Shown piece after piece: positions 1 to 64,000 of a stretch of 64,000 nucleotides of DNA. Each line of letters begins with the position of its first letter. Position 1 is the first letter of the stretch. The translations under genes were made by a program, and so were the position numbers. The notes beneath the pieces are model-generated. The model worked only from the letters and a program-made list of their open reading frames with translations. It ran no database searches and was not told where the DNA came from. The DNA comes from Candidatus Scalindua japonica (GTDB lineage Bacteria; Planctomycetota; Brocadiia; Brocadiales; Scalinduaceae). The stretch covers positions 124,001 to 188,000 of the forward strand of contig NZ_BAOS01000022.1 in the NCBI RefSeq assembly GCF_002443295.1, given 5' to 3'.

Positions 1-2
1 AT

Positions 3-227
3 AACTTTCCACGTAAAGAAATAATTGAAAAATATAGAAAAGGGGGCGCTGATATTGTCGCCCTTGATGACGACCTTGAAAATAATAATGTAGCGGTAGA
101 GGTTACCGATTTAATTGAAAATCTTGATCACCAGAGAGTCTTGTGGGAAAAACAAGACTTGATAAGACACGACCCTGAGAAGCTGGCAGATTCTATCTGC
201 AGGATTTTTGCAAAATTATGTCCCTGA
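3..227 (+). CDS. 3' end of an unidentified protein (partial)
   Basis: An open frame enters from the left edge and stops with TGA at 225-227, giving the last 74 residues of a protein. It is acidic and helical-looking (KYRKGGADIVALDDDLENNN ... ICRIFAKLCP). I do not recognise the family. The stop lies 10 bases inside the next gene, so the two are probably translationally coupled and co-transcribed. It could be the tail of a sugar- or nucleotide-metabolism enzyme given the phosphatase beside it, but that is a guess. Confidence 0.55.
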   Translation, partial: NFPRKEIIEKYRKGGADIVALDDDLENNNVAVEVTDLIENLDHQRVLWEKQDLIRHDPEKLADSICRIFAKLCP

Positions 228-907
228 TATCACCCCGGATACAAGCAATCATTTTTGATCTGGACGATACCCTGTACGATTGCAGCGGAACTCTTGTTTT
301 AAAAAGAAAAGAACTTGCCGCAATAATCATATCAAAGGCAATCAATTGTTCAGAAGCAGAAGCTTTACAATTACAATTAAAACTTGAAGACCGCCTTGGC
401 CCGGAAGCTGACATTTCACGTGAAATTGCCAGTTTATACAACCTTTCAGAAGATTTCTGCAAAGAAATCGATAATACCATTAATATTTCTGAGGTGGAAG
501 GCGCTGTTTTATTTCCTGACGCGATGGATTCCATTAATAAATTAATAATGACTGGCTATAAGCTATTCCTTGTTACTTTTGGTAATAGAGAGATGCAGGA
601 GAAAAAGATAAAACTCCTTGGTCTTGAAAGAGTATTTGACGAAATAATCATAACGGAAACACATCGAGGAAAGGAGAAATGCTTTAGAGAGATTTTAACT
701 AAGCACAATTTAGCAGCGGAACAGGTCCTTTGTGTTGGAGACAAGGTTAAAGATGAAATTGAAGTAGGAAAGAAGCTTGGCATGTCCACCGCATTAATGA
801 AACATGGCAGGCACTACCATTTCTATAAATCTGAAATTGGTAATGAAGGATCTTATATGCACATTACTAAAATTTCAGACTTGTTGGAAAGTGATGAGGA
901 TTATTAA
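218..907 (+). CDS. HAD-superfamily phosphatase
   Basis: A 229-residue haloacid dehalogenase-type hydrolase, predicted to dephosphorylate a small phosphometabolite through an aspartyl-phosphate. Motif I is FDLDDTLYD (about residues 13-21, nucleophile Asp), motif II a Thr in FLVTFGN (about 116-122), motif III a Lys near 155, and motif IV GDKVKDE (about 174-180). A helical cap lies between motifs I and II, as in the phosphoglycolate phosphatase/pyrimidine nucleotidase class. The ATG at 218 overlaps the upstream stop. The substrate cannot be told from sequence. Confidence 0.85.
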   Translation: MSLISPRIQAIIFDLDDTLYDCSGTLVLKRKELAAIIISKAINCSEAEALQLQLKLEDRLGPEADISREIASLYNLSEDFCKEIDNTINISEVEGAVLFPDAMDSINKLIMTGYKLFLVTFGNREMQEKKIKLLGLERVFDEIIITETHRGKEKCFREILTKHNLAAEQVLCVGDKVKDEIEVGKKLGMSTALMKHGRHYHFYKSEIGNEGSYMHITKISDLLESDEDY

Positions 908-1069
908 AGAGGGAGGTTTCTGTACACACTGATTTTTATCCGGCATTTACTCTCAGTTCTTTACAGTAACATCCGATGATAAAGCATTTTTACATATGAA
1001 GTCACATCTCATTTATAAAACATGCACATGGCGGTATTGGGGATATGAATCCCAATTACTCCATTCCGG

Positions 1070-2257
1070 TCAGGACATTCTGTCTTTATCCACCACCTCA
1101 CCAGGAAGTGTTCCCAATCCCGGCCAGATCTTTCTTCCCGGATAGATGGCTGTTTTTATGCCTGTATGAACATCGTCGGCAATAATGGCCCCAAGTTTTC
1201 TTCTGCCTGTATCAACCGGTTTCCCCTTCACAACAGATCTTACATTTTTATTATCGTGTTTTAAATTTGCCGTTATTGTCCCGGCGCCTAAATTACTGTT
1301 TTTACCAATAATGCTATCTCCTACATAAGAGAGGTGAGGTACTTTCGCATTGTCCATAATTATACTGTTTTTTATCTCTACCGCCTGTCCGATATGACAG
1401 CCATTTCCGATAGAAGTATTACCTCTTAAATAGCAATTAGGCCCAATACTGCAATTTTCGCCAATAACTACATCTCCTTTTATATATGTTCCGGACAGGA
1501 TTTCCGTACCCTTTCCTACTATCAGTTTTCCCTTTACAGTAACATTTTTTTCTACTTTTCCTTTTATATCACTCTTTATTTTAGAAACCAGGATGCTGTT
1601 TGCTTCAATTAAATCCCATGGATATCCCACGGACAGCCAGTGTCCTTTTACCATTTCACACACGACTTTCTCTTTTTTAACAAGCGCATTTATATAATCA
1701 ACTATTTCATATTCCCCTCTTTGACTTTTCCTGAGCTTAATCTTAAAGATAGATTTATCAAAAACATATAATCCTGTATTCGCTATATCTGAAACAAACT
1801 GTTCAGGCTTTTCAACAATCTTTTTAACCTCTTTACCCTTTACAACAAAAACGCCAAACCTGTCCGGAGCTTCAACCTCACATCCCAACACCGCATATCT
1901 ATGTTTCAAGCACGCCTTTATATCTCTCTTTGAGAAAATATCATCTCCGCCTATAACAATAAATTTATCCTTAATCAACTCTTCAACAGATTTCAGTGCA
2001 TGTCCGGTACCCAACTGTCTTTTCTGCTCAGCATATTTTATTTTTAATTTCCCATACTTGTGACCTATTTCATCTATTATCATCTCTTTCTTATAACCAA
2101 CAATGACAATAACTTCGTTCACCAATCCCTGCAAAGCGTCAAGATTGTGCTTAACAATCTCTTTATTCATCACCTTAAGTAATGGTTTAGGCATGGTCAA
2201 CGTTAAAGGCCAGGTTCTTGTGCTCTTTCCCGCAGCCATTATTACCGCTTGTATCAT
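1070..2257 (-). CDS. glmU: GlmU-like sugar-1-phosphate nucleotidylyltransferase/acetyltransferase
   Basis: 395 residues: an N-terminal nucleotidyltransferase domain (VIMAAGKSTRTWPLT near residue 5, a variant of the GxGTRxxPxT loop, and MPKPLL) followed by a left-handed beta-helix of hexapeptide repeats (about 240-380). It should make UDP-GlcNAc (or a related nucleotide sugar) from glucosamine-1-phosphate for cell-envelope polymers. The length and the TRTWPLT loop resemble the shorter ~400-residue bifunctional enzymes rather than the ~455-residue E. coli GlmU. It overlaps glmM by ATGA (2254-2257), so the two are coupled and supply consecutive steps. Exact sugar specificity is uncertain. Confidence 0.8.
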   Translation of the reverse strand: MIQAVIMAAGKSTRTWPLTLTMPKPLLKVMNKEIVKHNLDALQGLVNEVIVIVGYKKEMIIDEIGHKYGKLKIKYAEQKRQLGTGHALKSVEELIKDKFIVIGGDDIFSKRDIKACLKHRYAVLGCEVEAPDRFGVFVVKGKEVKKIVEKPEQFVSDIANTGLYVFDKSIFKIKLRKSQRGEYEIVDYINALVKKEKVVCEMVKGHWLSVGYPWDLIEANSILVSKIKSDIKGKVEKNVTVKGKLIVGKGTEILSGTYIKGDVVIGENCSIGPNCYLRGNTSIGNGCHIGQAVEIKNSIIMDNAKVPHLSYVGDSIIGKNSNLGAGTITANLKHDNKNVRSVVKGKPVDTGRRKLGAIIADDVHTGIKTAIYPGRKIWPGLGTLPGEVVDKDRMS

Positions 2258-3606
2258 ATCCCTATCTCTTTCTTCATCTCTTTCGCAATATCATTTGCTA
2301 TTTTCTGAATTTCTCTTTTATTCTCGCCTTCAATCATAATTCTGCATAGATTCTGTGTTCCTGAATACCTTACAAGGACTCTCCCTTTTTTACTCAGGTG
2401 TGATTCCGCGCGCTTGATATTCTTGTATATTTTCAGCTTATTAATATTCTTTTTTTCCTTCACGGCAACATTAACAATCACCTGCGGCAGAGACTTCATA
2501 CATTCTGCCAATTTGCTTAGCTTTGTTCTTTTTTCTTTGATAATTTTTAATAATTGCAAAGCTGAAATTATTCCATCTCCCGTGGTTGTATAATTTGAGA
2601 ATATTATATGCCCCGACTGCTCCCCCCCTAAAACATATCCTTTTCTCCTCATCTCGTCAACAACGTGTCTGTCGCCAACATTTGTCTTAACCACTTTAAT
2701 CTTTTTCTTTTCCATAGCAATATCAAAGCCTTTATTCGCCATAACAGTGACAACAACGTGGTTCTTCTTCAACGACCCATTCTCTTTCAGGTCAATCGCG
2801 CATATCGCAATAATATGGTCGCCATCGACGATTCGCCCTTTTTCATCACAAACAATCACTCTGTCCGCGTCCCCATCAAGTGCTATCCCGATATCCGCCT
2901 TTTCCTTTTTTACAAGAGCCATCATCTTTTCTGGATGTATGGCGCCGCAATCTAAGTTTATGTTCAATCCGTCAGGCTTATCGTTCAGTACAACTACTTC
3001 TGCTCCCAGCTCACTTAATATATACGGTGCGGTATTGTAAGCCGCGCCATTAGCACAGTCCAGCACTATTTTTAATCCTTTCAGGTTCATGCTGTTTACA
3101 GAAGCCTTAACAAACTCTATATATCTTCCTTTTGCGTCAGCAATTCTGTACGCTTTCCCAATCAGATCTCCTTTTATCTGTTCAGTCTTTACTTTTTCTG
3201 ACAAAATATATTTTTCAATCTCTTCCTCTACATTATCCGGCAGTTTATGCCCATCTTCACTGAAAATCTTTATCCCGTTATCTTCAGCAGGATTATGTGA
3301 TGCGCTCAGCACAATACCGGCATCTGCGTTTAACGATTTAGTCAGGTGTGCAATCGCCGGTGTTGGCATAGGACCGACAAGTAAAACATCCGCACCTACT
3401 GAAATAATACCTGAAGCCAGTGCATTTTCCAGCATATAGCCACTAATTCGGGTGTCTTTACCTATTACAAATTTAGGTTTTTCTTTTCCACACTTTTCCT
3501 TGAAAACGTGAGCGACTGCTTTTCCGACACTCAATACAACTTCAGGAGTCATTGGATACACATTAGCAACCCCTCTAATCCCGTCTGTTCCAAATAATTT
3601 TCCCAT
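2254..3606 (-). CDS. glmM: Phosphoglucosamine mutase GlmM
   Basis: 450 residues, the usual family length. It converts glucosamine-6-phosphate to glucosamine-1-phosphate, feeding the adjacent GlmU. Seen: N-terminal MGKLFGTDGIRG, the phosphoserine loop GIVLSASHNPAEDNGIK (about 94-110), the metal-binding DGDADR (about 244-249), the sugar-binding GGEQSGH (about 328-334) and the C-terminal phosphate-binding RYSGTQNLCRIM. All catalytic elements are intact. It is first in a two-gene unit with glmU. Confidence 0.95.
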   Translation of the reverse strand: MGKLFGTDGIRGVANVYPMTPEVVLSVGKAVAHVFKEKCGKEKPKFVIGKDTRISGYMLENALASGIISVGADVLLVGPMPTPAIAHLTKSLNADAGIVLSASHNPAEDNGIKIFSEDGHKLPDNVEEEIEKYILSEKVKTEQIKGDLIGKAYRIADAKGRYIEFVKASVNSMNLKGLKIVLDCANGAAYNTAPYILSELGAEVVVLNDKPDGLNINLDCGAIHPEKMMALVKKEKADIGIALDGDADRVIVCDEKGRIVDGDHIIAICAIDLKENGSLKKNHVVVTVMANKGFDIAMEKKKIKVVKTNVGDRHVVDEMRRKGYVLGGEQSGHIIFSNYTTTGDGIISALQLLKIIKEKRTKLSKLAECMKSLPQVIVNVAVKEKKNINKLKIYKNIKRAESHLSKKGRVLVRYSGTQNLCRIMIEGENKREIQKIANDIAKEMKKEIGI

Positions 3607-3812
3607 TTACATTCACTTTATAGTATAAAAGTTAGAATAAAGATATCCCTTTCGAAAGGATTCCAGAACCGGGTCCTCTTGAAAGAGAAACAAGTCACAT
3701 TTCTGTAACCTCAAAATATGACATGAACAATAAATATTGATAGGCAGTACTCGGCTTGATAAGTAATCATAGAGGCGTGGCGCGAGGAATGAATAACGTA
3801 GAAGAAAACTAG

Positions 3813-3854
3813 AATTGAGAGGCACTCACTTCGAAAAGCACGTGCCTCTCAATT
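3813..3854 (-). terminator. Inverted repeat downstream of hup
   Basis: A perfect 13-bp inverted repeat (AATTGAGAGGCAC / GTGCCTCTCAATT) with a 16-nt loop lies 41 bases past the HU stop and upstream of glmM. It could end hup transcription on the minus strand. The 3' T tract is weak, so it may instead be a processing hairpin. The rest of 3607-3894 shows no convincing gene. Confidence 0.5.
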
Positions 3855-3894
3855 TAGTATGTCAAGATTGAAAGCTTAAAGTAAAACAGGTATG

Positions 3895-4164
3895 TCAAAC
3901 CATCTCCTTGAATTTTTTACCTACCTTAAAACCTACCGTCCTGCTGGCCTTGACCTTAATTGTGTCACCAGTCTGAGGGTTTCTTGCCGTTCGAGCTTTT
4001 CTTTTCTTTACTGAAAAAGTACCAAACCCTATCAGCTGTACACTTTTATCTTTTTTTACACCTTTGGTAATACCACATAACACAGCATTTACCGCTCGCT
4101 CTCCCCCAGCTTTTGATGTACCTAACTCTTTTGATACAGCTTCAACTAAATCCTGCTTATTCAT
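3895..4164 (-). CDS. hup: HU-family DNA-binding protein
   Basis: 89 residues, the standard HU/IHF length. It starts MNKQDLVEAVSKELGTSKAG and has the DNA-arm region ending in ARNPQTGDTIKVKASRTVGF, where ARNPxTG is the diagnostic HU motif with the intercalating proline. It forms a dimeric nucleoid protein that bends DNA. An AAAGGGGG ribosome-binding site precedes the ATG. The gene is monocistronic by appearance. Confidence 0.96.
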   Translation of the reverse strand: MNKQDLVEAVSKELGTSKAGGERAVNAVLCGITKGVKKDKSVQLIGFGTFSVKKRKARTARNPQTGDTIKVKASRTVGFKVGKKFKEMV

Positions 4165-4222
4165 ACAACCCCCTTTCTAAAAGGAAAAAAAGCCCACAAA
4201 AATATAACACCAACAACCCATG

Positions 4223-4696
4223 TTACATTGCCATACCAATTATCTGACCTTCAAATACAAGTTTGCCATTTGCTATTCCCTGAACGTCAAAAATAGCCCT
4301 CCTGGCCCGTAATTCAATATTCTTTGCAACAATGATCAATTTATCACCCGGAAGTACTTTCCCTCGAAATTTAACCTTATCTATTCCACCAAAACCAAAA
4401 AACTTTTCTGTCTGAATGGAACTCTTAAAATAATAGGTACACAATTGCGCGGAAGCTTCTACCATTAATACTCCTGGCATAAGAGGATTGCCCGGGATAT
4501 GGCCACGTACCCAGAATTCGTCTTCTTTTATATCCTTATAACCAATAATTATTTTGTTCTCAGGATCAAATCTAAGTATTCCGCTTAACTGTTCCATCTC
4601 GTAACGATGCGGGACCAAGACCCTGATACGATCAATATCGGCCATTACCTCGTTTAAATCAATTGTATCTATATCTACTAGGAATTTCTGCGGCAT
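4223..4696 (-). CDS. fabZ: FabZ-like hydroxyacyl-ACP dehydratase
   Basis: 157 residues with a hot-dog fold signature. VPHRYEME (about 29-36) matches the FabZ N-terminal LPHRYP motif, the catalytic His lies in GHIPGNPLMPG (about 65-75) and the catalytic Glu in LMVEASAQ (about 77-84). It should dehydrate beta-hydroxyacyl-ACP in type II fatty-acid synthesis. It stands alone here rather than in a fab/lpx operon, so it may be a paralogue of the main FabZ. Confidence 0.82.
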   Translation of the reverse strand: MPQKFLVDIDTIDLNEVMADIDRIRVLVPHRYEMEQLSGILRFDPENKIIIGYKDIKEDEFWVRGHIPGNPLMPGVLMVEASAQLCTYYFKSSIQTEKFFGFGGIDKVKFRGKVLPGDKLIIVAKNIELRARRAIFDVQGIANGKLVFEGQIIGMAM

Positions 4697-4754
4697 TGCA
4701 AAATACTATTATTAAGATATATTTTTGTCAATAAAAAATTATAAATAAAAGATA

Positions 4755-4832
<78 letters not shown>

Positions 4833-5010
4833 CAATGAAATGCGTCCTGCTAAAGATATTTGAAACATTATCATAACAGAGTGCAATAGTATACATTATA
4901 TATCCGATAGATCAAGTCGTTAATTTACAACGACAACAAGTAATATGAAGCAGAGACAAAGACGCTCATACGCTCTCTATAAAAACCGCAGATATCTGAA
5001 AAATTATCCT

Positions 5011-5367
5011 CTATCTTATTACCTTTCCTATCTCCTTTTTAATTTTATCAACCTTCGGACCAAAACTACTTCTACCATATTGCTCCAGTAATTTGTCATA
5101 CTTATAACTCCTCGCGGAAGCCAGCCCCAGGCCATCACCCTGTACCCCGTATTCATAAACCATAATTACCTCTTGCCTGGTATCAACCAGATAAAAAGGC
5201 TCTCTGTTGTTATACCGGCTACCTACTACCGCAAATACATGCTTTGCAGCCGCGCCGCCATCACCCTGGGCGACTACATAATCAGGTGAGGTTTTAATAA
5301 GTACAAGCACAAGTAATACGATAACTACTCCCAGCAAGATTGTGTTTATTCCGTATTTTTTAAGCAT
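5011..5367 (-). CDS. Small membrane-anchored protein, unknown function
   Basis: 118 residues. An N-terminal hydrophobic helix (about 9-25, TILLGVVIVLLVLVL) is followed by a soluble domain that contains EPFYLVDTRQEVIMVYEYG, a short beta-rich stretch. A GGAGG ribosome-binding site precedes the ATG. It lies downstream of the pilus/secretin operon in the same direction, but a terminator-like hairpin intervenes, so co-function is only suggested. I do not recognise the family. Confidence 0.7.
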   Translation of the reverse strand: MLKKYGINTILLGVVIVLLVLVLIKTSPDYVVAQGDGGAAAKHVFAVVGSRYNNREPFYLVDTRQEVIMVYEYGVQGDGLGLASARSYKYDKLLEQYGRSSFGPKVDKIKKEIGKVIR

Positions 5368-5421
5368 TTTTATTTCCTCCAGGGTTTATCTCATATGTAT
5401 AGGGGATTCAAAAAACACGAT

Positions 5422-5449
5422 AAATCACAAAAGATGGCTTTTGTGATTT
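5422..5449 (-). terminator. Rho-independent terminator after the secretin gene
   Basis: AAATCACAAAA, a 5-nt loop and CTTTTGTGATTT form a strong stem. On the minus strand it is followed within a few bases by a T-rich stretch (rc of 5410-5416). It lies 48 bases past the secretin stop and would separate the pilus operon from the small membrane protein gene. Confidence 0.7.
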
Positions 5450-5497
5450 TCGTGAGGAAAAGTATTTGCCGCGGGTCTAACTTGATGAAAATGTATA

Positions 5498-7711
5498 TTA
5501 TCGCCCATATATCGGAACCCGAATTTGTACATTTTTTTTACCTTTTGTAAAAGCACGGGTTTCCTCCTCCTCCCTGATCAAAACGGTAGGCTTTATGAGT
5601 ATGATCAGATTGCCTGTTGTTGCAATATCCCTGTCAATCGTACTACTGGAAAACAGTCTTTTTACAATGGGGATCTTGGAAAGTATCGGAACTCCTTTAG
5701 ACGACTTAGCCTCTGAGCGTTTACCCAAACCGCCAATCATGAGAATTCCTTTGTCTGGCACACAAACGGTAACAGACAATTCCTGCTTAATAGTTTGGGG
5801 ACGCTGTATTTTATTTGTTGCAGCCGCTGCACCTCCACCGCCTGATGGGACTGACCCAACTGTTGTAAAATCAGTTTCTACAAGCGTTACATCGGTAATA
5901 ACCGGATGTACTTCCAAATATACATATTTCCGGTCCGCGCTTACAACAGGCCTCACATTAAATGTGGTCCCTTCGTCTATTTCCGCCATCACCGGTTGTG
6001 GTGTCTGACTGACAATTGTATAGCTTTGTATATAGCTTTCTGTTGTAACAACTTTTATAGTTCCTCTCTGTGTATTTGACAACGTTATCTTCGGAGCAGT
6101 AACGGTCTCTGCCTCATCACTCTCCTGCACTGCCTTTAAAAAGCCCTTAAGAAAGAAGCTATCAAAAATCTGGTAAGTAAGATTCAGCCCTGATGACCCG
6201 GCGGCTCCCGCAGCGCCGGCAACTACTCCGGAGTCAGAAAACGTATCCCCTGCCGCAGAAAAAATACCGGGGAGAAGATTGCCTGAAGAGTCCTGACCGG
6301 GAGTATCGGCGATGTTTCTGGTAGAATGATCAGGGCTTCCGTCAAAATCTATAATATTATGCCCAAATGTCTCAAGGAAATTATCCGATACTGCAATAAA
6401 CCGTGCTTCAATTTTTATCTGAAGATCGGCAGATGATCTCAGTGCAGCAAGAAGATCTTCAACCCGCCTGTGAACATTCGCAACATGTGTTACAACGATA
6501 TCTCCCAGCATGCCCTCTCTTGCTGCTATTAAACCTCTGCCGCCGCTGCCAGTGCCAGTTCCTGACTTCCAAGACTGAGGTTCTATCGTACTGGTAATCA
6601 ATTTAATGATTTCCTTGACCCTGTCATAGGCGCCCTTGTTTGCACCGGCAGGTTTCGCCTCTTCATATGACTCCTGTGCAGACAGTTGACCCGTTAAGTT
6701 TAGACGGTCCTCCATGTTTATGAGCAGATCACGGACATCATAAACCCTCAATTCCAACGGCTCTTTAGTAATATGGACGACATTATCCTTTACCAGGTAC
6801 CCCGAGCCTTTTGGCAGGATATACTCCAGGATTACAGAAAGAGGCACATCATTAAGCTTAACATTTATATTTTCATCCCTCGCATCTTTGTGCAAAAAGA
6901 AGTTCAGCCCGGACTTTTCCTGAAGAAATGAGATTATATCGCGAAGAGTAGTATCTATAAACTCAATTGAAAATCTCTCCTCCAGTTTCATTTGCATTTC
7001 CTGAGAAATTGATTGCGGTACTGGAGAAGGTGAAAGCATCAGCCTCTTTGTATGCTCGCGACTCTCTTCAAGTCTTTTTGTCGGGATTTCTCTTTTTGTC
7101 CTCTCCTCAATATCCTTCCATTCCGCCTCTGTAGTAAACTGCATTATATCATTATATGGTATTGACTTTTCTTTCAGGTTTTCAAAGTATTTGTTTCTCT
7201 CCCGCGCATCTACTTCTGCTATTTTTTTTAATATTGTTTCGTGCTTCGTCTCTTCCCTCAACACCTGAGCATTTTCTTTTAAGACAAGAGCTGTTTCGTC
7301 AGCAGGCATGGTTTTTAATATAGCATCCGCTATACCAATGACATCACCATATCTTTTCTCTTTTGTCGCTCGCCTTGCATCTCGAATCAGTTGTTTCCGT
7401 ATTTCAGGTGAAATTGTAACAGACGAAACTTCTACCTGCTTTTTCAGTACCATCTTTTCACCACTTCGCCTGATACCTCTCTTTTTTAATACATCGGAAG
7501 AATATGAATTTGCTCTATTTACTGTTTTGCTGCTTTCATCTTCCTGATAAGAAGGAGATTGAGGTGTGTTGGATAATGCATTTTCGCTTAATCTCACATC
7601 TTTATCTCTTTTTGCACTGTTCACCCGGTTTGATGTCGACTGGCAGGCGTTTATTATGAGAAGCAAACAAACCATTGTAATTGTAGTGGTTTTTTTATTA
7701 ATAATTTTCAT
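5498..7711 (-). CDS. Secretin (PilQ/GspD-type outer-membrane channel), lipoprotein
   Basis: The C-terminal secretin domain is clear: VCVPDKGILMIGGLGKR followed by GVPILSKIPIVKRLFSSS, the family signature. An STN/N0-like domain (FIDTTLRDIISFLQEKSGLN) lies mid-protein. I choose the internal ATG at 7711 because it opens a lipoprotein signal peptide (MKIINKKTTTITMVCLLLII, then NAC with the lipobox Cys). An in-frame ATG at 7858 would bury that signal and overlaps the upstream gene. It should form the multimeric outer-membrane pore for a type IV pilus-like machine encoded by the upstream pilM-pilN-pilO-like genes. Its arrangement resembles the Akkermansia Amuc_1098-1102 cluster. Confidence 0.85.
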   Translation of the reverse strand: MKIINKKTTTITMVCLLLIINACQSTSNRVNSAKRDKDVRLSENALSNTPQSPSYQEDESSKTVNRANSYSSDVLKKRGIRRSGEKMVLKKQVEVSSVTISPEIRKQLIRDARRATKEKRYGDVIGIADAILKTMPADETALVLKENAQVLREETKHETILKKIAEVDARERNKYFENLKEKSIPYNDIMQFTTEAEWKDIEERTKREIPTKRLEESREHTKRLMLSPSPVPQSISQEMQMKLEERFSIEFIDTTLRDIISFLQEKSGLNFFLHKDARDENINVKLNDVPLSVILEYILPKGSGYLVKDNVVHITKEPLELRVYDVRDLLINMEDRLNLTGQLSAQESYEEAKPAGANKGAYDRVKEIIKLITSTIEPQSWKSGTGTGSGGRGLIAAREGMLGDIVVTHVANVHRRVEDLLAALRSSADLQIKIEARFIAVSDNFLETFGHNIIDFDGSPDHSTRNIADTPGQDSSGNLLPGIFSAAGDTFSDSGVVAGAAGAAGSSGLNLTYQIFDSFFLKGFLKAVQESDEAETVTAPKITLSNTQRGTIKVVTTESYIQSYTIVSQTPQPVMAEIDEGTTFNVRPVVSADRKYVYLEVHPVITDVTLVETDFTTVGSVPSGGGGAAAATNKIQRPQTIKQELSVTVCVPDKGILMIGGLGKRSEAKSSKGVPILSKIPIVKRLFSSSTIDRDIATTGNLIILIKPTVLIREEEETRAFTKGKKNVQIRVPIYGR

Positions 7712-7838
7712 AATATTACTTAAACTCAGTACTGTGCAGTTTCTGCCCCTTCTATTATTGGTCTTTAATATAGCTACACTCTTTTCAAACGGTTTTCCCG
7801 CTTTGTCAACGCTTCTGTGGCGATACCCTCTTGAGAAA

Positions 7839-8627
7839 CTATAGGTCTCGCTTTTCATCCATATTTATGGATAATCCCTCTTCCTCTACTCTGATTATCG
7901 TATCAGACTCGTTCAACCACAATTCATTTACATTACCATTCTCATCTTTATATTTTATCATGGAAGTAGACTTCATATAAGTCTCTCCCGGTACCATCCT
8001 GGTGCCAGCAAACTCTCCTTCTTCATCCAATATGAGTACCTTTCGCGTTAATGTTGTTGGCCTGTGTGCATTATAGACAATTTCTTGTAGTAGACAATTG
8101 GTCGAGAAATCAAGCATTTTTCCTCCTACAACTTTTATTTTGCCAATCTCCTCCCCTGCTTTTGTTGCAAATCCATGTTCATGCCACCGCCCCTCTATCT
8201 CTTTTTTTACAGATATGAAAGCAAGTCCATCAATCACACCTTTTAAAAAAATTTCTGTATTCTCTGTTGCATCAGCGTCTTCATATTGAACGACGGCGAC
8301 TTGCTCTTCCTCTTTTACCATCATGATTGTTGTCGGCCCGGTGAAGAGAGTTGGGCGCTTAATTTGTTTTGCCCAGGAAGAATCATTGTTTTTGATTGCC
8401 AGGTTTGACTTGTATATTATATTTTCTGATTTCTTTGGACCCGCAAGTTTGATAATAGACTGAACACCATTAACACCGCTGGAAACCCTTGATTGCTGCT
8501 TCCTACTGCTATATGGAGAAAGGAAAAGGATACAAGCGACATTATATAAACAAAAAAGCAAAATCAAAGACAAAATAGTCTTAAACGCATAGCCGTATAA
8601 TTTTTCTTTTGGTACCGTTCGCATCAT
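7839..8627 (-). CDS. GspC/PilP-like inner-membrane pilus or secretion component
   Basis: 262 residues with a short cytoplasmic N-terminus, one membrane helix (about 16-36) and a periplasmic region. The stretch IFLKGVIDGLAFISVKKE ... EEIGKIKVVGG looks like the small beta domain (HR domain) by which GspC/PilP contact the secretin. Sequence similarity alone is too weak to name the protein, so the call rests on position and topology. It overlaps the PilO-like gene by ATGA (8624-8627) and runs directly into the secretin gene. Confidence 0.55.
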   Translation of the reverse strand: MMRTVPKEKLYGYAFKTILSLILLFCLYNVACILFLSPYSSRKQQSRVSSGVNGVQSIIKLAGPKKSENIIYKSNLAIKNNDSSWAKQIKRPTLFTGPTTIMMVKEEEQVAVVQYEDADATENTEIFLKGVIDGLAFISVKKEIEGRWHEHGFATKAGEEIGKIKVVGGKMLDFSTNCLLQEIVYNAHRPTTLTRKVLILDEEGEFAGTRMVPGETYMKSTSMIKYKDENGNVNELWLNESDTIIRVEEEGLSINMDEKRDL

Positions 8628-9505
8628 TTATTACCTGTCTTAAAGTCCGGGACAAAAGCATGGATTACAACATCCACGACTGAAGAAGGCCGGGGCCCTT
8701 TTCTCTCTTCAGGCAAGCCCGGTCTGAGTGGCTCCTCTGCGCCTTCCAGTATTCGAACTCTATTCAGTTCTCCGTGAATACCAATGCTCTTTATCTCAAA
8801 GGACAACTTTGATTTCAAAAATTCGTTAATTAAAAGAAGCAGGCTTGTCACATTCATACTTACCTTTAAAGTAAATGGAATAACATCATACCGTTCTGTG
8901 TTGGCATTAGCAGATTTCGTGTTACCTGTATCGAAATTGATACCCCCAAGATAATCAACTTTTAATTCTTCATTCAAAATAATATTGACCAGCTCTTCTA
9001 TAATCCAGAATCTTTTCTGTTCCGGAGCAATTTGATCCCAGGTAGGAATTTGCAGATTCCATCGTCTAAATGGTAATGCATTTTCAGCGAAGGAAATTTC
9101 CCGCATCTTTATCTTATCCAGAAGAACATTTATTCCATGAATATACCTGTTTGTCCATAATGCTTCGTCCTTAATCTCTTCACCATTTACCGATTCGAAA
9201 ATTTTTTCGAGGTAACTGTCCCGTTCCTGATAAAACAGCTCATATTCATGCTGGGCCTTTTTGATCTCCTTCAGTTTTGCCTTTTCTGCCTTTATCCAAT
9301 TTTCATTGCGAATTTTATAACCTTTGTTTTCATATCTTTCTAATCTCGTCAGCAATCTTTCAAGGCCCTCTCTCTTCTCAGCATTTCTTGTCCGGAACGG
9401 ACTTACAACAACTAAGTAAAAAACTATCACAAAGACCATTCCAAGCCCAACAGAGAGCCATGCCTTATCTGTTTTAATACCTGGAATATTCATTCTGTTA
9501 TCCAT
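8624..9505 (-). CDS. PilO/Amuc_1100-like pilus assembly protein
   Basis: About 293 residues: one N-terminal membrane helix (WLSVGLGMVFVIVFYLVVV), a long charged coiled coil (about 40-105) and a C-terminal ferredoxin-like region, the layout of PilO/GspM and of Amuc_1100-type proteins. A TTG at 9517 is in frame, but the ATG at 9505 is a better start. It should bridge PilN and the periplasmic part of the pilus alignment complex. It sits 36 bases from pilN and overlaps the next gene, so it lies inside one operon. Confidence 0.65.
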   Translation of the reverse strand: MDNRMNIPGIKTDKAWLSVGLGMVFVIVFYLVVVSPFRTRNAEKREGLERLLTRLERYENKGYKIRNENWIKAEKAKLKEIKKAQHEYELFYQERDSYLEKIFESVNGEEIKDEALWTNRYIHGINVLLDKIKMREISFAENALPFRRWNLQIPTWDQIAPEQKRFWIIEELVNIILNEELKVDYLGGINFDTGNTKSANANTERYDVIPFTLKVSMNVTSLLLLINEFLKSKLSFEIKSIGIHGELNRVRILEGAEEPLRPGLPEERKGPRPSSVVDVVIHAFVPDFKTGNK

Positions 9506-9541
9506 TCTCTTGATCAATCATTATCAATTCATCTGCAGAAA

Positions 9542-10304
9542 CTAATTTAACGAATTTACTATACATTGTAATTCAAAGCGTATCGGAGCACTCTTTATAT
9601 TATCAACCATATTTTTATTGTCAGAAACTATGACATGATGTACAGAGCCTTGCACCAACCTTACATCACTGAACACAGGGGCTTCTTGATCAGACAATAT
9701 TAACTCCTCTAAAGGTTTTACTACTTTTTCTGCTATATATGAGACCTCAGGAGCATAACTTTCACCCTTTATTTTTATAATCAACACCTCCTTTGAAGTA
9801 TCAATATTTTTGGATGTAGTTGCTTCTTTTTTCCCAAAAAAATCTTTACTGCTTATCCTTTTATTTTTTCCAACCTCAGGTTTTCCCCATAGAGATTCTA
9901 TGCTTAACAAATATAGATTCTCCGGAACTGTATTGATAATCTTATTAATAACTTCTATCCAGAAGTGTCCCAGATTACCCATTGCCGCCCATAAATATAA
10001 ATTCTCTTCTTCTGTTTTAACCTTTGTCTCTATTATCTTAAAAGCCCTTTCCAGCCTCTTCGTTTCGTCCAGTGTTCTGGTAACGATATCTAAACTATTC
10101 GAAAGAGGTTTCCATAATAAGTAATCCTTAACACTCTGTGTAAAAAAACTTAAAAAAATCACAATCACAATAACACTGGCATAAATTTTCCACTTTGAAG
10201 CCCGCTTCTCTTTAACAAATTCATACGGAAGCAGGTTTATCTTGATTTTACCCAGGTTTAAACCCTGCAGGGCAAGTCCTAATGCGGTTTCAAAGCCATA
10301 AATA
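9542..10304 (-). CDS. pilN: PilN domain, in frame with the end of PilM (probable PilM-PilN fusion)
   Basis: The frame contains the PilN hallmark INLLPYE followed by KRASKWKIYASVIVIVIFLS (membrane helix) and a periplasmic domain. No ATG, GTG or TTG precedes that hallmark: the first usable start (GTG at 10168) falls inside the membrane helix. Reading upstream, the frame continues through YGFETALGLALQGLNLGK, which is the usual C-terminus of PilM (GLALRG). The natural protein is therefore probably a PilM-PilN fusion of 556 residues (9542-11211) read through a -1 shift at the eight-A run (10305-10312). Confidence 0.7.
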
Positions 10305-11211
10305 TTTTTTTTGTTATCACGGGATGATCAAAATCTTTTACTATTCTGATATTATCTAACAAGTCAAGAAACCGAACTTCACTTTCCAGGTTTTCATCAA
10401 CAAATTTAATCTTTTCATCATCTTCAAATACATCACCCATTAAGTATAACGTTTTCGGCTTAGTACCTTTTGAGACAGAGATATAATACCCGATTGATCT
10501 CTGTATCTCCCGTATAAGGGTCATATTTACTTCTGAAATAGGAATGCTTCTATTCCAGTATTTTGACTTTCCTACCACGATAAAATCAGTATTCCCCTGC
10601 TCAACATTGATAACAATAGCATCTTCGCTTGAATCCGAACCTAAACTAACAAGATTGTAGATTGCAATAGGGGTAATTTGAATAGCATCCAGGTTTACTC
10701 TTATTGGGGCCAGGCCAGGTAAAAGACCAAATATATTTTCTTTTTTTGTGGCAAATAACCCTATTTTAACACCTCTATTTTCCGTTCCATCGTCAACAAA
10801 TTGTTGATAGTCCCACACAATTTCTTCGGGTTCAAAAGGGACCTGCTTACGTAATTCAAATTTTAATGCGTCTCCAATACGGTTCTGTTTAATTGGTGGC
10901 AGGGTAAAAAACCTTGAAAGTATCATTTTCCCGGAAAGAGAAACAATTACTTTGTCTGACTTACTGATTAAATTACGCTCTTTAAAAACGCCTATCGCAT
11001 GCTCAATAAGTTCCGGTTTTTTAAGCGATCTTTCATGGTCCTGTGATAAAAAGCCAATCCTGTCAATTGCTTCCACAAACAGTTGCCCATCACGGAAGCT
11101 TGCCTTTACGGCTTTTATACTGCTATCGCAAATCTCCAGCCCCCAGGCGCTTTTATTCCCGGACAGCCCAATGGCACTGAATCCCTTTTTGTAAATATCT
11201 TTAAAATTCAT
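10279..11211 (-). CDS. pilM: PilM-like actin-fold pilus assembly ATPase
   Basis: 310 residues. It begins WGLEICDSSIKAVKA (about 23-37), the phosphate-1 loop of the FtsA/PilM fold, and continues with LPPIKQNRIGDALKFELRKQ and VPFEPEEIVWDYQ, strongly conserved in PilM. In this frame it ends FMALKPH, missing the GLALRG-type tail, which is present in the -1 frame. It is cytoplasmic and binds the N-terminal peptide of PilN. It is first in the pilM-N-O-(C/P)-secretin operon. Confidence 0.85.
   Translation of the reverse strand: MNFKDIYKKGFSAIGLSGNKSAWGLEICDSSIKAVKASFRDGQLFVEAIDRIGFLSQDHERSLKKPELIEHAIGVFKERNLISKSDKVIVSLSGKMILSRFFTLPPIKQNRIGDALKFELRKQVPFEPEEIVWDYQQFVDDGTENRGVKIGLFATKKENIFGLLPGLAPIRVNLDAIQITPIAIYNLVSLGSDSSEDAIVINVEQGNTDFIVVGKSKYWNRSIPISEVNMTLIREIQRSIGYYISVSKGTKPKTLYLMGDVFEDDEKIKFVDENLESEVRFLDLLDNIRIVKDFDHPVITKKIFMALKPH
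10305..10312 (-). other. A8 homopolymer at the pilM/pilN frame junction
   Basis: On the coding strand the bases are ACA-AAA-AAA-ATA, containing an in-phase A-AAA-AAA heptamer. A -1 shift, or one extra A, joins PilM to its own conserved C-terminus and to PilN without a stop. This is either a slippage site or a one-base indel. Confidence 0.75.
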
Positions 11212-11242
11212 GATACATTAAATGTAGTATTAATTCGTGCAA

Positions 11243-12163
11243 TTAGTGTCTATACAGGGCAATAATCTCCTTTGCGATTGACTCCGGACCTTCATGTTCC
11301 TCTGCCTCCAGCCATTGAACATCGGAAAAACCTCTGAACCATGTCATCTGTCTTTTGGCAAACCTGCGGGTATTCAACTTTACCATATCTTTCACATCAT
11401 CCAGGGAAAGTCCGCCATCAAGATATTCAATAACCTCCTTATAACCAAGCGCCTGCTTTGCCTGCTTGCTTAAACCTCTGGGATTATTCAACAAAGATTG
11501 CACTTCGTCAATAAGCCCTTTATCAAACATTATCTCAACCCGTTCATTAATCCTCCGGTACATATCTTCCCTGTCTCGTCCGATACAGATGATCTTAAAC
11601 TGATAACCCTTTCTTTCCTGTTTATTTTTTTTCTGTAGTACAGAAAGAGACTCGCCTGTTATTCTATATACCTCAATAGCACGTATGATACGTCGGAGAT
11701 TGTTCGGATGAAATTCAGCCGCTTTAACAGGATCTATCTTTTGCAGAATATCGTGAACGTGCTTATTACCCTTCTTTTCCGCAAGCTCTTCCAACTCTCT
11801 ACGAATACTCCAGTCTGCTTCAGGACCTTTGAAAATACCGTCAACAAGACCTTTTATATAAAGAGGGCTTCCACCGACAATCAGAAACTTCAGTTCTTTA
11901 CTGCCAGCATTGTTTACCAATGCTTCCACATCATCAACATACTTACCGACACTATAGCTCTCCCATGGATCAATAATATCGATAAAATGGTGCGGAACAA
12001 TCTTCTTCATATCGGGTGATGGCTTTGCAGTCCCAATATCCATTCCACGGTAAAAAAGCATTGAATCCGCGGAGATGATCTCACCTTTAATCATCTGTGC
12101 GGCAATAAACCCGATCTCAGTTTTATCACAGGCCGTTGGCCCGGTAAGTATTGTAATAGTCAT
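11243..12163 (-). CDS. miaA: tRNA dimethylallyltransferase MiaA
   Basis: 306 residues from the ATG at 12163 (a TTG at 12178 is in frame but poorer). It transfers a dimethylallyl group to A37 of tRNAs reading UNN codons. Seen: P-loop TGPTACDKTEIG, the signature GEIISADSMLFYRGMDIGTA, VPHHFIDIIDP, and the tail with NTRRFAKRQMTWFRG. The P-loop has Asp where almost all homologues have Gly/Ser before KT/KS, which is unusual for a nucleotide-binding loop. It is otherwise full length. Confidence 0.93.
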   Translation of the reverse strand: MTITILTGPTACDKTEIGFIAAQMIKGEIISADSMLFYRGMDIGTAKPSPDMKKIVPHHFIDIIDPWESYSVGKYVDDVEALVNNAGSKELKFLIVGGSPLYIKGLVDGIFKGPEADWSIRRELEELAEKKGNKHVHDILQKIDPVKAAEFHPNNLRRIIRAIEVYRITGESLSVLQKKNKQERKGYQFKIICIGRDREDMYRRINERVEIMFDKGLIDEVQSLLNNPRGLSKQAKQALGYKEVIEYLDGGLSLDDVKDMVKLNTRRFAKRQMTWFRGFSDVQWLEAEEHEGPESIAKEIIALYRH

Positions 12164-12335
12164 TTCACTAACAGACAAAAATCATAACTCTCAGGAAAAC
12201 AGGAAATACAGGAGACGATTCATTGAAAAAATTCTTGACATCTTACCTCCCAATGAGTAACTTACGCAAATTATATGGTTATTTACCTATATCATGCAGT
12301 CTGTCCAGTGGACTCTGAAGACTATCAATTTTGCT

Positions 12336-13286
12336 TTACATGACATGGGTACAAATCTCAGTTGTTTTGACGTCGGCATGGCCCTACAATGTTTGTAAAA
12401 CCCTGATATTGACGCCGTTTTCCAACATATGGGTAGCAAAACTGTGGCGCAAAGTATGACAACCCACGCGCTTCAAAATACCTGCTCGATTAACGGCGCT
12501 TTTAACTGCTTTTTGAAGGCACGATTCCATAACATGATGTCGCATTTTACGGCCAGATCTTGGATCAACGGATCTTTTTTTTGCGGGAAAGACATATTGC
12601 CAGCGGGTCTCACCTTCTGCGTTCGGATATTTACGGGCTAAAACTTCTGGTAGATAAACTTTTCCGAAACCATCTTCACTGTCACGGTGATGAAGATTGA
12701 TTACATACCTTATGTGTGTTTGAAGCTCTTCGCGGACGTTCCCGGGTAGTAAGGTAGTCCTGTCTTTGCCGCCTTTACCCCCGCGAACAAAAATTTTATT
12801 TTGGCCAAAATCAACGTCCTGGATGCGCAGTCTTATACATTCCATAAGACGCAGGCCTGAACCGTACAGTAATTTTGACATTAATGCATGCGTTCCGCGC
12901 ATCATTTGAAGCAGGTTTTTGACCTCTTCTTGAGTAAGGACTGTTGGTGGCCGTTGTTGCTTTTTAGAGCGAATAGGTGAGATTTTACCGTCAAGAGGCA
13001 GATCAAGAACTTCACGGTAAAGGAAGATAATGGCGTTTAGTGCCTGACGCTGGGTCGAAGCTGAAACCTTTCCTTGTGTCGTCAGGTTAGATAAAAACCT
13101 CTCAACATGCTGAGAACTGAGGTCCTTTGGATGTGTCTTGTTGCCGAAAAAACGTACGTAACGCAATATCCACTGGCAATATGAGGTTTCAGTGCGGTAG
13201 GCATAATGATGGTAGCGCAAAACCTCCCGTACCTGGTCCATCAACTTTAAAGAGGTATTGGGGCGAAACTTGGGCTTATCTTCCAT
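12336..13286 (-). pseudogene. intI: Integron integrase IntI, inactivated
   Basis: A tyrosine recombinase of the integron type. It has KVSASTQRQALNAIIFLYRE, LLYGSGLRLMECIRLRIQDV (catalytic Arg), GGKGGKDR, the IntI-specific extra stretch (YLPEVLARKYPNAEGE ... YVFPAKKRSVDPRSG) and HTLRHSFATHMLENG. The frame stops at TAG (12384-12386), exactly where LLGH would read L-stop-GH. Read through, the sequence goes on GHADVKTTEICTHVM, so the catalytic Tyr of IYTHV is also Cys (TGT for TAT). Two lesions argue for a dead gene. The ATG at 13286 is preferred to the TTG at 13307. It is divergent from the cassette array, as in all classical integrons. Confidence 0.88.
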
Positions 13287-13447
13287 GATTGCCCCAATAT
13301 ATCGCAATAAGTGGAAAACGTCAAGCTGGTTTTAATAAGCGGACAAGGCTTTCCGCTTTTATATGTTTAATATCATAATAAGTGTAAATATTTTCCATCT
13401 ATAGCAAGTAATATCATGGAAATTTTCCACTTATTGCACTGTTCGGC
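13287..13447 (+). promoter_or_regulatory. Integron platform: presumed attI and promoter region
   Basis: This gap between intI and the first cassette should hold attI, the integrase promoter and the cassette promoter. The first cassette boundary is GTTCGGC (13441-13447): the matching GCCGAAC opens the attC after the first gene. A hairpin AAGCGGA...TCCGCTT lies at 13337-13358, and two copies of a TTTTCCA(T/C) motif flank 13392-13430. No promoter boxes could be assigned with confidence. Confidence 0.55.
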
Positions 13448-13474
13448 AGAGATAAATACAAAAGGACATGTAGC

Positions 13475-13903
13475 ATGAGTAAATCTACTAAAATAAAAGA
13501 ACTAACATCACATGAAGTGAGCCAACTGCTTACTAATAAGAAATTTTCTAAGTTGAAACCTTCAAGCTGCAATCTATGTGGAGAGAAAAAAAGGTTTTTA
13601 AGAAGAATATTTGAGGTCTACGGAGTGGCAAAAAGAAAACACTCTGACGACAAGACTCAGAATAATATTCGATTAGAATTCAAACAACAATATTCCATAG
13701 ATTTCATCTTCTTCAAAACAAATGATGGACGATTGTTTGTAGACAGCGCAGTGTGTGAGGAATGTAAATCTACAGCAATTGTATATGATATTGATTTGTT
13801 CGATCCGGACACTATTTTTGAAATTTCAAAACTTACTGGACAATCTAAAGAAGAGATAATAATGGGCTTAAGAAAAACTTCTGATATGCTGGAAAATGAG
13901 TGA
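13475..13903 (+). CDS. Cassette 1: small zinc-binding-like protein, unknown
   Basis: 142 residues with two CxxC pairs, CNLCGEKK (about 33-40) and CEECKS (about 93-98), which could bind a zinc ion. I do not recognise the family. An AGGA-type ribosome-binding site precedes the ATG. It is the first cassette gene, bounded on the left by GTTCGGC and on the right by an attC starting GCCGAAC. Confidence 0.75.
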   Translation: MSKSTKIKELTSHEVSQLLTNKKFSKLKPSSCNLCGEKKRFLRRIFEVYGVAKRKHSDDKTQNNIRLEFKQQYSIDFIFFKTNDGRLFVDSAVCEECKSTAIVYDIDLFDPDTIFEISKLTGQSKEEIIMGLRKTSDMLENE

Positions 13904-13908
13904 ATTGA

Positions 13909-14038
13909 GCCGAACAATTAAATTCAGTTGACCAAAAATGCACTTGTGGTTTGACCAATGCTTATAAAGTAATAAAGTTTTCAGTTTTTCAAACGTCAAT
14001 AGGTTTACCATTATTGTCAACTGATTCAGACGTTATGC
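13909..14038 (+). repeat. attC site 1
   Basis: R'' GCCGAAC pairs exactly with GTTCGGC at the left edge of cassette 1. The left arm AACAATTAAATTCAGTTGAC faces the right arm GTCAACTGATTCAGACGTT, with a long variable middle. R' is GTTATGC. Confidence 0.85.
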
Positions 14039-14053
14039 ATTCAATAGAAGAAT

Positions 14054-14569
14054 ATGACCCTTGAAATCATCCATGTTTCTACATCTGATGAAATCGTTGT
14101 CGTTGAACGTTTGGCGCAGGAAATTTGGACGCAACACTTCACACCAATAATTGGCGCATCACAAGTGGTATATATGCTCGAAAAATTTCAAAGTGCTGAA
14201 GCCATTTTGTCTCAGATTAATAGTGGTTGGGAATATTATTTGGTAACGGTCGACAATGAGATGGTTGGATACGCAGGATTAGTTCCTGACATCGACGCTA
14301 AGAGATTGATGTTGAGTAAGATCTACGTAAAGCAATCGGCACGTGGTAAAAGCGTGGGCAAGTCAATTCTTGATTTTGTTGAACGAAAATGCAAGTTAGA
14401 GGATCTTAACACCTTATGGTTGACAGTGAATCGTTTCAATAATGGCGCAATTTCATGGTATGAGCATCGTGGTTTTGTCACTATTAATGAAGTAAAAAAA
14501 GATATTGGAGGCGGTTTTATTATGGATGATTATGTCATGGAGAGAAAAATAATAATCGGTAATGCATAA
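14054..14569 (+). CDS. Cassette 2: GNAT-family N-acetyltransferase
   Basis: 171 residues. The acetyl-CoA loop is seen in MLSKIYVKQSARGKSVGKSI (about 95-114, Q/RxxGxG/A-like), followed by a beta strand TLWLTVNRFN and AISWYEHRGF, the usual GNAT C-terminal motif. It transfers acetyl from CoA to an unknown amine, perhaps an antibiotic, a polyamine or a protein. It is bounded by GTTATGC (left) and GCATAAC (right), which are exact complements, so it is a discrete cassette. Confidence 0.85.
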   Translation: MTLEIIHVSTSDEIVVVERLAQEIWTQHFTPIIGASQVVYMLEKFQSAEAILSQINSGWEYYLVTVDNEMVGYAGLVPDIDAKRLMLSKIYVKQSARGKSVGKSILDFVERKCKLEDLNTLWLTVNRFNNGAISWYEHRGFVTINEVKKDIGGGFIMDDYVMERKIIIGNA

Positions 14570-14600
14570 CAAGACGCTCGTTCGGCCTTGAGGGACAAAC
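14564..14600 (+). repeat. attC site 2 (left half, degenerate)
   Basis: R'' GCATAAC overlaps the stop codon of the acetyltransferase gene and complements the upstream R' GTTATGC. It is followed by AAGACGCTCGTTCGGCC. A proper right half could not be found, so the site was probably truncated by recombination. Confidence 0.6.
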
Positions 14601-14682
14601 CTTGATTTGCGATTAGTGCGACAAGCCTGTATTTATTGTTGACAAACATCGACAACGCTTATAGAAATAGTGACTATTAAAG
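14601..14682 (+). repeat. Repeated pre-attC segment with promoter-like boxes
   Basis: This ~80-bp stretch (ATTTGCGATTAG ... TGTTGACAAACATCGACAA ... AATAGTGACTATTAAAG) recurs at 31026-31117, and its 3' half recurs at 31873-31917. Here and at 31873-31917 it ends at an R'' core. It contains TTGACA with a possible -10 (TATAGA) about 15 bases further on. It may be a cassette-borne promoter or an ancestral cassette tail. Confidence 0.5.
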
Positions 14683-14743
14683 ACCTAACGAATAAGGTTA
14701 GATTGTGTGAGGGACGAACCACAATCTGAACCGTTTGTTGGAC
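14683..14743 (+). repeat. attC site 3 (type shared with all IS91-like copies)
   Basis: R'' ACCTAAC, a compact stem in which AGATTGTG pairs with CACAATCT, and R' GTTGGAC. The same 60-bp site precedes each of the four IS91-like elements in the window. The tetranucleotide CAAG (14743-14746) marks the start of the element. Confidence 0.85.
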
Positions 14744-14978
14744 AAGCCCGTTGTTTGGGTGCTAAACATTGTATAAGAAAATATCTTATGAAGATTACTT
14801 CTCTTTTTTACCGCAGAAGCTTTGAAGCCAAAGAAGTGGATTTTTCAATTGCTGTCGTCATACTTTAGGAGCTACAGAACATGGTTTTTCAGCCATTTTA
14901 CCTCAAATTTGGGCGAACGGGGGCCATCTCGACCCGATAATGCCGTTTTTGCAAATCTTAGATGCATAGCGGATTCGA

Positions 14979-16097
14979 TTACATAACCAGAACAGCCTCC
15001 TCTTTTGTTAACTTGTAGGGGAAAGACCTGGATTTGTGTGATGGAGGTATCATCGTTTTTATGATCTTCATTATTCCTCCACAGCATTTGCACGTAAGCT
15101 TTGGACGCTCTCTGAACCAGGCTGACGACTTATTCGGGTTGATACCGGTAAGGTACTGAAGCAATGCAATCAAGCGATTGCTATTAGGGTGGAGGAAACC
15201 AAAGTTCCGTGTTCGTCTGAAACCTTTGGGTAGAACATGCTGGAGAATCAACCTGAGAAACTGCGAGCCGGGAAGCGTTCTTGTGAGCATTTTTTTGCTC
15301 TTACTATCCTGGTAACGAAAGGTCACCTGACCATCTTTACACGCAATAATATCTTTCTCTTGAATGATCCCTTTGTAGAGATAACGACCAAGATAGACCA
15401 GTGCCTTTTCACCGTTGCCGACAAATTTGCAATCGACGACCCATGTTTTGGGATAATTAACTGGAAGCGTAAGAGCCGCTTTGTTCACGGCATCGAGCAT
15501 TTTTGCTCGAAACACTTTAGCCAGCGCTTTGTGATTGAAAAGACACCGCGTCTTTCCTTCGCTTTTTTTGAAGCTCCAAAGTTTTTTCTTCTGATTGATG
15601 GCCCCGGCTGGCATTACCAGATGGATATGCGGGTGGTAATCGAGAGAGCGAGAGTGGGTGTGCAAAACAGTGATGGCTCCAGCGTTTCCTTGTAATACGC
15701 TGTCATTTTGGACAAAGGTTTTTACGGTTTCCCAACAACACTGTATCATTATCGAGTAAAGCAAGCGTTGATGCTGCCATGCTAATGATCGAAGCTCTTT
15801 GGGTATAGTAAAGGTGAGCATAAAATAGTCAGCAGGCACTTCTTTTTTCAGTTGACGCTCCAACCACTGCTGACACTCATGACTCTGACAATGAGGACAA
15901 TTGCGGTTACCGCAGGAGTGCGGTACAAAAACCTGTTTTTCACAGTCATTACATTGGACCAGCATGACGCGGCTTTGCGTAGTGCGACAATCCTTCATGG
16001 CTGCCAGGGCTTTGAATTGACTTGGCAGGATCGAACCATGATAAAGAGTGATAAAGTCAGCAATGAAGGTCTCAATTATAGAGGAGAGAGATATCAT
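14979..16097 (-). CDS. tnpA: IS91-family HUH transposase (copy A)
   Basis: 372 residues. The N-terminal zinc-binding domain shows [20 protein letters not shown] followed by HCQ. The HUH metal site is [11 protein letters not shown], and YLGRYLYKG plus [11 protein letters not shown] are typical of IS91/IS801 transposases. It nicks and transfers single-stranded DNA in rolling-circle transposition. The internal ATG at 16097 is preferred to that at 16112: it overlaps the stop of the frameshifted integrase as ATGA and has GGGGG upstream. Confidence 0.9.
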
Positions 16098-17001
16098 ATA
16101 ACATTCCCCCATTCTATGGAAAAAACATTCATCAAATCATTAATTAATTGCAAGGCATTACGATTTGTATGAGAGGTCACGTGGGTATATTTGGCAGTGG
16201 TTAAAATACTGTGGTGGCCGAGGATTTTTTGTACTTCAAGCAGATCAACACCCGCCTCAATCAGATGGGTTGCGTAGCTGTGTCGCAGACTGTGTGGTGT
16301 AATTTTTTTTTAATTCCACACTCCCGGGCTACCTTACGCAGAGTGGCCTGAACGCCATTTCTATTCAGAGGTGTTTTTGCCAGGTGGGCTGATTTCAAGC
16401 CACCATGACGGCCTGGAAATAGAAAGACAGGATTGCGATGAACAAGCCAAAAACGGCGTAAGAGATTCAGGGTTACCTTTGGCAGGGGTACGAAACGGTC
16501 TTTATTGCCTTTGCTATCGCGGATATGCACCCGCATTCGCTGAGAATCGACATCGCTAACCTCAAGACGTAGTCCTTCACCCAGGCGGAGACCAAGACTG
16601 TAAAGAACAAAGTAGAAGGCCCGGTAACTGAGTTTTCTCGTCACCTGGAAAAGTTGGTGGGCTTCATTAATGGTGACAATATCGGGCAAACGTTGCGTTT
16701 TGGGTGGTTTAATAAGATTTACTTGCTCCCAACGCTTATGAAGCACATGAGTGTAGAAAAACTTTAGTCCGTAGAGGTCTAATTTGACTGCGCTCCATGA
16801 ATGGGTATTGAGGAGATTGGAAAAATAGTCAAGTAGTTGCTGTTCAGATAGATCGTGTATCTGATTGTCAAAATAATCACCGATCCGTCGGATGGCACGT
16901 GAATAAGCCTCGATTGTTTTTGGCCGGAGTCCTTTCAAGCGTAGGTGCTTTAGATGCGTTTGGTAATTTTTGTTGAAATCGGATTGAGATAATGTTTTCA
17001 T
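16094..17001 (-). CDS. IS91-associated tyrosine recombinase (needs -1 frameshift)
   Basis: A 246-residue frame (17001-16261) has the N-terminal SAM-like domain and [20 protein letters not shown] (catalytic Arg), then ends abnormally [12 protein letters not shown]. In the -1 frame after a run of nine A (16312-16320) the expected end appears: [35 protein letters not shown], finishing at the TGA that overlaps tnpA. Joined length is 302 residues, normal for the family. It probably assists IS transposition. The second copy of the element has the same run and shift. Confidence 0.75.
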
Positions 17002-17106
17002 AGACCTGTAACCTCCTATTTGTTAATAGATTCACCCTCCCATTGAGGGTATGAGGTTACATTATATAATAAATTTCCGATTTCTGTTCTCCGCGATAGC
17101 GGCTTC

Positions 17107-17234
17107 GTCCAACAAATCAGTGGAGCCAACCCCTCCGTCATTTAAGATTCGATTATTTTTAGACTCTTTGTTTATTTTGTTTTTTATCTATTATTCTATT
17201 TCCCAAACGGGGTTGCTCACCTCAGTCGTTAGGC
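17107..17234 (+). repeat. attC site 4
   Basis: R'' GTCCAAC, arm AATCAGTGGAGCCAACCCC facing GGGGTTGCTCACCTCAGTC, an AT-rich variable middle, and R' GTTAGGC. The same type recurs at 22970 and 23758. Confidence 0.88.
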
Positions 17235-17247
17235 AAATGAATAAATA

Positions 17248-17694
17248 ATGAAAAATCAAGCAACCTCAATTGATATGTCTCCCCAAAAACATAAAAGACC
17301 CAAATTGGTATGGATAATAACAATATTTTATATTCTTTCAGCAGGATACACAATCCTATCCTTTGCATTAATATATGGTGGTTTAATTTAGCTAAACGAA
17401 GCACAACAAGCCTATTTCAACTCTCTGAATATTTTTGATTTATCACTCACAATAATTACAGGGGTATTAAATCTGATAGGTGCAATCATGCTATTTTTAT
17501 TAAGGAAATTTGCATATTATGCATTCTTGTCTGCCTTTATTCTTTCAATGTTAATGATTGTATATCAGACTATTTTTAAAGATTGGATCTCTGCTATTGG
17601 AAGTGGGCTAATTGGGGCTGTAATTGGTTGGTGTATTTCTATTGCTATAATCTTATATGCGAAATCTCTGATGAGCAAAGAAATTTTAAAATAA
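17248..17694 (+). pseudogene. Cassette membrane protein interrupted by an in-frame TAG
   Basis: From the ATG at 17248 the frame encodes a short cytoplasmic stretch and a membrane helix (WIITIFYILSAGYTILSFAL), then hits TAG at codon 48 (17389-17391). It continues in the same frame with LNEAQQAYFNS and further hydrophobic helices to TAA at 17692-17694, about 148 codons in all. The distal part alone has a start at 17488 (68 residues). I see a four-helix membrane protein of unknown function, broken by one substitution. Confidence 0.65.
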
Positions 17695-17702
17695 TAGCTA
17701 CT

Positions 17703-17747
17703 ACCTAACCTCCAAAAAATGGGCGGTAGGTTAGCTCGACGCTATAC
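17703..17747 (+). repeat. attC site 5 (short, degenerate)
   Basis: R'' ACCTAAC with an inverted repeat CTAACC-T-CC/GG-TA-GGTTAG, and a candidate R' GCTATAC in which the invariant GTT has become GCT. It differs by one base from the complement of the upstream R' (GTTAGGC). Confidence 0.55.
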
Positions 17748-17766
17748 AAATGAAAGAACAACTATT

Positions 17767-18444
17767 ATGGAACTGACAATTTCATTGCAAGAATTTGATA
17801 ATATCAATTTCACTGCGTCAGATTTTATTGAAAAAGTTGATGCTGAATTTAAGAAAATTAGATGCCATAAGGGCTATGGCTATCTGGTACGAGAAAGAGG
17901 TAAACATAAAGAAATAAAGAAATTTATAGAGGAAATCTTGCCACTTCAGAAATATTTACAATTTCTGTATCGTAATGGAATGAGAGCTGAAACTATAAAA
18001 TGGCAAAATGGAAGTCAAAAAGGCGATGCAATACTAAATACAGATGAAATAATCGAAATAACAGTCGCGGAACATAAGAAGGAGTATATCGTTCGAGAGC
18101 GTGAGAATAAAGGAGAACCTACATTTTGTGCTGAAGGTGCATCGAAGAAAAATGGAGTAACAGAATCTATTCCTGTAGAAAAAGGCCCCGAAGACTGCAT
18201 TAATGCACATACAAAGATGATTGAAGATGTAATAAATAAAAAACTTAAAAAATATGACAAAATAAATTCTTTAGTTATTTATTTAAATCAAGATGGGCTT
18301 CTTGAGAAAGAAGAATTCAATACGGTGGTCAAAAATATACAATCTTTTGATTCTTTAAAGATAATAGATAATGTTTTCATCTGCTCATTTCAATATGAGG
18401 CCTTTGTAGATTTTAAAAAAAATACAAGAAAGATGTTGTGTTGA
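17767..18444 (+). CDS. Cassette protein of unknown function (225 aa)
   Basis: Starts MELTISLQEFDN at 17767 (the in-frame ATG at 17719 falls in the attC). The protein is charged, with IKWQNGSQKGDAILNTDEII and EITVAEHKKEYIVRERE near residues 80-120. The D...E.T spacing is faintly like a PD-(D/E)XK nuclease core, but the key Lys pattern is not clear. Lys/Glu-rich linker at 115-150. No family recognised. Confidence 0.65.
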   Translation: MELTISLQEFDNINFTASDFIEKVDAEFKKIRCHKGYGYLVRERGKHKEIKKFIEEILPLQKYLQFLYRNGMRAETIKWQNGSQKGDAILNTDEIIEITVAEHKKEYIVRERENKGEPTFCAEGASKKNGVTESIPVEKGPEDCINAHTKMIEDVINKKLKKYDKINSLVIYLNQDGLLEKEEFNTVVKNIQSFDSLKIIDNVFICSFQYEAFVDFKKNTRKMLC

Positions 18445-18497
18445 ACTCGGCCCCCGAGTCGAACCCGGTACCTCAGACCGAGAAAGGAGGAAGCATA

Positions 18498-18728
18498 ATG
18501 AAATCAAAAAGTTTCCAAATTTGTCATCTGTTATATCGTGTTTCGAGAGCTATGGGAAAACCCCTTGCTCGAATTTATAGGCTTTGTTGTGGAATTACGT
18601 TCAGCGGTATCGGGGTTTCCCTGATACCTGGAATTATTACCTGTAACATCAGCTTTCGGGCTGGGGGGTCGGGTTCAGCGCATCATTTGAAATTCAAAAA
18701 AACATGTCAACTTCTAAAAAAACTGTAA
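18498..18728 (+). CDS. Small cassette protein, unknown (76 aa)
   Basis: A strong AAAGGAGG ribosome-binding site supports the ATG at 18498. The product is basic and Cys-containing (QICHLLYRVSRAMGKPLARI), with a mildly hydrophobic centre. A GC-rich inverted repeat (ACTCGGCCCCCGAGT) lies just upstream at about 18445-18460 and may end the preceding gene. No family recognised. Confidence 0.5.
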   Translation: MKSKSFQICHLLYRVSRAMGKPLARIYRLCCGITFSGIGVSLIPGIITCNISFRAGGSGSAHHLKFKKTCQLLKKL

Positions 18729-18737
18729 TGATTAAAA

Positions 18738-18822
18738 GCCTAACGAATGTATCGAGCTGACCGGTCAATACTCTTCCGGTTTGTTGGCCTCTCAGCCGGC
18801 CAGCTCATACTGGACGTTAGGA
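18738..18822 (+). repeat. attC site 6
   Basis: R'' GCCTAAC and R' GTTAGGA enclose arms GTATCGAGCTGACCGG/CCGGCCAGCTCATAC-like, a textbook short attC. The following cassette therefore begins TTAGGA. Confidence 0.9.
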
Positions 18823-18830
18823 AATATGTC

Positions 18831-19076
18831 ATGGATATTGTTTCAGTTAATGATGAGCAAGTAATTGAATGTGTGCATTGTAAAGGTACTGGTATTTGTA
18901 AACATGCTGATTATCAATGGAAAGATAATTATGTTTTGTTTGAATGTACGAAATGTGGAAAGGGGGTAAAAAGATATGGAGTTAAAGATGGTATTTTTTC
19001 AACAAGAAGAGCCCCAGATTATTTAAAGCCTCCTGTTTGTGGTGTTTGTAGTGGTAAAGGCTATACAAGAGTGTAA
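18831..19076 (+). CDS. Small DnaJ-type zinc-finger cassette protein
   Basis: 81 residues with three cysteine pairs: CVHCKGTGIC (about 12-21), CTKCGKG (about 38-44) and CGVCSGKGYT (about 69-78). CxxCxGxG is the zinc-binding repeat of DnaJ. The start at 18831 is right after the attC. The function is unknown: such minimal zinc ribbons often act as adaptors or transcription-associated proteins. No attC separates it from the next gene pair. Confidence 0.7.
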   Translation: MDIVSVNDEQVIECVHCKGTGICKHADYQWKDNYVLFECTKCGKGVKRYGVKDGIFSTRRAPDYLKPPVCGVCSGKGYTRV

Positions 19077-19325
19077 TTATTTGTACGAACTTTGGGAACA
19101 ATTGCTGGGGCTAAAAACCTAATCTATTGACAAACAAGGCAAAATTACACATCAAACAACCAAGATTTCAATTGACGATTATAGAATCAAAAGTGATAAT
19201 ATTGACGAACAGGTCAAATTTATTATTGTTTACATATACTTTCAACTTATCAAATGAATAGTAATGGTTAAAAGCCTTACAAATCTTTACCTTTAGGTAC
19301 TAGATAAAATTAATGGAGGTGAATT

Positions 19326-19544
19326 ATGACACAACTTCTTGAAAAAGCATTTAAAAAGGCTTCAAAGTTACCGGAAATGGAGCAAAATGTGATAGCAAAA
19401 TGGTTAATTGATGAGTTAGAATCTGAAAAAAAATGGGAAAGATTGTTTGCTGAATCGGAAGATTTATTAGAAAAGCTGGCGGAAGAAGCTCTCGCTGAGC
19501 ATGCACAAGGAAAGACCAAGCCGCTGGATATTGATAAACTATGA
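19326..19544 (+). CDS. Antitoxin of a RelE/ParE-type module
   Basis: 72 residues, strongly acidic and helical (LIDELESEKKWERLFAES ... LAEEALAEHAQGK), ending KPLDIDKL, like many short antitoxins cognate to ParE/RelE toxins. A GGAGG site lies before the ATG. The gene overlaps the toxin gene by ATGA, the usual TA coupling. It should bind and neutralise the toxin and probably autoregulate the pair. Confidence 0.8.
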   Translation: MTQLLEKAFKKASKLPEMEQNVIAKWLIDELESEKKWERLFAESEDLLEKLAEEALAEHAQGKTKPLDIDKL

Positions 19545-19819
19545 TTTCACACACAACAAAGCGATTTCGTAAGCTATTGACGGAACTGCCAAATGAAATT
19601 CAAAAAAAAGCAAAAGAGACTTACACCCATTTCAAAAAAAATCCTTATCATCCAGGGTTATACTTCAAGCGGGTACATTCGACTAAACCGATTTATTCGG
19701 CACGTATTTCCATAAATTACCGTGCAGTGGGGATACAACAGGGTCGCGAAATAGTATGGTTCTGGGTTGGAACCCATACAGATTATGAGAAACTATTGAA
19801 TAAATTAAAGCAATCCTAA
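19541..19819 (+). CDS. RelE/ParE-superfamily toxin
   Basis: 92 residues. It starts HTTKRFRKLLTELP, and has VHSTKPIYSARISINYRAVG and VWFWVGTHTDYEKLL, the beta-sheet core and terminal HxxY motif of RelE-type toxins. It would be a ribosome-dependent mRNA interferase or, if ParE-like, a gyrase poison. The next attC R'' (TCCTAAC) overlaps its stop. Confidence 0.85.
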   Translation: MISHTTKRFRKLLTELPNEIQKKAKETYTHFKKNPYHPGLYFKRVHSTKPIYSARISINYRAVGIQQGREIVWFWVGTHTDYEKLLNKLKQS

Positions 19820-19874
19820 CGAATAAGGTTAGATTGTGTGAGGGACGAACCACAATCTGAACCGTTTGTTGGAC
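19814..19874 (+). repeat. attC site 7 (IS91-linked type)
   Basis: Sequence matches attC 3 from AACGAATAAGG onwards. R'' TCCTAAC is an exact complement of R' GTTAGGA at 18816, so the zinc-finger gene and the TA pair together form one cassette. R' GTTGGAC. Confidence 0.85.
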
Positions 19875-20956
19875 AAGCCCGTTGTTTGGGTGCTAAACAT
19901 TGTATAAGAAAATATCTTATGAAGATTACTTCTCTTTTTTACCGCAGAAGCTTTGAAGCCAAAGAAGTGGATTTTTCAATTGCTGTCGTCATACTTTAGG
20001 AGCTACAGAACATGGTTTTTCAGCCATTTTACCTCAAATTTGGGCGAACGGGGGCCATCTCGACCCGATAATGCCGTTTTTGCAAATCTTAGATGCATAG
20101 CGGATTCGATTACATAACCAGAACAGCCTCCTCTTTTGTTAACTTGTAGGGGAAAGACCTGGATTTGTGTGATGGAGGTATCATCGTTTTTATGATCTTC
20201 ATTATTCCTCCACAGCATTTGCACGTAAGCTTTGGACGCTCTCTGAACCAGGCTGACGACTTATTCGGGTTGATACCGGTAAGGTACTGAAGCAATGCAA
20301 TCAAGCGATTGCTATTAGGGTGGAGGAAACCAAAGTTCCGTGTTCGCCTGAAACCTTTGGGTAGAACATGCTGGAGAATCAACCTGAGAAACTGCGGGCC
20401 GGGAAGCGTTCTTGTGAGCATTTTTTTGCTCTTACTATCCTGGTAACGAAAGGTCACCTGACCATCTTTACACGCAATAATATCTTTCTCTTGAATGATC
20501 CCTTTGTAGAGATAACGACCAAGATAGACCAGTGCCTTTTCACCGTTGCCGACAAATTTGCAATCGACGACCCATGTTTTGGGATAATTAACTGGAAGCG
20601 TAAGAGCCGCTTTGTTCACGGCATCGAGCATTTTTGCTCGAAACACTTTAGCCAGCGCTTTGTGATTGAAAAGACACCGCGTCTTTCCTTCGCTTTTTTT
20701 GAAGCTCCAAAGTTTTTTCTTCTGATTGATGGCCCCGGCTGGCATTACCAGATGGATATGCGGGTGGTAATCGAGAGAGCGAGAGTGGGTGTGCAAAACA
20801 GTGATGGCTCCAGCGCTTCCTTGTAATACGCTGTCATTTTGGACAAAGGTTTTTACGGTTTCCCAACAACACTGTATCATTATGGAGTAAAGCAAGCGTT
20901 GATGCTGCCATGCTAATGATCGAAGCTCTTTGGGTATAGTAAAGGTGAGCATAAAA
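19875..20956 (-). mobile_element. IS91-like element, copy B (5'-truncated)
   Basis: Nearly identical to copy A from CAAG to position 20956, where similarity stops abruptly inside tnpA. The integrase gene and right end are missing. Confidence 0.85.
20110..20956 (-). pseudogene. tnpA: Truncated IS91 transposase (copy B)
   Basis: Retains about 280 residues including the [14 protein letters not shown] site and the C-terminus, but lacks the N-terminal zinc domain. The ATG at 20952 is internal ([12 protein letters not shown]), not the original start. It is unlikely to transpose alone. Confidence 0.85.
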
Positions 20957-21014
20957 GAGTAGTCAGGAACAGAACGGGGTCAATTCTTTATCTTTGATAA
21001 ATAGAAAAAACCTA

Positions 21015-22969
21015 ATCGGGTAAAGGGGAGTAGTTAACTCCTCCTCCCCACACCACCACTGCATGCGGGCCCGCACAGGGCGGTTCATGAAGACTACCTC
21101 GTTTTATTTGGGTAGTGAAAAGAAACCCATAGTTCTTTGATAGAAACTAGCCCTTGTTCCTTGAGCCACTGATTGGTCATACCAACTTGAGTTGTAAACG
21201 TTTTTGATAAGTGCCAGTAGCTTTTACGGCTAAGAGCCGTAAAAATAGCTTGACGCTTGGAACATCCAAGCTTTAGCAACTCCTTTACACGCTTGTGGCA
21301 TCGCCGCCACTGTTTCCAGTAACACATTCGAATGCGGCGTCTCAGCCAATGGTCAAGTTCAGGTATTGGCCGGTAATACTCAGACAATCCGTAATAACCC
21401 ATCCAACCTCGTATATATTCTCCAAGCTTTCTAAGACGGTAGTTCATGGAAACTCCCCAACTTCGTCCAGTTAGCTTACGTATCTGCCTCTTGAACTCCG
21501 CTAAGGAATCATCACTCCAACGTATACTCTTTCCTTTAAAAATAAATCCAAGGAATGAACATTGGTCAGACTTAACTACCTTGCTTTTCTTCTCATTGAC
21601 TATAAGTTTAAGGTTCTTCAGGAGAAAATGTTTGATGCTTCGCATCACCCGCACACCTGCTCTGTGACTTCTTACTAAAATGATGAAGTCATCTGCGTAC
21701 CGCACATGCTTGTGCCCACGCTTTTCAAGCTCCTTATCCAACTCATCAAGTACGATATTGGATAAAAGAGGTGATAGCGGTCCTCCCTGCGGAACCCCTT
21801 TAGAGGTCGTTTCAACCTTGCCATCAACTTTGACTCCGGCTTTCAGGTAACGGTTGATCAATCTCAACAAGGCTTTATCTTTGATACGAAGGCTTAGCCT
21901 CTGCATCAAGAGGTCGTGGTTAACCATGTCGAAGTATTTCGACAGGTCAATATCCACGGCGTACTTGTAACCCTGTCTAATATATTCCATTACCTTTCTT
22001 ACCGCATCATGAGCAGATCGATTTGGTCGAAACCCATAGCTCGATTCCGAAAACCCGGGATCGAAAACAGGTGTTAGTGCCTGGGCTATTGACTGCTGAA
22101 TTACCCTATCAGTAACTGTCGGGATACCAAGGGGCCGCTTTCCTCCATCCGGCTTAGGTATCTCTACTCGTTTAACCGGTGAAGGTTTGTAGCTCCCTTC
22201 TATCAAATGGTTTCTGATGTCGTTCCAGTGGTTTCTGGCAAATTCAGGAAACTCCTTTGTAGACATACCGTCTACACCGGCAGCTCCTTTGTTTGCCTTA
22301 ACCTGTTTCCATGCGTTACGCACATTGTCTGATGACAACACCTTTTCCACTATGTTTTATCCTTTAAGGATGGCTTTCCAGTTGAGACCCAAGAATAATT
22401 TGCTCCCCCAATCGGGTTCATCACATTTCTCACCCCCAACGGTGCTCCTCCTTACTTCATGTTCAGGTCTTCAGCAATTAAAAATTAAAAAAAATGCCTA
22501 CTATGCCTTCTGCTGACTTCTTTCCGGTCACAAGCTGAGTTACCTCAAATTGCACTATGTTCGCCATATCCCTTGCTGTCTTCTTCGCTCACATCGGACA
22601 ACAGTGTTCCGGTGTGCCCAGGCTTGTTTGTACCAGTATCCTGACTGGTAAGTCTGGTATATGGTCTGCAACATCGCATGCCGAAAAGATCTCCCCAGAT
22701 AAGTATGTGAACTTTCTCTGCACAACCGGATCATTTACCCTACCTCCTGAATCACCGGGCTTCGTTATGTTGTGCTAACTCGCCCGGAGGTTAAGCCTTA
22801 TATGACCTTTCTGTTCGTCGGCTCGCAGAATTGCACTCCGGCTTCCTTCAGACCAAACCTCACGGCTTAGCCCTTGCCTTCGGCTAATGGTTGGCGTATA
22901 ATGCCGCCATATCGTGATTCTCCCATAAGGGACTTTCACCTTATGAGCTCACATACATGCTGGGCGTAC
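21015..22969 (-). mobile_element. Group II (IIC-attC-like) intron, copy 1, full length
   Basis: On the minus strand the element ends with a domain V/VI region (GAACCGCC ... GCATGCAGTGGTGG ... ending CCCGAT) at 21015 and begins GTACGCCCAGCATG at 22969. Joining the flanks (CCTA + ACAAATCAG) restores an R'' core ACCTAAC and the attC type at 17107, which fixes both boundaries. Group IIC-attC introns are known to insert in the bottom strand of attC sites, opposite to cassette genes, exactly as here. Confidence 0.88.
21094..22350 (-). CDS. ltrA: Group II intron reverse transcriptase/maturase
   Basis: 418 residues. RT core: PKPDGGKRPLGIPTVTDRVI, FRPNRSAHDAV, VDIDLSKYFD, VPQGGPLSPLLSNI and the catalytic YADD (HVRYADDFIIL). 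The maturase/X domain has GWMGYYGLSEYYRP and RRIRMCYWKQW. There is no C-terminal endonuclease domain, as in class C introns that enter single-stranded or hairpin DNA. It appears intact and may be the source of the two deleted copies at 24331 and 31658. Confidence 0.94.
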   Translation of the reverse strand: MEKVLSSDNVRNAWKQVKANKGAAGVDGMSTKEFPEFARNHWNDIRNHLIEGSYKPSPVKRVEIPKPDGGKRPLGIPTVTDRVIQQSIAQALTPVFDPGFSESSYGFRPNRSAHDAVRKVMEYIRQGYKYAVDIDLSKYFDMVNHDLLMQRLSLRIKDKALLRLINRYLKAGVKVDGKVETTSKGVPQGGPLSPLLSNIVLDELDKELEKRGHKHVRYADDFIILVRSHRAGVRVMRSIKHFLLKNLKLIVNEKKSKVVKSDQCSFLGFIFKGKSIRWSDDSLAEFKRQIRKLTGRSWGVSMNYRLRKLGEYIRGWMGYYGLSEYYRPIPELDHWLRRRIRMCYWKQWRRCHKRVKELLKLGCSKRQAIFTALSRKSYWHLSKTFTTQVGMTNQWLKEQGLVSIKELWVSFHYPNKTR

Positions 22970-23092
22970 ACAAATCAGTGGAGCCAACCCCTCCGTCATT
23001 TAAGATTCGATTATTTTTAGACTCTTTGTTTATTTTGTTTTTTATCTATTATTCTATTTCCCAAACGGGGTTGCTCGCCTCAGTCGTTATGT
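22970..23092 (+). repeat. attC site 8, split by the intron
   Basis: Right part of an attC of the 17107 type (arm AATCAGTGGAGCCAACCCC/GGGGTTGCTCGCCTCAGTC, R' GTTATGT). Its R'' was cut into CCTA (21011-21014) and AC by the intron. Confidence 0.88.
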
Positions 23093-23155
23093 GCTCCAAC
23101 TAACAACAATATTTAACGCTTGACGTTACACGTTATAGTTGTTTATACTTCTTAC

Positions 23156-23437
23156 ATGATTAAGTCGTTCAAATGCAAAGAAACGGAAAAAATCTTTAAT
23201 CGCTCTTTTTCACGTAAGCTTCCTCACGACATTCAACGAACTGCATTGCGAAAACTAAGAATGCTGAATAGAGCAATAAAATTAAATGACTTGAAGGTCC
23301 CACCATCAAATCACCTTGAAGCATTGTACGGTAATAGAAAAGGACAACATAGCATTCGAATAAATGATCAATGGAGAATTTGTTTTAAGTGGTCTGGTGG
23401 TGAAGCAAACAATGTTGAAATAACAGATTATCATTAG
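23156..23437 (+). CDS. higB: HigB-type mRNA interferase toxin
   Basis: 93 residues from the ATG at 23156 (an earlier in-frame ATG at 23120 adds an unlikely leader). IKSFKCKETEKIF, LRKLRMLNRA and GQHSIRINDQWRICFKW are the conserved HigB/RelE-fold positions. It should cleave translated mRNA. Toxin precedes antitoxin, the diagnostic order of higBA. Confidence 0.9.
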   Translation: MIKSFKCKETEKIFNRSFSRKLPHDIQRTALRKLRMLNRAIKLNDLKVPPSNHLEALYGNRKGQHSIRINDQWRICFKWSGGEANNVEITDYH

Positions 23438-23448
23438 GAGATTGTATA

Positions 23449-23763
23449 ATGAGTACAGAAAAGATGAAACCAATCCATCCCGGAGAAATACTTTTGGAAG
23501 AATTTCTGAAACCAATGGGGTTAAGTCAAAATCAACTGGCCAATGATATTGGTGTTCCTCCGCGCAGAATCAATGAAATAGTACATGGAAAACGCAGAAT
23601 TACAGCTGACACAGCGCTTCGCTTAGCACATTATTTCAAAATGTCCCCACAGTTTTGGCTAGGATTGCAAATGGATTACGACCTCGACATTGAAGAAGAT
23701 AAACTTTCAAAGCGACTTAAAAAAGAAGTAAGTATTTACAAAGCAGTTCATGAACTCACATAA
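23449..23763 (+). CDS. higA: HigA-type antitoxin, XRE helix-turn-helix
   Basis: 104 residues. PIHPGEILLEEFLKPMGLSQ starts the HigA family signature. The HTH is QNQLANDIGVPPRRINEIVHG with GKRRITADTALRLAHYF behind it. It binds HigB and the operon promoter. It lies 11 bases from higB. The stop overlaps R'' ACATAAC of the next attC. Confidence 0.93.
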   Translation: MSTEKMKPIHPGEILLEEFLKPMGLSQNQLANDIGVPPRRINEIVHGKRRITADTALRLAHYFKMSPQFWLGLQMDYDLDIEEDKLSKRLKKEVSIYKAVHELT

Positions 23764-23884
23764 CGAATCAGTGGAGCCAACCCATTAATCATGTGCGGTT
23801 TGATTATTTTTTGATTCTTTGATTGTCTTATTATTTTTCTTTATTTTATTTGCCATACGGGGTTACTCACCTCAGGCGTTAGGC
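23758..23884 (+). repeat. attC site 9
   Basis: R'' ACATAAC is the exact complement of the upstream R' GTTATGT (23086-23092), delimiting the higBA cassette. Arms GAATCAGTGGAGCCAACCC/GGGGTTACTCACCTCAG. R' GTTAGGC. Confidence 0.9.
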
Positions 23885-23902
23885 ACCAATAAGGAGTTGA
23901 AT

Positions 23903-24349
23903 ATGATATTTCATAAACTTGACAAACATCGTGATAAAGGACTTCTCATTTTGAGAATAGGCATTGGCATAATGTTTATTTGTCATGGCTTTCCTAAACT
24001 GACAGGGGGACCGGAAGTATGGACAAAGCTTGGTGGAGCATTATCAGCCCTAGGTATAAATCTTGCTCCTACCGGTATGGGGTTTATGGCTGCAATCTCC
24101 GAAGTTGGAGGTGGTCTATTACTTGTGCTGGGACTACTTACCCGCCCTGCATGCTTCTTTTTGCTAAGCACAATGGTTGTTGCCACACTAATGCACGTAA
24201 ATAGTGGCGATTCATTTGTAAAATACTCTCATGCCCTTGAATCTGCAATTTTGTTTTTCAGTCTTCTGTTCATTGGTCCAGGTAACTTTTCATTAGATGA
24301 GAAAATATCTAAAAAGAGAAAAGGTGCCGAATCGGGTAAAGGGGAGTAG
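23903..24349 (+). CDS. DoxX-family membrane protein, C-terminus altered by intron insertion
   Basis: 148 residues with about four membrane helices: LLILRIGIGIMFICHGFPKL, ISEVGGGLLLVLGLLTRPA, CFFLLSTMVVATLMHVNSG and a terminal one ending FSLLFIGPGNFSLDE, all typical of DoxX/MauE-like proteins involved in redox or thiol metabolism. GGAG precedes the ATG at 23903. The last residues (after GAE) and the stop come from the intron at 24331, so the native protein ended slightly differently. Confidence 0.85.
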   Translation: MIFHKLDKHRDKGLLILRIGIGIMFICHGFPKLTGGPEVWTKLGGALSALGINLAPTGMGFMAAISEVGGGLLLVLGLLTRPACFFLLSTMVVATLMHVNSGDSFVKYSHALESAILFFSLLFIGPGNFSLDEKISKKRKGAESGKGE

Positions 24350-25052
24350 TTAACTCCCCCTCCCCACACCACCACTGCATGCGGGCCCGCACAGGGCGGT
24401 TCATGAAGACTACCTCGTTTTATTTGGGTAGTGAAAAGAAACCCATAGTTCGATTCCGAAAACCCGGGATCGAAAACAGGTGTTAGTGCCTGGGCTATTG
24501 ACTGCTGAATTACCCTATCAGTAACTGTCGGGATACCAAGGGGCCGCTTTTCTCCATCCGGCTTAGGTATCTCTACCCGTTTAACCGGTGAAGGTTTGTA
24601 GCTCCCTTCTATCAAATGGTTTCTGATGTCGTTCCAGTGGTTTCTGGCAAATTCAGGAAACTCCTTTGTAGACATACCGTCTACACCGGCAGCTCCTTTG
24701 TTTACCTTAACCTGTTTCCATGCGTTACGCACATTGTCTGATGACAACACCTTTTCCACTATGTTTTCTCCTTTAAGAATGGCTTTCCAGTTGAGACCCA
24801 AGAATAATTTGCTCCCCCAATCGGGTTCATCACATTTCTCACCCCCAACGGTGCTCCTCCTTACTTCATGTTCAGGCCTTCAGCAATTAAAAATTAAAAA
24901 AAATGCCTACTATGCCTTCTGCTGACTTCTTTCCGGTCACAAGCTGAGTTACCTCAAATTGCACTATGTTCGCCATATCCCTTGCTGTCTTCTTCGCTCA
25001 CATCGGACAACAGCGTTCCGGTGTGCCCAGGCTTGTTTGTACCAGTATCCTG
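24331..25052 (-). mobile_element. Group II intron, copy 2 (internally deleted, 5' truncated)
   Basis: Matches copy 1 from the 3' end inwards, then jumps 907 bp at the direct repeat GAAACCCATAG (21122 and 22029 in copy 1) and continues into the N-terminal coding part of the maturase. Similarity ends at 25052. The upstream exon GCCGA is the start of an R'' core, so it sits at the same position of an attC as copy 1. The remaining maturase frame (24229-24801) is a non-functional fragment. Confidence 0.88.
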
Positions 25053-25060
25053 CAGGGTCA

Positions 25061-25309
25061 ATGTTCGTTTGGATCATAGCCAGAAAGCAAGGAACATTTG
25101 ATAGAAGTGACCTCTACGTACGCCTCTATGGCATCGAGGAGCACGAAAAGATCGCGCCAGAATTGGTAATTGGAGGCCCGCATTCAGATCTTAATATCCT
25201 CACACCAGTCGTAGTTCAAATCTCCAACCAAGGATCAGCAAGTGCACACAACGTTGAGGTAGCTCTTGAGTCTGACTCAACTGTGGTCGTCAACTATCCC
25301 AACTCGTGA
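25061..25309 (+). pseudogene. Fragment of an unknown cassette protein
   Basis: 82 codons starting MFVWIIARKQGTFDRSDLYV and ending VVVNYPNS. PVVVQISNQGSASAHNVEVA looks like one strand pair of an immunoglobulin-like/CARDB domain. It begins right after the broken intron copy 2 and is probably the surviving part of a larger gene. No attC was found directly behind it, only a hairpin-like TTTCCT...AGGAAA at about 25321-25355. Confidence 0.45.
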
Positions 25310-25443
25310 TAATTGTGCATTTCCTAACCTGTTAATTAAGTAGTAAGGAAACTGGGGTCGAAACCTAATCTATTGACAGAAATAGATAGAAAGACTAAAA
25401 AAATCTTTACAAATGTATATTATAGCAATATACTTCAGGCGTA

Positions 25444-25761
25444 ATGGGTGATAATAAATTATTATTTGGGTGCACAGGCTTTGACTGGGACAAACACAAC
25501 TCAGAAAAAATATGGCTTAAACACCAGGTGTTACCATCTGAAAGTGAGCAAATATTTTTCAATTTGCCATTGGTCCTTGCTGATTCAGAAAAACATTCGG
25601 AGAAAAGCAATAGATATTATGTTCTTGGTCATACTGATGTAGGCAGGAAATTGTTTGTGGTTTTTACTGTTCGAGCGACAAAAATACGAGTGATATCGGC
25701 AAGGGATATGAGCCGCAAAGAAAGGAAGGAATATAAGTCACATGAGAAAGAGAATACCTAA
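25444..25761 (+). CDS. brnT: BrnT-family toxin (module 1)
   Basis: 105 residues. FDWDKHNSEKIWLKHQV, the HS..R in EKHSEKSNRYYVLGHTDVG, and FVVFTVRATKIRVISARDMS are the conserved DUF497/BrnT positions (RelE-like RNase fold). It cleaves RNA and is held by BrnA. It overlaps the antitoxin gene by 20 bases. Confidence 0.9.
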   Translation: MGDNKLLFGCTGFDWDKHNSEKIWLKHQVLPSESEQIFFNLPLVLADSEKHSEKSNRYYVLGHTDVGRKLFVVFTVRATKIRVISARDMSRKERKEYKSHEKENT

Positions 25762-26017
25762 ATTCAAAAGCGAAGATAAAGAAAGAGAGTATTGGGCAAA
25801 ACAGGATTCTACAGAGGTTCTGGACTGGAAAAAGGCAAAAAAAGTTATATTGCCGAACTTAAAGCCATCAGTCAAGACAATTTCTCTTCGTCTTCCAGAG
25901 TCAATGCTGGAAGAGCTCAAACTTTTGGCAAACAAAAGAGACGTACCATATCAATCTTTATTGAAAATCTTTTTGTCAGAGAGAATCGATGAGGAGCTAC
26001 ATTTAACAAAGGCATAA
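25742..26017 (+). CDS. brnA: BrnA-like antitoxin (module 1)
   Basis: 91 residues. The C-terminal half has a ribbon-helix-helix: TISLRLPESMLEELKLLANK then RDVPYQSLLKIFLSERI, with the YQSLL motif usual in BrnA. The acidic N-terminal half should wrap the toxin. Probably autoregulatory. Its stop overlaps the next attC. Confidence 0.9.
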   Translation: MRKRIPKFKSEDKEREYWAKQDSTEVLDWKKAKKVILPNLKPSVKTISLRLPESMLEELKLLANKRDVPYQSLLKIFLSERIDEELHLTKA

Positions 26018-26072
26018 CGAATAAGGTTAGATTGTGTGAGGGACGAACCACAATCTGAACCGTTTGTTGGAC
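26012..26072 (+). repeat. attC site 10 (IS91-linked type)
   Basis: R'' GCATAAC, then the AACGAATAAGG site identical to attC 3 and 7. R' GTTGGAC followed by AAG and IS91 copy C. Confidence 0.85.
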
Positions 26073-26307
26073 AAGCCCGTTGTTTGGGTGCTAAACATTG
26101 TATAAGAAAATATCTTATGAAGATTACTTCTCTTTTTTACCGCAGAAGCTTTGAAGCCAAAGAAGTGGATTTTTCAATTGCTGTCGTCATACTTTAGGAG
26201 CTACAGAACATGGTTTTTCGGCCATTTTACCTCAAATTTGGGCAAACGGGGGCCATCTCGACCCGATAATGCCGTTTTTGCAAATCTTAGATGCATAGCG
26301 GATTCGA

Positions 26308-27426
26308 TTACATAACCAGGGCAGCCTCCTCTTTTATTAACTTGTAGGGGAAAGACCTGGATTTGTGTGATGGCGGTATCATCGTTTTTATGATCTTCAT
26401 TATTCCTCCACAGCATTTGCACGTAAGCTTTGGACGCTCTCTGAACCAGGCTGACAACTTATTCGGGTTGATACCGGTAAGGTACTGAAGCAATGCAATC
26501 AAGCGTTTGCTATTAGGGTGGAGGAAACCAAAATTCCGTGTTCGCCTGAAACCTTTGGGTAGAACATGCTGGAGAATCAACCTGAGAAACTGCGAGCCGG
26601 GAAGTGTTCTTGTGAGCATTTTTTTGCTCTTACTATCCTGGTAACGAAAGGTCACCTGACCATCTTTACACGCAATAATATCTTTCTCTTGAATGACCCC
26701 TTTGTAGAGATAACGACCAAGATAGACCAGTGCCTTTTCACCGTTGCCGACAAATTTGCAATCGACGACCCATGTTTTGGGATAATTAACTGGAAGCGTA
26801 AGAGCCGCTTTGTTCACGGCATCGAGCGTTTTTGCTCGAAACACTTTAGCCAGCGCTTTGTGATTGAAAAGGTACCGCGTCTTTCCTTCGCTTTTTTTGA
26901 AGCTCCAAAGCTTTTTCTTCTGATTGATGGCCCCGGCTGGCATTACCAGATGGATATGCGGGTGGTAATCGAGAGAGCGAGAGTGGGTGTGCAAAACAGT
27001 GATGGCTCCAGCGTTTCCTTGTAATACGCTGTCATTTTGGACAAAGGTTTTTACGGTTTCCCAACAACACTGTATCATTATCGAGTAAAGCAAGCGTTGA
27101 TGCTGCCATGCTAATGATCGAAGCTCTTTGGGTATAGTAAAGGTGAGCATAAAATAGTCAGCAGGCACTTCTTTTTTCAGTTGACGCTCCAACCACTGCT
27201 GACACTCATGACTCTGACAATGAGGACAATTGCGGTTACCGCAGGAGTGCGGTACAAAAACCTGTTTTTCACAGTCATTACATTGGACCAGCATGACGCG
27301 GCTTTGCGTAGTGCGACAATCCTTCATGGCTGCCAGGGCTTTGAATTGACTTGGCAGGATCGAACCATGATAAAGAGTGATAAAGTCAGCAATGAAGGTC
27401 TCAATTATAGAGGAGAGAGATATCAT
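26308..27426 (-). CDS. tnpA: IS91-family HUH transposase (copy C)
   Basis: 372 residues, differing from copy A by a handful of substitutions, with the zinc domain, [11 protein letters not shown] and [11 protein letters not shown] all intact. The start at 27426 is chosen as in copy A. It is potentially active. Confidence 0.9.
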
Positions 27427-28391
27427 ATAACATTCCCCCATTCTATGGAAAAACCATTCATCAAATCATTAATTAATTGCAAGGCATTACGATTTGTATG
27501 AGAGGTCAGGTGGGTATATTTGGCAGTGGTTAAAATACTGTGGTGGCCGAGGATTTTTTGAACTTCAAGCAGATCAACACCCGCCTCAATCAGATGGGTT
27601 GCGTATCTGTGTCGCAGACTGTGTGGTGTAATTTTTTTTTAATTCCACACTCCCGGGCTACCTTACGCATAGTGGCCTGAACGCCATTTCTATTCAGAGG
27701 TGTTTTTGCCAGGTGGGCTGATTTCAAGCCACCATGACGGCCTGGAAATAGAAAGACAGGATTGCGATGAACAAGCCAAAAACGGCGTAAGAGATTCAGG
27801 GTTACCTTTGGCAGGGGTACGAAACGGTCTTTATTTGCCTTTGCTATCGCGGATATGCACCCGCATTCGCTGAGAATCGACATCGCTAACCTCAAGACGT
27901 AGTCCTTCACCCAGGCGGAGACCAAGACTGTAAAGAACAAAGTAGAAGGCCCGGTAACTGAGTTTTCTCGTCACCTGGAAAAGTTGGTGGGCTTCATTAA
28001 TGGTGACAATATCGGGCAAACGTTGCGTTTTGGGTGGTTTAATAAGATTTACTTGCTCCCAACGCTTATGAAGCACATGAGTGTAGAAAAACTTTAGTCC
28101 GTAGAGGTCTAATTTGACTGCGCTCCATGAATGGGTATTGAGGAGATTGGAAAAATAGTCAAGTAGTTGCTGTTCAGATAGATCGTGTATCTGATTGTCA
28201 AAATAATCACCGATCCGTCGGATGGCACGTGAATAAGCCTCGATTGTTTTTGGCCGGAGTCCTTTCAAGCGTAGGCGGATTAGAAACCCATCAGTCAAGA
28301 CAAGAAATCGGATTGAGATAGAGTTATTATAGACAGAGATCCTCCTTTTTGCAAACAGATTCACCCTCCCATATCGGTTGTGAGGGAACAT
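27423..28391 (-). pseudogene. IS91-associated tyrosine recombinase (copy C), broken
   Basis: Compared with copy A there is one extra T in the stretch near 27834, which shifts the frame after HIRDSKG. The first ~18 codons are replaced by unrelated sequence upstream of [13 protein letters not shown]. The nine-A run and -1 shift seen in copy A are also present. Three defects make a functional product unlikely. Confidence 0.8.
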
Positions 28392-28434
28392 TATTTAATC
28401 AATTTGAAATTTTGTTCTCCGACATAGCGCAATG

Positions 28435-28559
28435 GTCCAACAATCGCATTAAGCCAACCACCAATAACTATGCGGTTTAATATTTATTGAGGCTTCCGCT
28501 TAAAGGCTCTATCGCAAGCATTACGCACAGGTGGTGGTTGCTTATGCGGAGCGTTCTAC
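28435..28559 (+). repeat. attC site 11
   Basis: R'' GTCCAAC, arms GCATTAAGCCAACCACC/GGTGGTTGCTTATGC, and R' GTTCTAC (imperfect GTTRRRY). Confidence 0.78.
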
Positions 28560-28606
28560 TTCAAATTTATCTTGACTTATCCTGGTGTTATACGTACATT
28601 GTAAGT

Positions 28607-28900
28607 ATGAATGACATGCGGTTTGAATGGGATAATAAGAAAGAAAAGGCTAATATTAAAAAGCATGGTATTTCCTTTGATGAACCACGAAAGGTCTTTT
28701 TTGATGAAAATGCTATCCAATTTTTTGATCCTGACCGTTCGGAGGATGAAGACCGCTTCATTTTGCTTGGAATTAGTCACAAGCTGAGAGTACTTGTCGT
28801 TTGCCACTGTTTCCGAAAAAGCGAAACAGTCATTCGAATTTTTTCAGCTAGAAAAGCTGATAAAGATGAAGAAATTGAATATTGGAGGAGTAAAAAATGA
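28607..28900 (+). CDS. brnT: BrnT-family toxin (module 2)
   Basis: 97 residues from the ATG at 28607 (28616 is also possible). MRFEWDNKKEKANIKKHGIS, FDPDRSEDEDRFILLG, VVCHCFR and IRIFSARKADKDEEIEYW are the standard BrnT/DUF497 signature. It overlaps the antitoxin by ATGA. It is distinct in sequence from modules 1 and 3. Confidence 0.92.
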   Translation: MNDMRFEWDNKKEKANIKKHGISFDEPRKVFFDENAIQFFDPDRSEDEDRFILLGISHKLRVLVVCHCFRKSETVIRIFSARKADKDEEIEYWRSKK

Positions 28901-29115
28901 GAGATCATTATGATTTTTCCAAAATGAAAGGGCGTAAAAACCCTTACACTAAGTATCTGAAACAACCTGTAACTATGAGGCTGGACAGTGACACCGTTGC
29001 CTATTTTAAATCCATGGCGGAGGAAACAAACATTCCTTATCAGAGTTTGATCAATCTCTACCTTCGCGATTGTGCTGTTCATCATCGTAAACTGCAAATG
29101 AAGTGGGCTTCCTAA
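28897..29115 (+). CDS. brnA: BrnA-like antitoxin (module 2)
   Basis: 72 residues. KQPVTMRLDSDTVAYFKSMA and EETNIPYQSLINLYLRDCA form the ribbon-helix-helix. FSKMKGRKNPYTKYL is the usual BrnA N-terminal segment. Coupled to the toxin gene. Confidence 0.92.
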   Translation: MRDHYDFSKMKGRKNPYTKYLKQPVTMRLDSDTVAYFKSMAEETNIPYQSLINLYLRDCAVHHRKLQMKWAS

Positions 29116-29119
29116 AAAG

Positions 29120-29180
29120 GCCGAACGAATAAGGTTAGATTGTGTGAGGGACGAACCACAATCTGAACCGTTTGTTGGAC
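29120..29180 (+). repeat. attC site 12 (IS91-linked type)
   Basis: R'' GCCGAAC followed by the AACGAATAAGG site. R' GTTGGAC and then AAG. Fourth copy of this attC type, fourth IS91 copy. Confidence 0.82.
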
Positions 29181-30293
29181 AAGCCCGTTGTTTGGGTGCT
29201 AAACATTGTATAAGAAAATATCTTATGAAGATTGCTTCTCTTTTTTACCGCAGAAGCTATGAAGCCAAAGAAGTGGATTTTTTAATTGCTGTCGTCATAC
29301 TTTAGGAGCTACAGAACATGGTTTTTCGGCCATTTTACCTAAAATTTGAGCGAACAGGGGCCATCTCGACCCGATAATGCCGTTTTTGCAAATCTTAGAT
29401 GCATAGCGGATTCAATTACATAACCAGAACAGCCTCCTCTTTTGTTAACTTGTAGGGGAAAGACCTGGATTTGTGTGATGGAGGTATCATCGTTTTTATG
29501 ATCTTCATTATTCCTCCACAGCATTTGCACGTAAGCTTTGGACGCTCTCTGAACCAGGCTGACGACTTATTCGGGTTGATACCGGTAAGGTACTGAAGCA
29601 ATGCAATCAAGCGTTTGCTATTAGGGTGGAGGAAACCAAAGTTCCGTGTTCGCCTGAAACCTTTGGGTAGAACATGCTGGAGAATCAACCTGAGAAACTG
29701 CGGGCCGGGAAGTGTTCTTGTGAGCATTTTTTTGCTCTTACTATCCTGGTAACGAAAGGTCACCTGACCATCTTTGCACGTAATAATATCTTTCTCTTGA
29801 ATGACCCCTTTGTAGAGATAACGACCAAGATAGACCAGTGCCTTTTCACCGTTGCCGACAAATTTGCAATCGACGACCCATGTTTTGGGATAATTAACTG
29901 GAAGCGTAAGAGCCGCTTTGTTCACGGCATCGAGCATTTTTGCTCGAAACACTTTAGCCAGCGCTTTGTGATTGAAAAGGTACCGCGTCTTTCCTTCGCT
30001 TTTTTTGAAGCTCCAAAGCTTTTTCTTCTGATTGATGGCCCCGGCTGGCATTACCAGATGGATATGCGGGTGGTAATCGAGAGAGCGAGAGTGGGTGTGC
30101 AAAACAGTGATGGCTCCAGCGTTTCCTTGTAATACGCTGTCATTTTGGACAAAGGTTTTTACGGTTTCCCAACAACACTGTATCATTATCGAGTAAAGCA
30201 AGCGTTGATGCTGCCATGCTAATGATCGAAGCTCTTTGGGTATAGTAAAGGTGAGCATAAAATAGTCAGCAGGCACTTCTTTTTTCAGTTGAA
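29181..30293 (-). mobile_element. IS91-like element, copy D (5'-truncated)
   Basis: Matches copies A-C until CAGTTGA at 30293, then stops within the N-terminal part of tnpA. The break point differs from that of copy B. Confidence 0.85.
29416..30293 (-). pseudogene. tnpA: Truncated IS91 transposase (copy D)
   Basis: About 286 residues from an internal ATG at 30276 ([14 protein letters not shown]). The HUH site is kept, the zinc domain lost. Probably inactive. Confidence 0.85.
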
Positions 30294-30295
30294 AA

Positions 30296-30319
30296 TAGTA
30301 TTATTAATGATACTATAAT
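30296..30319 (+). promoter_or_regulatory. Operator and -10 box of the hicAB module
   Basis: TAGTATTATTAATGATACTA is a near-perfect 20-bp palindrome that overlaps a TATAAT box (30314-30319), seven bases ahead of hicA. HicB-type antitoxins usually repress such sites. Confidence 0.55.
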
Positions 30320-30325
30320 AAACAT

Positions 30326-30586
30326 ATGAGTAAAGTTTATAACATTCTTACACAAATGAAGCAAAGCCCTAAGAATGTTAGATTTTCAGAATTATGTTTG
30401 GTATGTAACTATTATTTTGGCGATGCACGACAAAGGGGAAGCAGTCACAGAATATATAAAACACCTTGGCAAGGAGATCCCAGGGTGAATATCCAGAATA
30501 ATAAAGGAAAGGCTAAAGCATATCAAGTTAAACAAGTGCTTATGGCCATAGAAAGATTGGAGGTAGATCATGGCACTGAAAAATGA
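30326..30586 (+). CDS. hicA: HicA-type mRNA interferase toxin
   Basis: 86 residues. RGSSHRIYKTPWQGDPRVNI contains the catalytic His of the HicA GSHxxY motif, and KGKAKAYQVKQVLMAIE closes the dsRBD-like fold. The N-terminal part is slightly longer than average. It overlaps hicB. It begins only 33 bases past the truncated IS91 copy D. Confidence 0.9.
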   Translation: MSKVYNILTQMKQSPKNVRFSELCLVCNYYFGDARQRGSSHRIYKTPWQGDPRVNIQNNKGKAKAYQVKQVLMAIERLEVDHGTEK

Positions 30587-30899
30587 TCATTATACTTATC
30601 GTGTTACTTGGTCTGAAGGCGATAAAGAATATGTAGGATTGTGTGTAGAGTTCCCTAGTTTAAGCTGGCTAACTAAAACACCTGAAGGAGCTCTCAGAGG
30701 TATTCGAAAAGTTGTTGCCGATGTAATAGCTGATATGAAAAAAAATGGAGAAGATATACCTGAGCCGGTTGCTAATAGAAATTTTAGCGGGAAGTTTATG
30801 GTACGTGTTCCGCCTGAAACACATAGAAAGCTTACTATACAGGCGGCGGAAGCGGGTGTAAGTCTAAACCGACTTGCCAGTGCAAAATTAAGCAAATAA
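30570..30899 (+). CDS. hicB: HicB-family antitoxin
   Basis: 109 residues. YTYRVTWSEGDKEYVGLCVE and FPSLSWLTKTPEGALRGIRK form the partial RNase-H-like HicB domain. RVPPETHRKLTIQAAEAGVS and LNRLASAKL make a C-terminal ribbon-helix-helix for DNA binding. Neutralises HicA and should bind the upstream palindrome. Confidence 0.92.
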   Translation: MALKNDHYTYRVTWSEGDKEYVGLCVEFPSLSWLTKTPEGALRGIRKVVADVIADMKKNGEDIPEPVANRNFSGKFMVRVPPETHRKLTIQAAEAGVSLNRLASAKLSK

Positions 30900-30903
30900 A
30901 AAC

Positions 30904-30930
30904 ACATAACGAATACCTTTTACACTATAC
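30904..30930 (+). repeat. attC site 13 (left half)
   Basis: R'' ACATAAC followed by GAATACC. No matching right half could be located in 30931-31191, which otherwise holds the second copy of the pre-attC repeat (31026-31117). Confidence 0.55.
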
Positions 30931-31025
30931 GGGGAAACAGGGTCATATCTTTGATATTGAGTCATATATAAGTTCAGATAGAACTAACTTCCTTTATTAA
31001 TAACTGCGAAAAATGATGCTCACTC

Positions 31026-31117
31026 CTTAGATTTGTGATTAGCATTGTAAATCTGTATTAAAGTATTTATTGTTGACAAACATCGACAAAGCTAATAGAA
31101 ATAGTAATGATTAAATG
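31026..31117 (+). repeat. Repeated pre-attC segment, copy 2
   Basis: Aligns with 14601-14682: TTTATTGTTGACAAACATCG is shared exactly. Here the segment precedes a BrnT module instead of an attC and could act as its promoter. Confidence 0.5.
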
Positions 31118-31191
31118 CTTAATCATAATGAATAGAATGTTCTACTTGTCATTGTAAAATATATTTGCGCAAGTAAAAAAAATGATGAAAT

Positions 31192-31488
31192 ATGCTTATA
31201 TTTGAATGGGATCCAAAAAAAGCCAAAAAGAACATAAAAATACATGGTATATCTTTTGATGAGGCAAGCACCAGTTTCAAAGATACCATATCATTAACAA
31301 TTTATGATCCTCTGCATTCTGATGAAGAGGATAGATTTATTACAATTGGAAACTCATGTAAAAATCGGCTTTTGATAATAGTTCATACTGTAAGAGAAAT
31401 TAAAATCAGAATAATAAACGCAAGAAAGGCAACAAAAAAAGAAAGGAAGCAATATGAAGAAAATGCAAAAAGATCCAAAAATGCTTGA
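31192..31488 (+). CDS. brnT: BrnT-family toxin (module 3)
   Basis: 98 residues. MLIFEWDPKKAKKNIKIHGI, YDPLHSDEEDRFITIG, LIIVHTVR and IRIINARKATKKERKQYEE are the full BrnT signature. It overlaps the next gene by 35 bases. Confidence 0.92.
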   Translation: MLIFEWDPKKAKKNIKIHGISFDEASTSFKDTISLTIYDPLHSDEEDRFITIGNSCKNRLLIIVHTVREIKIRIINARKATKKERKQYEENAKRSKNA

Positions 31489-31666
31489 AGAATATGATTT
31501 CAGCAATGGGGTTCAGGGGAAATATGCAGAAAAATTTGAAGAAGGAACAAATGTTGTTGTTATTGATCCAGATGTTGCAAAATTCTTCCCTGATCATGAT
31601 TCTGTAAATCAGGCATTACGTTCATTGACTGAAATTATTAAAAGTCAAAAAAGCCGAATCGGGTAA
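31454..31666 (+). CDS. Putative antitoxin partner of BrnT module 3, tail altered by intron
   Basis: 70 residues. LEEYDFSNGVQGKYAEKFEE is shared by many small antitoxins paired with BrnT, and VVVIDPDVAKFFPDHDSVNQ follows. The last residues (RIG) and stop come from intron copy 3, inserted at 31658. The native tail is lost, so neutralising activity is uncertain. Confidence 0.8.
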   Translation: MKKMQKDPKMLEEYDFSNGVQGKYAEKFEEGTNVVVIDPDVAKFFPDHDSVNQALRSLTEIIKSQKSRIG

Positions 31667-31833
31667 AGGGGAGTAGTTAGCTCCCCCTCCCCACACCACC
31701 ACTGCATGCGGGCCCGCAGAGGGCGGTTCATGAAGACTACCTCGTTTTATTTGGGTAGTGAAAAGAAACCCATAGTTCTTTGATAGAAACTAGCCCTTGT
31801 TCCTTGAGCCACTGATTGGTCATACCAACTTGA
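31658..31833 (-). mobile_element. Group II intron 3' end, copy 3
   Basis: Only the domain V/VI region and the first ~85 codons from the maturase C-terminus remain, matching copy 1 up to ACCAACTTGA. The exon GCCGA is an R'' start, so this is a third insertion at the same attC position. Confidence 0.88.
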
Positions 31834-31872
31834 ATGGTAGTGGTGTCACATCTTGTGAATAAGCAAAAGTGG

Positions 31873-31917
31873 AGTATTGATTGTTGACAAAGCTAATAAA
31901 AATAGTGATTATTAAAG
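31873..31917 (+). repeat. Repeated pre-attC segment, copy 3 (short)
   Basis: GATTGTTGACAAAGCTAATA ... ATAGTGATTATTAAAG matches the 3' part of the copies at 14601 and 31026 and again ends at an R'' core. Confidence 0.5.
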
Positions 31918-32042
31918 AAATAACGGGTCTCTGGAGTTGACGCCTTTATCTCTTGCGATTTTTATATTTTTTGATTCTTTGCTTATTCTATTTTCCTCAT
32001 TATTTTATACGCCATAAGGCGCATCTGATCTCAGCGTTATCG
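31918..32042 (+). repeat. attC site 14
   Basis: R'' AAATAAC, an arm pair with GAGTTGACGCC/GGCGCATCTGATCTC, an AT-rich variable middle, and R' GTTATCG. Confidence 0.75.
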
Positions 32043-32085
32043 GCAAGCAAGTCGGTGTTGAGTCAATCAATATAAGGGAGTAATC

Positions 32086-32418
32086 ATGTCTTATGTGGGA
32101 AAATGGCGAATTACTGAAACATCTGTTTGGGACACTGAGTATCTTGATGAATTAGAAGAAGCCAGTGTTGAATTCACTAAAGAGTCCGGCACAATGACAT
32201 TTGGCTACATTCACATTGAAATGGATGTCGTGAAAGATGAAATTGGCGGTATAGAAATTCTCGGGTATAGCTTTGTTGAAGACGACGAAGATGATGAAGT
32301 ATCTGGATGGGGTTGGTTTCGTCAAACACTAACCAAAGACAAGATGGAAGGAAAGATCTACTTTCATTATGGCGAAAGTTCTCAGATCAGAATAGCAAGA
32401 TACAAGAAAGGACGCTAA
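32086..32418 (+). CDS. Small acidic cassette protein, unknown
   Basis: 110 residues, beta-rich and acidic: YVGKWRITETSVWDTEYLDE, SGTMTFGYIHIEMDVV, FVEDDEDDEVSGWGWF and DKMEGKIYFHYGESS suggest a lipocalin-like or avidin-like barrel. GGGAG precedes the ATG. The stop overlaps a candidate R'' (CGCTAAC). Confidence 0.75.
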   Translation: MSYVGKWRITETSVWDTEYLDELEEASVEFTKESGTMTFGYIHIEMDVVKDEIGGIEILGYSFVEDDEDDEVSGWGWFRQTLTKDKMEGKIYFHYGESSQIRIARYKKGR

Positions 32419-32440
32419 CAATCGCATCAATGGAATAACA
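32413..32440 (+). repeat. attC site 15 (left half)
   Basis: CGCTAACAATCGCATC resembles R'' plus left arm and is one base from the complement of R' GTTATCG. The right half is missing. Confidence 0.5.
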
Positions 32441-32475
32441 TGAAGAAAGGCAAATTCTTCTGAATTCAGCATGTA

Positions 32476-32760
32476 GTGCATGGAATTTTTCACTATTGGA
32501 CACAGAAGAACGAGAAAATGCGATACAAAAAAAACCTTAAAGAATATAAAAAGAGATTATTAGCAATGAACCTACCGGGATATACTCATAACACCTCAAC
32601 GACTTTATTTGAAAAGTTTCTATGCAATAGCGGAGAGATAGAAATCATATCTAAAAAAATAATTGTTCGAATGAAAAAGAAAAGGAATTTGCCGACACTA
32701 TTGAATGAAATGGAAAAACTTGAAAACATTGTCATGCCATGCATGGATAATAAAAATTAA
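32476..32760 (+). CDS. Short basic protein, possible transposase fragment
   Basis: 94 residues, rich in Lys. NLPGYTHNTSTTLFEKFLCN followed by IEIISKKIIVRMKKKRNLP looks like the tail of a DDE-type transposase, but I cannot name the family. An alternative start is the ATG at 32518. It lies beyond the last readable attC. Confidence 0.4.
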   Translation: MHGIFHYWTQKNEKMRYKKNLKEYKKRLLAMNLPGYTHNTSTTLFEKFLCNSGEIEIISKKIIVRMKKKRNLPTLLNEMEKLENIVMPCMDNKN

Positions 32761-33032
32761 TTACTACTGGTTCGTCTACTACTTGAATTTAGGGTTAGTT
32801 TTTTACCATGAAAATCTATGTTTATTAGTACCTGAATCTTGCACCAAATAGACCTCTCCCGCTTAACCGAAGTTCGACAAATTATTCTCAAAAAAAGGCA
32901 AAATCAAGCAAAAACAGGAGAAATTTGTCGTAAACTCCTTGTTTGTTTGTGTGCCAGGCATTTTACGTAGTGCTTGAATATATGTCCTTCTGCTTGCCAT
33001 AGGCATCCCATTGCGGTATCATCAGTATCATT

Positions 33033-33660
33033 ATGTTTATCCGCAAAAAGACAAAAAAAATGCCAAGGGCAAAAAGAGATATATACAACATCAGCTTATA
33101 TAATCAGTACGCACCACAGCAGGCCCGAAACAGCGAATAGTTTTAAATCCTGGACAGCTTCACCTACCTGAAGACAAATGGAAAGAGCTTGCCAATTGTA
33201 TTGAAGAATTGTTAACCAATCAAAGACTTAACAAATACCTATTTTGAAGGGAGCAAGAGGGATAGTAAAGTAGCTGGGTATGGCAAATCAAAAGAGAAGC
33301 GCAATGATTGTCCAATGGTTACACTATCGCTTACAATAGATGAAGAGGGATTTCCTAAGCAGAGCAAAGTGTGGAAAGGCAATGTGTCAAGAGCCGGATA
33401 CGCTTGAGGGTATTTTGTTGGGGTTAAAAGAAGAAGAAAGCTTGTTTTCGAGTCAGAGGACGATTGTTATGGATGCAGGGATTGCTACGGAAGATAATAT
33501 TGCATTGATTAAAAAGAACGGCTTTAAATATATAGCAGTCTCACGCAAGAGAACATATGATGAAGCCCTCTGGTCTGGAGTGCAAGAGGAGAAGGTCGCA
33601 TTATCGGAGGGGAAAACAATATTGAGTATGAAATTAGCCCGAACAGAAGAAGAGGTGTTT
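33033..33660 (+). pseudogene. IS1634-family transposase remnant
   Basis: Pieces of one protein lie in successive frames: MFIRKKTKKMPRAKRDIYNI, then RTTAGPKQRIVLNPGQLHLP with DKWKELANCIEELL, then YFEGSKRDSKVAGYGKSKEK with PMVTLSLTIDEEGFPKQSKV, then TIVMDAGIATEDNIALIKKN with YIAVSRKRTYDEAL. These match the order of IS1634/IS4-like transposases. Several frameshifts and a truncated end show a dead copy. The sequence 32761-33032 shows no gene. Confidence 0.8.
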
Positions 33661-33663
33661 CTT

Positions 33664-33712
33664 TTTTCCTACTATTTTATACGCCATACGGCGCACCTCA
33701 GCGCTATCGCTC
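33664..33712 (+). repeat. attC right half (orphan)
   Basis: TATTTTATACGCCATACGGC with GCACCTCAGC and GCTATCG matches the right half of attC 14 (31998-32042). It is fused directly to the dead transposase on the left and marks the distal limit of recognisable array. Confidence 0.65.
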
Positions 33713-33873
33713 TCTTCTGCCAATTCGATCTGAATCGCAAAAAGGAGTTTCAATACGCCCTGCTTTTCAACTTCCTGTATTGTTACCTTATCAATTCCAG
33801 CACTTCCCTTGTTCTTTCGAACATAATTCCAGGCTCTTATCAATACATCCATACGGTGGAGTTTAATTATCAA
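33713..33873 (-). pseudogene. N-terminal fragment of a second group II intron RT
   Basis: MDVLIRAWNYVRKNKGSAGI and DKVTIQEVEKQGVLKLL are the N-terminal RT0/RT1 region of an ltrA-type reverse transcriptase, distinct from the one at 21094. It abuts the half attC, so an intron had probably inserted there too. The rest of the gene is gone. Confidence 0.7.
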
Positions 33874-33885
33874 AGCGGTATATGA

Positions 33886-34272
33886 GCAACCAACACTATA
33901 TGTGCATGAATATCAATCATAAAAAACCTCTTCAATAATTTCTACAAACGCCCGGTTTATTGACAACTTCAATTTCTGTTCTATAGTACAATGAACTACA
34001 ATTCCAATCAAAAGCCTGATTCCTCCTGTTGGAAAAATAGAAATAATCAATTTTTAGATGGCATTAATTCTCTTTTTTCAACTCATATAATTATAATAAT
34101 ATTTTCAATTTCTACGTAAGAGAAGCAAAATTGCAGAAATATTCCTTGCGTATAGATAGAAGGAGAGACAATATTGTAATTATTTCAGAATAATCAAGTA
34201 ATTAATAAACACAAGTCTGTTCTTGTAAAATGTCAATCCAGAATAGAAACATCTATAGATTTACGAGGTGAT
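33886..34272. other. AT-rich spacer, nothing recognised
   Basis: No plausible gene, tRNA or attC core seen. It separates the integron array from the housekeeping block. Confidence 0.6.
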
Positions 34273-35091
34273 TCATTTTCGTTTATACCATACCATTTTT
34301 ACAAATTTACTGTCTATCCATATATACTCAGTTGCCGTAAATGTCGCAAGTTGATCAAAAGGAAGCCGGAGTTTTCTCTCTTTACTTTTATTCGATCGGC
34401 TTATACCTTTACTGATTATAGGGATTTCCTTTACAGGTTTAAGTTTTTCCTTTTTAACAGGTGTATTTTTAAAACTGAAAGTGTTGAAGTATTTCATCAG
34501 TTTTTCAATATCATAGTTTTCTTTGATGAATGCGGACAAAATAATTGCTTCTTTTCCGTAGTCTTTATTAAAAGAGAGCCATTTTTTCATAGGAGGAACA
34601 AAGTAGGTCAAGTTAGGCGTTAAAGAGTTTGTCTGCAAGCTGAACTCTTTTCTCGGGAATATTGGGAATATCTTACCTGTCGTTTCTATTTTGAAAATGT
34701 ATACGTAGCATCTCTCTCTGGGCGTAAAGGATATTTTACATCTGTCCCTGTTACTAATCATATTGCTATTCTTAATGATTGCTGTTTGAAATATACCTGC
34801 TGTTTCTCTCATTTTCAGAACATCAAACTCCAGGAAACGCGGTCCTTTTTCAGAAGGATCAGTTTTTTCCGGTTTGAGAAGTGTGTGAAACAGATCTTCT
34901 ACATGCGAGGCGTATTGCCTGCCATAATTTTGATTGACCTGTTTTATAAAGGACTTAAAAGTAGAGTCTCTTACGCTTCTTACTTCCCGATTTGATGCAT
35001 CCAGAGAACTCTCTATTCCTATTATTATGCTTATTGATAAAAAGAGGAAGATAAGAGTCCTTAACTTCCTCTGAAATTGATATTTTCGCAT
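34273..35091 (-). CDS. Secreted protein with DUF4384-like domain
   Basis: 272 residues. An N-terminal signal or anchor helix (TLIFLFLSISIIIGIESSLD) is followed by a domain with ISFTPRERCYVYIFKIETTG, IFPIFPRKEF, LTYFVPPMKKWLSF and GKEAIILSAFI, the pattern of DUF4384 (YVYxF...G...LFP...). DUF4384 proteins are exported and of unknown role, sometimes linked to caspase-like or kinase modules. No such partner lies beside it here. Confidence 0.7.
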   Translation of the reverse strand: MRKYQFQRKLRTLIFLFLSISIIIGIESSLDASNREVRSVRDSTFKSFIKQVNQNYGRQYASHVEDLFHTLLKPEKTDPSEKGPRFLEFDVLKMRETAGIFQTAIIKNSNMISNRDRCKISFTPRERCYVYIFKIETTGKIFPIFPRKEFSLQTNSLTPNLTYFVPPMKKWLSFNKDYGKEAIILSAFIKENYDIEKLMKYFNTFSFKNTPVKKEKLKPVKEIPIISKGISRSNKSKERKLRLPFDQLATFTATEYIWIDSKFVKMVWYKRK

Positions 35092-35148
35092 TATTTGTTT
35101 TTGTTATGAAAGAGTTTTGCTTACTTATTTATGCAATTAATCCCTTTA

Positions 35149-35979
35149 TTATTTTCTCTGTTTTGAAAATGCCCTACCCAGTCTTTTTGATTTCTTTGTA
35201 GCAACTTCTACGGCATTTATCAGGGTACTCCTGAGACCGCCTTTTTCCAATGCGTGAAGCCCTTCTATCGTAGTTCCTCCTGGAGAGGTAACAGAATCTT
35301 TGAGTTCGCCTACGTGCATACCTGACTCCAGTACCATCTTTGCCGCGCCAAAGACAGTTTGTGCTGCAAGTGCCGTAGATACGTCTCTTGGCAAACCCAT
35401 CTTAACCCCTCCATCTGTCAATGCTTCAATAACCATATAGATGAATGCCGGGCCGCTGCCGCTCAGGCCCGTAACGGCATCGAGGTATTTCTCCTCAAGT
35501 AAAAAAGACTTACCTACTGCATTAAGTATCTGTCCGACCAATTCACCATCATTCGGCGTGGCATTTTTTCCCAGGGCGTATCCTGCGGCTGCCTCACCTA
35601 CAAGGCACGGGGTGTTTGGCATAACCCTGGTTACTCTACATCCCTTGTTTAAAGAGGATTCCATGAAGTCCAACGGAATCCCTGCTGCGATAGATACAAC
35701 CAGATGTTTTTCCGTAATATCATTTTTTAATTCTTCAAGGATTACACCCACTACGTTTGGTTTGACAGCAAGTATTATGACATCTGAATTGGCTATTACT
35801 TTTTTATTCTCCAGTGAAGTATTTATCCCTATTTCTTTTTCAAGGGTTTTACAGCGTTTGTTGTCAACATCACTGACGATAATGTTATCTACAGGGCTCA
35901 GTTTTGTTCTGAGCAGCCCTTTTACCAGAGCTTCTGCCATCTTGCCGCCACCGATAAATCCTATTTTTTCTTTAAGCAT
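35149..35979 (-). CDS. proC: Pyrroline-5-carboxylate reductase ProC
   Basis: 276 residues. NADPH-binding GFIGGGKMAEALVKGLL at the N-terminus, VKPNVVGVILEEL, MPNTPCLVGEAAAGYA, and the C-terminal signature GSGPAFIYMVIEALTDGGVK with VTSPGGTTIEGLHALE. It reduces pyrroline-5-carboxylate to proline, the last biosynthetic step. All signature residues are kept. It forms a likely unit with the downstream DUF4384 gene (57 bases apart), though a functional link is unclear. Confidence 0.95.
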   Translation of the reverse strand: MLKEKIGFIGGGKMAEALVKGLLRTKLSPVDNIIVSDVDNKRCKTLEKEIGINTSLENKKVIANSDVIILAVKPNVVGVILEELKNDITEKHLVVSIAAGIPLDFMESSLNKGCRVTRVMPNTPCLVGEAAAGYALGKNATPNDGELVGQILNAVGKSFLLEEKYLDAVTGLSGSGPAFIYMVIEALTDGGVKMGLPRDVSTALAAQTVFGAAKMVLESGMHVGELKDSVTSPGGTTIEGLHALEKGGLRSTLINAVEVATKKSKRLGRAFSKQRK

Positions 35980-36158
35980 TTTTTTCTCACAAAAAAACCC
36001 GTTATTCTCTACTAAACACGCACAGACCAGAAGAAAAGATTATATGAAAGCTTTTCATTATGGTAAGATGTATGGATTAATTTCCATTTATCTATTGAGT
36101 AAGTCTGAAATTCTACTTTGGCACAAGATGAGTGTCAATTAATTATTTTAATTATTAA

Positions 36159-36995
36159 ATGGCTAAATCAGAAAACGAATTAGGACGTAAATTCATTGTT
36201 GCCGCAATCCAGTTCTGTTCAAACGAAAACAAAGCGGGAAACTTGAAGTTAGCAGGAAAGTTTATCGATAATGCAGTTAAGAATGGCGCTGATGTTGTGG
36301 TCTTACCTGAGATGTTTAACTGCTGCGGCCATACAAAGGTTATGGTAGAAAACGCGGAAAATATACCGGGCGATACAATTAATGCTTTATCTGATAGAGC
36401 GGAAAAGCATGGAATTTTTATAGTATGCGGAAGCATATTTGAAAAGGTTGGAAAGAACAAGGTCCATAACACATCTGTAATAGTAGGACGAAATGGTAAC
36501 ATAGTGGCAAAGTATTCTAAGGTCCACCTTTTTGATGTTGATATACAAGAGAAGATAAGATATAAAGAATCGGAGAATGTGGTAGCAGGTAAAAAAATAG
36601 TTACTGCCAATATGGGAAACGTGAAAGTCGGTATGAGTATTTGTTACGACTTACGTTTCTGCGAGCTTTACAGGTCTCTGGCGTTAAACGGAGCACAGAT
36701 TATTTTTATCCCTTCTGCATTTACCTCAACTACCGGAGAATATCACTGGGACCCCCTGGTTAAGGCTCGTGCCATTGAAAATCAGTCTTTTGTTGTAGCA
36801 GCAAATCAGATAGGAACCAGCCCCAATAATATAACATGCTATGGGAACAGCATGATTGTTGATCCGTGGGGAAGGGTCCTTGCAAAAGCCAGGGATAAAG
36901 AAAATGTGATTATTGCGGAAATCGATTTAGATTTATTGGAAGAGGTAAGAACAGAAATACCTTTATTTGAACACAGACGTACTGATTTATATTAG
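36159..36995 (+). CDS. Carbon-nitrogen hydrolase (nitrilase superfamily)
   Basis: 278 residues with the Glu-Lys-Cys triad: Glu in VVLPEMFNCCG (about 46), Lys in YSKVHLFD (about 122), Cys in MSICYDLRFCELY (about 162). It hydrolyses an amide, nitrile or carbamoyl bond. The closest functional class is the Nit1/Nit2 omega-amidase or deaminated glutathione amidase group, judging from CYDLRF and length. It is directly followed (15 bases) by nifS in the same direction. Confidence 0.9.
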   Translation: MAKSENELGRKFIVAAIQFCSNENKAGNLKLAGKFIDNAVKNGADVVVLPEMFNCCGHTKVMVENAENIPGDTINALSDRAEKHGIFIVCGSIFEKVGKNKVHNTSVIVGRNGNIVAKYSKVHLFDVDIQEKIRYKESENVVAGKKIVTANMGNVKVGMSICYDLRFCELYRSLALNGAQIIFIPSAFTSTTGEYHWDPLVKARAIENQSFVVAANQIGTSPNNITCYGNSMIVDPWGRVLAKARDKENVIIAEIDLDLLEEVRTEIPLFEHRRTDLY

Positions 36996-37010
36996 AATGG
37001 AGATTTACGT

Positions 37011-38174
37011 ATGAAGTTAGTTTACGCTGATAATAATGCGACAACACGAGTTGATGATGAAGTTTTGGAAGAGATGCTGCCTTACTTTAAGGAATATTAT
37101 GGCAACCCATCAAGTATACATACTTTCGGAAGACAGGTTGCAGGCAAAATGGACCAGGCCAGAGAAAGAGTAGCGACCATCCTGGGTGCAGATACATCTG
37201 AAATCGTATTTACAAGTTGCGGCACGGAGAGTAATAATTATGCCATACATTGTTCGCTGGAAGCGCATCCTGACAAAAAGCACGTTATCACAACCAAGGT
37301 TGAACATCCGGCAGTGTTGAATGTGTGTAAATATTTTGGTAAGAACGGTTACGAAGTAACCGAGCTTGATGTTGATAAGGGCGGAATGCTTGATCTGGAT
37401 GAGTTAAGGGATTCCATAAAGGACAACACGGCAATTGTTTCTATCATGCATGCAAATAATGAGACAGGCGTAATATTTCCGATAGAAGAAATCGGTAAAA
37501 TAGTCAAAGAAAAAGGGGCGCTTTTTCACTGTGACGCGGTCCAGGCAATTGGTAAGATCCCCATAAACCTTAAACACAGCTATATAGACCTCCTGTCAAT
37601 GTCGGGACATAAGCTTCATGCACCGAAAGGTGTTGGTGTTCTGTTCATACGAAAAGGGGTGAGAATAGATCCTTTAATTATAGGCGGACATCAGGAAGAT
37701 AATAGAAGGAGCGGGACAGAAAATGTTCCCTATATTATCGGGCTGGGCAAGGCCTGTGAATTAGCTGAAGGATATGTAAAAGCAGAGCAGACTGAAGTAA
37801 GGTGTCTAAGAGACAAACTGGAAAAAGGCATCAAAGATCAGCTTACTCATGTGGTAATAAATGGAGAAAACAGTGATCGTCTACCCAATACGAGTAGCGT
37901 AAGCTTCGAATATGTAGAAGGGGAGGCGACTCTGCTTCTACTTGATATGGCAGGCATCGCGACTTCTTCAGGCTCCGCATGTACAACCGGTTCGGCAGAA
38001 CCATCTCACGTCCTGCAGGCAATGGGAGTACCCCCTGTTACCAGCAGGGGGACAATCAGGTTTAGCCTGAGTAAATACAACACGGAAGAAGATGTTGATT
38101 ATATACTGGAAAAACTGGTACCGATAATCAAAAGGCTACAAAGCCTCTCGCCTCTTTTTGAAGACTCTCAATAA
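37011..38174 (+). CDS. nifS: Cysteine desulfurase NifS/IscS-like
   Basis: 387 residues. YADNNATTRVDDEVLEEMLP opens the PLP fold, HANNETGVIFPIEEI and HCDAVQAIGKIP contribute cofactor ligands, the PLP Lys is in SMSGHKLHAPKG, and the catalytic Cys in SSGSACTTGS (short-loop group I, NifS/IscS). It takes sulfur from cysteine for Fe-S clusters or tRNA thiolation. No IscU/NifU gene lies next to it. Confidence 0.95.
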   Translation: MKLVYADNNATTRVDDEVLEEMLPYFKEYYGNPSSIHTFGRQVAGKMDQARERVATILGADTSEIVFTSCGTESNNYAIHCSLEAHPDKKHVITTKVEHPAVLNVCKYFGKNGYEVTELDVDKGGMLDLDELRDSIKDNTAIVSIMHANNETGVIFPIEEIGKIVKEKGALFHCDAVQAIGKIPINLKHSYIDLLSMSGHKLHAPKGVGVLFIRKGVRIDPLIIGGHQEDNRRSGTENVPYIIGLGKACELAEGYVKAEQTEVRCLRDKLEKGIKDQLTHVVINGENSDRLPNTSSVSFEYVEGEATLLLLDMAGIATSSGSACTTGSAEPSHVLQAMGVPPVTSRGTIRFSLSKYNTEEDVDYILEKLVPIIKRLQSLSPLFEDSQ

Positions 38175-38238
38175 AGGGAGTAGCATGCAATTCGTGAAAT
38201 CATCTATACTATCAATGATAGTTTGACTATAAAAAATT

Positions 38239-38270
38239 AGCCTCGTTACCGTGCTATGGTAACGAGGCTT
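38239..38270. terminator. Bidirectional terminator between nifS and degP
   Basis: AGCCTCGTTACC, loop, GGTAACGAGGCT: a 12-bp perfect stem flanked on both sides by A/T runs. It can end nifS (+) and degP (-) transcripts, which converge here. Confidence 0.88.
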
Positions 38271-38322
38271 AAATTTTTCTTTGTGATAATAATCTATTCT
38301 GCAGTCAGGAAATCCTGCTCCC

Positions 38323-39807
38323 CTACTTACTCTTAATTATCACAAAACGTGTATGCATTCCTCTTCTTAATAAAAATAGAATGTCTTTCCCTTTAGCAGT
38401 ACGTTTCAATGCATCTTTAAATTCATCTAAATTATTAATTTTTTGTCGATTAACTTCCTTTATTAAGTCGCCCTCTTTAACATCAGCTAGAGAAGCAGGG
38501 CTACCTGGCTCTACAGCAGTAACGACAACACCGGTTTCACCCTCAAATTCGAAGCTTTTAGCCAACTCTTCGGTCAAGGCTTGTACTGATATACCCAAGT
38601 CATTACCAATAGATGTTTTACCTGACGCAAACAGATCTGAAGGCTGTTCACCGATTTTCACAGTCAAAATCTTTTCCTTTTCTTTTCTCAAGACTTTAAT
38701 TTTAACCTTTGTACCAACCTGAGTTTGAGCGACTATGTTACGCAAATGATTAACATCACTTATTTCTTTATTATCATATCCGATTACAATATCGCCTCTT
38801 TCAAAGCCTGCTTTCTTGGCAGGGGAATCGTCCTGCACGTCGCTTATCAATACTCCTTCTGTTGCCTCTACACCGAATTGTTCTGCAAGCGATGCGTCCA
38901 TATTCTGAATGGCGACGCCTAACCAGCCTCGAGTGACTTTTCCTTTATCAATCAGGTCTCTGAGTACGGCTTTTGCCATGTTTACAGGAATGGCAAATCC
39001 TATTCCCTGGTAACCGCCTGAACGAGTGAAAATTGCGGTATTAATCCCTATAATCTCTCCATCAATATTCAGTAATGGGCCCCCACTGTTTCCGGGATTA
39101 ATAGCTGCGTCAGTTTGAATAAAATTCTCATAATTTGCGATACCAACACCTGATCTGCCTATTGCACTCACAACACCAACGGATACCGTATGAGTAAGGC
39201 CAAAGGGATTGCCAATTGCAATTGCCCACTGCCCTTGCCTCAGGTTTTCAGAGTCTCCTAACTTTGCCGCTAACAGGTTCTTTCCTTCAATTTTTATTAC
39301 CGCTAAATCTGTCTGTTCGTCTGTGCCTACAATTTCCGCGTCAAACTCTCTCTTGTCGCTAAGCTTGACCTTTAATTCGTCAGTATCAGCAACTACATGG
39401 TTGTTGGTAAGGATGTATCCTTTATCACCATCAATTTTTACTATTACACCGGAACCGAGGCTCTGTGATTTAAACTCTCCCTTAGGAGGGGCTTTTGGTA
39501 CAAATTTGTCAAAAAAATCATCGAAAGGACCTCCCCTTCTATCACGCCCATTACCATGGCCACGTCCTCGTCCATATTGATCACCATGATATCCCCCCAT
39601 AGAGGAATGTTTAAAAACTTTTACCGTTGTGATAGAAACAACGGACAGTTTGACATCTTCCGCAACATGCATTAAAGACTGTTCTAATTCTCCCGGACCT
39701 GTTACCGCCCTGGCGCTACCTGCATATCCAGAGATAAATGATAAAACAAACAGTGGGACTATAAGGGACAAAAAATACTTTCTTATGTTCCATCTTTTCC
39801 TATACAC
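38323..39807 (-). CDS. degP: Periplasmic serine protease DegP/HtrA (Do-like)
   Basis: 494 residues with a signal peptide (about 1-34, ending SARA). Trypsin-like domain with catalytic His in LTNNHVVADT, Asp in EQTDLAVIKI, Ser in AAINPGNSGGPLLN. Two PDZ domains follow (about 285-375 and 395-490). A Gly/Arg-rich insertion (HGDQYGRGRGHGNGRDRRGG) lies between the signal and protease domains. It degrades or refolds misfolded envelope proteins. Confidence 0.94.
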   Translation of the reverse strand: MYRKRWNIRKYFLSLIVPLFVLSFISGYAGSARAVTGPGELEQSLMHVAEDVKLSVVSITTVKVFKHSSMGGYHGDQYGRGRGHGNGRDRRGGPFDDFFDKFVPKAPPKGEFKSQSLGSGVIVKIDGDKGYILTNNHVVADTDELKVKLSDKREFDAEIVGTDEQTDLAVIKIEGKNLLAAKLGDSENLRQGQWAIAIGNPFGLTHTVSVGVVSAIGRSGVGIANYENFIQTDAAINPGNSGGPLLNIDGEIIGINTAIFTRSGGYQGIGFAIPVNMAKAVLRDLIDKGKVTRGWLGVAIQNMDASLAEQFGVEATEGVLISDVQDDSPAKKAGFERGDIVIGYDNKEISDVNHLRNIVAQTQVGTKVKIKVLRKEKEKILTVKIGEQPSDLFASGKTSIGNDLGISVQALTEELAKSFEFEGETGVVVTAVEPGSPASLADVKEGDLIKEVNRQKINNLDEFKDALKRTAKGKDILFLLRRGMHTRFVIIKSK

Positions 39808-39949
39808 GAAAACCTCCTTTTAGGTATTAAAACCCAGATTAAATAATATTAGTGATTTAACACTTCCAAAATAGTAGTATAAATGAGTATCAATAGCAAT
39901 ATGATAATCGATACTCATTTTGATAATTCAAGGTATTTCGGATCAAAAT

Positions 39950-41538
39950 CTAACTCTTGAGAACTGCACCATTCATAATGTTCTTGTGCTGTCCGTTTTT
40001 AACAGTTAATTTACCGTTTACCAAGACATGCTTGATACCCGTTGAGTAATTATGCGGGATAGCAAACGTTGCCTGTTCTGAGATTGTCCTCTGGTCAAAA
40101 ATTGTTATATCCGCAAAGAATCCCTCCTTTAAAAGCCCTCTATATTTAAGCCCCAGTGTTTGAGAGGGGAGTCCGGTCATTTTATATATCGCCTCTTCTA
40201 TAGAAAGAATAGATGTTTCATTAACATATTTTCTTATTATTCTGGAAAAAGTACCGTAACCCCTTGGATGTGGCTTCCCATAATTTAATATCCCTTTTAA
40301 AGATCGAAGAGAGCTGTCGGAACCTGCCATAACAAAATCCCATTTTAATATCCTGGCAAGATTTTCTTCTGACATATTAAAGAATATAACACCAACCCTA
40401 CAATCTTCTTGATATAAAAGGTCGAGAACAAATTCTATAGAAGGTATTTTCAATACGTTTGAGATTTCAGCAATAGTTTTTCCTTCATAATGCCTTTGTT
40501 CTTTATTAAACACTGATGAAATCATTATGGTTCCCCAAAACTCCTCACTTACCCCCTCTTGTTCCATTTCTTTGATAATACGTTCTCTACACAGAGGATC
40601 TTCCAGCCTTGTTTTCTCTTTGGAGGCGCCTCCCTCATATACCCAATCAGGCAAAATGATATCTAAATCTGTTGCCGCCGCCGTATATGGGTATCGATCA
40701 CAGGTGATTTTTATGTCTTCAGCTCTGGCGTTTTTTAGCAGATTTTCAATTTTATCAATCTTCCACCAGTTTTTCTGTCCCCATGTCTTAATGTGAGAAA
40801 TCTGGGTCTTTACTCCGCTCTCTTTAGATATATTTATCGTTTCGTTTAATGCAGTTTCCAGTTCATTGCCTTCATCCCTCATATGGGTAGCATATATGCC
40901 ATTATGTTCTCTGACTATTTTGCATAGTATAATTAATTCGTCGGTTTTTGCGTAACATCCCGGAGGATAAACCAATCCGCTTGACATACCAAAAGCACCT
41001 GATTCCAATGCATCCCTTAGCTCCTGTTTCATTTTAGCAAGTTCACTACTATCCGGTTCACGATCTTCATATCCCAATATGCAGGCGCGGATATTACCGT
41101 GACCAACGAGAAATCCTCTATTTATAGAACTCTTCGTGTCGTTTGCTCTTTTAAAAAATTCCTCAGCAGTTTGCCAATTAATATCCAGATCGAATTTGCT
41201 GAATCCTTTTTTTTGTTTTCAAGCAGTTGGCCTTTTAACGGAAATGCAGATATACCGCAGTTTCCACAAATCTCTGTGGTAACACCATCATAGATTTTAC
41301 TTTCACTTTCCGGGCTGACTAACCAGAAAAAGTCACTGTGTGAATGGATGTCAATAAACCCCGGTGCGACAATACAACCGGTAGCATCAATAAATTCGGA
41401 ATCATGATAGTCAATAATTTTGCCTATATAAACTATTTTATCACCACGAACCCCGATATCTGCAATTCTCCTGGCATTTCCTGTCCCATCTACAAGAGTA
41501 CCGTTCTTTATTATTAGATCAAAATTGTGTGACATCAA
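39950..41538 (-). pseudogene. D-aminoacylase/N-acyl-D-amino-acid deacylase, split by a frameshift
   Basis: An N-terminal part (41538-41122) has the amidohydrolase entrance IIKNGTLVDGTG and metal site GFIDIHSHSDFF, and TTEICGNCGISAFP. The C-terminal part continues LVGHGNIRACILGYE, ATHMRDEGNELETAL, TQISHIKTWGQKN, ITCDRYPYTAAATD and VMAGSDSSLRSLKG. They join without a stop if the A8G run at 41207-41214 (coding AAA-AAA-AAG) is read with a -1 shift, giving 529 residues, the family length. The joined protein keeps all metal-ligand motifs, so it may be functional through slippage. The truncated frame alone would not be. Confidence 0.8.
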
Positions 41539-41703
41539 TAGTATCCTGTGAAATAACGCGGTAATGAAATGTAAGTAATCATATTACTAAAACTCGAAAC
41601 TATGATTAATAATGTGTGGAGTGTTTCGCCGATTCGCTTCTCACTTTAGTGTGAAAGGCGATAATATTATACACGAAGGCTTTTGCTGTACCTGGAGTAT
41701 CTG

Positions 41704-41899
41704 TTATTCACTGAGCATTGAAGATTCTGTTCTGCCAAGGAAAGAGTCAACATCTTTATGCAATAACCTCAAATCCCTCTTTAATGCACGCTCATGGGCG
41801 ACATTGTGACTTTGGTTGGTTGAAAAACATCCTGAAGCACACACAACAAATACGAGAAATACAATAGTTTTTTTTATGATTTCAACAACCTTCTGTTTT
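41704..41899 (-). CDS. Possible small lipoprotein, start unclear
   Basis: An open frame on the minus strand reads IIKKTIVFLVFVVCASGC (lipoprotein signal with lipobox ASGC) then NQSHNVAHERALKRDLRLLH and KDVDSFLGRTESSMLSE before TAA at 41704. No ATG, GTG or TTG lies in frame just upstream. A run of eight A crosses its start, so a one-base indel may hide the true start. It lies downstream of rpoN in the same direction. The remaining gap 41539-41703 shows nothing. Confidence 0.35.
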
Positions 41900-41923
41900 T
41901 TAGCAAAACGTTACAAGTGTGTT

Positions 41924-43384
41924 TCAACACTCTTTTCTTTTTCTTGATGAAGGAATTTTCATACTTCTTCTATATTTAGTTACCGTTCTGCGTGCGATAT
42001 CGCCACCCATTTCTCTTAATTTGGCAGCAATCTCCTCATCGCTTAATGGGCTTGATTTGTCTTCTTCTTCAACAATTTTTAACAGTTTTTGCCTTGTCGC
42101 TTCCCACGATTCCATGTTACCATCAGCATTCATAAACCCACCAGTAAAAAAATATTTCAACTCAAAAATTCCTTTAGGAGTTTGAACATATTTATGAGCT
42201 ATGGCTCGGCTTACTGTTGATACATGGATTCCCACCGCATCAGCAACATCCTGCATCTTTAAAGTTCGAAGAGCGAGGGTCCCCTCTTCAAAAAACTGTG
42301 TCTGCATTTCTACTATCTTGGCTGCCACTTTGTACAGTGTTCCTTTTCTCTGTTCAATAGCATCTATAAGCCATCTGGCAGATTCGATTTTTTTGCGAAT
42401 ATAACGCCTTGTGTTTATATCATAACCTTTACCAACAAGTACGTCTTTATAAAACGAGCTTATATAAATGCGCGGTAGATTATGGTCTCCTACGAGTGTG
42501 ACCTCATATTTTCCGTCCACACAATCCACTTTGACTTCCGGCGTTACATAAGGAATCCGTTCATTGCCAAAAAGAGAACCGGGTTTGGGATTCAGTGTCT
42601 TAATAAACTCTATTACCTTTTTGATCAGCTCAAGATTATAACCCAGCTTTTTTGCTATAAGCTTATATTTCTTTGTTTCAACGTCTTCAAGGTGATTTGA
42701 AATTAATTCTTTAGCAATAATGTAATCAGGGTCCCGTTCATCCAGTTGTAGCAGAAGACACTCTTTCAAGTTCCTTGCACCAACGCCAAGAGGCTCCATG
42801 CCTTGTATGATTTCCAGCGCTTTATTTGCCTGTTCAATACTTACGGGCATTTCTATTGGCTCAACAATTTCTTCCAGAGGATAAGCCAGATATCCAATAT
42901 CATTGATGCTATAAATTATGTTTTCACAGATTGCCATAAACGTATCATCTAACTCCATAATCGACAACTGGCCAAGAAGATAATCCTGGAGCGACATTGA
43001 TCCTGCGGCTGTATTTTCCAGCGCTTCCTGTTTACGGTCTCGTTCATCGACAGCATCACTTCTTTTTATATTTGTTTGAGAAAAGTAGTCTCCCCAATCA
43101 TCTGCCATTTCTCCAAGCCTTTTAAACTCTTCATCCTCCTGCGCTTCTTCCTGATTTTTACCTTCTGTAAGCTCTTCATCAAGCGTTTTTTGCTCATCTG
43201 TTTTCTGTTCATCTTTTTCTTCGTCAGCAACTTCTTCTAAAACGGGATTCTCCATCAACTCTTGCTGAACATGTTCTACTAAAGCCAGCATAGGAAGCTG
43301 AAGTATCTCAATGGACTGGATCACCTGGGGTGCCAGTTTCATCTGTTGTCGAAGTTGCGGCGATAATACTGTATCTATTCTCAT
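41924..43384 (-). CDS. rpoN: RNA polymerase sigma-54 factor RpoN
   Basis: 486 residues. Region I activator-interaction helix (QLRQQMKLAPQVIQSIEILQ then LPMLALVEHV), an acidic linker (about 50-100), the core-binding domain, an HTH (MQDVADAVGIHVSTVSRAI) and the diagnostic RpoN box RRTVTKYRRS near the C-terminus. It directs RNA polymerase to -24/-12 promoters with AAA+ activators. It lies in a block with recR, ybaB and dnaX on the same strand. Confidence 0.96.
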   Translation of the reverse strand: MRIDTVLSPQLRQQMKLAPQVIQSIEILQLPMLALVEHVQQELMENPVLEEVADEEKDEQKTDEQKTLDEELTEGKNQEEAQEDEEFKRLGEMADDWGDYFSQTNIKRSDAVDERDRKQEALENTAAGSMSLQDYLLGQLSIMELDDTFMAICENIIYSINDIGYLAYPLEEIVEPIEMPVSIEQANKALEIIQGMEPLGVGARNLKECLLLQLDERDPDYIIAKELISNHLEDVETKKYKLIAKKLGYNLELIKKVIEFIKTLNPKPGSLFGNERIPYVTPEVKVDCVDGKYEVTLVGDHNLPRIYISSFYKDVLVGKGYDINTRRYIRKKIESARWLIDAIEQRKGTLYKVAAKIVEMQTQFFEEGTLALRTLKMQDVADAVGIHVSTVSRAIAHKYVQTPKGIFELKYFFTGGFMNADGNMESWEATRQKLLKIVEEEDKSSPLSDEEIAAKLREMGGDIARRTVTKYRRSMKIPSSRKRKEC

Positions 43385-43405
43385 AAATTGTAACCTTGAA
43401 AAATC

Positions 43406-44014
43406 TTAATCCTTTTGTATTAATTTTCTACCATGAATCGCATCGGCAATAACCGCGGAGTTCGCATACTCCAGATAACTTCCCGAGGGCATGCCTCTCG
43501 CCAGTTGTGTTACTTTTATTCCTAAAGGCTCTAAACGCTCATGAATGTACATGGCAGTGACATCACCTTCCATATTCGGATTTGTGGCAATGATCACTTT
43601 TTGAATATTATTCTCCCTGGCTCTATTTACTAATTTATCAATATTAATATCTTCCGGAGCAACATTTTCCAGAGGATCGATATGCCCAAACAAAACGTGA
43701 TAAGTTCCTTCATAGAAGCCCGCTTTTTCAATCGCAATAAGGTCTTTTGGTTGTTCCACTACACATATCTTTGTTTTGTCACGCCCGTGGTCAGCGCAGA
43801 TGTGACAAGGGTCGCTCTCTCCAATATTACAACAAATCGAACAGTAACTTACATTTTGCTTAACATTCCGTTTCGCAACAGCTAATTGCATCACCTCATC
43901 ATGAGGTAGCCTGAGAATGTAGTGCGCTATTCTTTCAGCGCTTTTCTGACCTATACCTGGCATCCTGCCCAGCTCTCTCATGAGATTCAACATAGATTGA
44001 GGATACGTTTTCAT
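43406..44014 (-). CDS. recR: Recombination mediator RecR
   Basis: 202 residues. Helix-hairpin-helix GRMPGIGQKSAERIAHYIL, a C4 zinc finger (CSICCNIGESDPCHIC), a Toprim domain with ICVVEQPKDLIAIEKAG, and VIIATNPNMEGDVTAMYIHE with RGMPSGSYLEYAN. It loads RecA at gaps with RecO/RecF. It is 20 bases from ybaB, the usual dnaX-ybaB-recR order. Confidence 0.96.
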   Translation of the reverse strand: MKTYPQSMLNLMRELGRMPGIGQKSAERIAHYILRLPHDEVMQLAVAKRNVKQNVSYCSICCNIGESDPCHICADHGRDKTKICVVEQPKDLIAIEKAGFYEGTYHVLFGHIDPLENVAPEDINIDKLVNRARENNIQKVIIATNPNMEGDVTAMYIHERLEPLGIKVTQLARGMPSGSYLEYANSAVIADAIHGRKLIQKD

Positions 44015-44034
44015 ATTTATATATATCGTCTTTT

Positions 44035-44376
44035 TTAAAACATATTTGGCATTCCCGGTATATTCAGACCACCCGTCATCTTTCCCATCTCCTCTTGATA
44101 CATTTCCTGAGACTTTTTCATGCCCTGTGATACTGCCGCTAGTATAAGATCTTCCAACATCTGGACATCATCCGGATCGACAACTTCCTTATCAATCTTT
44201 ATAGATAGAAGCTCTTGTTTTCCATTAACATGCACGGTTACCATCCCACCGCCGGAACTGGTTTCTATAACACGCTCTTTAAGGTCGGCCTGAATAGATT
44301 CCATCTGTTTCTGCATATTCGCAGCCTGTTTTTGCATTTGCTTCATCATGTTGCCCATGTTACCCATACCCTTCAT
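44035..44376 (-). CDS. ybaB: YbaB/EbfC-family nucleoid-associated protein
   Basis: 113 residues. The Met/Gln-rich N-terminal helix (GNMMKQMQKQAANMQKQMES) is followed by VTVHVNGKQELLSIKIDKEV and LEDLILAAVSQGMKKSQEM. It forms a dimeric DNA-binding tweezer. The start overlaps the dnaX stop by ATGA. Confidence 0.95.
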   Translation of the reverse strand: MKGMGNMGNMMKQMQKQAANMQKQMESIQADLKERVIETSSGGGMVTVHVNGKQELLSIKIDKEVVDPDDVQMLEDLILAAVSQGMKKSQEMYQEEMGKMTGGLNIPGMPNMF

Positions 44377-46094
44377 CCCTTTTCCTCCTTTATATTAACA
44401 ATTGACCCGTCAAAAAACTCGACTGCTTTTCTCACCATAGGCTCATTTTTTACATCATCTAATTTGTTGCTTTTTCCTTCCTGCACCACTCCATGTCCTC
44501 TCTTCTTATTATCAACGGCCTTAAAGCCATTTTTTGAAACTATGAACTTTACATGAATCTTCTTACCGATTACCTTTTCCAGGCAGTCATCAATTATCCG
44601 CTTTTCTTCAGGTTTTTCAAGCCTTTCTTTGTGAATAAGATAATTCTTAGGGACTTCTACAATCGCTTCGCTATCAACTATGTGTAATGCTCTTGCATTC
44701 TGTAACAGGGCCCAGGTTGTTTTCTTTTTTTTCTGTAGTTCAATCATTGCCTTATTCCAGGTCTCAGTAAAACTGATATCAGGACTTACCTGTTTATCTA
44801 ACACTACATTATTATGAGATGGCGTTTCTTGTATTTGCGTCTTTACTGGTATCGATATCTCCGATTTTACTTGTATCTCAGGTGTAACCGGTACTGTAAC
44901 ATCAGCTTTGTTTATGACCATTACCTTGTCTGTCTCCTCTACGTTACCCTCAAACATCTTTTTCATTCCTTCTATTTTGTCTAAAACAGAGCTTAGCGGA
45001 CTTAACTCTTCCATCGTCGCAAGCTTTACAAATAAAACTTCCAGATAAACCTTCTGTTGAAGTAAATCTCTGGTTTTTGTTTTAGCTTCGGAAATCACCT
45101 GAAACATATACATTAATGTTTCAGGTGAAAGTGATGAGGATTGCGTTTGTAACAGATTAAGATCACCTGATACCGTTTCTATAGCATTAGGTTCCTCTTT
45201 GCAAACAGAAATAAGGAGTAAATCACGAATATAAAGAAGCAGTTGGTCAATAAATCCTTCTATATCTTTACCGCTTTCCAGGATTTTATGAAATACCTCG
45301 ATAGATAATTCAGGATTTTTTTCAATAAAGCTGTTAACCAAACTTGAAAGTTTCTCTTCACTGACAACACCAAAAATATCGTAAACATCTCTTAATGTTA
45401 TTTTTTCATGACAAAAGGAGGCAAGTTGGTCCAGGATTGATTCGGAGTCCCTCAAACCTCCCCTGGCATATTTTGCAATGGACTGGAGCACCTCTTCCTC
45501 TGCGGCAATATTCTCTGTTTTACAAATCTGTGCAAGCCTGTCACTGATATCAGGTATAGAGATATTCTTGAAATCGAACCTCTGGCAGCGCGACTGAACG
45601 GTATCAGGCACACGGCCTGGTGAAGTGGTGGCAAAGATAAATTTTACATGTTCAGGCGGCTCCTCCAGCGTTTTCAAGATTGCATTAAACGCTTCCTTCG
45701 TCAACATGTGCACTTCATCAATAATATAAATTTTATACCTTGACGCAGCGGGGGCATACCCCACATTTTGCCTGATATTTCTTATTTCATCTATGCCACG
45801 GTTGGATGCGCCATCTATTTCCAGAACATCAATATCATTCCCGTTTGTAATGCTGTTACATGTAGAGCATTCATTGCAAGGGTTATAGGTAGTTCCTTTT
45901 TGACAATTCAGGGCTTTGGAAAGTATTCTTGCCATAGATGTTTTACCAACCCCTCTTGGGCCGGCAAACAGGTAAGCATGCGCGACACGGTCTGTACGAA
46001 TGGCGTTTACCAATGTAGTAACTACATGTTTTTGGCCGACAACTTCATGGAACGATTTTGGTCGATATCTTCTCGATAGAACTATATATGACAT
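44373..46094 (-). CDS. dnaX: DNA polymerase III subunit tau/gamma (DnaX)
   Basis: 573 residues. RRYRPKSFHEVVGQKHVVTT, Walker A FAGPRGVGKTSMARIL, zinc-binding CNECSTCNSI, Walker B YIIDEVHMLT, sensor/arg finger region TTSPGRVPDTVQSRCQRFDF. It is the clamp-loader ATPase and the scaffold between polymerases. A run CAG-AAA-AAA-AAG (A8 at 44725-44732) contains the heptamer A-AAA-AAG in phase. A -1 shift would add about 17 residues and end at TGA, giving a gamma-like form near 470 residues. Confidence 0.96.
   Translation of the reverse strand: MSYIVLSRRYRPKSFHEVVGQKHVVTTLVNAIRTDRVAHAYLFAGPRGVGKTSMARILSKALNCQKGTTYNPCNECSTCNSITNGNDIDVLEIDGASNRGIDEIRNIRQNVGYAPAASRYKIYIIDEVHMLTKEAFNAILKTLEEPPEHVKFIFATTSPGRVPDTVQSRCQRFDFKNISIPDISDRLAQICKTENIAAEEEVLQSIAKYARGGLRDSESILDQLASFCHEKITLRDVYDIFGVVSEEKLSSLVNSFIEKNPELSIEVFHKILESGKDIEGFIDQLLLYIRDLLLISVCKEEPNAIETVSGDLNLLQTQSSSLSPETLMYMFQVISEAKTKTRDLLQQKVYLEVLFVKLATMEELSPLSSVLDKIEGMKKMFEGNVEETDKVMVINKADVTVPVTPEIQVKSEISIPVKTQIQETPSHNNVVLDKQVSPDISFTETWNKAMIELQKKKKTTWALLQNARALHIVDSEAIVEVPKNYLIHKERLEKPEEKRIIDDCLEKVIGKKIHVKFIVSKNGFKAVDNKKRGHGVVQEGKSNKLDDVKNEPMVRKAVEFFDGSIVNIKEEKG
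44725..44732 (-). other. A8G slippery run within dnaX
   Basis: The heptamer A-AAA-AAG is the known E. coli dnaX -1 frameshift signal, here in the same codon phase and a similar relative position. A -1 read continues KENNLGPVTECKSITHS and stops. I did not find a clear upstream Shine-Dalgarno or a strong downstream hairpin, so transcriptional slippage, as described for Thermus dnaX, is also possible. Confidence 0.6.
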
Positions 46095-46117
46095 ATCTTT
46101 TCAAAATTAGATAAAAT

Positions 46118-46387
46118 GGCCGTGCACTTTTATTCGATTTTCTTTCCGTTGGACTCTCCAGGCAGTTAGCTCCAACCAGGCAACCCCACGGCACATAAGT
46201 ACAAATGCTTATGGCTGCTTGCTTCCGCATCTGACCAGGTTCACATAGCCTCATTGCATGAGACCCAGCCTTCAACACCACTTGCTTAAAAAGTACCAAA
46301 AGTCCGAAAAACCTCCAAAAAGCGATCGACCCTGCATAAGCGGATTGCAGGTAACAAGGAACCGCTAGCTCCCCGTCTAGCACGGCC
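46118..46387 (-). ncRNA. ffs: Signal recognition particle RNA (large form)
   Basis: Ends pair (GGCCGTGC/GCACGGCC). The conserved domain IV is present: GAACCTGGTCAGATGCGGAA, GCAAGCAGCC, then GTGCCGTGGGGTTGCCTGG. The 5' part GACGGGGAGCTAGCGGTTCC resembles the Alu domain of 6S-type SRP RNAs. Total 270 nt, so it is the long form with an Alu domain, not the ~110-nt E. coli form. It forms SRP with Ffh. Confidence 0.92.
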
Positions 46388-46407
46388 AGTAATTCAACTA
46401 ATTATTA

Positions 46408-46497
46408 TGGCGGAGAGGGCGGGATTCGAACCCGCGAGGCAGTCACCCACCTACACGCTTTCCAAGCGTGCTCCTTCGGCCACTCGGACACCTCTCC
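46408..46497 (-). tRNA. tRNA-Ser (GGA anticodon)
   Basis: A 90-nt class II tRNA with acceptor GGAGAGG/CCTCTCC, anticodon loop TTGGAAA (GGA), a long variable arm, T-loop GTTCGAATC and an encoded CCA (rc of 46408-46410). Confidence 0.96.
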
Positions 46498-46578
46498 AAT
46501 CAGAGATTGAGTGAAGGGGAACAATCCTGCCTCAATCCGGGTAAATACTGTTTCAGGGAATAACACTCCATACCGGAA

Positions 46579-46665
46579 CGGAGGGAGCGAGATTCGAACT
46601 CGCGTGAAGATTTCTCCCCAACTGGTTTTCGAAACCAGCGCTTTCAGCCGCTCAGCCATCCCTCC
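46579..46665 (-). tRNA. tRNA-Ser (CGA anticodon)
   Basis: 87 nt, class II, acceptor GGAGGGA/TCCCTCC, anticodon loop TTCGAAA (CGA), long variable arm and GTTCGAATC T-loop. CCA is not encoded. Confidence 0.95.
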
Positions 46666-46728
46666 ATTTTACTATGGTCGAATAACCTGTCTGCCGCGGA
46701 AAACCAGCCCTCTGCTATGGTGCAGGAA

Positions 46729-47211
46729 TCAATCACCTCTGCGTTTTTCCAGAAAGAACCGTTTCAAAAGCAGACTGCACTCATCCTCTAAAACCCCCGA
46801 GATAACGTTCACGCGGTGATTAAAACGAGGATCATTAACCAGATTTACGGTTGACTCACAAGCGCCCTGTTTTTTATCTTTCGCTCCGTATACCAGGTTT
46901 TTAACCCGGGCCTGGACTAACGCCCCCGCACACATTGCGCATGGTTCCAGAGTCACATACACGGTAGTATCGCTTAGCCTCCAGTTTTGAAGAGATGCAG
47001 ATGCCTGTGTGATTGCAATCATTTCAGCATGGGCTGTGGGGTCTAATAACATCTCGCGTTGATTATGCGCTTTTGCAATTATGCTATTGCCATGAACGAT
47101 TACAACTCCTACAGGGACCTCATCTTTTTCCAATGCCTTATTTGCTTCAGTGATTGCCTGCCGCATATAAAACTCATGCGAACGGTATTCAGTTAACATA
47201 AACGTTACCAC
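46729..47211 (-). CDS. tadA: tRNA-specific adenosine deaminase TadA
   Basis: 160 residues. Zinc site and proton shuttle in DPTAHAEMIAITQ (HAE) and LEPCAMCAGALVQ (PCxxC). It deaminates A34 of tRNA-Arg(ACG) to inosine. ATGs at 47211 and 47199 are both possible, and MLTEYRSHEFYM fits the usual TadA N-terminus. It lies next to the gene of its own substrate, tRNA-Arg(ACG). Confidence 0.95.
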   Translation of the reverse strand: MVTFMLTEYRSHEFYMRQAITEANKALEKDEVPVGVVIVHGNSIIAKAHNQREMLLDPTAHAEMIAITQASASLQNWRLSDTTVYVTLEPCAMCAGALVQARVKNLVYGAKDKKQGACESTVNLVNDPRFNHRVNVISGVLEDECSLLLKRFFLEKRRGD

Positions 47212-47233
47212 TAGAGCTCAAAGAGAATTTATA

Positions 47234-47307
47234 CGCGCCCAGCACGATTCGAACGTGCAACCCCCGGTTTCGTAGACCGATACTCTATCCAATTGAGCTA
47301 TGGGCGC
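47234..47307 (-). tRNA. tRNA-Arg (ACG anticodon)
   Basis: 74 nt, acceptor GCGCCCA/TGGGCGC, anticodon loop CTACGAA (ACG), T-loop GTTCGAATC. CCA not encoded. It is the substrate of the adjacent TadA. Confidence 0.95.
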
Positions 47308-47787
47308 TCAGTTTATAATATACTAGTATAAGGGGCTTATGTATTGCGCCACACATGAAAGTCAATTGAAAACACTCAAAATTATCAATTTTATTGAATT
47401 TTTTCATAAAAGTGCAACAAATATAATAGTTTTCAGTCAAACAAGGTTATATAGTATTTTTTGTTATAAGTTTTTATTATAAGCAAGAATGATACCTTTA
47501 GCTTCAATTTACCTATAGTAGTTAATAATTTAAATTTAGCAACTAAAAAACCTGTGCTCAGCACGTCCACCAGACGCATGCAAACACATGTTTTTTATTG
47601 GTCAGTTTTTGTAAAAATCCCAATGACTTAGTATTGCTAAAGCGGCCGACATTCCCGGTGCGAACCGTCTCACTTTCAGCAACCTTCTCTTTGTAAACCG
47701 TAAAAACCGCATATCACCTGCAATGGCTTTCAGATTATCCAAGGCCTTCGACAACAGTCCAGAGGTATGGCTGGATTTTGTGTTTTG
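47308..47787 (-). other. Spacer with an open frame continuing past the FAD-oxidoreductase stop
   Basis: Directly after the TAA of the next gene (47788-47790) the same frame stays open for about 62 codons (HTSGLLSKALDNLKAIAGDM ... FLRFTKRRLLKVRRF ... ALAILSHWDFYKN). It is basic and helical. It could be a lost C-terminal extension, a small separate gene or chance. The AT-rich half near tRNA-Arg shows nothing. Confidence 0.3.
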
Positions 47788-48912
47788 TTATTCCTGTGAT
47801 TGGAACTTCTTCATAAATCTGCGATCAATATAATTCTTAATTATAAAGGCGAGCCTTCCTCCTATTACCATCTTTTTTTTTCGCAAAACTCCGGTACCGT
47901 CTCCCATATTAAAAATGAGCAGGTACTCTCCGCCGGGATCAAAAGTATGAAGTTCTGTCTCATCTAAAGATGCCATGAGATTGTGGTAAAGGACCGGATT
48001 TTCCCGTACTGCGTAAACCCCAACTTTATCAAGTGGCTTGTCTGTAAAATAAATACAATCTCCACCTCCGAATATTTCAGCATGTGCGGTACATTGAAGG
48101 TATTTGTTGACAAGGAGCTCTCCTTCAGGGCCGGTTGGTAATCCTGATTTCTGAAAGACGGGATACGTCTTTATTCCATGAGCCAGAAGGATTAAGTCCA
48201 CAAAATGTTTTTGCCCTGATTCCATGACAATCTGTCCGGTTTTTACCTCCCTTACGAAATCATTTTCCAGGATTTCTATACCGCGTTTTGTCAAGGATCG
48301 GAAAATTCTGTTGCGAACATTTTCCGGAAAATGCTCCATAAATTTTTCACCTGAAAAGATCGTTATTACCGGGATATTTTTGCCATAGTATTTTCCCAAT
48401 CTCCAGATGTTTCCGGCAGTTTCAGCAGAAGAAGGACCGCCTCCTATTATTCCGATAGAAATATTTTTTTGTAAGGTAAGTTCAAGCATTCGCTCCTGTA
48501 CATGCATCAGTAATTCAATCGGCTTTACCGGGAAGATATCTGTGTCTGTTCCTGATACAATCGTCATTGGTACATAACTGCCGACATTACATGAAAGCAC
48601 ATCGTAGGTAATAGTCTGGCCGGAATCAAGGTATACCGTTCGGTTTTCAGGATTAACGCGATTTACTCTATCCTGCATAAACACACCACCCTGTTTCTCT
48701 ACTACTTGTTTTGTCGCAAAGCGGACCTCTTCCGGGTTGTATGTTTTTCCCAACATCCCCGGGCCCATACCGGAATAATAGTGGTAGGGTGATGGGCCGA
48801 TAAGGGTTACTTTATGACCTTTTTCAATAAATTTGTGAAGATTGGCAAGTGTCAGCATATGCGCGTGCCCACCGCCGGCAATTACGAGATGTTTTCCCAA
48901 CGTTACCTCCAT
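47788..48912 (-). CDS. FAD/NAD(P)-dependent oxidoreductase, NDH-2/SQR-like
   Basis: 374 residues. FAD-binding LVIAGGGHAHMLTLANLHKF at the N-terminus, ATP-like second Rossmann IGIIGGGPSSAETAGNIWRL, and the C-terminal FAD site IFGGGDCIYF. The GGGHAHM start is shared by a group of pyridine nucleotide-disulfide oxidoreductases related to sulfide:quinone reductase and type II NADH dehydrogenase (also fused to SelD in some bacteria). No disulfide CxxxxC is evident, so a quinone or other acceptor is likelier than a thiol. It follows a rhodanese-ferritin gene, which suggests sulfur or oxidative-stress chemistry. Confidence 0.8.
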   Translation of the reverse strand: MEVTLGKHLVIAGGGHAHMLTLANLHKFIEKGHKVTLIGPSPYHYYSGMGPGMLGKTYNPEEVRFATKQVVEKQGGVFMQDRVNRVNPENRTVYLDSGQTITYDVLSCNVGSYVPMTIVSGTDTDIFPVKPIELLMHVQERMLELTLQKNISIGIIGGGPSSAETAGNIWRLGKYYGKNIPVITIFSGEKFMEHFPENVRNRIFRSLTKRGIEILENDFVREVKTGQIVMESGQKHFVDLILLAHGIKTYPVFQKSGLPTGPEGELLVNKYLQCTAHAEIFGGGDCIYFTDKPLDKVGVYAVRENPVLYHNLMASLDETELHTFDPGGEYLLIFNMGDGTGVLRKKKMVIGGRLAFIIKNYIDRRFMKKFQSQE

Positions 48913-48986
48913 AATTAATGAAAAAGGGTAAACAGATTTGATGCATACCGGTGCGGCACATTATCAATAAGAATATAATACCCGGA

Positions 48987-49817
48987 TCATATACTTTCGA
49001 TCAATTTACCCAGTTGTGCCAGATGAGTCCGCTCTTCATCAGCAATCTGCCTCAATACTTTTTGAGATTGAGAATCCCCGGCTCTTTCACTAGCACGTAA
49101 ATAGAGGTCAAGTGCCTGTGCCTCAATTGACATTGCCACTTCAATAATGTCTGTTACCGATTCCCAGTCCGGATGAAAAAGATTTGCATACTCTTCTGTA
49201 GTAAGACCTCCTTCAAGTTTCTTGACAGCAACACTTTTTTCAAACTCTTCTCTGGTTACGGATTTCTCCGTGATTTTGCTATACTCTTCTAAAATACGAT
49301 TCTGGTGTTTAATCTCTATTTCAGATAGTTTCTCGAAGAGGTTACTGGCATCACTGTTATTTACTCTGGCCTTCATTTCAAAATAAAAATTTCGCAGGCC
49401 TTCCTCAAGAGAATAAGCGACTATCAGGGTCTTTTCAACCGATTCGTTACCGGTAAAAAGTTCCAACCCCTTGTTCTCTGTTCCAAAAGCGGCCTCACCT
49501 TTCCATGCCTTAAATCCTCCGGAAAGATTATAAACATCACCGAATCCCTGTGCCGCCATCATCTGGGCGGCAATCCGGCTGCGTCCTCCTACGGCACAGT
49601 ATACAACGGTTGCTTTATCAGGATCTATTTCACCAATCCGTGATGTTATTTCCGGCAGGGGTATAAGTTTGGCTCCCGGGATATGACCTGTCTCATATTC
49701 CTTAGGTTGACGTACATCTAAAAAGGTAAGTTCATCGGGAGGTTTTTCCTCCCTATACTCTCTCGCCTGGTCCACATTAATCGATTTAACGGGAGTGAGA
49801 AATTGTTTCCAGCGCAT
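48987..49817 (-). CDS. Rhodanese domain fused to a ferritin-like (rubrerythrin) domain
   Basis: 276 residues from the ATG at 49817, which has AAAGGAGG upstream (a longer in-frame start at 49877 is not supported). The rhodanese half has FLDVRQPKEYETGHIPGAKL and the active Cys in VVYCAVGGRSRIA. The C-terminal half has repeated ExxH-type helices: EEGLRNFYFEMKARV, LSEIEIKHQNRILEEY, SIEAQALDLYLRASERAG and IADEERTHLAQLGK, with di-iron ligands. It probably transfers sulfane sulfur and reacts with peroxide or oxygen. Confidence 0.88.
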   Translation of the reverse strand: MRWKQFLTPVKSINVDQAREYREEKPPDELTFLDVRQPKEYETGHIPGAKLIPLPEITSRIGEIDPDKATVVYCAVGGRSRIAAQMMAAQGFGDVYNLSGGFKAWKGEAAFGTENKGLELFTGNESVEKTLIVAYSLEEGLRNFYFEMKARVNNSDASNLFEKLSEIEIKHQNRILEEYSKITEKSVTREEFEKSVAVKKLEGGLTTEEYANLFHPDWESVTDIIEVAMSIEAQALDLYLRASERAGDSQSQKVLRQIADEERTHLAQLGKLIESI

Positions 49818-50072
49818 AATACCCTCCTTTAAACATTGTAAACGATAATAGGTAAAGACAACTATGTAATAATACATGTTTTGTATAATATTTCACCTCA
49901 TTTCCAGGCGTTTCTATGTACAGGCTTATGCCCATTTATCCTCCAACGTTTTTTCTCTGTCTCCCTGGAGCCCTCACGATGAATAATCTTTTGTATTGAA
50001 AAACATACATACTCTTTTATAATAAAAATTAATTAGCAGTTGCTGCAATTCAATTTTTGACACATTTCAAAT

Positions 50073-50543
50073 ATGAAGAGACCATATCTATTAATAATCA
50101 CAGTAACCATGTGGTTTGTTTTCACGGGCGGTATTTCTCTGTCAGAGGACTTTAACGTGGAGTCGATAGAAGCTTACAGGCAGGCCGCAGAGAAGAATCC
50201 TCATGATGCAAAGTCTTATTTTAATCTTGGTATTGCCTGTCTCAAATCAGGCATGTACCAAGAATCGATTGAGTCATTAAAGCAGGCAATAAAAATCGTT
50301 CCTGATGACGCGGAGGCCCATAAAGCTCTCGGTTACGTCTGTCTGAATTTATACTTGTATGAAGATGCGATTGAAGCGTCAAAGCAGGTTTTAAGGATTA
50401 AGCCTGATGCCACAGCACATTATAACCTTGGTTACATTTATAATGCATCAGACGATAAAGACTCTGCCTTAAAGCAGTATGAAATACTGAAAAGTCTTGA
50501 TTCTGAACTGGCCAACAAACTGTTAAAATTAATTAATAAATAA
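50073..50543 (+). CDS. Exported TPR-repeat protein
   Basis: 156 residues. Signal-peptide-like N-terminus (PYLLIITVTMWFVFTGGISL). About three tetratricopeptide repeats follow: KSYFNLGIACLKSGMYQESI, AEAHKALGYVCLNLYLYEDA, and TAHYNLGYIYNASDDKDSAL. A periplasmic protein-interaction scaffold. The partner is unknown. Confidence 0.82.
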   Translation: MKRPYLLIITVTMWFVFTGGISLSEDFNVESIEAYRQAAEKNPHDAKSYFNLGIACLKSGMYQESIESLKQAIKIVPDDAEAHKALGYVCLNLYLYEDAIEASKQVLRIKPDATAHYNLGYIYNASDDKDSALKQYEILKSLDSELANKLLKLINK

Positions 50544-51533
50544 TTCCGGCGTTTCTGCTGGAGAGAGAAACACAAAAATGAAATCATTAGAAATGGCAAA
50601 AACATTTTAAAACCGGAAATAACTAATATTTCAGAACATGGTTTCTGGATTCTTTCAGATAAAAAAAAAGAACACTTTCTTCCTTTTGCGAAACAACCTG
50701 TTTCGCAATTAGAAATTGGAAAAAGCCAACAAGCTGCTGGCCAGATTTCATCACAAGCTCCTTTGCAGTCGAAAAAATCAATTGGGCAACAAGCGGTTGC
50801 CCAATTAACACAAATTCCATGGGGACACAATATTACCATCATATCCAAGTGTAGAAACCCGGATGAAGCTTTCTTCTATATTCAAAAAACCATTCAAAAC
50901 AACTGGTCAAGGTCTGTTCTGACTCATCATATTGAAAGTAATCTGTTTAAGCGAGAGGGTAAAGCCATAACCAATTTTAAGGCCACATTGCCGAAACCAC
51001 AATCAGATTTAGCCAACGAAACTCTGAAAGACCCCTATAATTTCGATTTTCTGACATTAACAGAAAAACATAACGAAAAAGAGCTGGAAAATGCTTTGGT
51101 AAATCATGTCACCAAATTTCTGCTGGAATTGGGAGCCGGGTTTTCATATATAGGTCAGCAATACAAACTGGAAGTTTCCGGTGATGAGTTTTTTATAGAT
51201 TTGTTGTTTTATCATGTACAGTTGCATTGCTATGTAGTGGTTGAACTGAAATCCGTAAAATTTAAACCGGAATTCGCCGGTAAACTTAATTTTTATGTAT
51301 CGGCGGTAGATGGGACTTTAAAATCAGAGCAGGATAATGCTACTATCGGTATTCTTATCTGCAAGTCAAAAAATGATACAGTGGTGGAGTATTCCCTGAA
51401 GGATGTCCATAAACCGATTGGAGTAAGTGAATATATAATCACAAAAAATCTGCCTGATGAATTCAAATCTTGTTTGCCAAGCATTGAAGAGATTGAGACG
51501 GAATTGAATGGAGGGGAAGAATGGCAACAGTAG
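50544..51533 (+). CDS. DUF1016 (YhcG-like) PD-(D/E)XK nuclease with a fused DUF2442-like N-terminus
   Basis: The C-terminal 200 residues match YhcG: AQLTQIPWGHNITIISKC, TIQNNWSRSVLTHHIESNLF, NFKATLPKPQSDLANETLKD, PYNFDFLTL, then the nuclease core DEFFIDLLFYH and CYVVVELKSVKFKPE (D...ELK). A TTG start at 50763 would give 256 residues and lose the usual N-terminal helical domain. The frame is open back to 50544 and reads NEIIRNGKNILKPEITNISE then HGFWILSDKKKEHFLPFAKQ, which resembles DUF2442. No start codon is visible for that extension. It opens the restriction island. Confidence 0.75.
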   Translation, partial: FRRFCWREKHKNEIIRNGKNILKPEITNISEHGFWILSDKKKEHFLPFAKQPVSQLEIGKSQQAAGQISSQAPLQSKKSIGQQAVAQLTQIPWGHNITIISKCRNPDEAFFYIQKTIQNNWSRSVLTHHIESNLFKREGKAITNFKATLPKPQSDLANETLKDPYNFDFLTLTEKHNEKELENALVNHVTKFLLELGAGFSYIGQQYKLEVSGDEFFIDLLFYHVQLHCYVVVELKSVKFKPEFAGKLNFYVSAVDGTLKSEQDNATIGILICKSKNDTVVEYSLKDVHKPIGVSEYIITKNLPDEFKSCLPSIEEIETELNGGEEWQQ

Positions 51534-51859
51534 GAAGCAGTTACTAATCACCTTTAAAATATTACTGTAGAATTGTCATTTTTACCCGACGATTTGTTTG
51601 GCGGGACCTACTTGATCTGGGATTTTTTTCTATTCTTAATATATCTCCATAAAAATAGTTTTACCTGTTTTTAAATAAGTAGGATTTTCTCCAATAAACA
51701 TTTTCCGTACATATTATCTTAGGGCATAGTTTTTATTTGATAATAATGTTACATTTTATATGAAATAGTTGTAACGTGTTCGTTATAAAGGACTTCTTAT
51801 TTGACAAGTAAGTTGCAGAATCAAAAATATCATAATAATTACTATTGGAAAATTAGTAT
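51534..51859 (+). promoter_or_regulatory. AT-rich promoter region of the hsd operon
   Basis: No gene is seen. A candidate -35 TTGACA (51801-51806) is followed about 18 bases later by AAATAT (51825-51830), 30 bases before the hsdM ATG. The assignment is tentative. Confidence 0.4.
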
Positions 51860-54169
51860 ATGACTCAAACAACTAACAATTTGGCAGCCTATATCTGGTC
51901 TCTGGCCGACCTTTTACGCGGCGATTTCAAACAAAGCCAATATGGCCGGGTGATCTTGCCGTTTACTCTGTTACGTCGCCTTGAAGGGGTACTGGAAGAG
52001 AGTAAAGATGCTGTACTGGCCGAATATGAAAAAGTAAAAAAGATGAACCTACCGGAAGTAGGCGAAGAAAAAAAGCTGTTACGTGCTACCGGAGGTTTAT
52101 CATTTTTTAACACTTCCAAGATGGACCTCTCCAAACTGGGTGAATCCGGTATAAAGGATAACCTGGAATCTTATATTCAGGGTTTTTCCAAAGATGCCCG
52201 TGAGATATTTGAGTACTTTAAATTTGGTGAGTATATCGGACAACTTAACGATGCCAACCTGTTGTATAAGGTTATGCAAAGAGTCAGGACAATGGATTTA
52301 AGCCCTGAGGCAATTTCCAACTATGAAATGGGTCTGGTGTTTGAAGAGCTGATCCGCCGATTTGCTGAAAGCTCTAATGAAACCGCAGGAGAACACTTTA
52401 CCCCGCGTGATATCGTGCGTCTCACCACCTCGCTGGTGTTTATGGAAGATGATGACGCCCTAACCAAAGCGGGCATTATACGCACCATCTACGATCCCAC
52501 AGCAGGTACCGGCGGTTTCCTTTCTTCAGGTATGGAGTATGTGCATGAGTTAAACCCTCAGGCAGTTATGCGTGCCTTTGGCCAGGAGCTCAATCCGGAG
52601 AGTTATGCTATCTGTAAAGCGGATATGCTGATCAAAGGGCAGGACGTCACCAATATCAAATTTGGCAACACTCTTTCCGGTGATCAGCTCTATGCCGATA
52701 AATTTGACTACATGTTATCCAATCCTCCTTTTGGCGTTGATTGGAAAAAGATTGAACAGGATATAAAAGACGAAAATAAGCTCAAAGGTTTTGATGGGCG
52801 TTTCGGCCCTGGGTTACCCCGTGTATCTGACGGATCGCTGCTGTTTCTGCTGCACTTGATCAGTAAATTGAGGGACGCTTCCGAAGGGGGCGCCCGTATC
52901 GGTATTATCCTCAACGGCTCACCTCTATTTACCGGCGGTGCGGGGTCTGGTGAATCGGAGATACGTCGCTATATATTAGAAGCTGATCTATTAGAGGCCA
53001 TTGTCGCACTTCCTGCCGACATGTTCTACAATACCGGTATTGCCACCTATGTCTGGGTGCTGTCTAATAAAAAATCAAAGGAACGTAAAGGCAAAGTTCA
53101 ACTGATTAATGGAGTCAACCTCTATGGGAAAATGCGTAAATCTTTAGGTTCTAAGCGTAATGTAATGGGTGATGATGACATTGCCACCATTACCCGCTGC
53201 TTTGGCAATTTTGATGTGGTCGATGCACGTGAGCTGGATAAGCCGGCAGATACTAAAAGCAACCGTGGACGCCAATCGGAAAACTCGAAGACGGAGGCGC
53301 CGAAAACCTTTGGCAGTAAGATCTTTAACACGTATGAATTCGGCTACCGCCGGATCACCATTGAACGCCCCTTGCGTGAATCCTGGCAGTTCAGTGATGA
53401 ACGCATTGCCGAGCTGCGCTTTGCCCCCAAACCCTTAAACGTGGCTATGAAATGGGCATATGCTGAATACGGAAGCAACTGGACTGACGATATTGATTGT
53501 GACTCTTATGGCGTATTAAGCGAGAACGAAACGGATATTCGCACGCATATAAAAAATCACTTTAGCGAGCTGAAAGAGAAACAGATTAAAGATCTGTTAG
53601 ACATCAAAACCTGGTTAAACCAGAGACAGATACTGTTAAAAGCCAGACAACTGCAACAGATCATTGGTTCAGAACAGCATGACGATATGAATGGTTATGA
53701 TGATGTCATTAAAGGAACAGGTATCAAATTAAAGGCCAATGAGAAAAAACAGATAACTGTTGCCGTCAGTTGGAGGAACCCGGATGCGGAGAAAGTCATT
53801 AAGAAAATCCATAAGGGCAAGGCCAATCCTGTTTACGGATTGTTTAAGGTAGGTGGTGAGGTGGTTGAATACAAAGCAGATGGTGATCTGCGTGATAACG
53901 AGAATGTTGCCCTTGATCCTTCCAGGCCGGTTAACGAAATCAACGAAGCTTACTTTGCCAAAGAGGTACAGCCTCATGTGCCGGATGCCTGGATAGATGC
54001 TGGAAAAAAAGATGAAAAGGATCAGGAGATCGGTATTGTGGGTTATGAAATTCCCTTTAATCGCCATTTCTATGTCTATCAGCCGCCACGAGATCTGGCG
54101 GAGATTGATGCGGATTTGGATAAGGTGAGTGCGGAGATTATGGATCTACTTAAAGAGGTGCATTCATGA
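51860..54169 (+). CDS. hsdM: Type I restriction-modification methyltransferase HsdM
   Basis: 769 residues, longer than the usual 500-550. N-terminal helical domain ([20 protein letters not shown]), SAM site [15 protein letters not shown], catalytic NPPFG in [14 protein letters not shown], and [16 protein letters not shown]. The C-terminal ~250 residues (about 520-769) go beyond the core domain and are typical of long HsdM variants. It makes N6-methyladenine with HsdS and forms the M2S(R2) complex. Confidence 0.95.
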
Positions 54170-54196
54170 TGACGAATTGGCATGGATGTAACATGT

Positions 54197-54283
54197 GTAG
54201 GATGGGCAAAGCGAAGCGTGCCCATCTATCTGTTCCATCAATAACACCCAAAGATGGGCACGGCAAGCCTTTGCCCATCCTAC
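54197..54283. repeat. REP-like inverted pair between hsdM and hsdS
   Basis: GTAGGATGGGCAAAGCGAAG ... GTGCCCATC (54197-54226) and its inverted form GATGGGCACGG ... TTTGCCCATCCTAC (54253-54283). Each unit folds on itself. The same unit occurs six times around the neighbouring RAYT gene. Confidence 0.85.
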
Positions 54284-54302
54284 AGTGTGTGGGGTATTCA
54301 TA

Positions 54303-55659
54303 ATGACGGGTAGATACCAAGCGTATCCGGAGTATAAGGATTCTGGGGTAGAGTGGTTGGGGGAAGTACCAGAACACTGGGATGTAAAAAAATTAAAATT
54401 TATTGCTAATATTCACCCAAGTAACATTGATAAGAAAACAAAGGATGGTGAACTACCAATAGTTTTATGTAATTATACTGATGTTTATTACAATGATTTT
54501 ATTGATAATTCTATAGATTTTATGAAGGCTAGCGCAACAATAGAACAGATTGAGAAATTCACTCTTCAAGCTGGTGATACAATTATCACGAAAGATTCTG
54601 AAGACCCTAATGATATAGCAATACCAACTTTCGTATCTGAGAACATGCCCGGAGTTGTTTGCGGTTATCACCTTTCAGTGATTAGACCTTTTAATAAATC
54701 TTATAGTGCTTATGTTAAGCGAGTTTTTGAATGTGAGTACGCACGTGCATATTTTGCAACAAGATCAAATGGATTAACTCGTTATGGATTGGGGACATAT
54801 GCGTTAGAAAATGTATTTTACCCACAACCTATTAAAGAAGAAGCGGTGGTAATCGCCAATTTCCTTAACCACGAAACAACCAAAATCGATACCCTGATCG
54901 AAAAACAACAACAGCTAATCAAACTGCTGAAAGAAAAACGCCAGGCAGTGATTAGCCATGTCGTTACCAAAGGTTTAAATCCCGATGTCGCCATGAAGGA
55001 TTCTGGTGTTGAGTGGTTGGGGGGGGGTGCCGGAGCATTGGGGTGTTTCTTCTTTAGGTTATTATGCAAACATTTCTACTGGTGCAACTCCTGACCGATC
55101 TAAGAAGGAGTACTGGGGTGGCGATATTCCGTGGATTAAAACTGGAGAAGTTAAATATAAAGAAATTCTTGAAACAGAGGAACATATTACACCAGAAGGT
55201 GTATGTAATTCGGCAGTAACAATTTCACCGCCTGGTACTTTATTGATGGCTATGTATGGACAAGGTGTTACGCGAGGCCGTGTTGCTATATTAGGTGTCT
55301 CCGCAACTTATAACCAAGCCTGCGCAGCGATTACTCCAAAAGAAACAATGTGGAATAAATATTTACGTTATTTCTTTATAGCGGCCTATCATGCAATTAG
55401 AGACGGTGGTAACGAAACAAGTCAGATGAACCTTAATGCAGATATTGTAAGTAAATTTAAGATTACAATACCAGAAATTAATGAGCAGCATCAAATAGTT
55501 AAATATCTAGATTTTGAACTGGAGAGATTTGATAAGTTAATCAAAAAAGCAGTTGATGCTATTAAGTTAATGCAAGAACGCCGCACAGCCCTAATCTCCG
55601 CCGCCGTTACCGGAAAGATAGACGTTCGCAAATGGAAGCCCCCGGAACAAAATAAATAA
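54303..55659 (+). pseudogene. hsdS: Type I specificity subunit HsdS, frame-broken at a poly-G tract
   Basis: The first part (54303-55094) has one target-recognition domain after EYKDSGVEWLGEVPEHW and the central helical repeat (NFLNHETTKIDTLIEKQQQL). It then reads DSGVEWLGGGAGALGCF because of nine G at 55019-55027. The second TRD (VPEHWGVSSLGYYANISTGA ... NEQHQIVKYLDFELERFDKL) is in the +1 frame. Eight G would give one 451-residue protein of normal size. The half-subunit alone may still dimerise, as known for truncated HsdS. Type I hsdS phase variation by poly-G is established in Neisseria (NgoAV). Confidence 0.85.
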
Positions 55660-55662
55660 AAT

Positions 55663-55838
55663 GTAGGATGGGCAAAGGCGATAGCCGTGCCCATCAATCC
55701 AATAAAATAAAATCACACGGGTCAAGAAGACGGTATGGCGATATAAGGGAGATGTTGCGTTATGGTGATCAAATGGGTGGGTGCGGGATGATGGAAGAAG
55801 ACGAATATGATGGGCACGCTTCGCTTTGCCCATCCTAC
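55663..55838. repeat. REP-like pair between hsdS and the RAYT gene
   Basis: One unit GTAGGATGGGCAAAGGCGAT...GTGCCCATC at 55663-55695 and an inverted one GATGGGCACGCTTCGC...CCCATCCTAC at 55809-55838. Confidence 0.85.
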
Positions 55839-55898
55839 ATTTTGCCTACGGTTTGCCCATAATACGGTTTGGTTATTTGGTGTTAATTGAGGTACAAC

Positions 55899-56417
55899 AT
55901 GGAATATCGGCGTTTTTATCAATCGGGTGCGATCTATTTCTTTACGGTCGTGACGGAGAATCGGGAACCTCTATTAATTGATAATATAGAACGGTTGCGT
56001 GCCGCCTTTCGTCTATGTATGTCTCGTTACCCCTTTGAAATTGAGGCGATTGTGGTGTTACCGGATCATCTGCACACATTATGGAAACTGCCTGAAGGTG
56101 ACAAAGATTTTTCCCGACGCTGGATGGTGATTAAACGTAAATTTTCATCCGGCCTTCCCTGTGGGTCTGTAAACGCTTCCAAGGCCAGAAAACGGGAGAA
56201 GGGTATCTGGCAACGGCGTTTCTGGGAACATTATATCCGCGATGAGGAGGATTGGAGAAGACATGTGGATTATATCCACTTTAATCCTGTTAAACATGGT
56301 TATGTTTCTGAACCTCAGGATTGGCCATATAGTTCATATCCTCAAGCTGTTCGTAAGGGTTGGTATGAAACAGACGTATTACGTGAAGAAGATTTCAAAG
56401 ATATGGACTTTGAGTAA
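55899..56417 (+). CDS. REP-associated tyrosine transposase (RAYT)
   Basis: 172 residues. Y1/IS200-like fold: IYFFTVVTENREPLL, HUH site VLPDHLHTLWKLPEGD, IKRKFSSG, and the RAYT hallmark IWQRRFWEHYIRDEEDWRRH then YIHFNPVKHGYV. GAGG precedes the ATG at 55899. It should nick at REP hairpins and spread them. REP units flank it on both sides, so it and its substrates are present together. Confidence 0.93.
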   Translation: MEYRRFYQSGAIYFFTVVTENREPLLIDNIERLRAAFRLCMSRYPFEIEAIVVLPDHLHTLWKLPEGDKDFSRRWMVIKRKFSSGLPCGSVNASKARKREKGIWQRRFWEHYIRDEEDWRRHVDYIHFNPVKHGYVSEPQDWPYSSYPQAVRKGWYETDVLREEDFKDMDFE

Positions 56418-56460
56418 TATGTTGCACCTGGGAGTCTCCGGAACAAAACAAGACGGATTT

Positions 56461-56602
56461 GATGGGCACGCTTCGCTTTGCCCATCCTACGGTTTGCTGA
56501 GGTGCGGCGTGGAATATGACGGTTTTATATAACCGGTACAATCTATTTATTTTCGCTGGTGACAAACAATGTAGGATGGGCAAAGGCGAAAGCCGTGCCC
56601 AC
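56461..56602. repeat. REP-like pair between RAYT and hsdR
   Basis: Inverted unit GATGGGCACGCTTCGC...CCCATCCTAC (56461-56490) and a direct one GTAGGATGGGCAAAGGCGAA...GTGCCCAC (56571-56602). Confidence 0.85.
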
Positions 56603-56622
56603 CACAAAAAACAAGAAATATT

Positions 56623-59600
56623 ATGAATGATAAGTCTACCGAAGGCGTGTTTCAAAACGAAATGATCAACCAACTGGTCACCAACGGCTGGTTGTTGGGT
56701 AAGCCTGAAAACTATAACCGTGATCTGGCTCTGTATGAAGAGGATTTGCTGGGTTTTGTTAAAGAGACGCAGGATGGTCAGTGGCAGAAATTTCGCAAAT
56801 TATACCCCAATAATCCTGAGCAGAAGTTTTTAGAGCGTGTTGCTTCACAGCTGAATAAAGCTGATCCCAATGCCGCCAATAAGGAGATGCGTACCTTTGG
56901 CACCTTAGGTGTATTGAGACATGAACTGCGTGATCGCGGCACCCGTTTCAGCCTATGCCAGTTTAAACCGGAGCATGATCTGAACCCGGATACGCTTGCG
57001 CGTTATAAAGAAAACCGTCTACGTGTAGTTCCTGAGTTGGTGTATAGCCCCTGGGCTGATATTTCTGCCCCATCCCAACCTTCCCCCGAAGGGGAAGGTG
57101 ACGAACACCTTGCTCAGACAGGCACAAAAGCCAGGGCATGGCGCATTGATCTGGTATTGTTTATCAACGGATTACCCATAGCAACCCTAGAGTTGAAATC
57201 AGAATTTAAACAGGCGGTACACAATGCCATTAAACAATATAAAACTACCCGTTTTCCCGTTGATCCGGTCACCAAAAAACCTGAACCACTGTTAACCTTT
57301 AAACGCGGCGCTTTGGTCCACTTTGCTGTAAGCCAATACGAGGTGTTTATGACGACACACCTTGAAGGAGAAGAGACTTTCTTTCTGCCGTTTAATAAAG
57401 GTACCAAAGAGGGTGGCGCCGGTAATGATACTCCTGAAGATGTTAACCGGTATGCAACCGATTACTTGTGGAATGATGTTTTACTGCCGGATAATCTGTT
57501 AAATATTCTTGCCCGTTACGTACATCTACAGATTGAAGAGAAAGAGGATTGGGAAGGGCGTAAATCTAAGGTAGAAACGATGATATTCCCCCGTTATCAT
57601 CAGTGGGATGTGGCCAACAAACTCATAGATGCGGCTCGTACCGAAGGTCCGGGGAATAAATACCTGATCCAGCACAGTGCCGGTTCGGGGAAATCTAACT
57701 CGATTGCATGGACGGCCCATCAGTTATCATCACTCTATAATCAGGCAGGAAACAAACAGTTTGATTCGGTGATTATCGTAACTGATAGAAACGTGCTGGA
57801 TGCCCAACTGCAGGATACTATCTACCAGTTCGAGCATGTGGATGGTGTGGTAGGTAGAATCAACAAGGAAGAGGGTGATGGGTCAAAATCTGAAAAACTG
57901 GCCTCTGCCCTGGAAAGCTCACAACCCATTATTATTGTCACGATTCAAACCTTTCCCTTTGTATTAAAAGCGATTGAAAACAGCGTTAGCCTGAAGAAAC
58001 GAAACTACGCGATAGTTGCCGATGAGGCCCATTCTTCACAAACCGGATCTACAGCACGGCAATTGAAAGAGGTGTTGATGATTGAAGGAGGCGCTGAAGA
58101 GGAACTGACAGCAGACGATATACTGGATGCTGCTGTTGCCTCACGTCGCGCTTCCCGTAATCTCAGCTATTTTGCCTTTACGGCAACACCAAAAACCAAA
58201 ACTCTGGAACTGTTTGGCCGTCTACCGAAGCCGGATGAACCACCTTCTAAAACCAATTTGCCGGAATCCTATCATGTATACAGTATGCGTCAGGCGATTG
58301 AGGAAGGTTTTATTCTGGATGTATTGAAAAATTACACCAACTATAAAGTTGCCTATAACCTGGCGTTGGCCATTCAGGGCAAAGATCAGGAAGTGGAAAG
58401 CAAAAAAAGCCAAAGTGAAACTCAACCAATGGGTGCGGCTGCATGACTATAATATTTCACAAAAGGTGCAGGTGATCATTGAACATTTCAGGGATAATGT
58501 GATGGGGCTGTTAGGAGGACAGGCGAAAGCAATGGTGGTGACCAGTTCCCGTAAAGAGGCTGTTCGTTATAAATTGTGCTTTGATAAATATATTACCGAG
58601 AAGGGTTATCAAACCATCCATGCCATGGTGGCTTTCTCCGGTGAGGTGGAGTTTAACGAGAATGATCCAAACACTGAAGGCTTGATTGGAGAAAAGTTTA
58701 CCGAAAACAATATGAATCCTGATCTTAAAGGTCGTGATATGCGTAAGGCATTTGAGTCTAAGGATTATCAGGTGATGATAGTCGCTAATAAATTTCAAAC
58801 CGGTTTTGATCAGCCCAAGCTATGCGCCATGTACGTGGACAAGAAACTCGGTGGTGTTGAGTGTGTGCAGACACTGTCTCGCCTGAATCGTGTCTATCCT
58901 GGAAAATCTGATAGCGGGACATTTGTTTTGGATTTCTTTAATGAGCCGGAAGATATTCTTGAATCTTTCAAACCGTACTATCAAACTGCAGAGCTGGCGG
59001 ATGTATCCGACCCTGATCTGATCTTTAATCTGTTTGATAAGCTGCGAGCTGCCGGTATTTTCCAATGGTCTGAAGTAGAACAGTTTTGCGAGGCATTTTT
59101 CAAAAAGAGTAAAAGTAATGCGGCAATAACCAATATCTGCAAACCTGCAGTAGAGCGTTGGAAGATTCGCTATAAATCTGCTGTGGAGGCATATAAACAA
59201 GCCAAAGAAATATTTGATCGCACCAAAACAAGTGCTGATCCGGTATTAATTGCCAATGCGGAAAACAGCCTTAAGGAGTGTAAAAGAGAAAAAGATGCTC
59301 TGGATATATTCAAAAAGGACTTGGGCACTTTTGTTCGTTTTTACGAGTTTATGTCGCAGATTGTTGATTATGATGATAAGGATTTAGAAAAGCTGAGCTT
59401 ATTCGCACGTAATTTACGCCCTATGTTGCGCGAATCGGCAATCGACGATGATGACATTGATTTGCATAGCGTAGAATTAAGCCACTACAGGCTGACAGCC
59501 ATTCGCCAGCAGAACCTGAGTATTAGTGATAACATCGTGGAATATAAACTGGTGCCCGGAGAAGGGGTGGGTACAGCAAAAGCCAGAGATAAGAAAGAAG

Positions 59601-59908
59601 AGTTAATGTCACAGGTCATCAGTCGTTTGAACGAACTGTTTATCACCGATCAACTCACCGATAATGATCTGGTGAATTATGCCTATACTATCAGAGATAA
59701 GGTCAGAGAAGATGAACTGGTCATGAAGCAGATTACAAATAATACCCCCGAACAGGCAATGTTGGGAGATTTCCCCAAAGCAGTTGATAACGCAGTGATG
59801 GACAGCAGCGAAGCGCATCAAAATCAGATGATGCAACTGTTGTCTGATCCTTCAAAAGCAGCAGGTTTTGCCCGGGTGGTGTTTGATCTGTTGAAATTGG
59901 CAGGTTAA
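56623..59908 (+). pseudogene. hsdR: Type I restriction endonuclease subunit HsdR, one frameshift
   Basis: Nuclease domain with IDLVLFINGLPIATLELKSE (D...ELK), then the helicase: Walker A QHSAGSGKSNSIAWTA, VIIVTDRNVLD, DEAH in IVADEAHSSQTG, YFAFTATPKTKTLELFG, and in the second part VIVANKFQTGFDQPKL with QTLSRLNRVYPGK. The frames (56623-58446, then from 58409) join if one A of the seven at 58402-58408 is dropped, giving 1094 residues, a normal HsdR length. As called the protein lacks half the helicase and could not translocate DNA. Confidence 0.9.
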
Positions 59909-59910
59909 AT

Positions 59911-60123
59911 CTGTGTTATAAGCAGGAAGAGCATCCAGGGGTCCTTGTTCAGGACTGGCATAAAGATAGCCAAAACCTGAGAAAGGTCAGAGCGGCAATA
60001 GAAGATGTACTGGACAAAGATTTGCCGGAGAGTTATGACAGAGTTGAGTTTAAGAAAACGTGCGATCAAAGATATTAGTTAGTGTATGAGTATGCATCTA
60101 AGGGATTGAAGTGGGCTGCGTAG
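59911..60123 (+). pseudogene. C-terminal remnant of a second HsdR-like protein
   Basis: HPGVLVQDWHKDSQNLRKVR then IEDVLDKDLPESYDRVEFKK and TCDQRY, TAG at 60076, and in frame LVYEYASKGLKWAA to a second TAG. This resembles the tail of EcoKI-type HsdR proteins. No start exists. It begins three bases after the hsdR stop. Confidence 0.6.
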
Positions 60124-60445
60124 TATAAGGTTTTACAATTATGAATTATTACGTCGTAACACATACAAGGATACATTTTCTCTTAAGCGAGCAGGACGAA
60201 TTGAATTGACCAAGACAGCATTACAAGATCCGAACAGTGAGAAATATGTAGGTTGGGATAGGAAAAAGAAACGTTACAACAAAAAAAGAAGAGTAACTAT
60301 AGTGATGGGAAATTATGTTGTTATTATACAGCTTACAGGTTCTATCAAAGCGGACTTTATTACTGCGTATCTTGCCGATACCAAAGGACGCAAGGGCCGG
60401 CCGGCAACAATTGACCTGATACGTAGTGGTCCAAAATGGTTATAA
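60105..60445 (+). pseudogene. Fragment of an unknown, possibly toxin-like, protein
   Basis: An open frame without an upstream ATG reads YNYELLRRNTYKDTFSLKRA, GRIELTKTALQDPNSEKYVG, KKRRVTIVMGNYVVIIQLTG and ADFITAYLADTKGRKG. The order (basic helix, LT..AL..P, beta strand, TAY) is reminiscent of BECR-fold (RelE/EndoU-type) RNase domains, but this is only a pattern guess. A TTG at 60206 could start a 79-residue piece. Confidence 0.4.
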
Positions 60446-60992
60446 AAAACCGTCGATTTGCCAGGCTAGTTCGGCGGAAGCCTTTGTAGATTCTACTGCC
60501 ACTGGCAGAGAACGAATTTTTAAATTATATCTTTTTATCGGTTTCTTCAAGAAAAAACTTTATTATTTCAGTAACAAAATCAATAAGATACAGGCTAACA
60601 GTAGTTATTGTTATAACAATTTTTAGGAATCAATATACTATACCTGTTCCAACTATGCCGATCCTATCGAAATGAAGAAAATATTGTAATAGGAATTTGT
60701 GTCCCGTATTCAGAGAAAAACGGGACACAAATAGGTTTGTGTATAGTTGTCAGGACACAAGCTGTTACATAAATGTTACCAAATGCATAGAAGGCTTGTG
60801 GTGTAGGTAGGAACCAGGGTTCACCTATACTCTCAGGATATGGGATGCAGGAATGGGGAAATTCCTCATAGACTTTTCTCCTGTTATGCAATATGGATAC
60901 AATTATCTTAACAATTGTTGAAAAGATTAGTGAAACTTGTCGGATTGATTAATAACAGTGTATAAAACACGTATAGAATTAGGAGAAACAAT
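60446..60992. other. Spacer with a perfect 13-bp hairpin
   Basis: ATTTGTGTCCCGT (60695-60707) and ACGGGACACAAAT (60720-60732) form a perfect stem with a 12-nt loop. It lacks a T tract, so it may be an IS relic rather than a terminator. I see no gene in the stretch. Confidence 0.5.
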
Positions 60993-61334
60993 ATGATAGC
61001 TATTACATTTAACAGAACATATGACACCTACGCGGCAATGATAAACGGTATTTTCCAACACTGCGTGGTTGTCTTTGCGGGAAAACATCCAGGCTCAAAG
61101 GATGAAGAGGTGTATAAGGCTGCGATTTTGACCGCGTTAGATGATTTTACAAAACAGAATAATGATATGTTACAAAAACACAAAAAGGGTATCTTTGCTG
61201 ACCTGGCCAAATATCATGAGGATGGTGCTAACTTAAAAGAAGAAGTTGGTACTGTTGAAGAGCTTATCAAAATAACAATTAATAAAATGGCAGATGGCTT
61301 TTGGCGTCAAGACCTTCAAGCTGATGATTCATAG
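60993..61334 (+). CDS. Small protein of unknown function
   Basis: 113 residues with a good AGGAG site. Helical and charged: NDMLQKHKKGIFADLAKYHE then GTVEELIKITINKMADGFWR. No recognised domain. It stands alone between the restriction island and the ROK kinase. Confidence 0.6.
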   Translation: MIAITFNRTYDTYAAMINGIFQHCVVVFAGKHPGSKDEEVYKAAILTALDDFTKQNNDMLQKHKKGIFADLAKYHEDGANLKEEVGTVEELIKITINKMADGFWRQDLQADDS

Positions 61335-61458
61335 TGCTGATACGGTTAACTTTTGCATATATAAGCGGGCCAGGGCATAACCTTGATTATTGAATATGCA
61401 GGTTTTACTCCGATGGTGTTTGATCCGTTGAAATTGGTCAGGTTAAAAAGGGTGTGAT

Positions 61459-62343
61459 ATGTATCGTATAGGAATAGATCTTGGTGGTACAAAAATTGAG
61501 GGAGTTGTCCTTGACCCTGCAGGTATTGAACTCTTCAGGCAGAGGATTCCAACAGAACAGGAACTCGGGTATGAGCATATTCTTTCTAATATAAAAAAGA
61601 TTTATCATATCATGAGTGATCATATAGGAGGTGATGCACACTCCATTGGTCTGGGCGCTCCCGGTGCCGTATCCCACAGAACAGGAGTTGTGAAAAAATC
61701 AAACACGTTATGCCTTAATAAGAAACCGTTAAAAGATGATTTAGAGAAGATGTTTGGCAGGGAAGTTGAGGTGCAGAATGATGCCAACTGTTTTGCGTTG
61801 GCTGAAGCGTTATCGGGAGCTGCAACCGATGGGAGCCTGGTGTTTGGAGTTATTATGGGCACCGGTTGTGGTGGAGGAATTGTTTATAATGGTAGTGTGA
61901 TTAACGGAAGACAGGATATTGCCGGAGAATGGGGGCACACATCAATTGATCCTGAGGGGCCGTTATGTTACTGCGGTTCAAGAGGGTGTGTTGAAACGTA
62001 TATAAGCGGTGCCGGACTTGAAAGACTTTATGAATCGCAATTTTCTGAAAGGGTTGTGCTGAAAGATATTGTAAATAGATATAGAGAGAACGATTACCAT
62101 TCTGTCAGGTTTATGGAGCACTTTTTTAAACGCTTTGGCAGAGCGTTAGCTAATCTGATAAACGTACTGGACCCCGACGTAATTGTTATTGGTGGTGGGG
62201 TCTCTAATATTGATGAAATCTATACAAAAGGTGTTGAAGAGGTAAGGAAACAGGTTTTCAGCGATAGCCTGGAAACCTCTATTTTAAAAAACAGACTTGG
62301 AGATTCTGCCGGGGTTATCGGTGCGGCACTGATTGGTCGGTAG
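61459..62343 (+). CDS. ROK-family sugar kinase
   Basis: 294 residues. ATP site YRIGIDLGGTKIEGVVLD, catalytic Asp in EVQNDANCFALAEALSG, GTGCGGGIVYNG, and the ROK zinc motif AGEWGHTSIDPEG then CYCGSRGCVETYISG. The GHTSI and ExGH/CxCGxxGCxE set fits glucokinase, fructokinase or N-acylhexosamine kinases. ATP-dependent phosphorylation of a hexose is expected, but the sugar is undetermined. Its upstream region contains a near copy of the hsdR 3' end. Confidence 0.92.
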   Translation: MYRIGIDLGGTKIEGVVLDPAGIELFRQRIPTEQELGYEHILSNIKKIYHIMSDHIGGDAHSIGLGAPGAVSHRTGVVKKSNTLCLNKKPLKDDLEKMFGREVEVQNDANCFALAEALSGAATDGSLVFGVIMGTGCGGGIVYNGSVINGRQDIAGEWGHTSIDPEGPLCYCGSRGCVETYISGAGLERLYESQFSERVVLKDIVNRYRENDYHSVRFMEHFFKRFGRALANLINVLDPDVIVIGGGVSNIDEIYTKGVEEVRKQVFSDSLETSILKNRLGDSAGVIGAALIGR

Positions 62344-62732
62344 GTGTTTGAGGGGAAGTAGCGGTAGAGAAGGAAATTGCGGAAACAGGGGTTACCCATT
62401 GACAGGTTGTCCGAAGATGCACCCCTTCAGACTAAGTCATGAAGCAATATTCACACAATTCCCGGATCAAAACAAGGTCTGATACGATAGCGCGAAACCT
62501 TCCTACTAACAGGACCGACACAGTGAAAATAAAATTTTGTCAAATCGTTATAAAATGTACTTGTTTACCAGCTGATTCTGCTAAAATACAAAACAGCTTT
62601 TATTAAGCCTTAACAGCACACTCCTCAAGCAGTAAAAACCCGACAATAGAAGAATATCTTATTGATGTCACAAAACTTCTGTGAAGAGTATCTTTAAACG
62701 GACTGGAGTCTTCAGGAAAATAGAAAATAACT
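62344..62732. other. Spacer, nothing recognised
   Basis: No plausible frame with a start and ribosome-binding site. Mixed composition suggests decayed sequence. Confidence 0.5.
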
Positions 62733-63281
62733 ATGGGTAGCAAAGTAAATATATTGAGAGTCAACTTGAACATTTCTGACTTAGACCGTAACTATTATCA
62801 GGAACACAAGTTTACTATAGCTCATCAACCACCTGAGACGGGAATATATATAATTGCCCGAATATTGGCGTTTACTCTCAATGCGCATGAAAGGCTCGTG
62901 TACACTAAAGGGACTGACACAAAGCATGAACCTGCCATATGGCAGAAGGATTTAACAGATGCTATTGAATCGTGGATTGAAATTGGAGAAACTGATGTGA
63001 AACGTACACGTAAAGCATGCTCCCGTTCAAAACATGTTATTATCTATACCTATAAAGAAGGAAGCTCCGCTATCTGGTGGGAAAATAAAAGTTCCAAGTT
63101 TAACCTGTTAAAAAATCTGTCCGTAATAAGCCTGCCCGCGCAAGCCCTGGAGGATTTGGCTTTAATGATAGACCGAACAATGGAATGGCAATGCACTATT
63201 CAGGACAGGCACGTCTGGATTATCAACAACGACCGAACTGTTGAGTTTGATCCAATAATATTAAAAGAACAGGAATTATAA
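62733..63281 (+). CDS. yaeQ: YaeQ-family protein
   Basis: 182 residues, the family length. RVNLNISDLDRNYYQEHKFT, PPETGIYIIARILAFTLNAH, EPAIWQKDLTDAIESWIEIG and RTRKACSRSKHVIIYTYKEG are collinear with YaeQ. The family has a PD-(D/E)XK-like fold and was once linked to RfaH suppression. The actual role is not established. The start at 62733 matches the family N-terminus. Confidence 0.9.
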   Translation: MGSKVNILRVNLNISDLDRNYYQEHKFTIAHQPPETGIYIIARILAFTLNAHERLVYTKGTDTKHEPAIWQKDLTDAIESWIEIGETDVKRTRKACSRSKHVIIYTYKEGSSAIWWENKSSKFNLLKNLSVISLPAQALEDLALMIDRTMEWQCTIQDRHVWIINNDRTVEFDPIILKEQEL

Positions 63282-63858
63282 GCAAATTAATGACAGGAAA
63301 ATCTTTTTTTCTTATATTTGGCAGGGAAATCACTGATGCTTATTATGGCCATGTACCTTGCGTGTGCTGTGCTCAATCTCCTGGATGTCTTCATTGATGG
63401 TATTAATGGCAGGCTTATTCCCCAGTCCTCTTCCAGCATGAGACTCTTATCGGGATGGTTGAAGCACTAGGAGTTATCTCTTTCTTTCTTTTCTTCATAC
63501 AACCAGGCCCGGTCGCTTGGCCCCGGCATGCTCTTGGGGTACTTCACCAGCATCGTCGTGAGCTGCGGATATTCAGGCGCACTGTAACCAGACCGGTCAA
63601 ATAAAAGTATGAATTCCGGATCAAGCCGGGAATAACAATGTTCAAACAGTCAGCAAAGAAGTATTCTCAATGTTTATCTGCAAGTCGAAAATCAAGTTAA
63701 TGGGTTTGTACTTGGAACATCGAATGTGTTAGAATTATCAATCCCTGATATTGATTAATGAAAAATAAACATATTGTGATGGTTGATTTTGTTCTCTATT
63801 CTGATTTCACATTTGAATCCTGAGGCATTTTACCATCTTATTAATAAGAAGGAGAAAA
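63282..63858. other. Spacer with decayed sequence
   Basis: A minus-strand frame near 63480-63610 reads LFDRSGYSAPEYPQLTTMLV then YPKSMPGPSDRAWLYEEKKE without a start, perhaps a gene remnant. Otherwise nothing is seen. Confidence 0.35.
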
Positions 63859-64000
63859 ATGGAAGATTCGGATGATTTTATAGTAATAACGGTTAACGGG
63901 CCGGATGCGAAGGGTATTGTTTCATCTTTTACCTCAATACTATCTGAAAATGAGGTAAGAATAGTTGATATTGAACAGATTGTTATACACAATCTAATAT
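63859..64000 (+). CDS. ACT-domain protein, probably N-terminus of SerB-type phosphoserine phosphatase (partial)
   Basis: The gene runs off the window. GAAGGAG precedes the ATG. The first 47 residues form an ACT domain: FIVITVNGPDAKGIVSSFTS then ILSENEVRIVDIEQIVIHNL. The string VDIEQ.VIHN is the pattern seen at the start of SerB proteins with an N-terminal ACT domain. It could also be a glycine-cleavage regulator (GcvR). The catalytic part is outside the window. Confidence 0.7.
   Translation, partial: MEDSDDFIVITVNGPDAKGIVSSFTSILSENEVRIVDIEQIVIHNLI

Follow-up and report, generated by a model that had tools for sequence, protein, structure and literature searches.

In Candidatus Scalindua japonica the hsdS gene of a type I restriction-modification (R-M) operon appears, on balance, to encode an ordinary specificity subunit with two target-recognition domains (TRDs), whose slippery G run has been recorded one base too long, either through an error in the consensus or through a one-off, unselected slip. 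The gene lies in a 64-kb stretch of DNA (64,000 nucleotides, hereafter the window) of a 4.81 Mb genome that comprises 47 contigs and encodes hydrazine synthase. The initial annotation had read the run as a likely phase-variable switch of methylation specificity. The anatomy on which that reading was built is as described; a length error or a chance slip is, however, probably the likelier explanation than a true genetic switch. The evidence comes from the anatomy of the gene, from the sequence of its orthologues and from homopolymer frameshifts elsewhere in the assembly.

The operon holds hsdM, hsdS and hsdR together, each with the domains expected of it by Pfam and PADLOC, and both hsdS and hsdR are split by a frameshift (Table 1). 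HsdM, which is matched by the PADLOC model MTase_I with an E value of 9e-276, is 93% identical to its counterpart in the sister genome G009, with a dN/dS of 0.083. A REP-associated tyrosine transposase (RAYT) and REP-like palindromes are found within the operon; six of the seven copies of the palindrome core found in a 1.24 Mb sample of the genome fall there, and the orthologous operons have palindromes as well.

Table 1. Features of the type I operon and of the other loci compared. Positions are those of the window unless a locus (L) is named.
Feature	Position	Strand	Remarks
Type I R-M operon: hsdM, hsdS, RAYT with REP-like palindromes, hsdR	51860-59908	+	Pfam, PADLOC
hsdM, type I N6-adenine methyltransferase	51860-54169	+	Intact, 769 aa; Pfam HsdM_N, N6_Mtase
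hsdS 5′ part: TRD1 (N-terminal) and central conserved region	54303-55094	+	263 aa
G9 tract in hsdS	55019-55027	+	Breaks the frame; hsdS would be continuous at G8
hsdS 3′ part: TRD2 and C-terminal conserved region	55006-55659	+	Pfam Methylase_S, E 1.3e-19
RAYT, between hsdS and hsdR	55887-56417	+	Pfam Y1_Tnp
REP-like palindromes, core TAGGATGGGCAAAG	54198, 54269, 55664, 55824, 56476, 56572		Within the R-M operon
hsdR 5′ part (nuclease and translocase motor)	56623-58446	+	607 aa, frameshift-closed; Pfam HSDR_N, ResIII, SWI2_SNF2
A7 tract in hsdR	58402-58408	+	A6 in G009 and G016, frame open across the site
hsdR 3′ part	58349-59908	+	Pfam T1R_D3-like; 92% identical to G009 HsdR
PilM-like gene, apparent A8 split	10305	-	
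N-acyl-D-amino-acid deacylase-like gene, A8 split	41207	-	G004 orthologue (L193) open across the site
RNase R, two frameshifts	L098 10094 and about 11254-11268, contig C28	-	Second at A8; first adjoins an A8/A7 stretch
Large PASTA-repeat surface-type protein, G9 split	L086 10677-10685, contig C14		
VWA-domain protein, G8 split	L094 15117-15124, contig C24	-	G008 has G7 here, in frame
DarT-DarG pairs (G008, G016 and G021 loci)	L056 9335-10934, L057 5805-7535, L055 8992-10783		

The run of nine Gs is the sole G or C run of at least eight bases in the window and lies, as initially annotated, at the start of the second recognition half, where the frame breaks within WLG-x-VPEHW, the motif that opens TRD2. 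This motif opens both halves of the M. jannaschii S subunit 1YF2, at about residues 12 and 218. With G9 the frame from the ATG at 54303 runs for 263 codons to a stop at 55092-55094, its final 23 or so residues being out of frame; the product is thus the half-length HsdS that had been described, with 263 residues rather than the 264 first given. When G8 is substituted the computed frame continues to 55659 and comprises 451 codons, which agrees with the complete 451-residue HsdS claimed for this length. The N-terminal half retains TRD1 and the central conserved region and shares 45% identity with the corresponding half of the intact G009 HsdS. The 3′ part has an open frame of 217 residues from a GTG at 55006, where translation may start, with an AAGGA five bases upstream, and its match to the PADLOC model Specificity_I covers positions 231-433 of 434. 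Both halves align to the intact two-TRD HsdS of G009 and G021, giving two TRDs and two conserved regions.

To place the tract we compared four related genomes of other species that carry the same operon family (G008, G009, G016 and G021). HsdS is intact in G009 and G021, and that of G009 aligns with 1YF2 from end to end. The long G run at the TRD2 boundary is absent from all four orthologous hsdS loci. The G009 sequence at the tract site is GGGGGAGG, and over the TRD2 boundary it is TTGGGGGAGGTGCC; a single A-to-G change in the former, in the WLG-E codon, gives an in-frame G8, and one further G gives the recorded G9. Since a consensus error would not change A to G, we take a run of G8 or longer to be real and its exact length alone to be doubtful, and we infer that the usual or true length is G8. 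The substitution at the TRD2 boundary would then have produced a G8-like run while keeping the 451-residue frame, and the ninth G would be either a homopolymer misjudged in the consensus or a single slip that was never selected. The functional HsdS would be the full-length protein, which would assemble with HsdM into M2S.

The anatomy is also a close match to that of NgoAV from Neisseria gonorrhoeae, in which a G tract lies at the end of hsdS1 and a tract shorter by one G joins hsdS1 to hsdS2, changing the recognised motif from GCAN8TGC to GCAN7STCA (PMC9577141). This precedent accords with the general point made initially, that tract-length change is an established route to altered type I specificity. 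The two systems share a gene set of hsdM/hsdS1/hsdS2/hsdR, a G tract where the first hsdS half ends, and fusion of the halves on removal of one G; as expected of an NgoAV-like hsdS, the homopolymer at the junction has adjacent lengths that differ in frame, G8 keeping the frame open and G9 closing it. With slippage between these lengths, S. japonica would alternate between two products: a full HsdS, whose motif is bipartite and asymmetric, and an N-terminal half, which either pairs with itself to methylate a palindrome built from the TRD1 half-site or has no activity. Truncated S subunits of the type IC systems EcoR124I and EcoDXXI are active as homodimers (PMC3874165), and like them the N-terminal half in S. 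japonica has TRD1, together with a putative dimerisation helix that may be able to pair with itself; those subunits, however, were engineered or transposon-made, and half-S homodimers are documented only for type IC, whereas the S. japonica system is assigned to type I at large. For NgoAV both length variation and specificity change were measured in strains, whereas S. japonica is known from a single consensus, the one assembly of the species, in which tract-length variation cannot appear. A switch of this kind would be expected to keep its tract in related strains or species; that of S. japonica is not shared by the orthologues in four other species, and its hsdR is frameshifted as well.

Two other ways of altering HsdS were considered. 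The half-length HsdS of G008 (L056 7627-8343) belongs to the same operon family, but it arose by loss of TRD1 between two WLG-VPEHW repeats and not through a homopolymer; its TRD2 is 93.7% identical to residues 223-443 of the G009 protein. In systems of the SpnD39III type, invertible or recombining hsdS genes likewise change type I specificity (PMC7394358). Unlike these, S. japonica was seen to have neither a second hsdS copy nor inverted repeats beside its hsdS, and no recombinase there other than the RAYT.

A search of approximately 85,000 species genomes for long runs of G at the WLG motif of hsdS matched 17 stretches. Judged by translation, only one of these is hsdS, that of Methanogenium cariaci (L039), which has an in-frame G8 but two frame breaks elsewhere; the tract at this motif does not recur in intact hsdS across the genomes searched. 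Within the S. japonica genome there are 37 G8, 12 G9, 7 G10 and 2 G11 tracts, against 29, 6.5, 1.4 and 0.3 expected from a dinucleotide model. G9 tracts are therefore modestly above chance and are chiefly intergenic; coding sequence holds approximately four, and two of these coincide with a frame break. We considered this excess as evidence for contingency loci and dropped it, as it is modest and mostly outside genes.

Coding tracts give a different view. A 1.24 Mb scan for frame junctions placed 3 of 14 coding G or C runs of at least eight bases at frame breaks, compared with 8 of 222 runs of 5-7 bases (Fisher p = 0.02), these being rough rates as the scan had no homology requirement and also caught ordinary gene boundaries. 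IS elements often use programmed frameshifts, and matches to IS-like transposases (A9, A10) were set aside for this reason. The three long runs are those in hsdS and in the genes for the PASTA-repeat and VWA-domain proteins, and the surface-type character of the latter two agrees with phase variation, as does the enrichment itself; slippage in the cell and homopolymer miscalls nevertheless predict the enrichment equally. The orthologues of the VWA gene form one open frame of approximately 700-720 codons, while the PASTA-repeat protein has no close orthologue among the 15 relatives searched. A wider contingency system, in which G-tract slippage would switch type I specificity together with at least these two surface-type proteins, is in our judgement very unlikely.

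Frame breaks of this kind also occur at long A tracts, in housekeeping genes. Proteins of relatives were aligned to approximately 147 kb of the S. japonica genome, RNase R and the VWA protein having been deliberately added to the queries, and all six clear frameshifts lay within homopolymers of at least seven bases (A7, A8, A8, A8, A10 and G8); the reverse comparison, over approximately 146 kb of relatives' DNA, gave one credible frameshift. A low frameshift rate obtained from a comparison of 57 ORFs was discarded, the sample being too small, and is superseded by these alignments. RNase R is broken twice; in most of the relatives searched, its C-terminal part falls within an open frame of approximately 700 or more codons. 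A deacylase-like gene, a sigma-54 response regulator and, apparently, a PilM-like gene are split at A8 tracts, these names being assigned from sequence by inspection. As RNase R is not a plausible subject of phase variation, the most economical explanation common to these breaks is a problem with consensus length or slippage without selection, and the A-tract breaks in housekeeping genes tip the balance away from a switch.

For the step from tract to likely phase variation the positive support extends no further than tract length. The tract does lie at the TRD1/TRD2 boundary, much as in NgoAV, and in a genus whose coding G tracts are able to change in length; the four orthologues without the tract and its failure to recur at the WLG motif speak against a switch. 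With homopolymer frameshifts in RNase R (twice) and in the genes for the deacylase, response regulator, VWA protein and HsdR, an error in consensus length is a simpler explanation than a switch in hsdS. G009 too has a few homopolymer frame breaks, and a comparison of A/T run lengths with G009 revealed no shortening in the S. japonica assembly, which is therefore not a clear outlier, its error rate not being extreme. One G009 break, at a G7 tract (L054 11249), falls in a gene that lies approximately 2 kb beyond the downstream end of the R-M operon.

The break in hsdR, which the initial annotation had omitted, falls at an A7 tract, whereas the G009 gene is a single open frame of 1098 aa. An excess base in hsdS is in keeping with this A7 in place of A6 in the same operon, and with G8 in place of the G7 of G008 in the VWA gene. 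Two observations argue against the favoured reading: two broken genes in one operon are more clustered than uniform error predicts, with an estimated probability of approximately 6%, and the sign of the errors is mixed, the A8 sites being short of one base while hsdS, hsdR and the VWA gene have one extra. The dN/dS values against G009 are 0.075 and 0.079 for the 5′ and 3′ parts of HsdR, indicating strong purifying selection like that on HsdM and giving no sign of a lasting loss of function, so that any break is recent, and the one in hsdR is either recent or not real.

Two broken genes could also mean a fixed, real frameshift in a decaying locus, with hsdS and hsdR both pseudogenes. The orthologous loci are indeed often damaged, with hsdM split, hsdS half-length and hsdR disrupted in G008, hsdM 5′-truncated and hsdR split in G016, and hsdR reduced to its first 86 residues in G021; of the four only the G009 locus looks complete. 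There is, however, no relaxed selection in hsdM or in either part of hsdR, and no further damage was found in the operon of the window, where decay would be expected to leave stops and non-homopolymer indels. Given two broken operon genes and an error rate that is not extreme, we keep both alternatives in consideration, regarding an NgoAV-like switch as unlikely and decay as distinctly unlikely. The relatives also differ in a DarT-DarG pair: G008 and G016 carry it in the interval from hsdS to hsdR, G021 carries it upstream of hsdM, and there is none at the corresponding place in the window or in G009.

It could also be that the recorded G9 is correct and that the frame is bridged or complemented, either by RNA polymerase slipping on the tract or by separate translation of TRD2 from the GTG at 55006, in which case two half subunits would rebuild the original specificity. 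Only when the tract is G9 does this GTG, with its upstream AAGGA, share the TRD2 frame, and in EcoDXXI wild-type activity returned when the N- and C-terminal halves of S were expressed together (PMC3874165). The stretch AAGGATTCTGG, however, encodes the conserved KDSG motif too and is present in the first copy, so that the AAGGA match may be due to chance; we consider bridging or complementation highly improbable.

No account of phase variation in the anammox lineage came up in a limited literature search. If true, the G8/G9 switch would be an NgoAV-type change of specificity in an uncultured, slow-growing anammox lineage, and the wider contingency system would add the Brocadiales to the groups with phasevarion-like control. 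For the reading that we favour, an ordinary HsdS with a run recorded one base too long, the lesson is that homopolymer frameshifts seen in a single consensus should be checked against housekeeping genes before phase variation is called.
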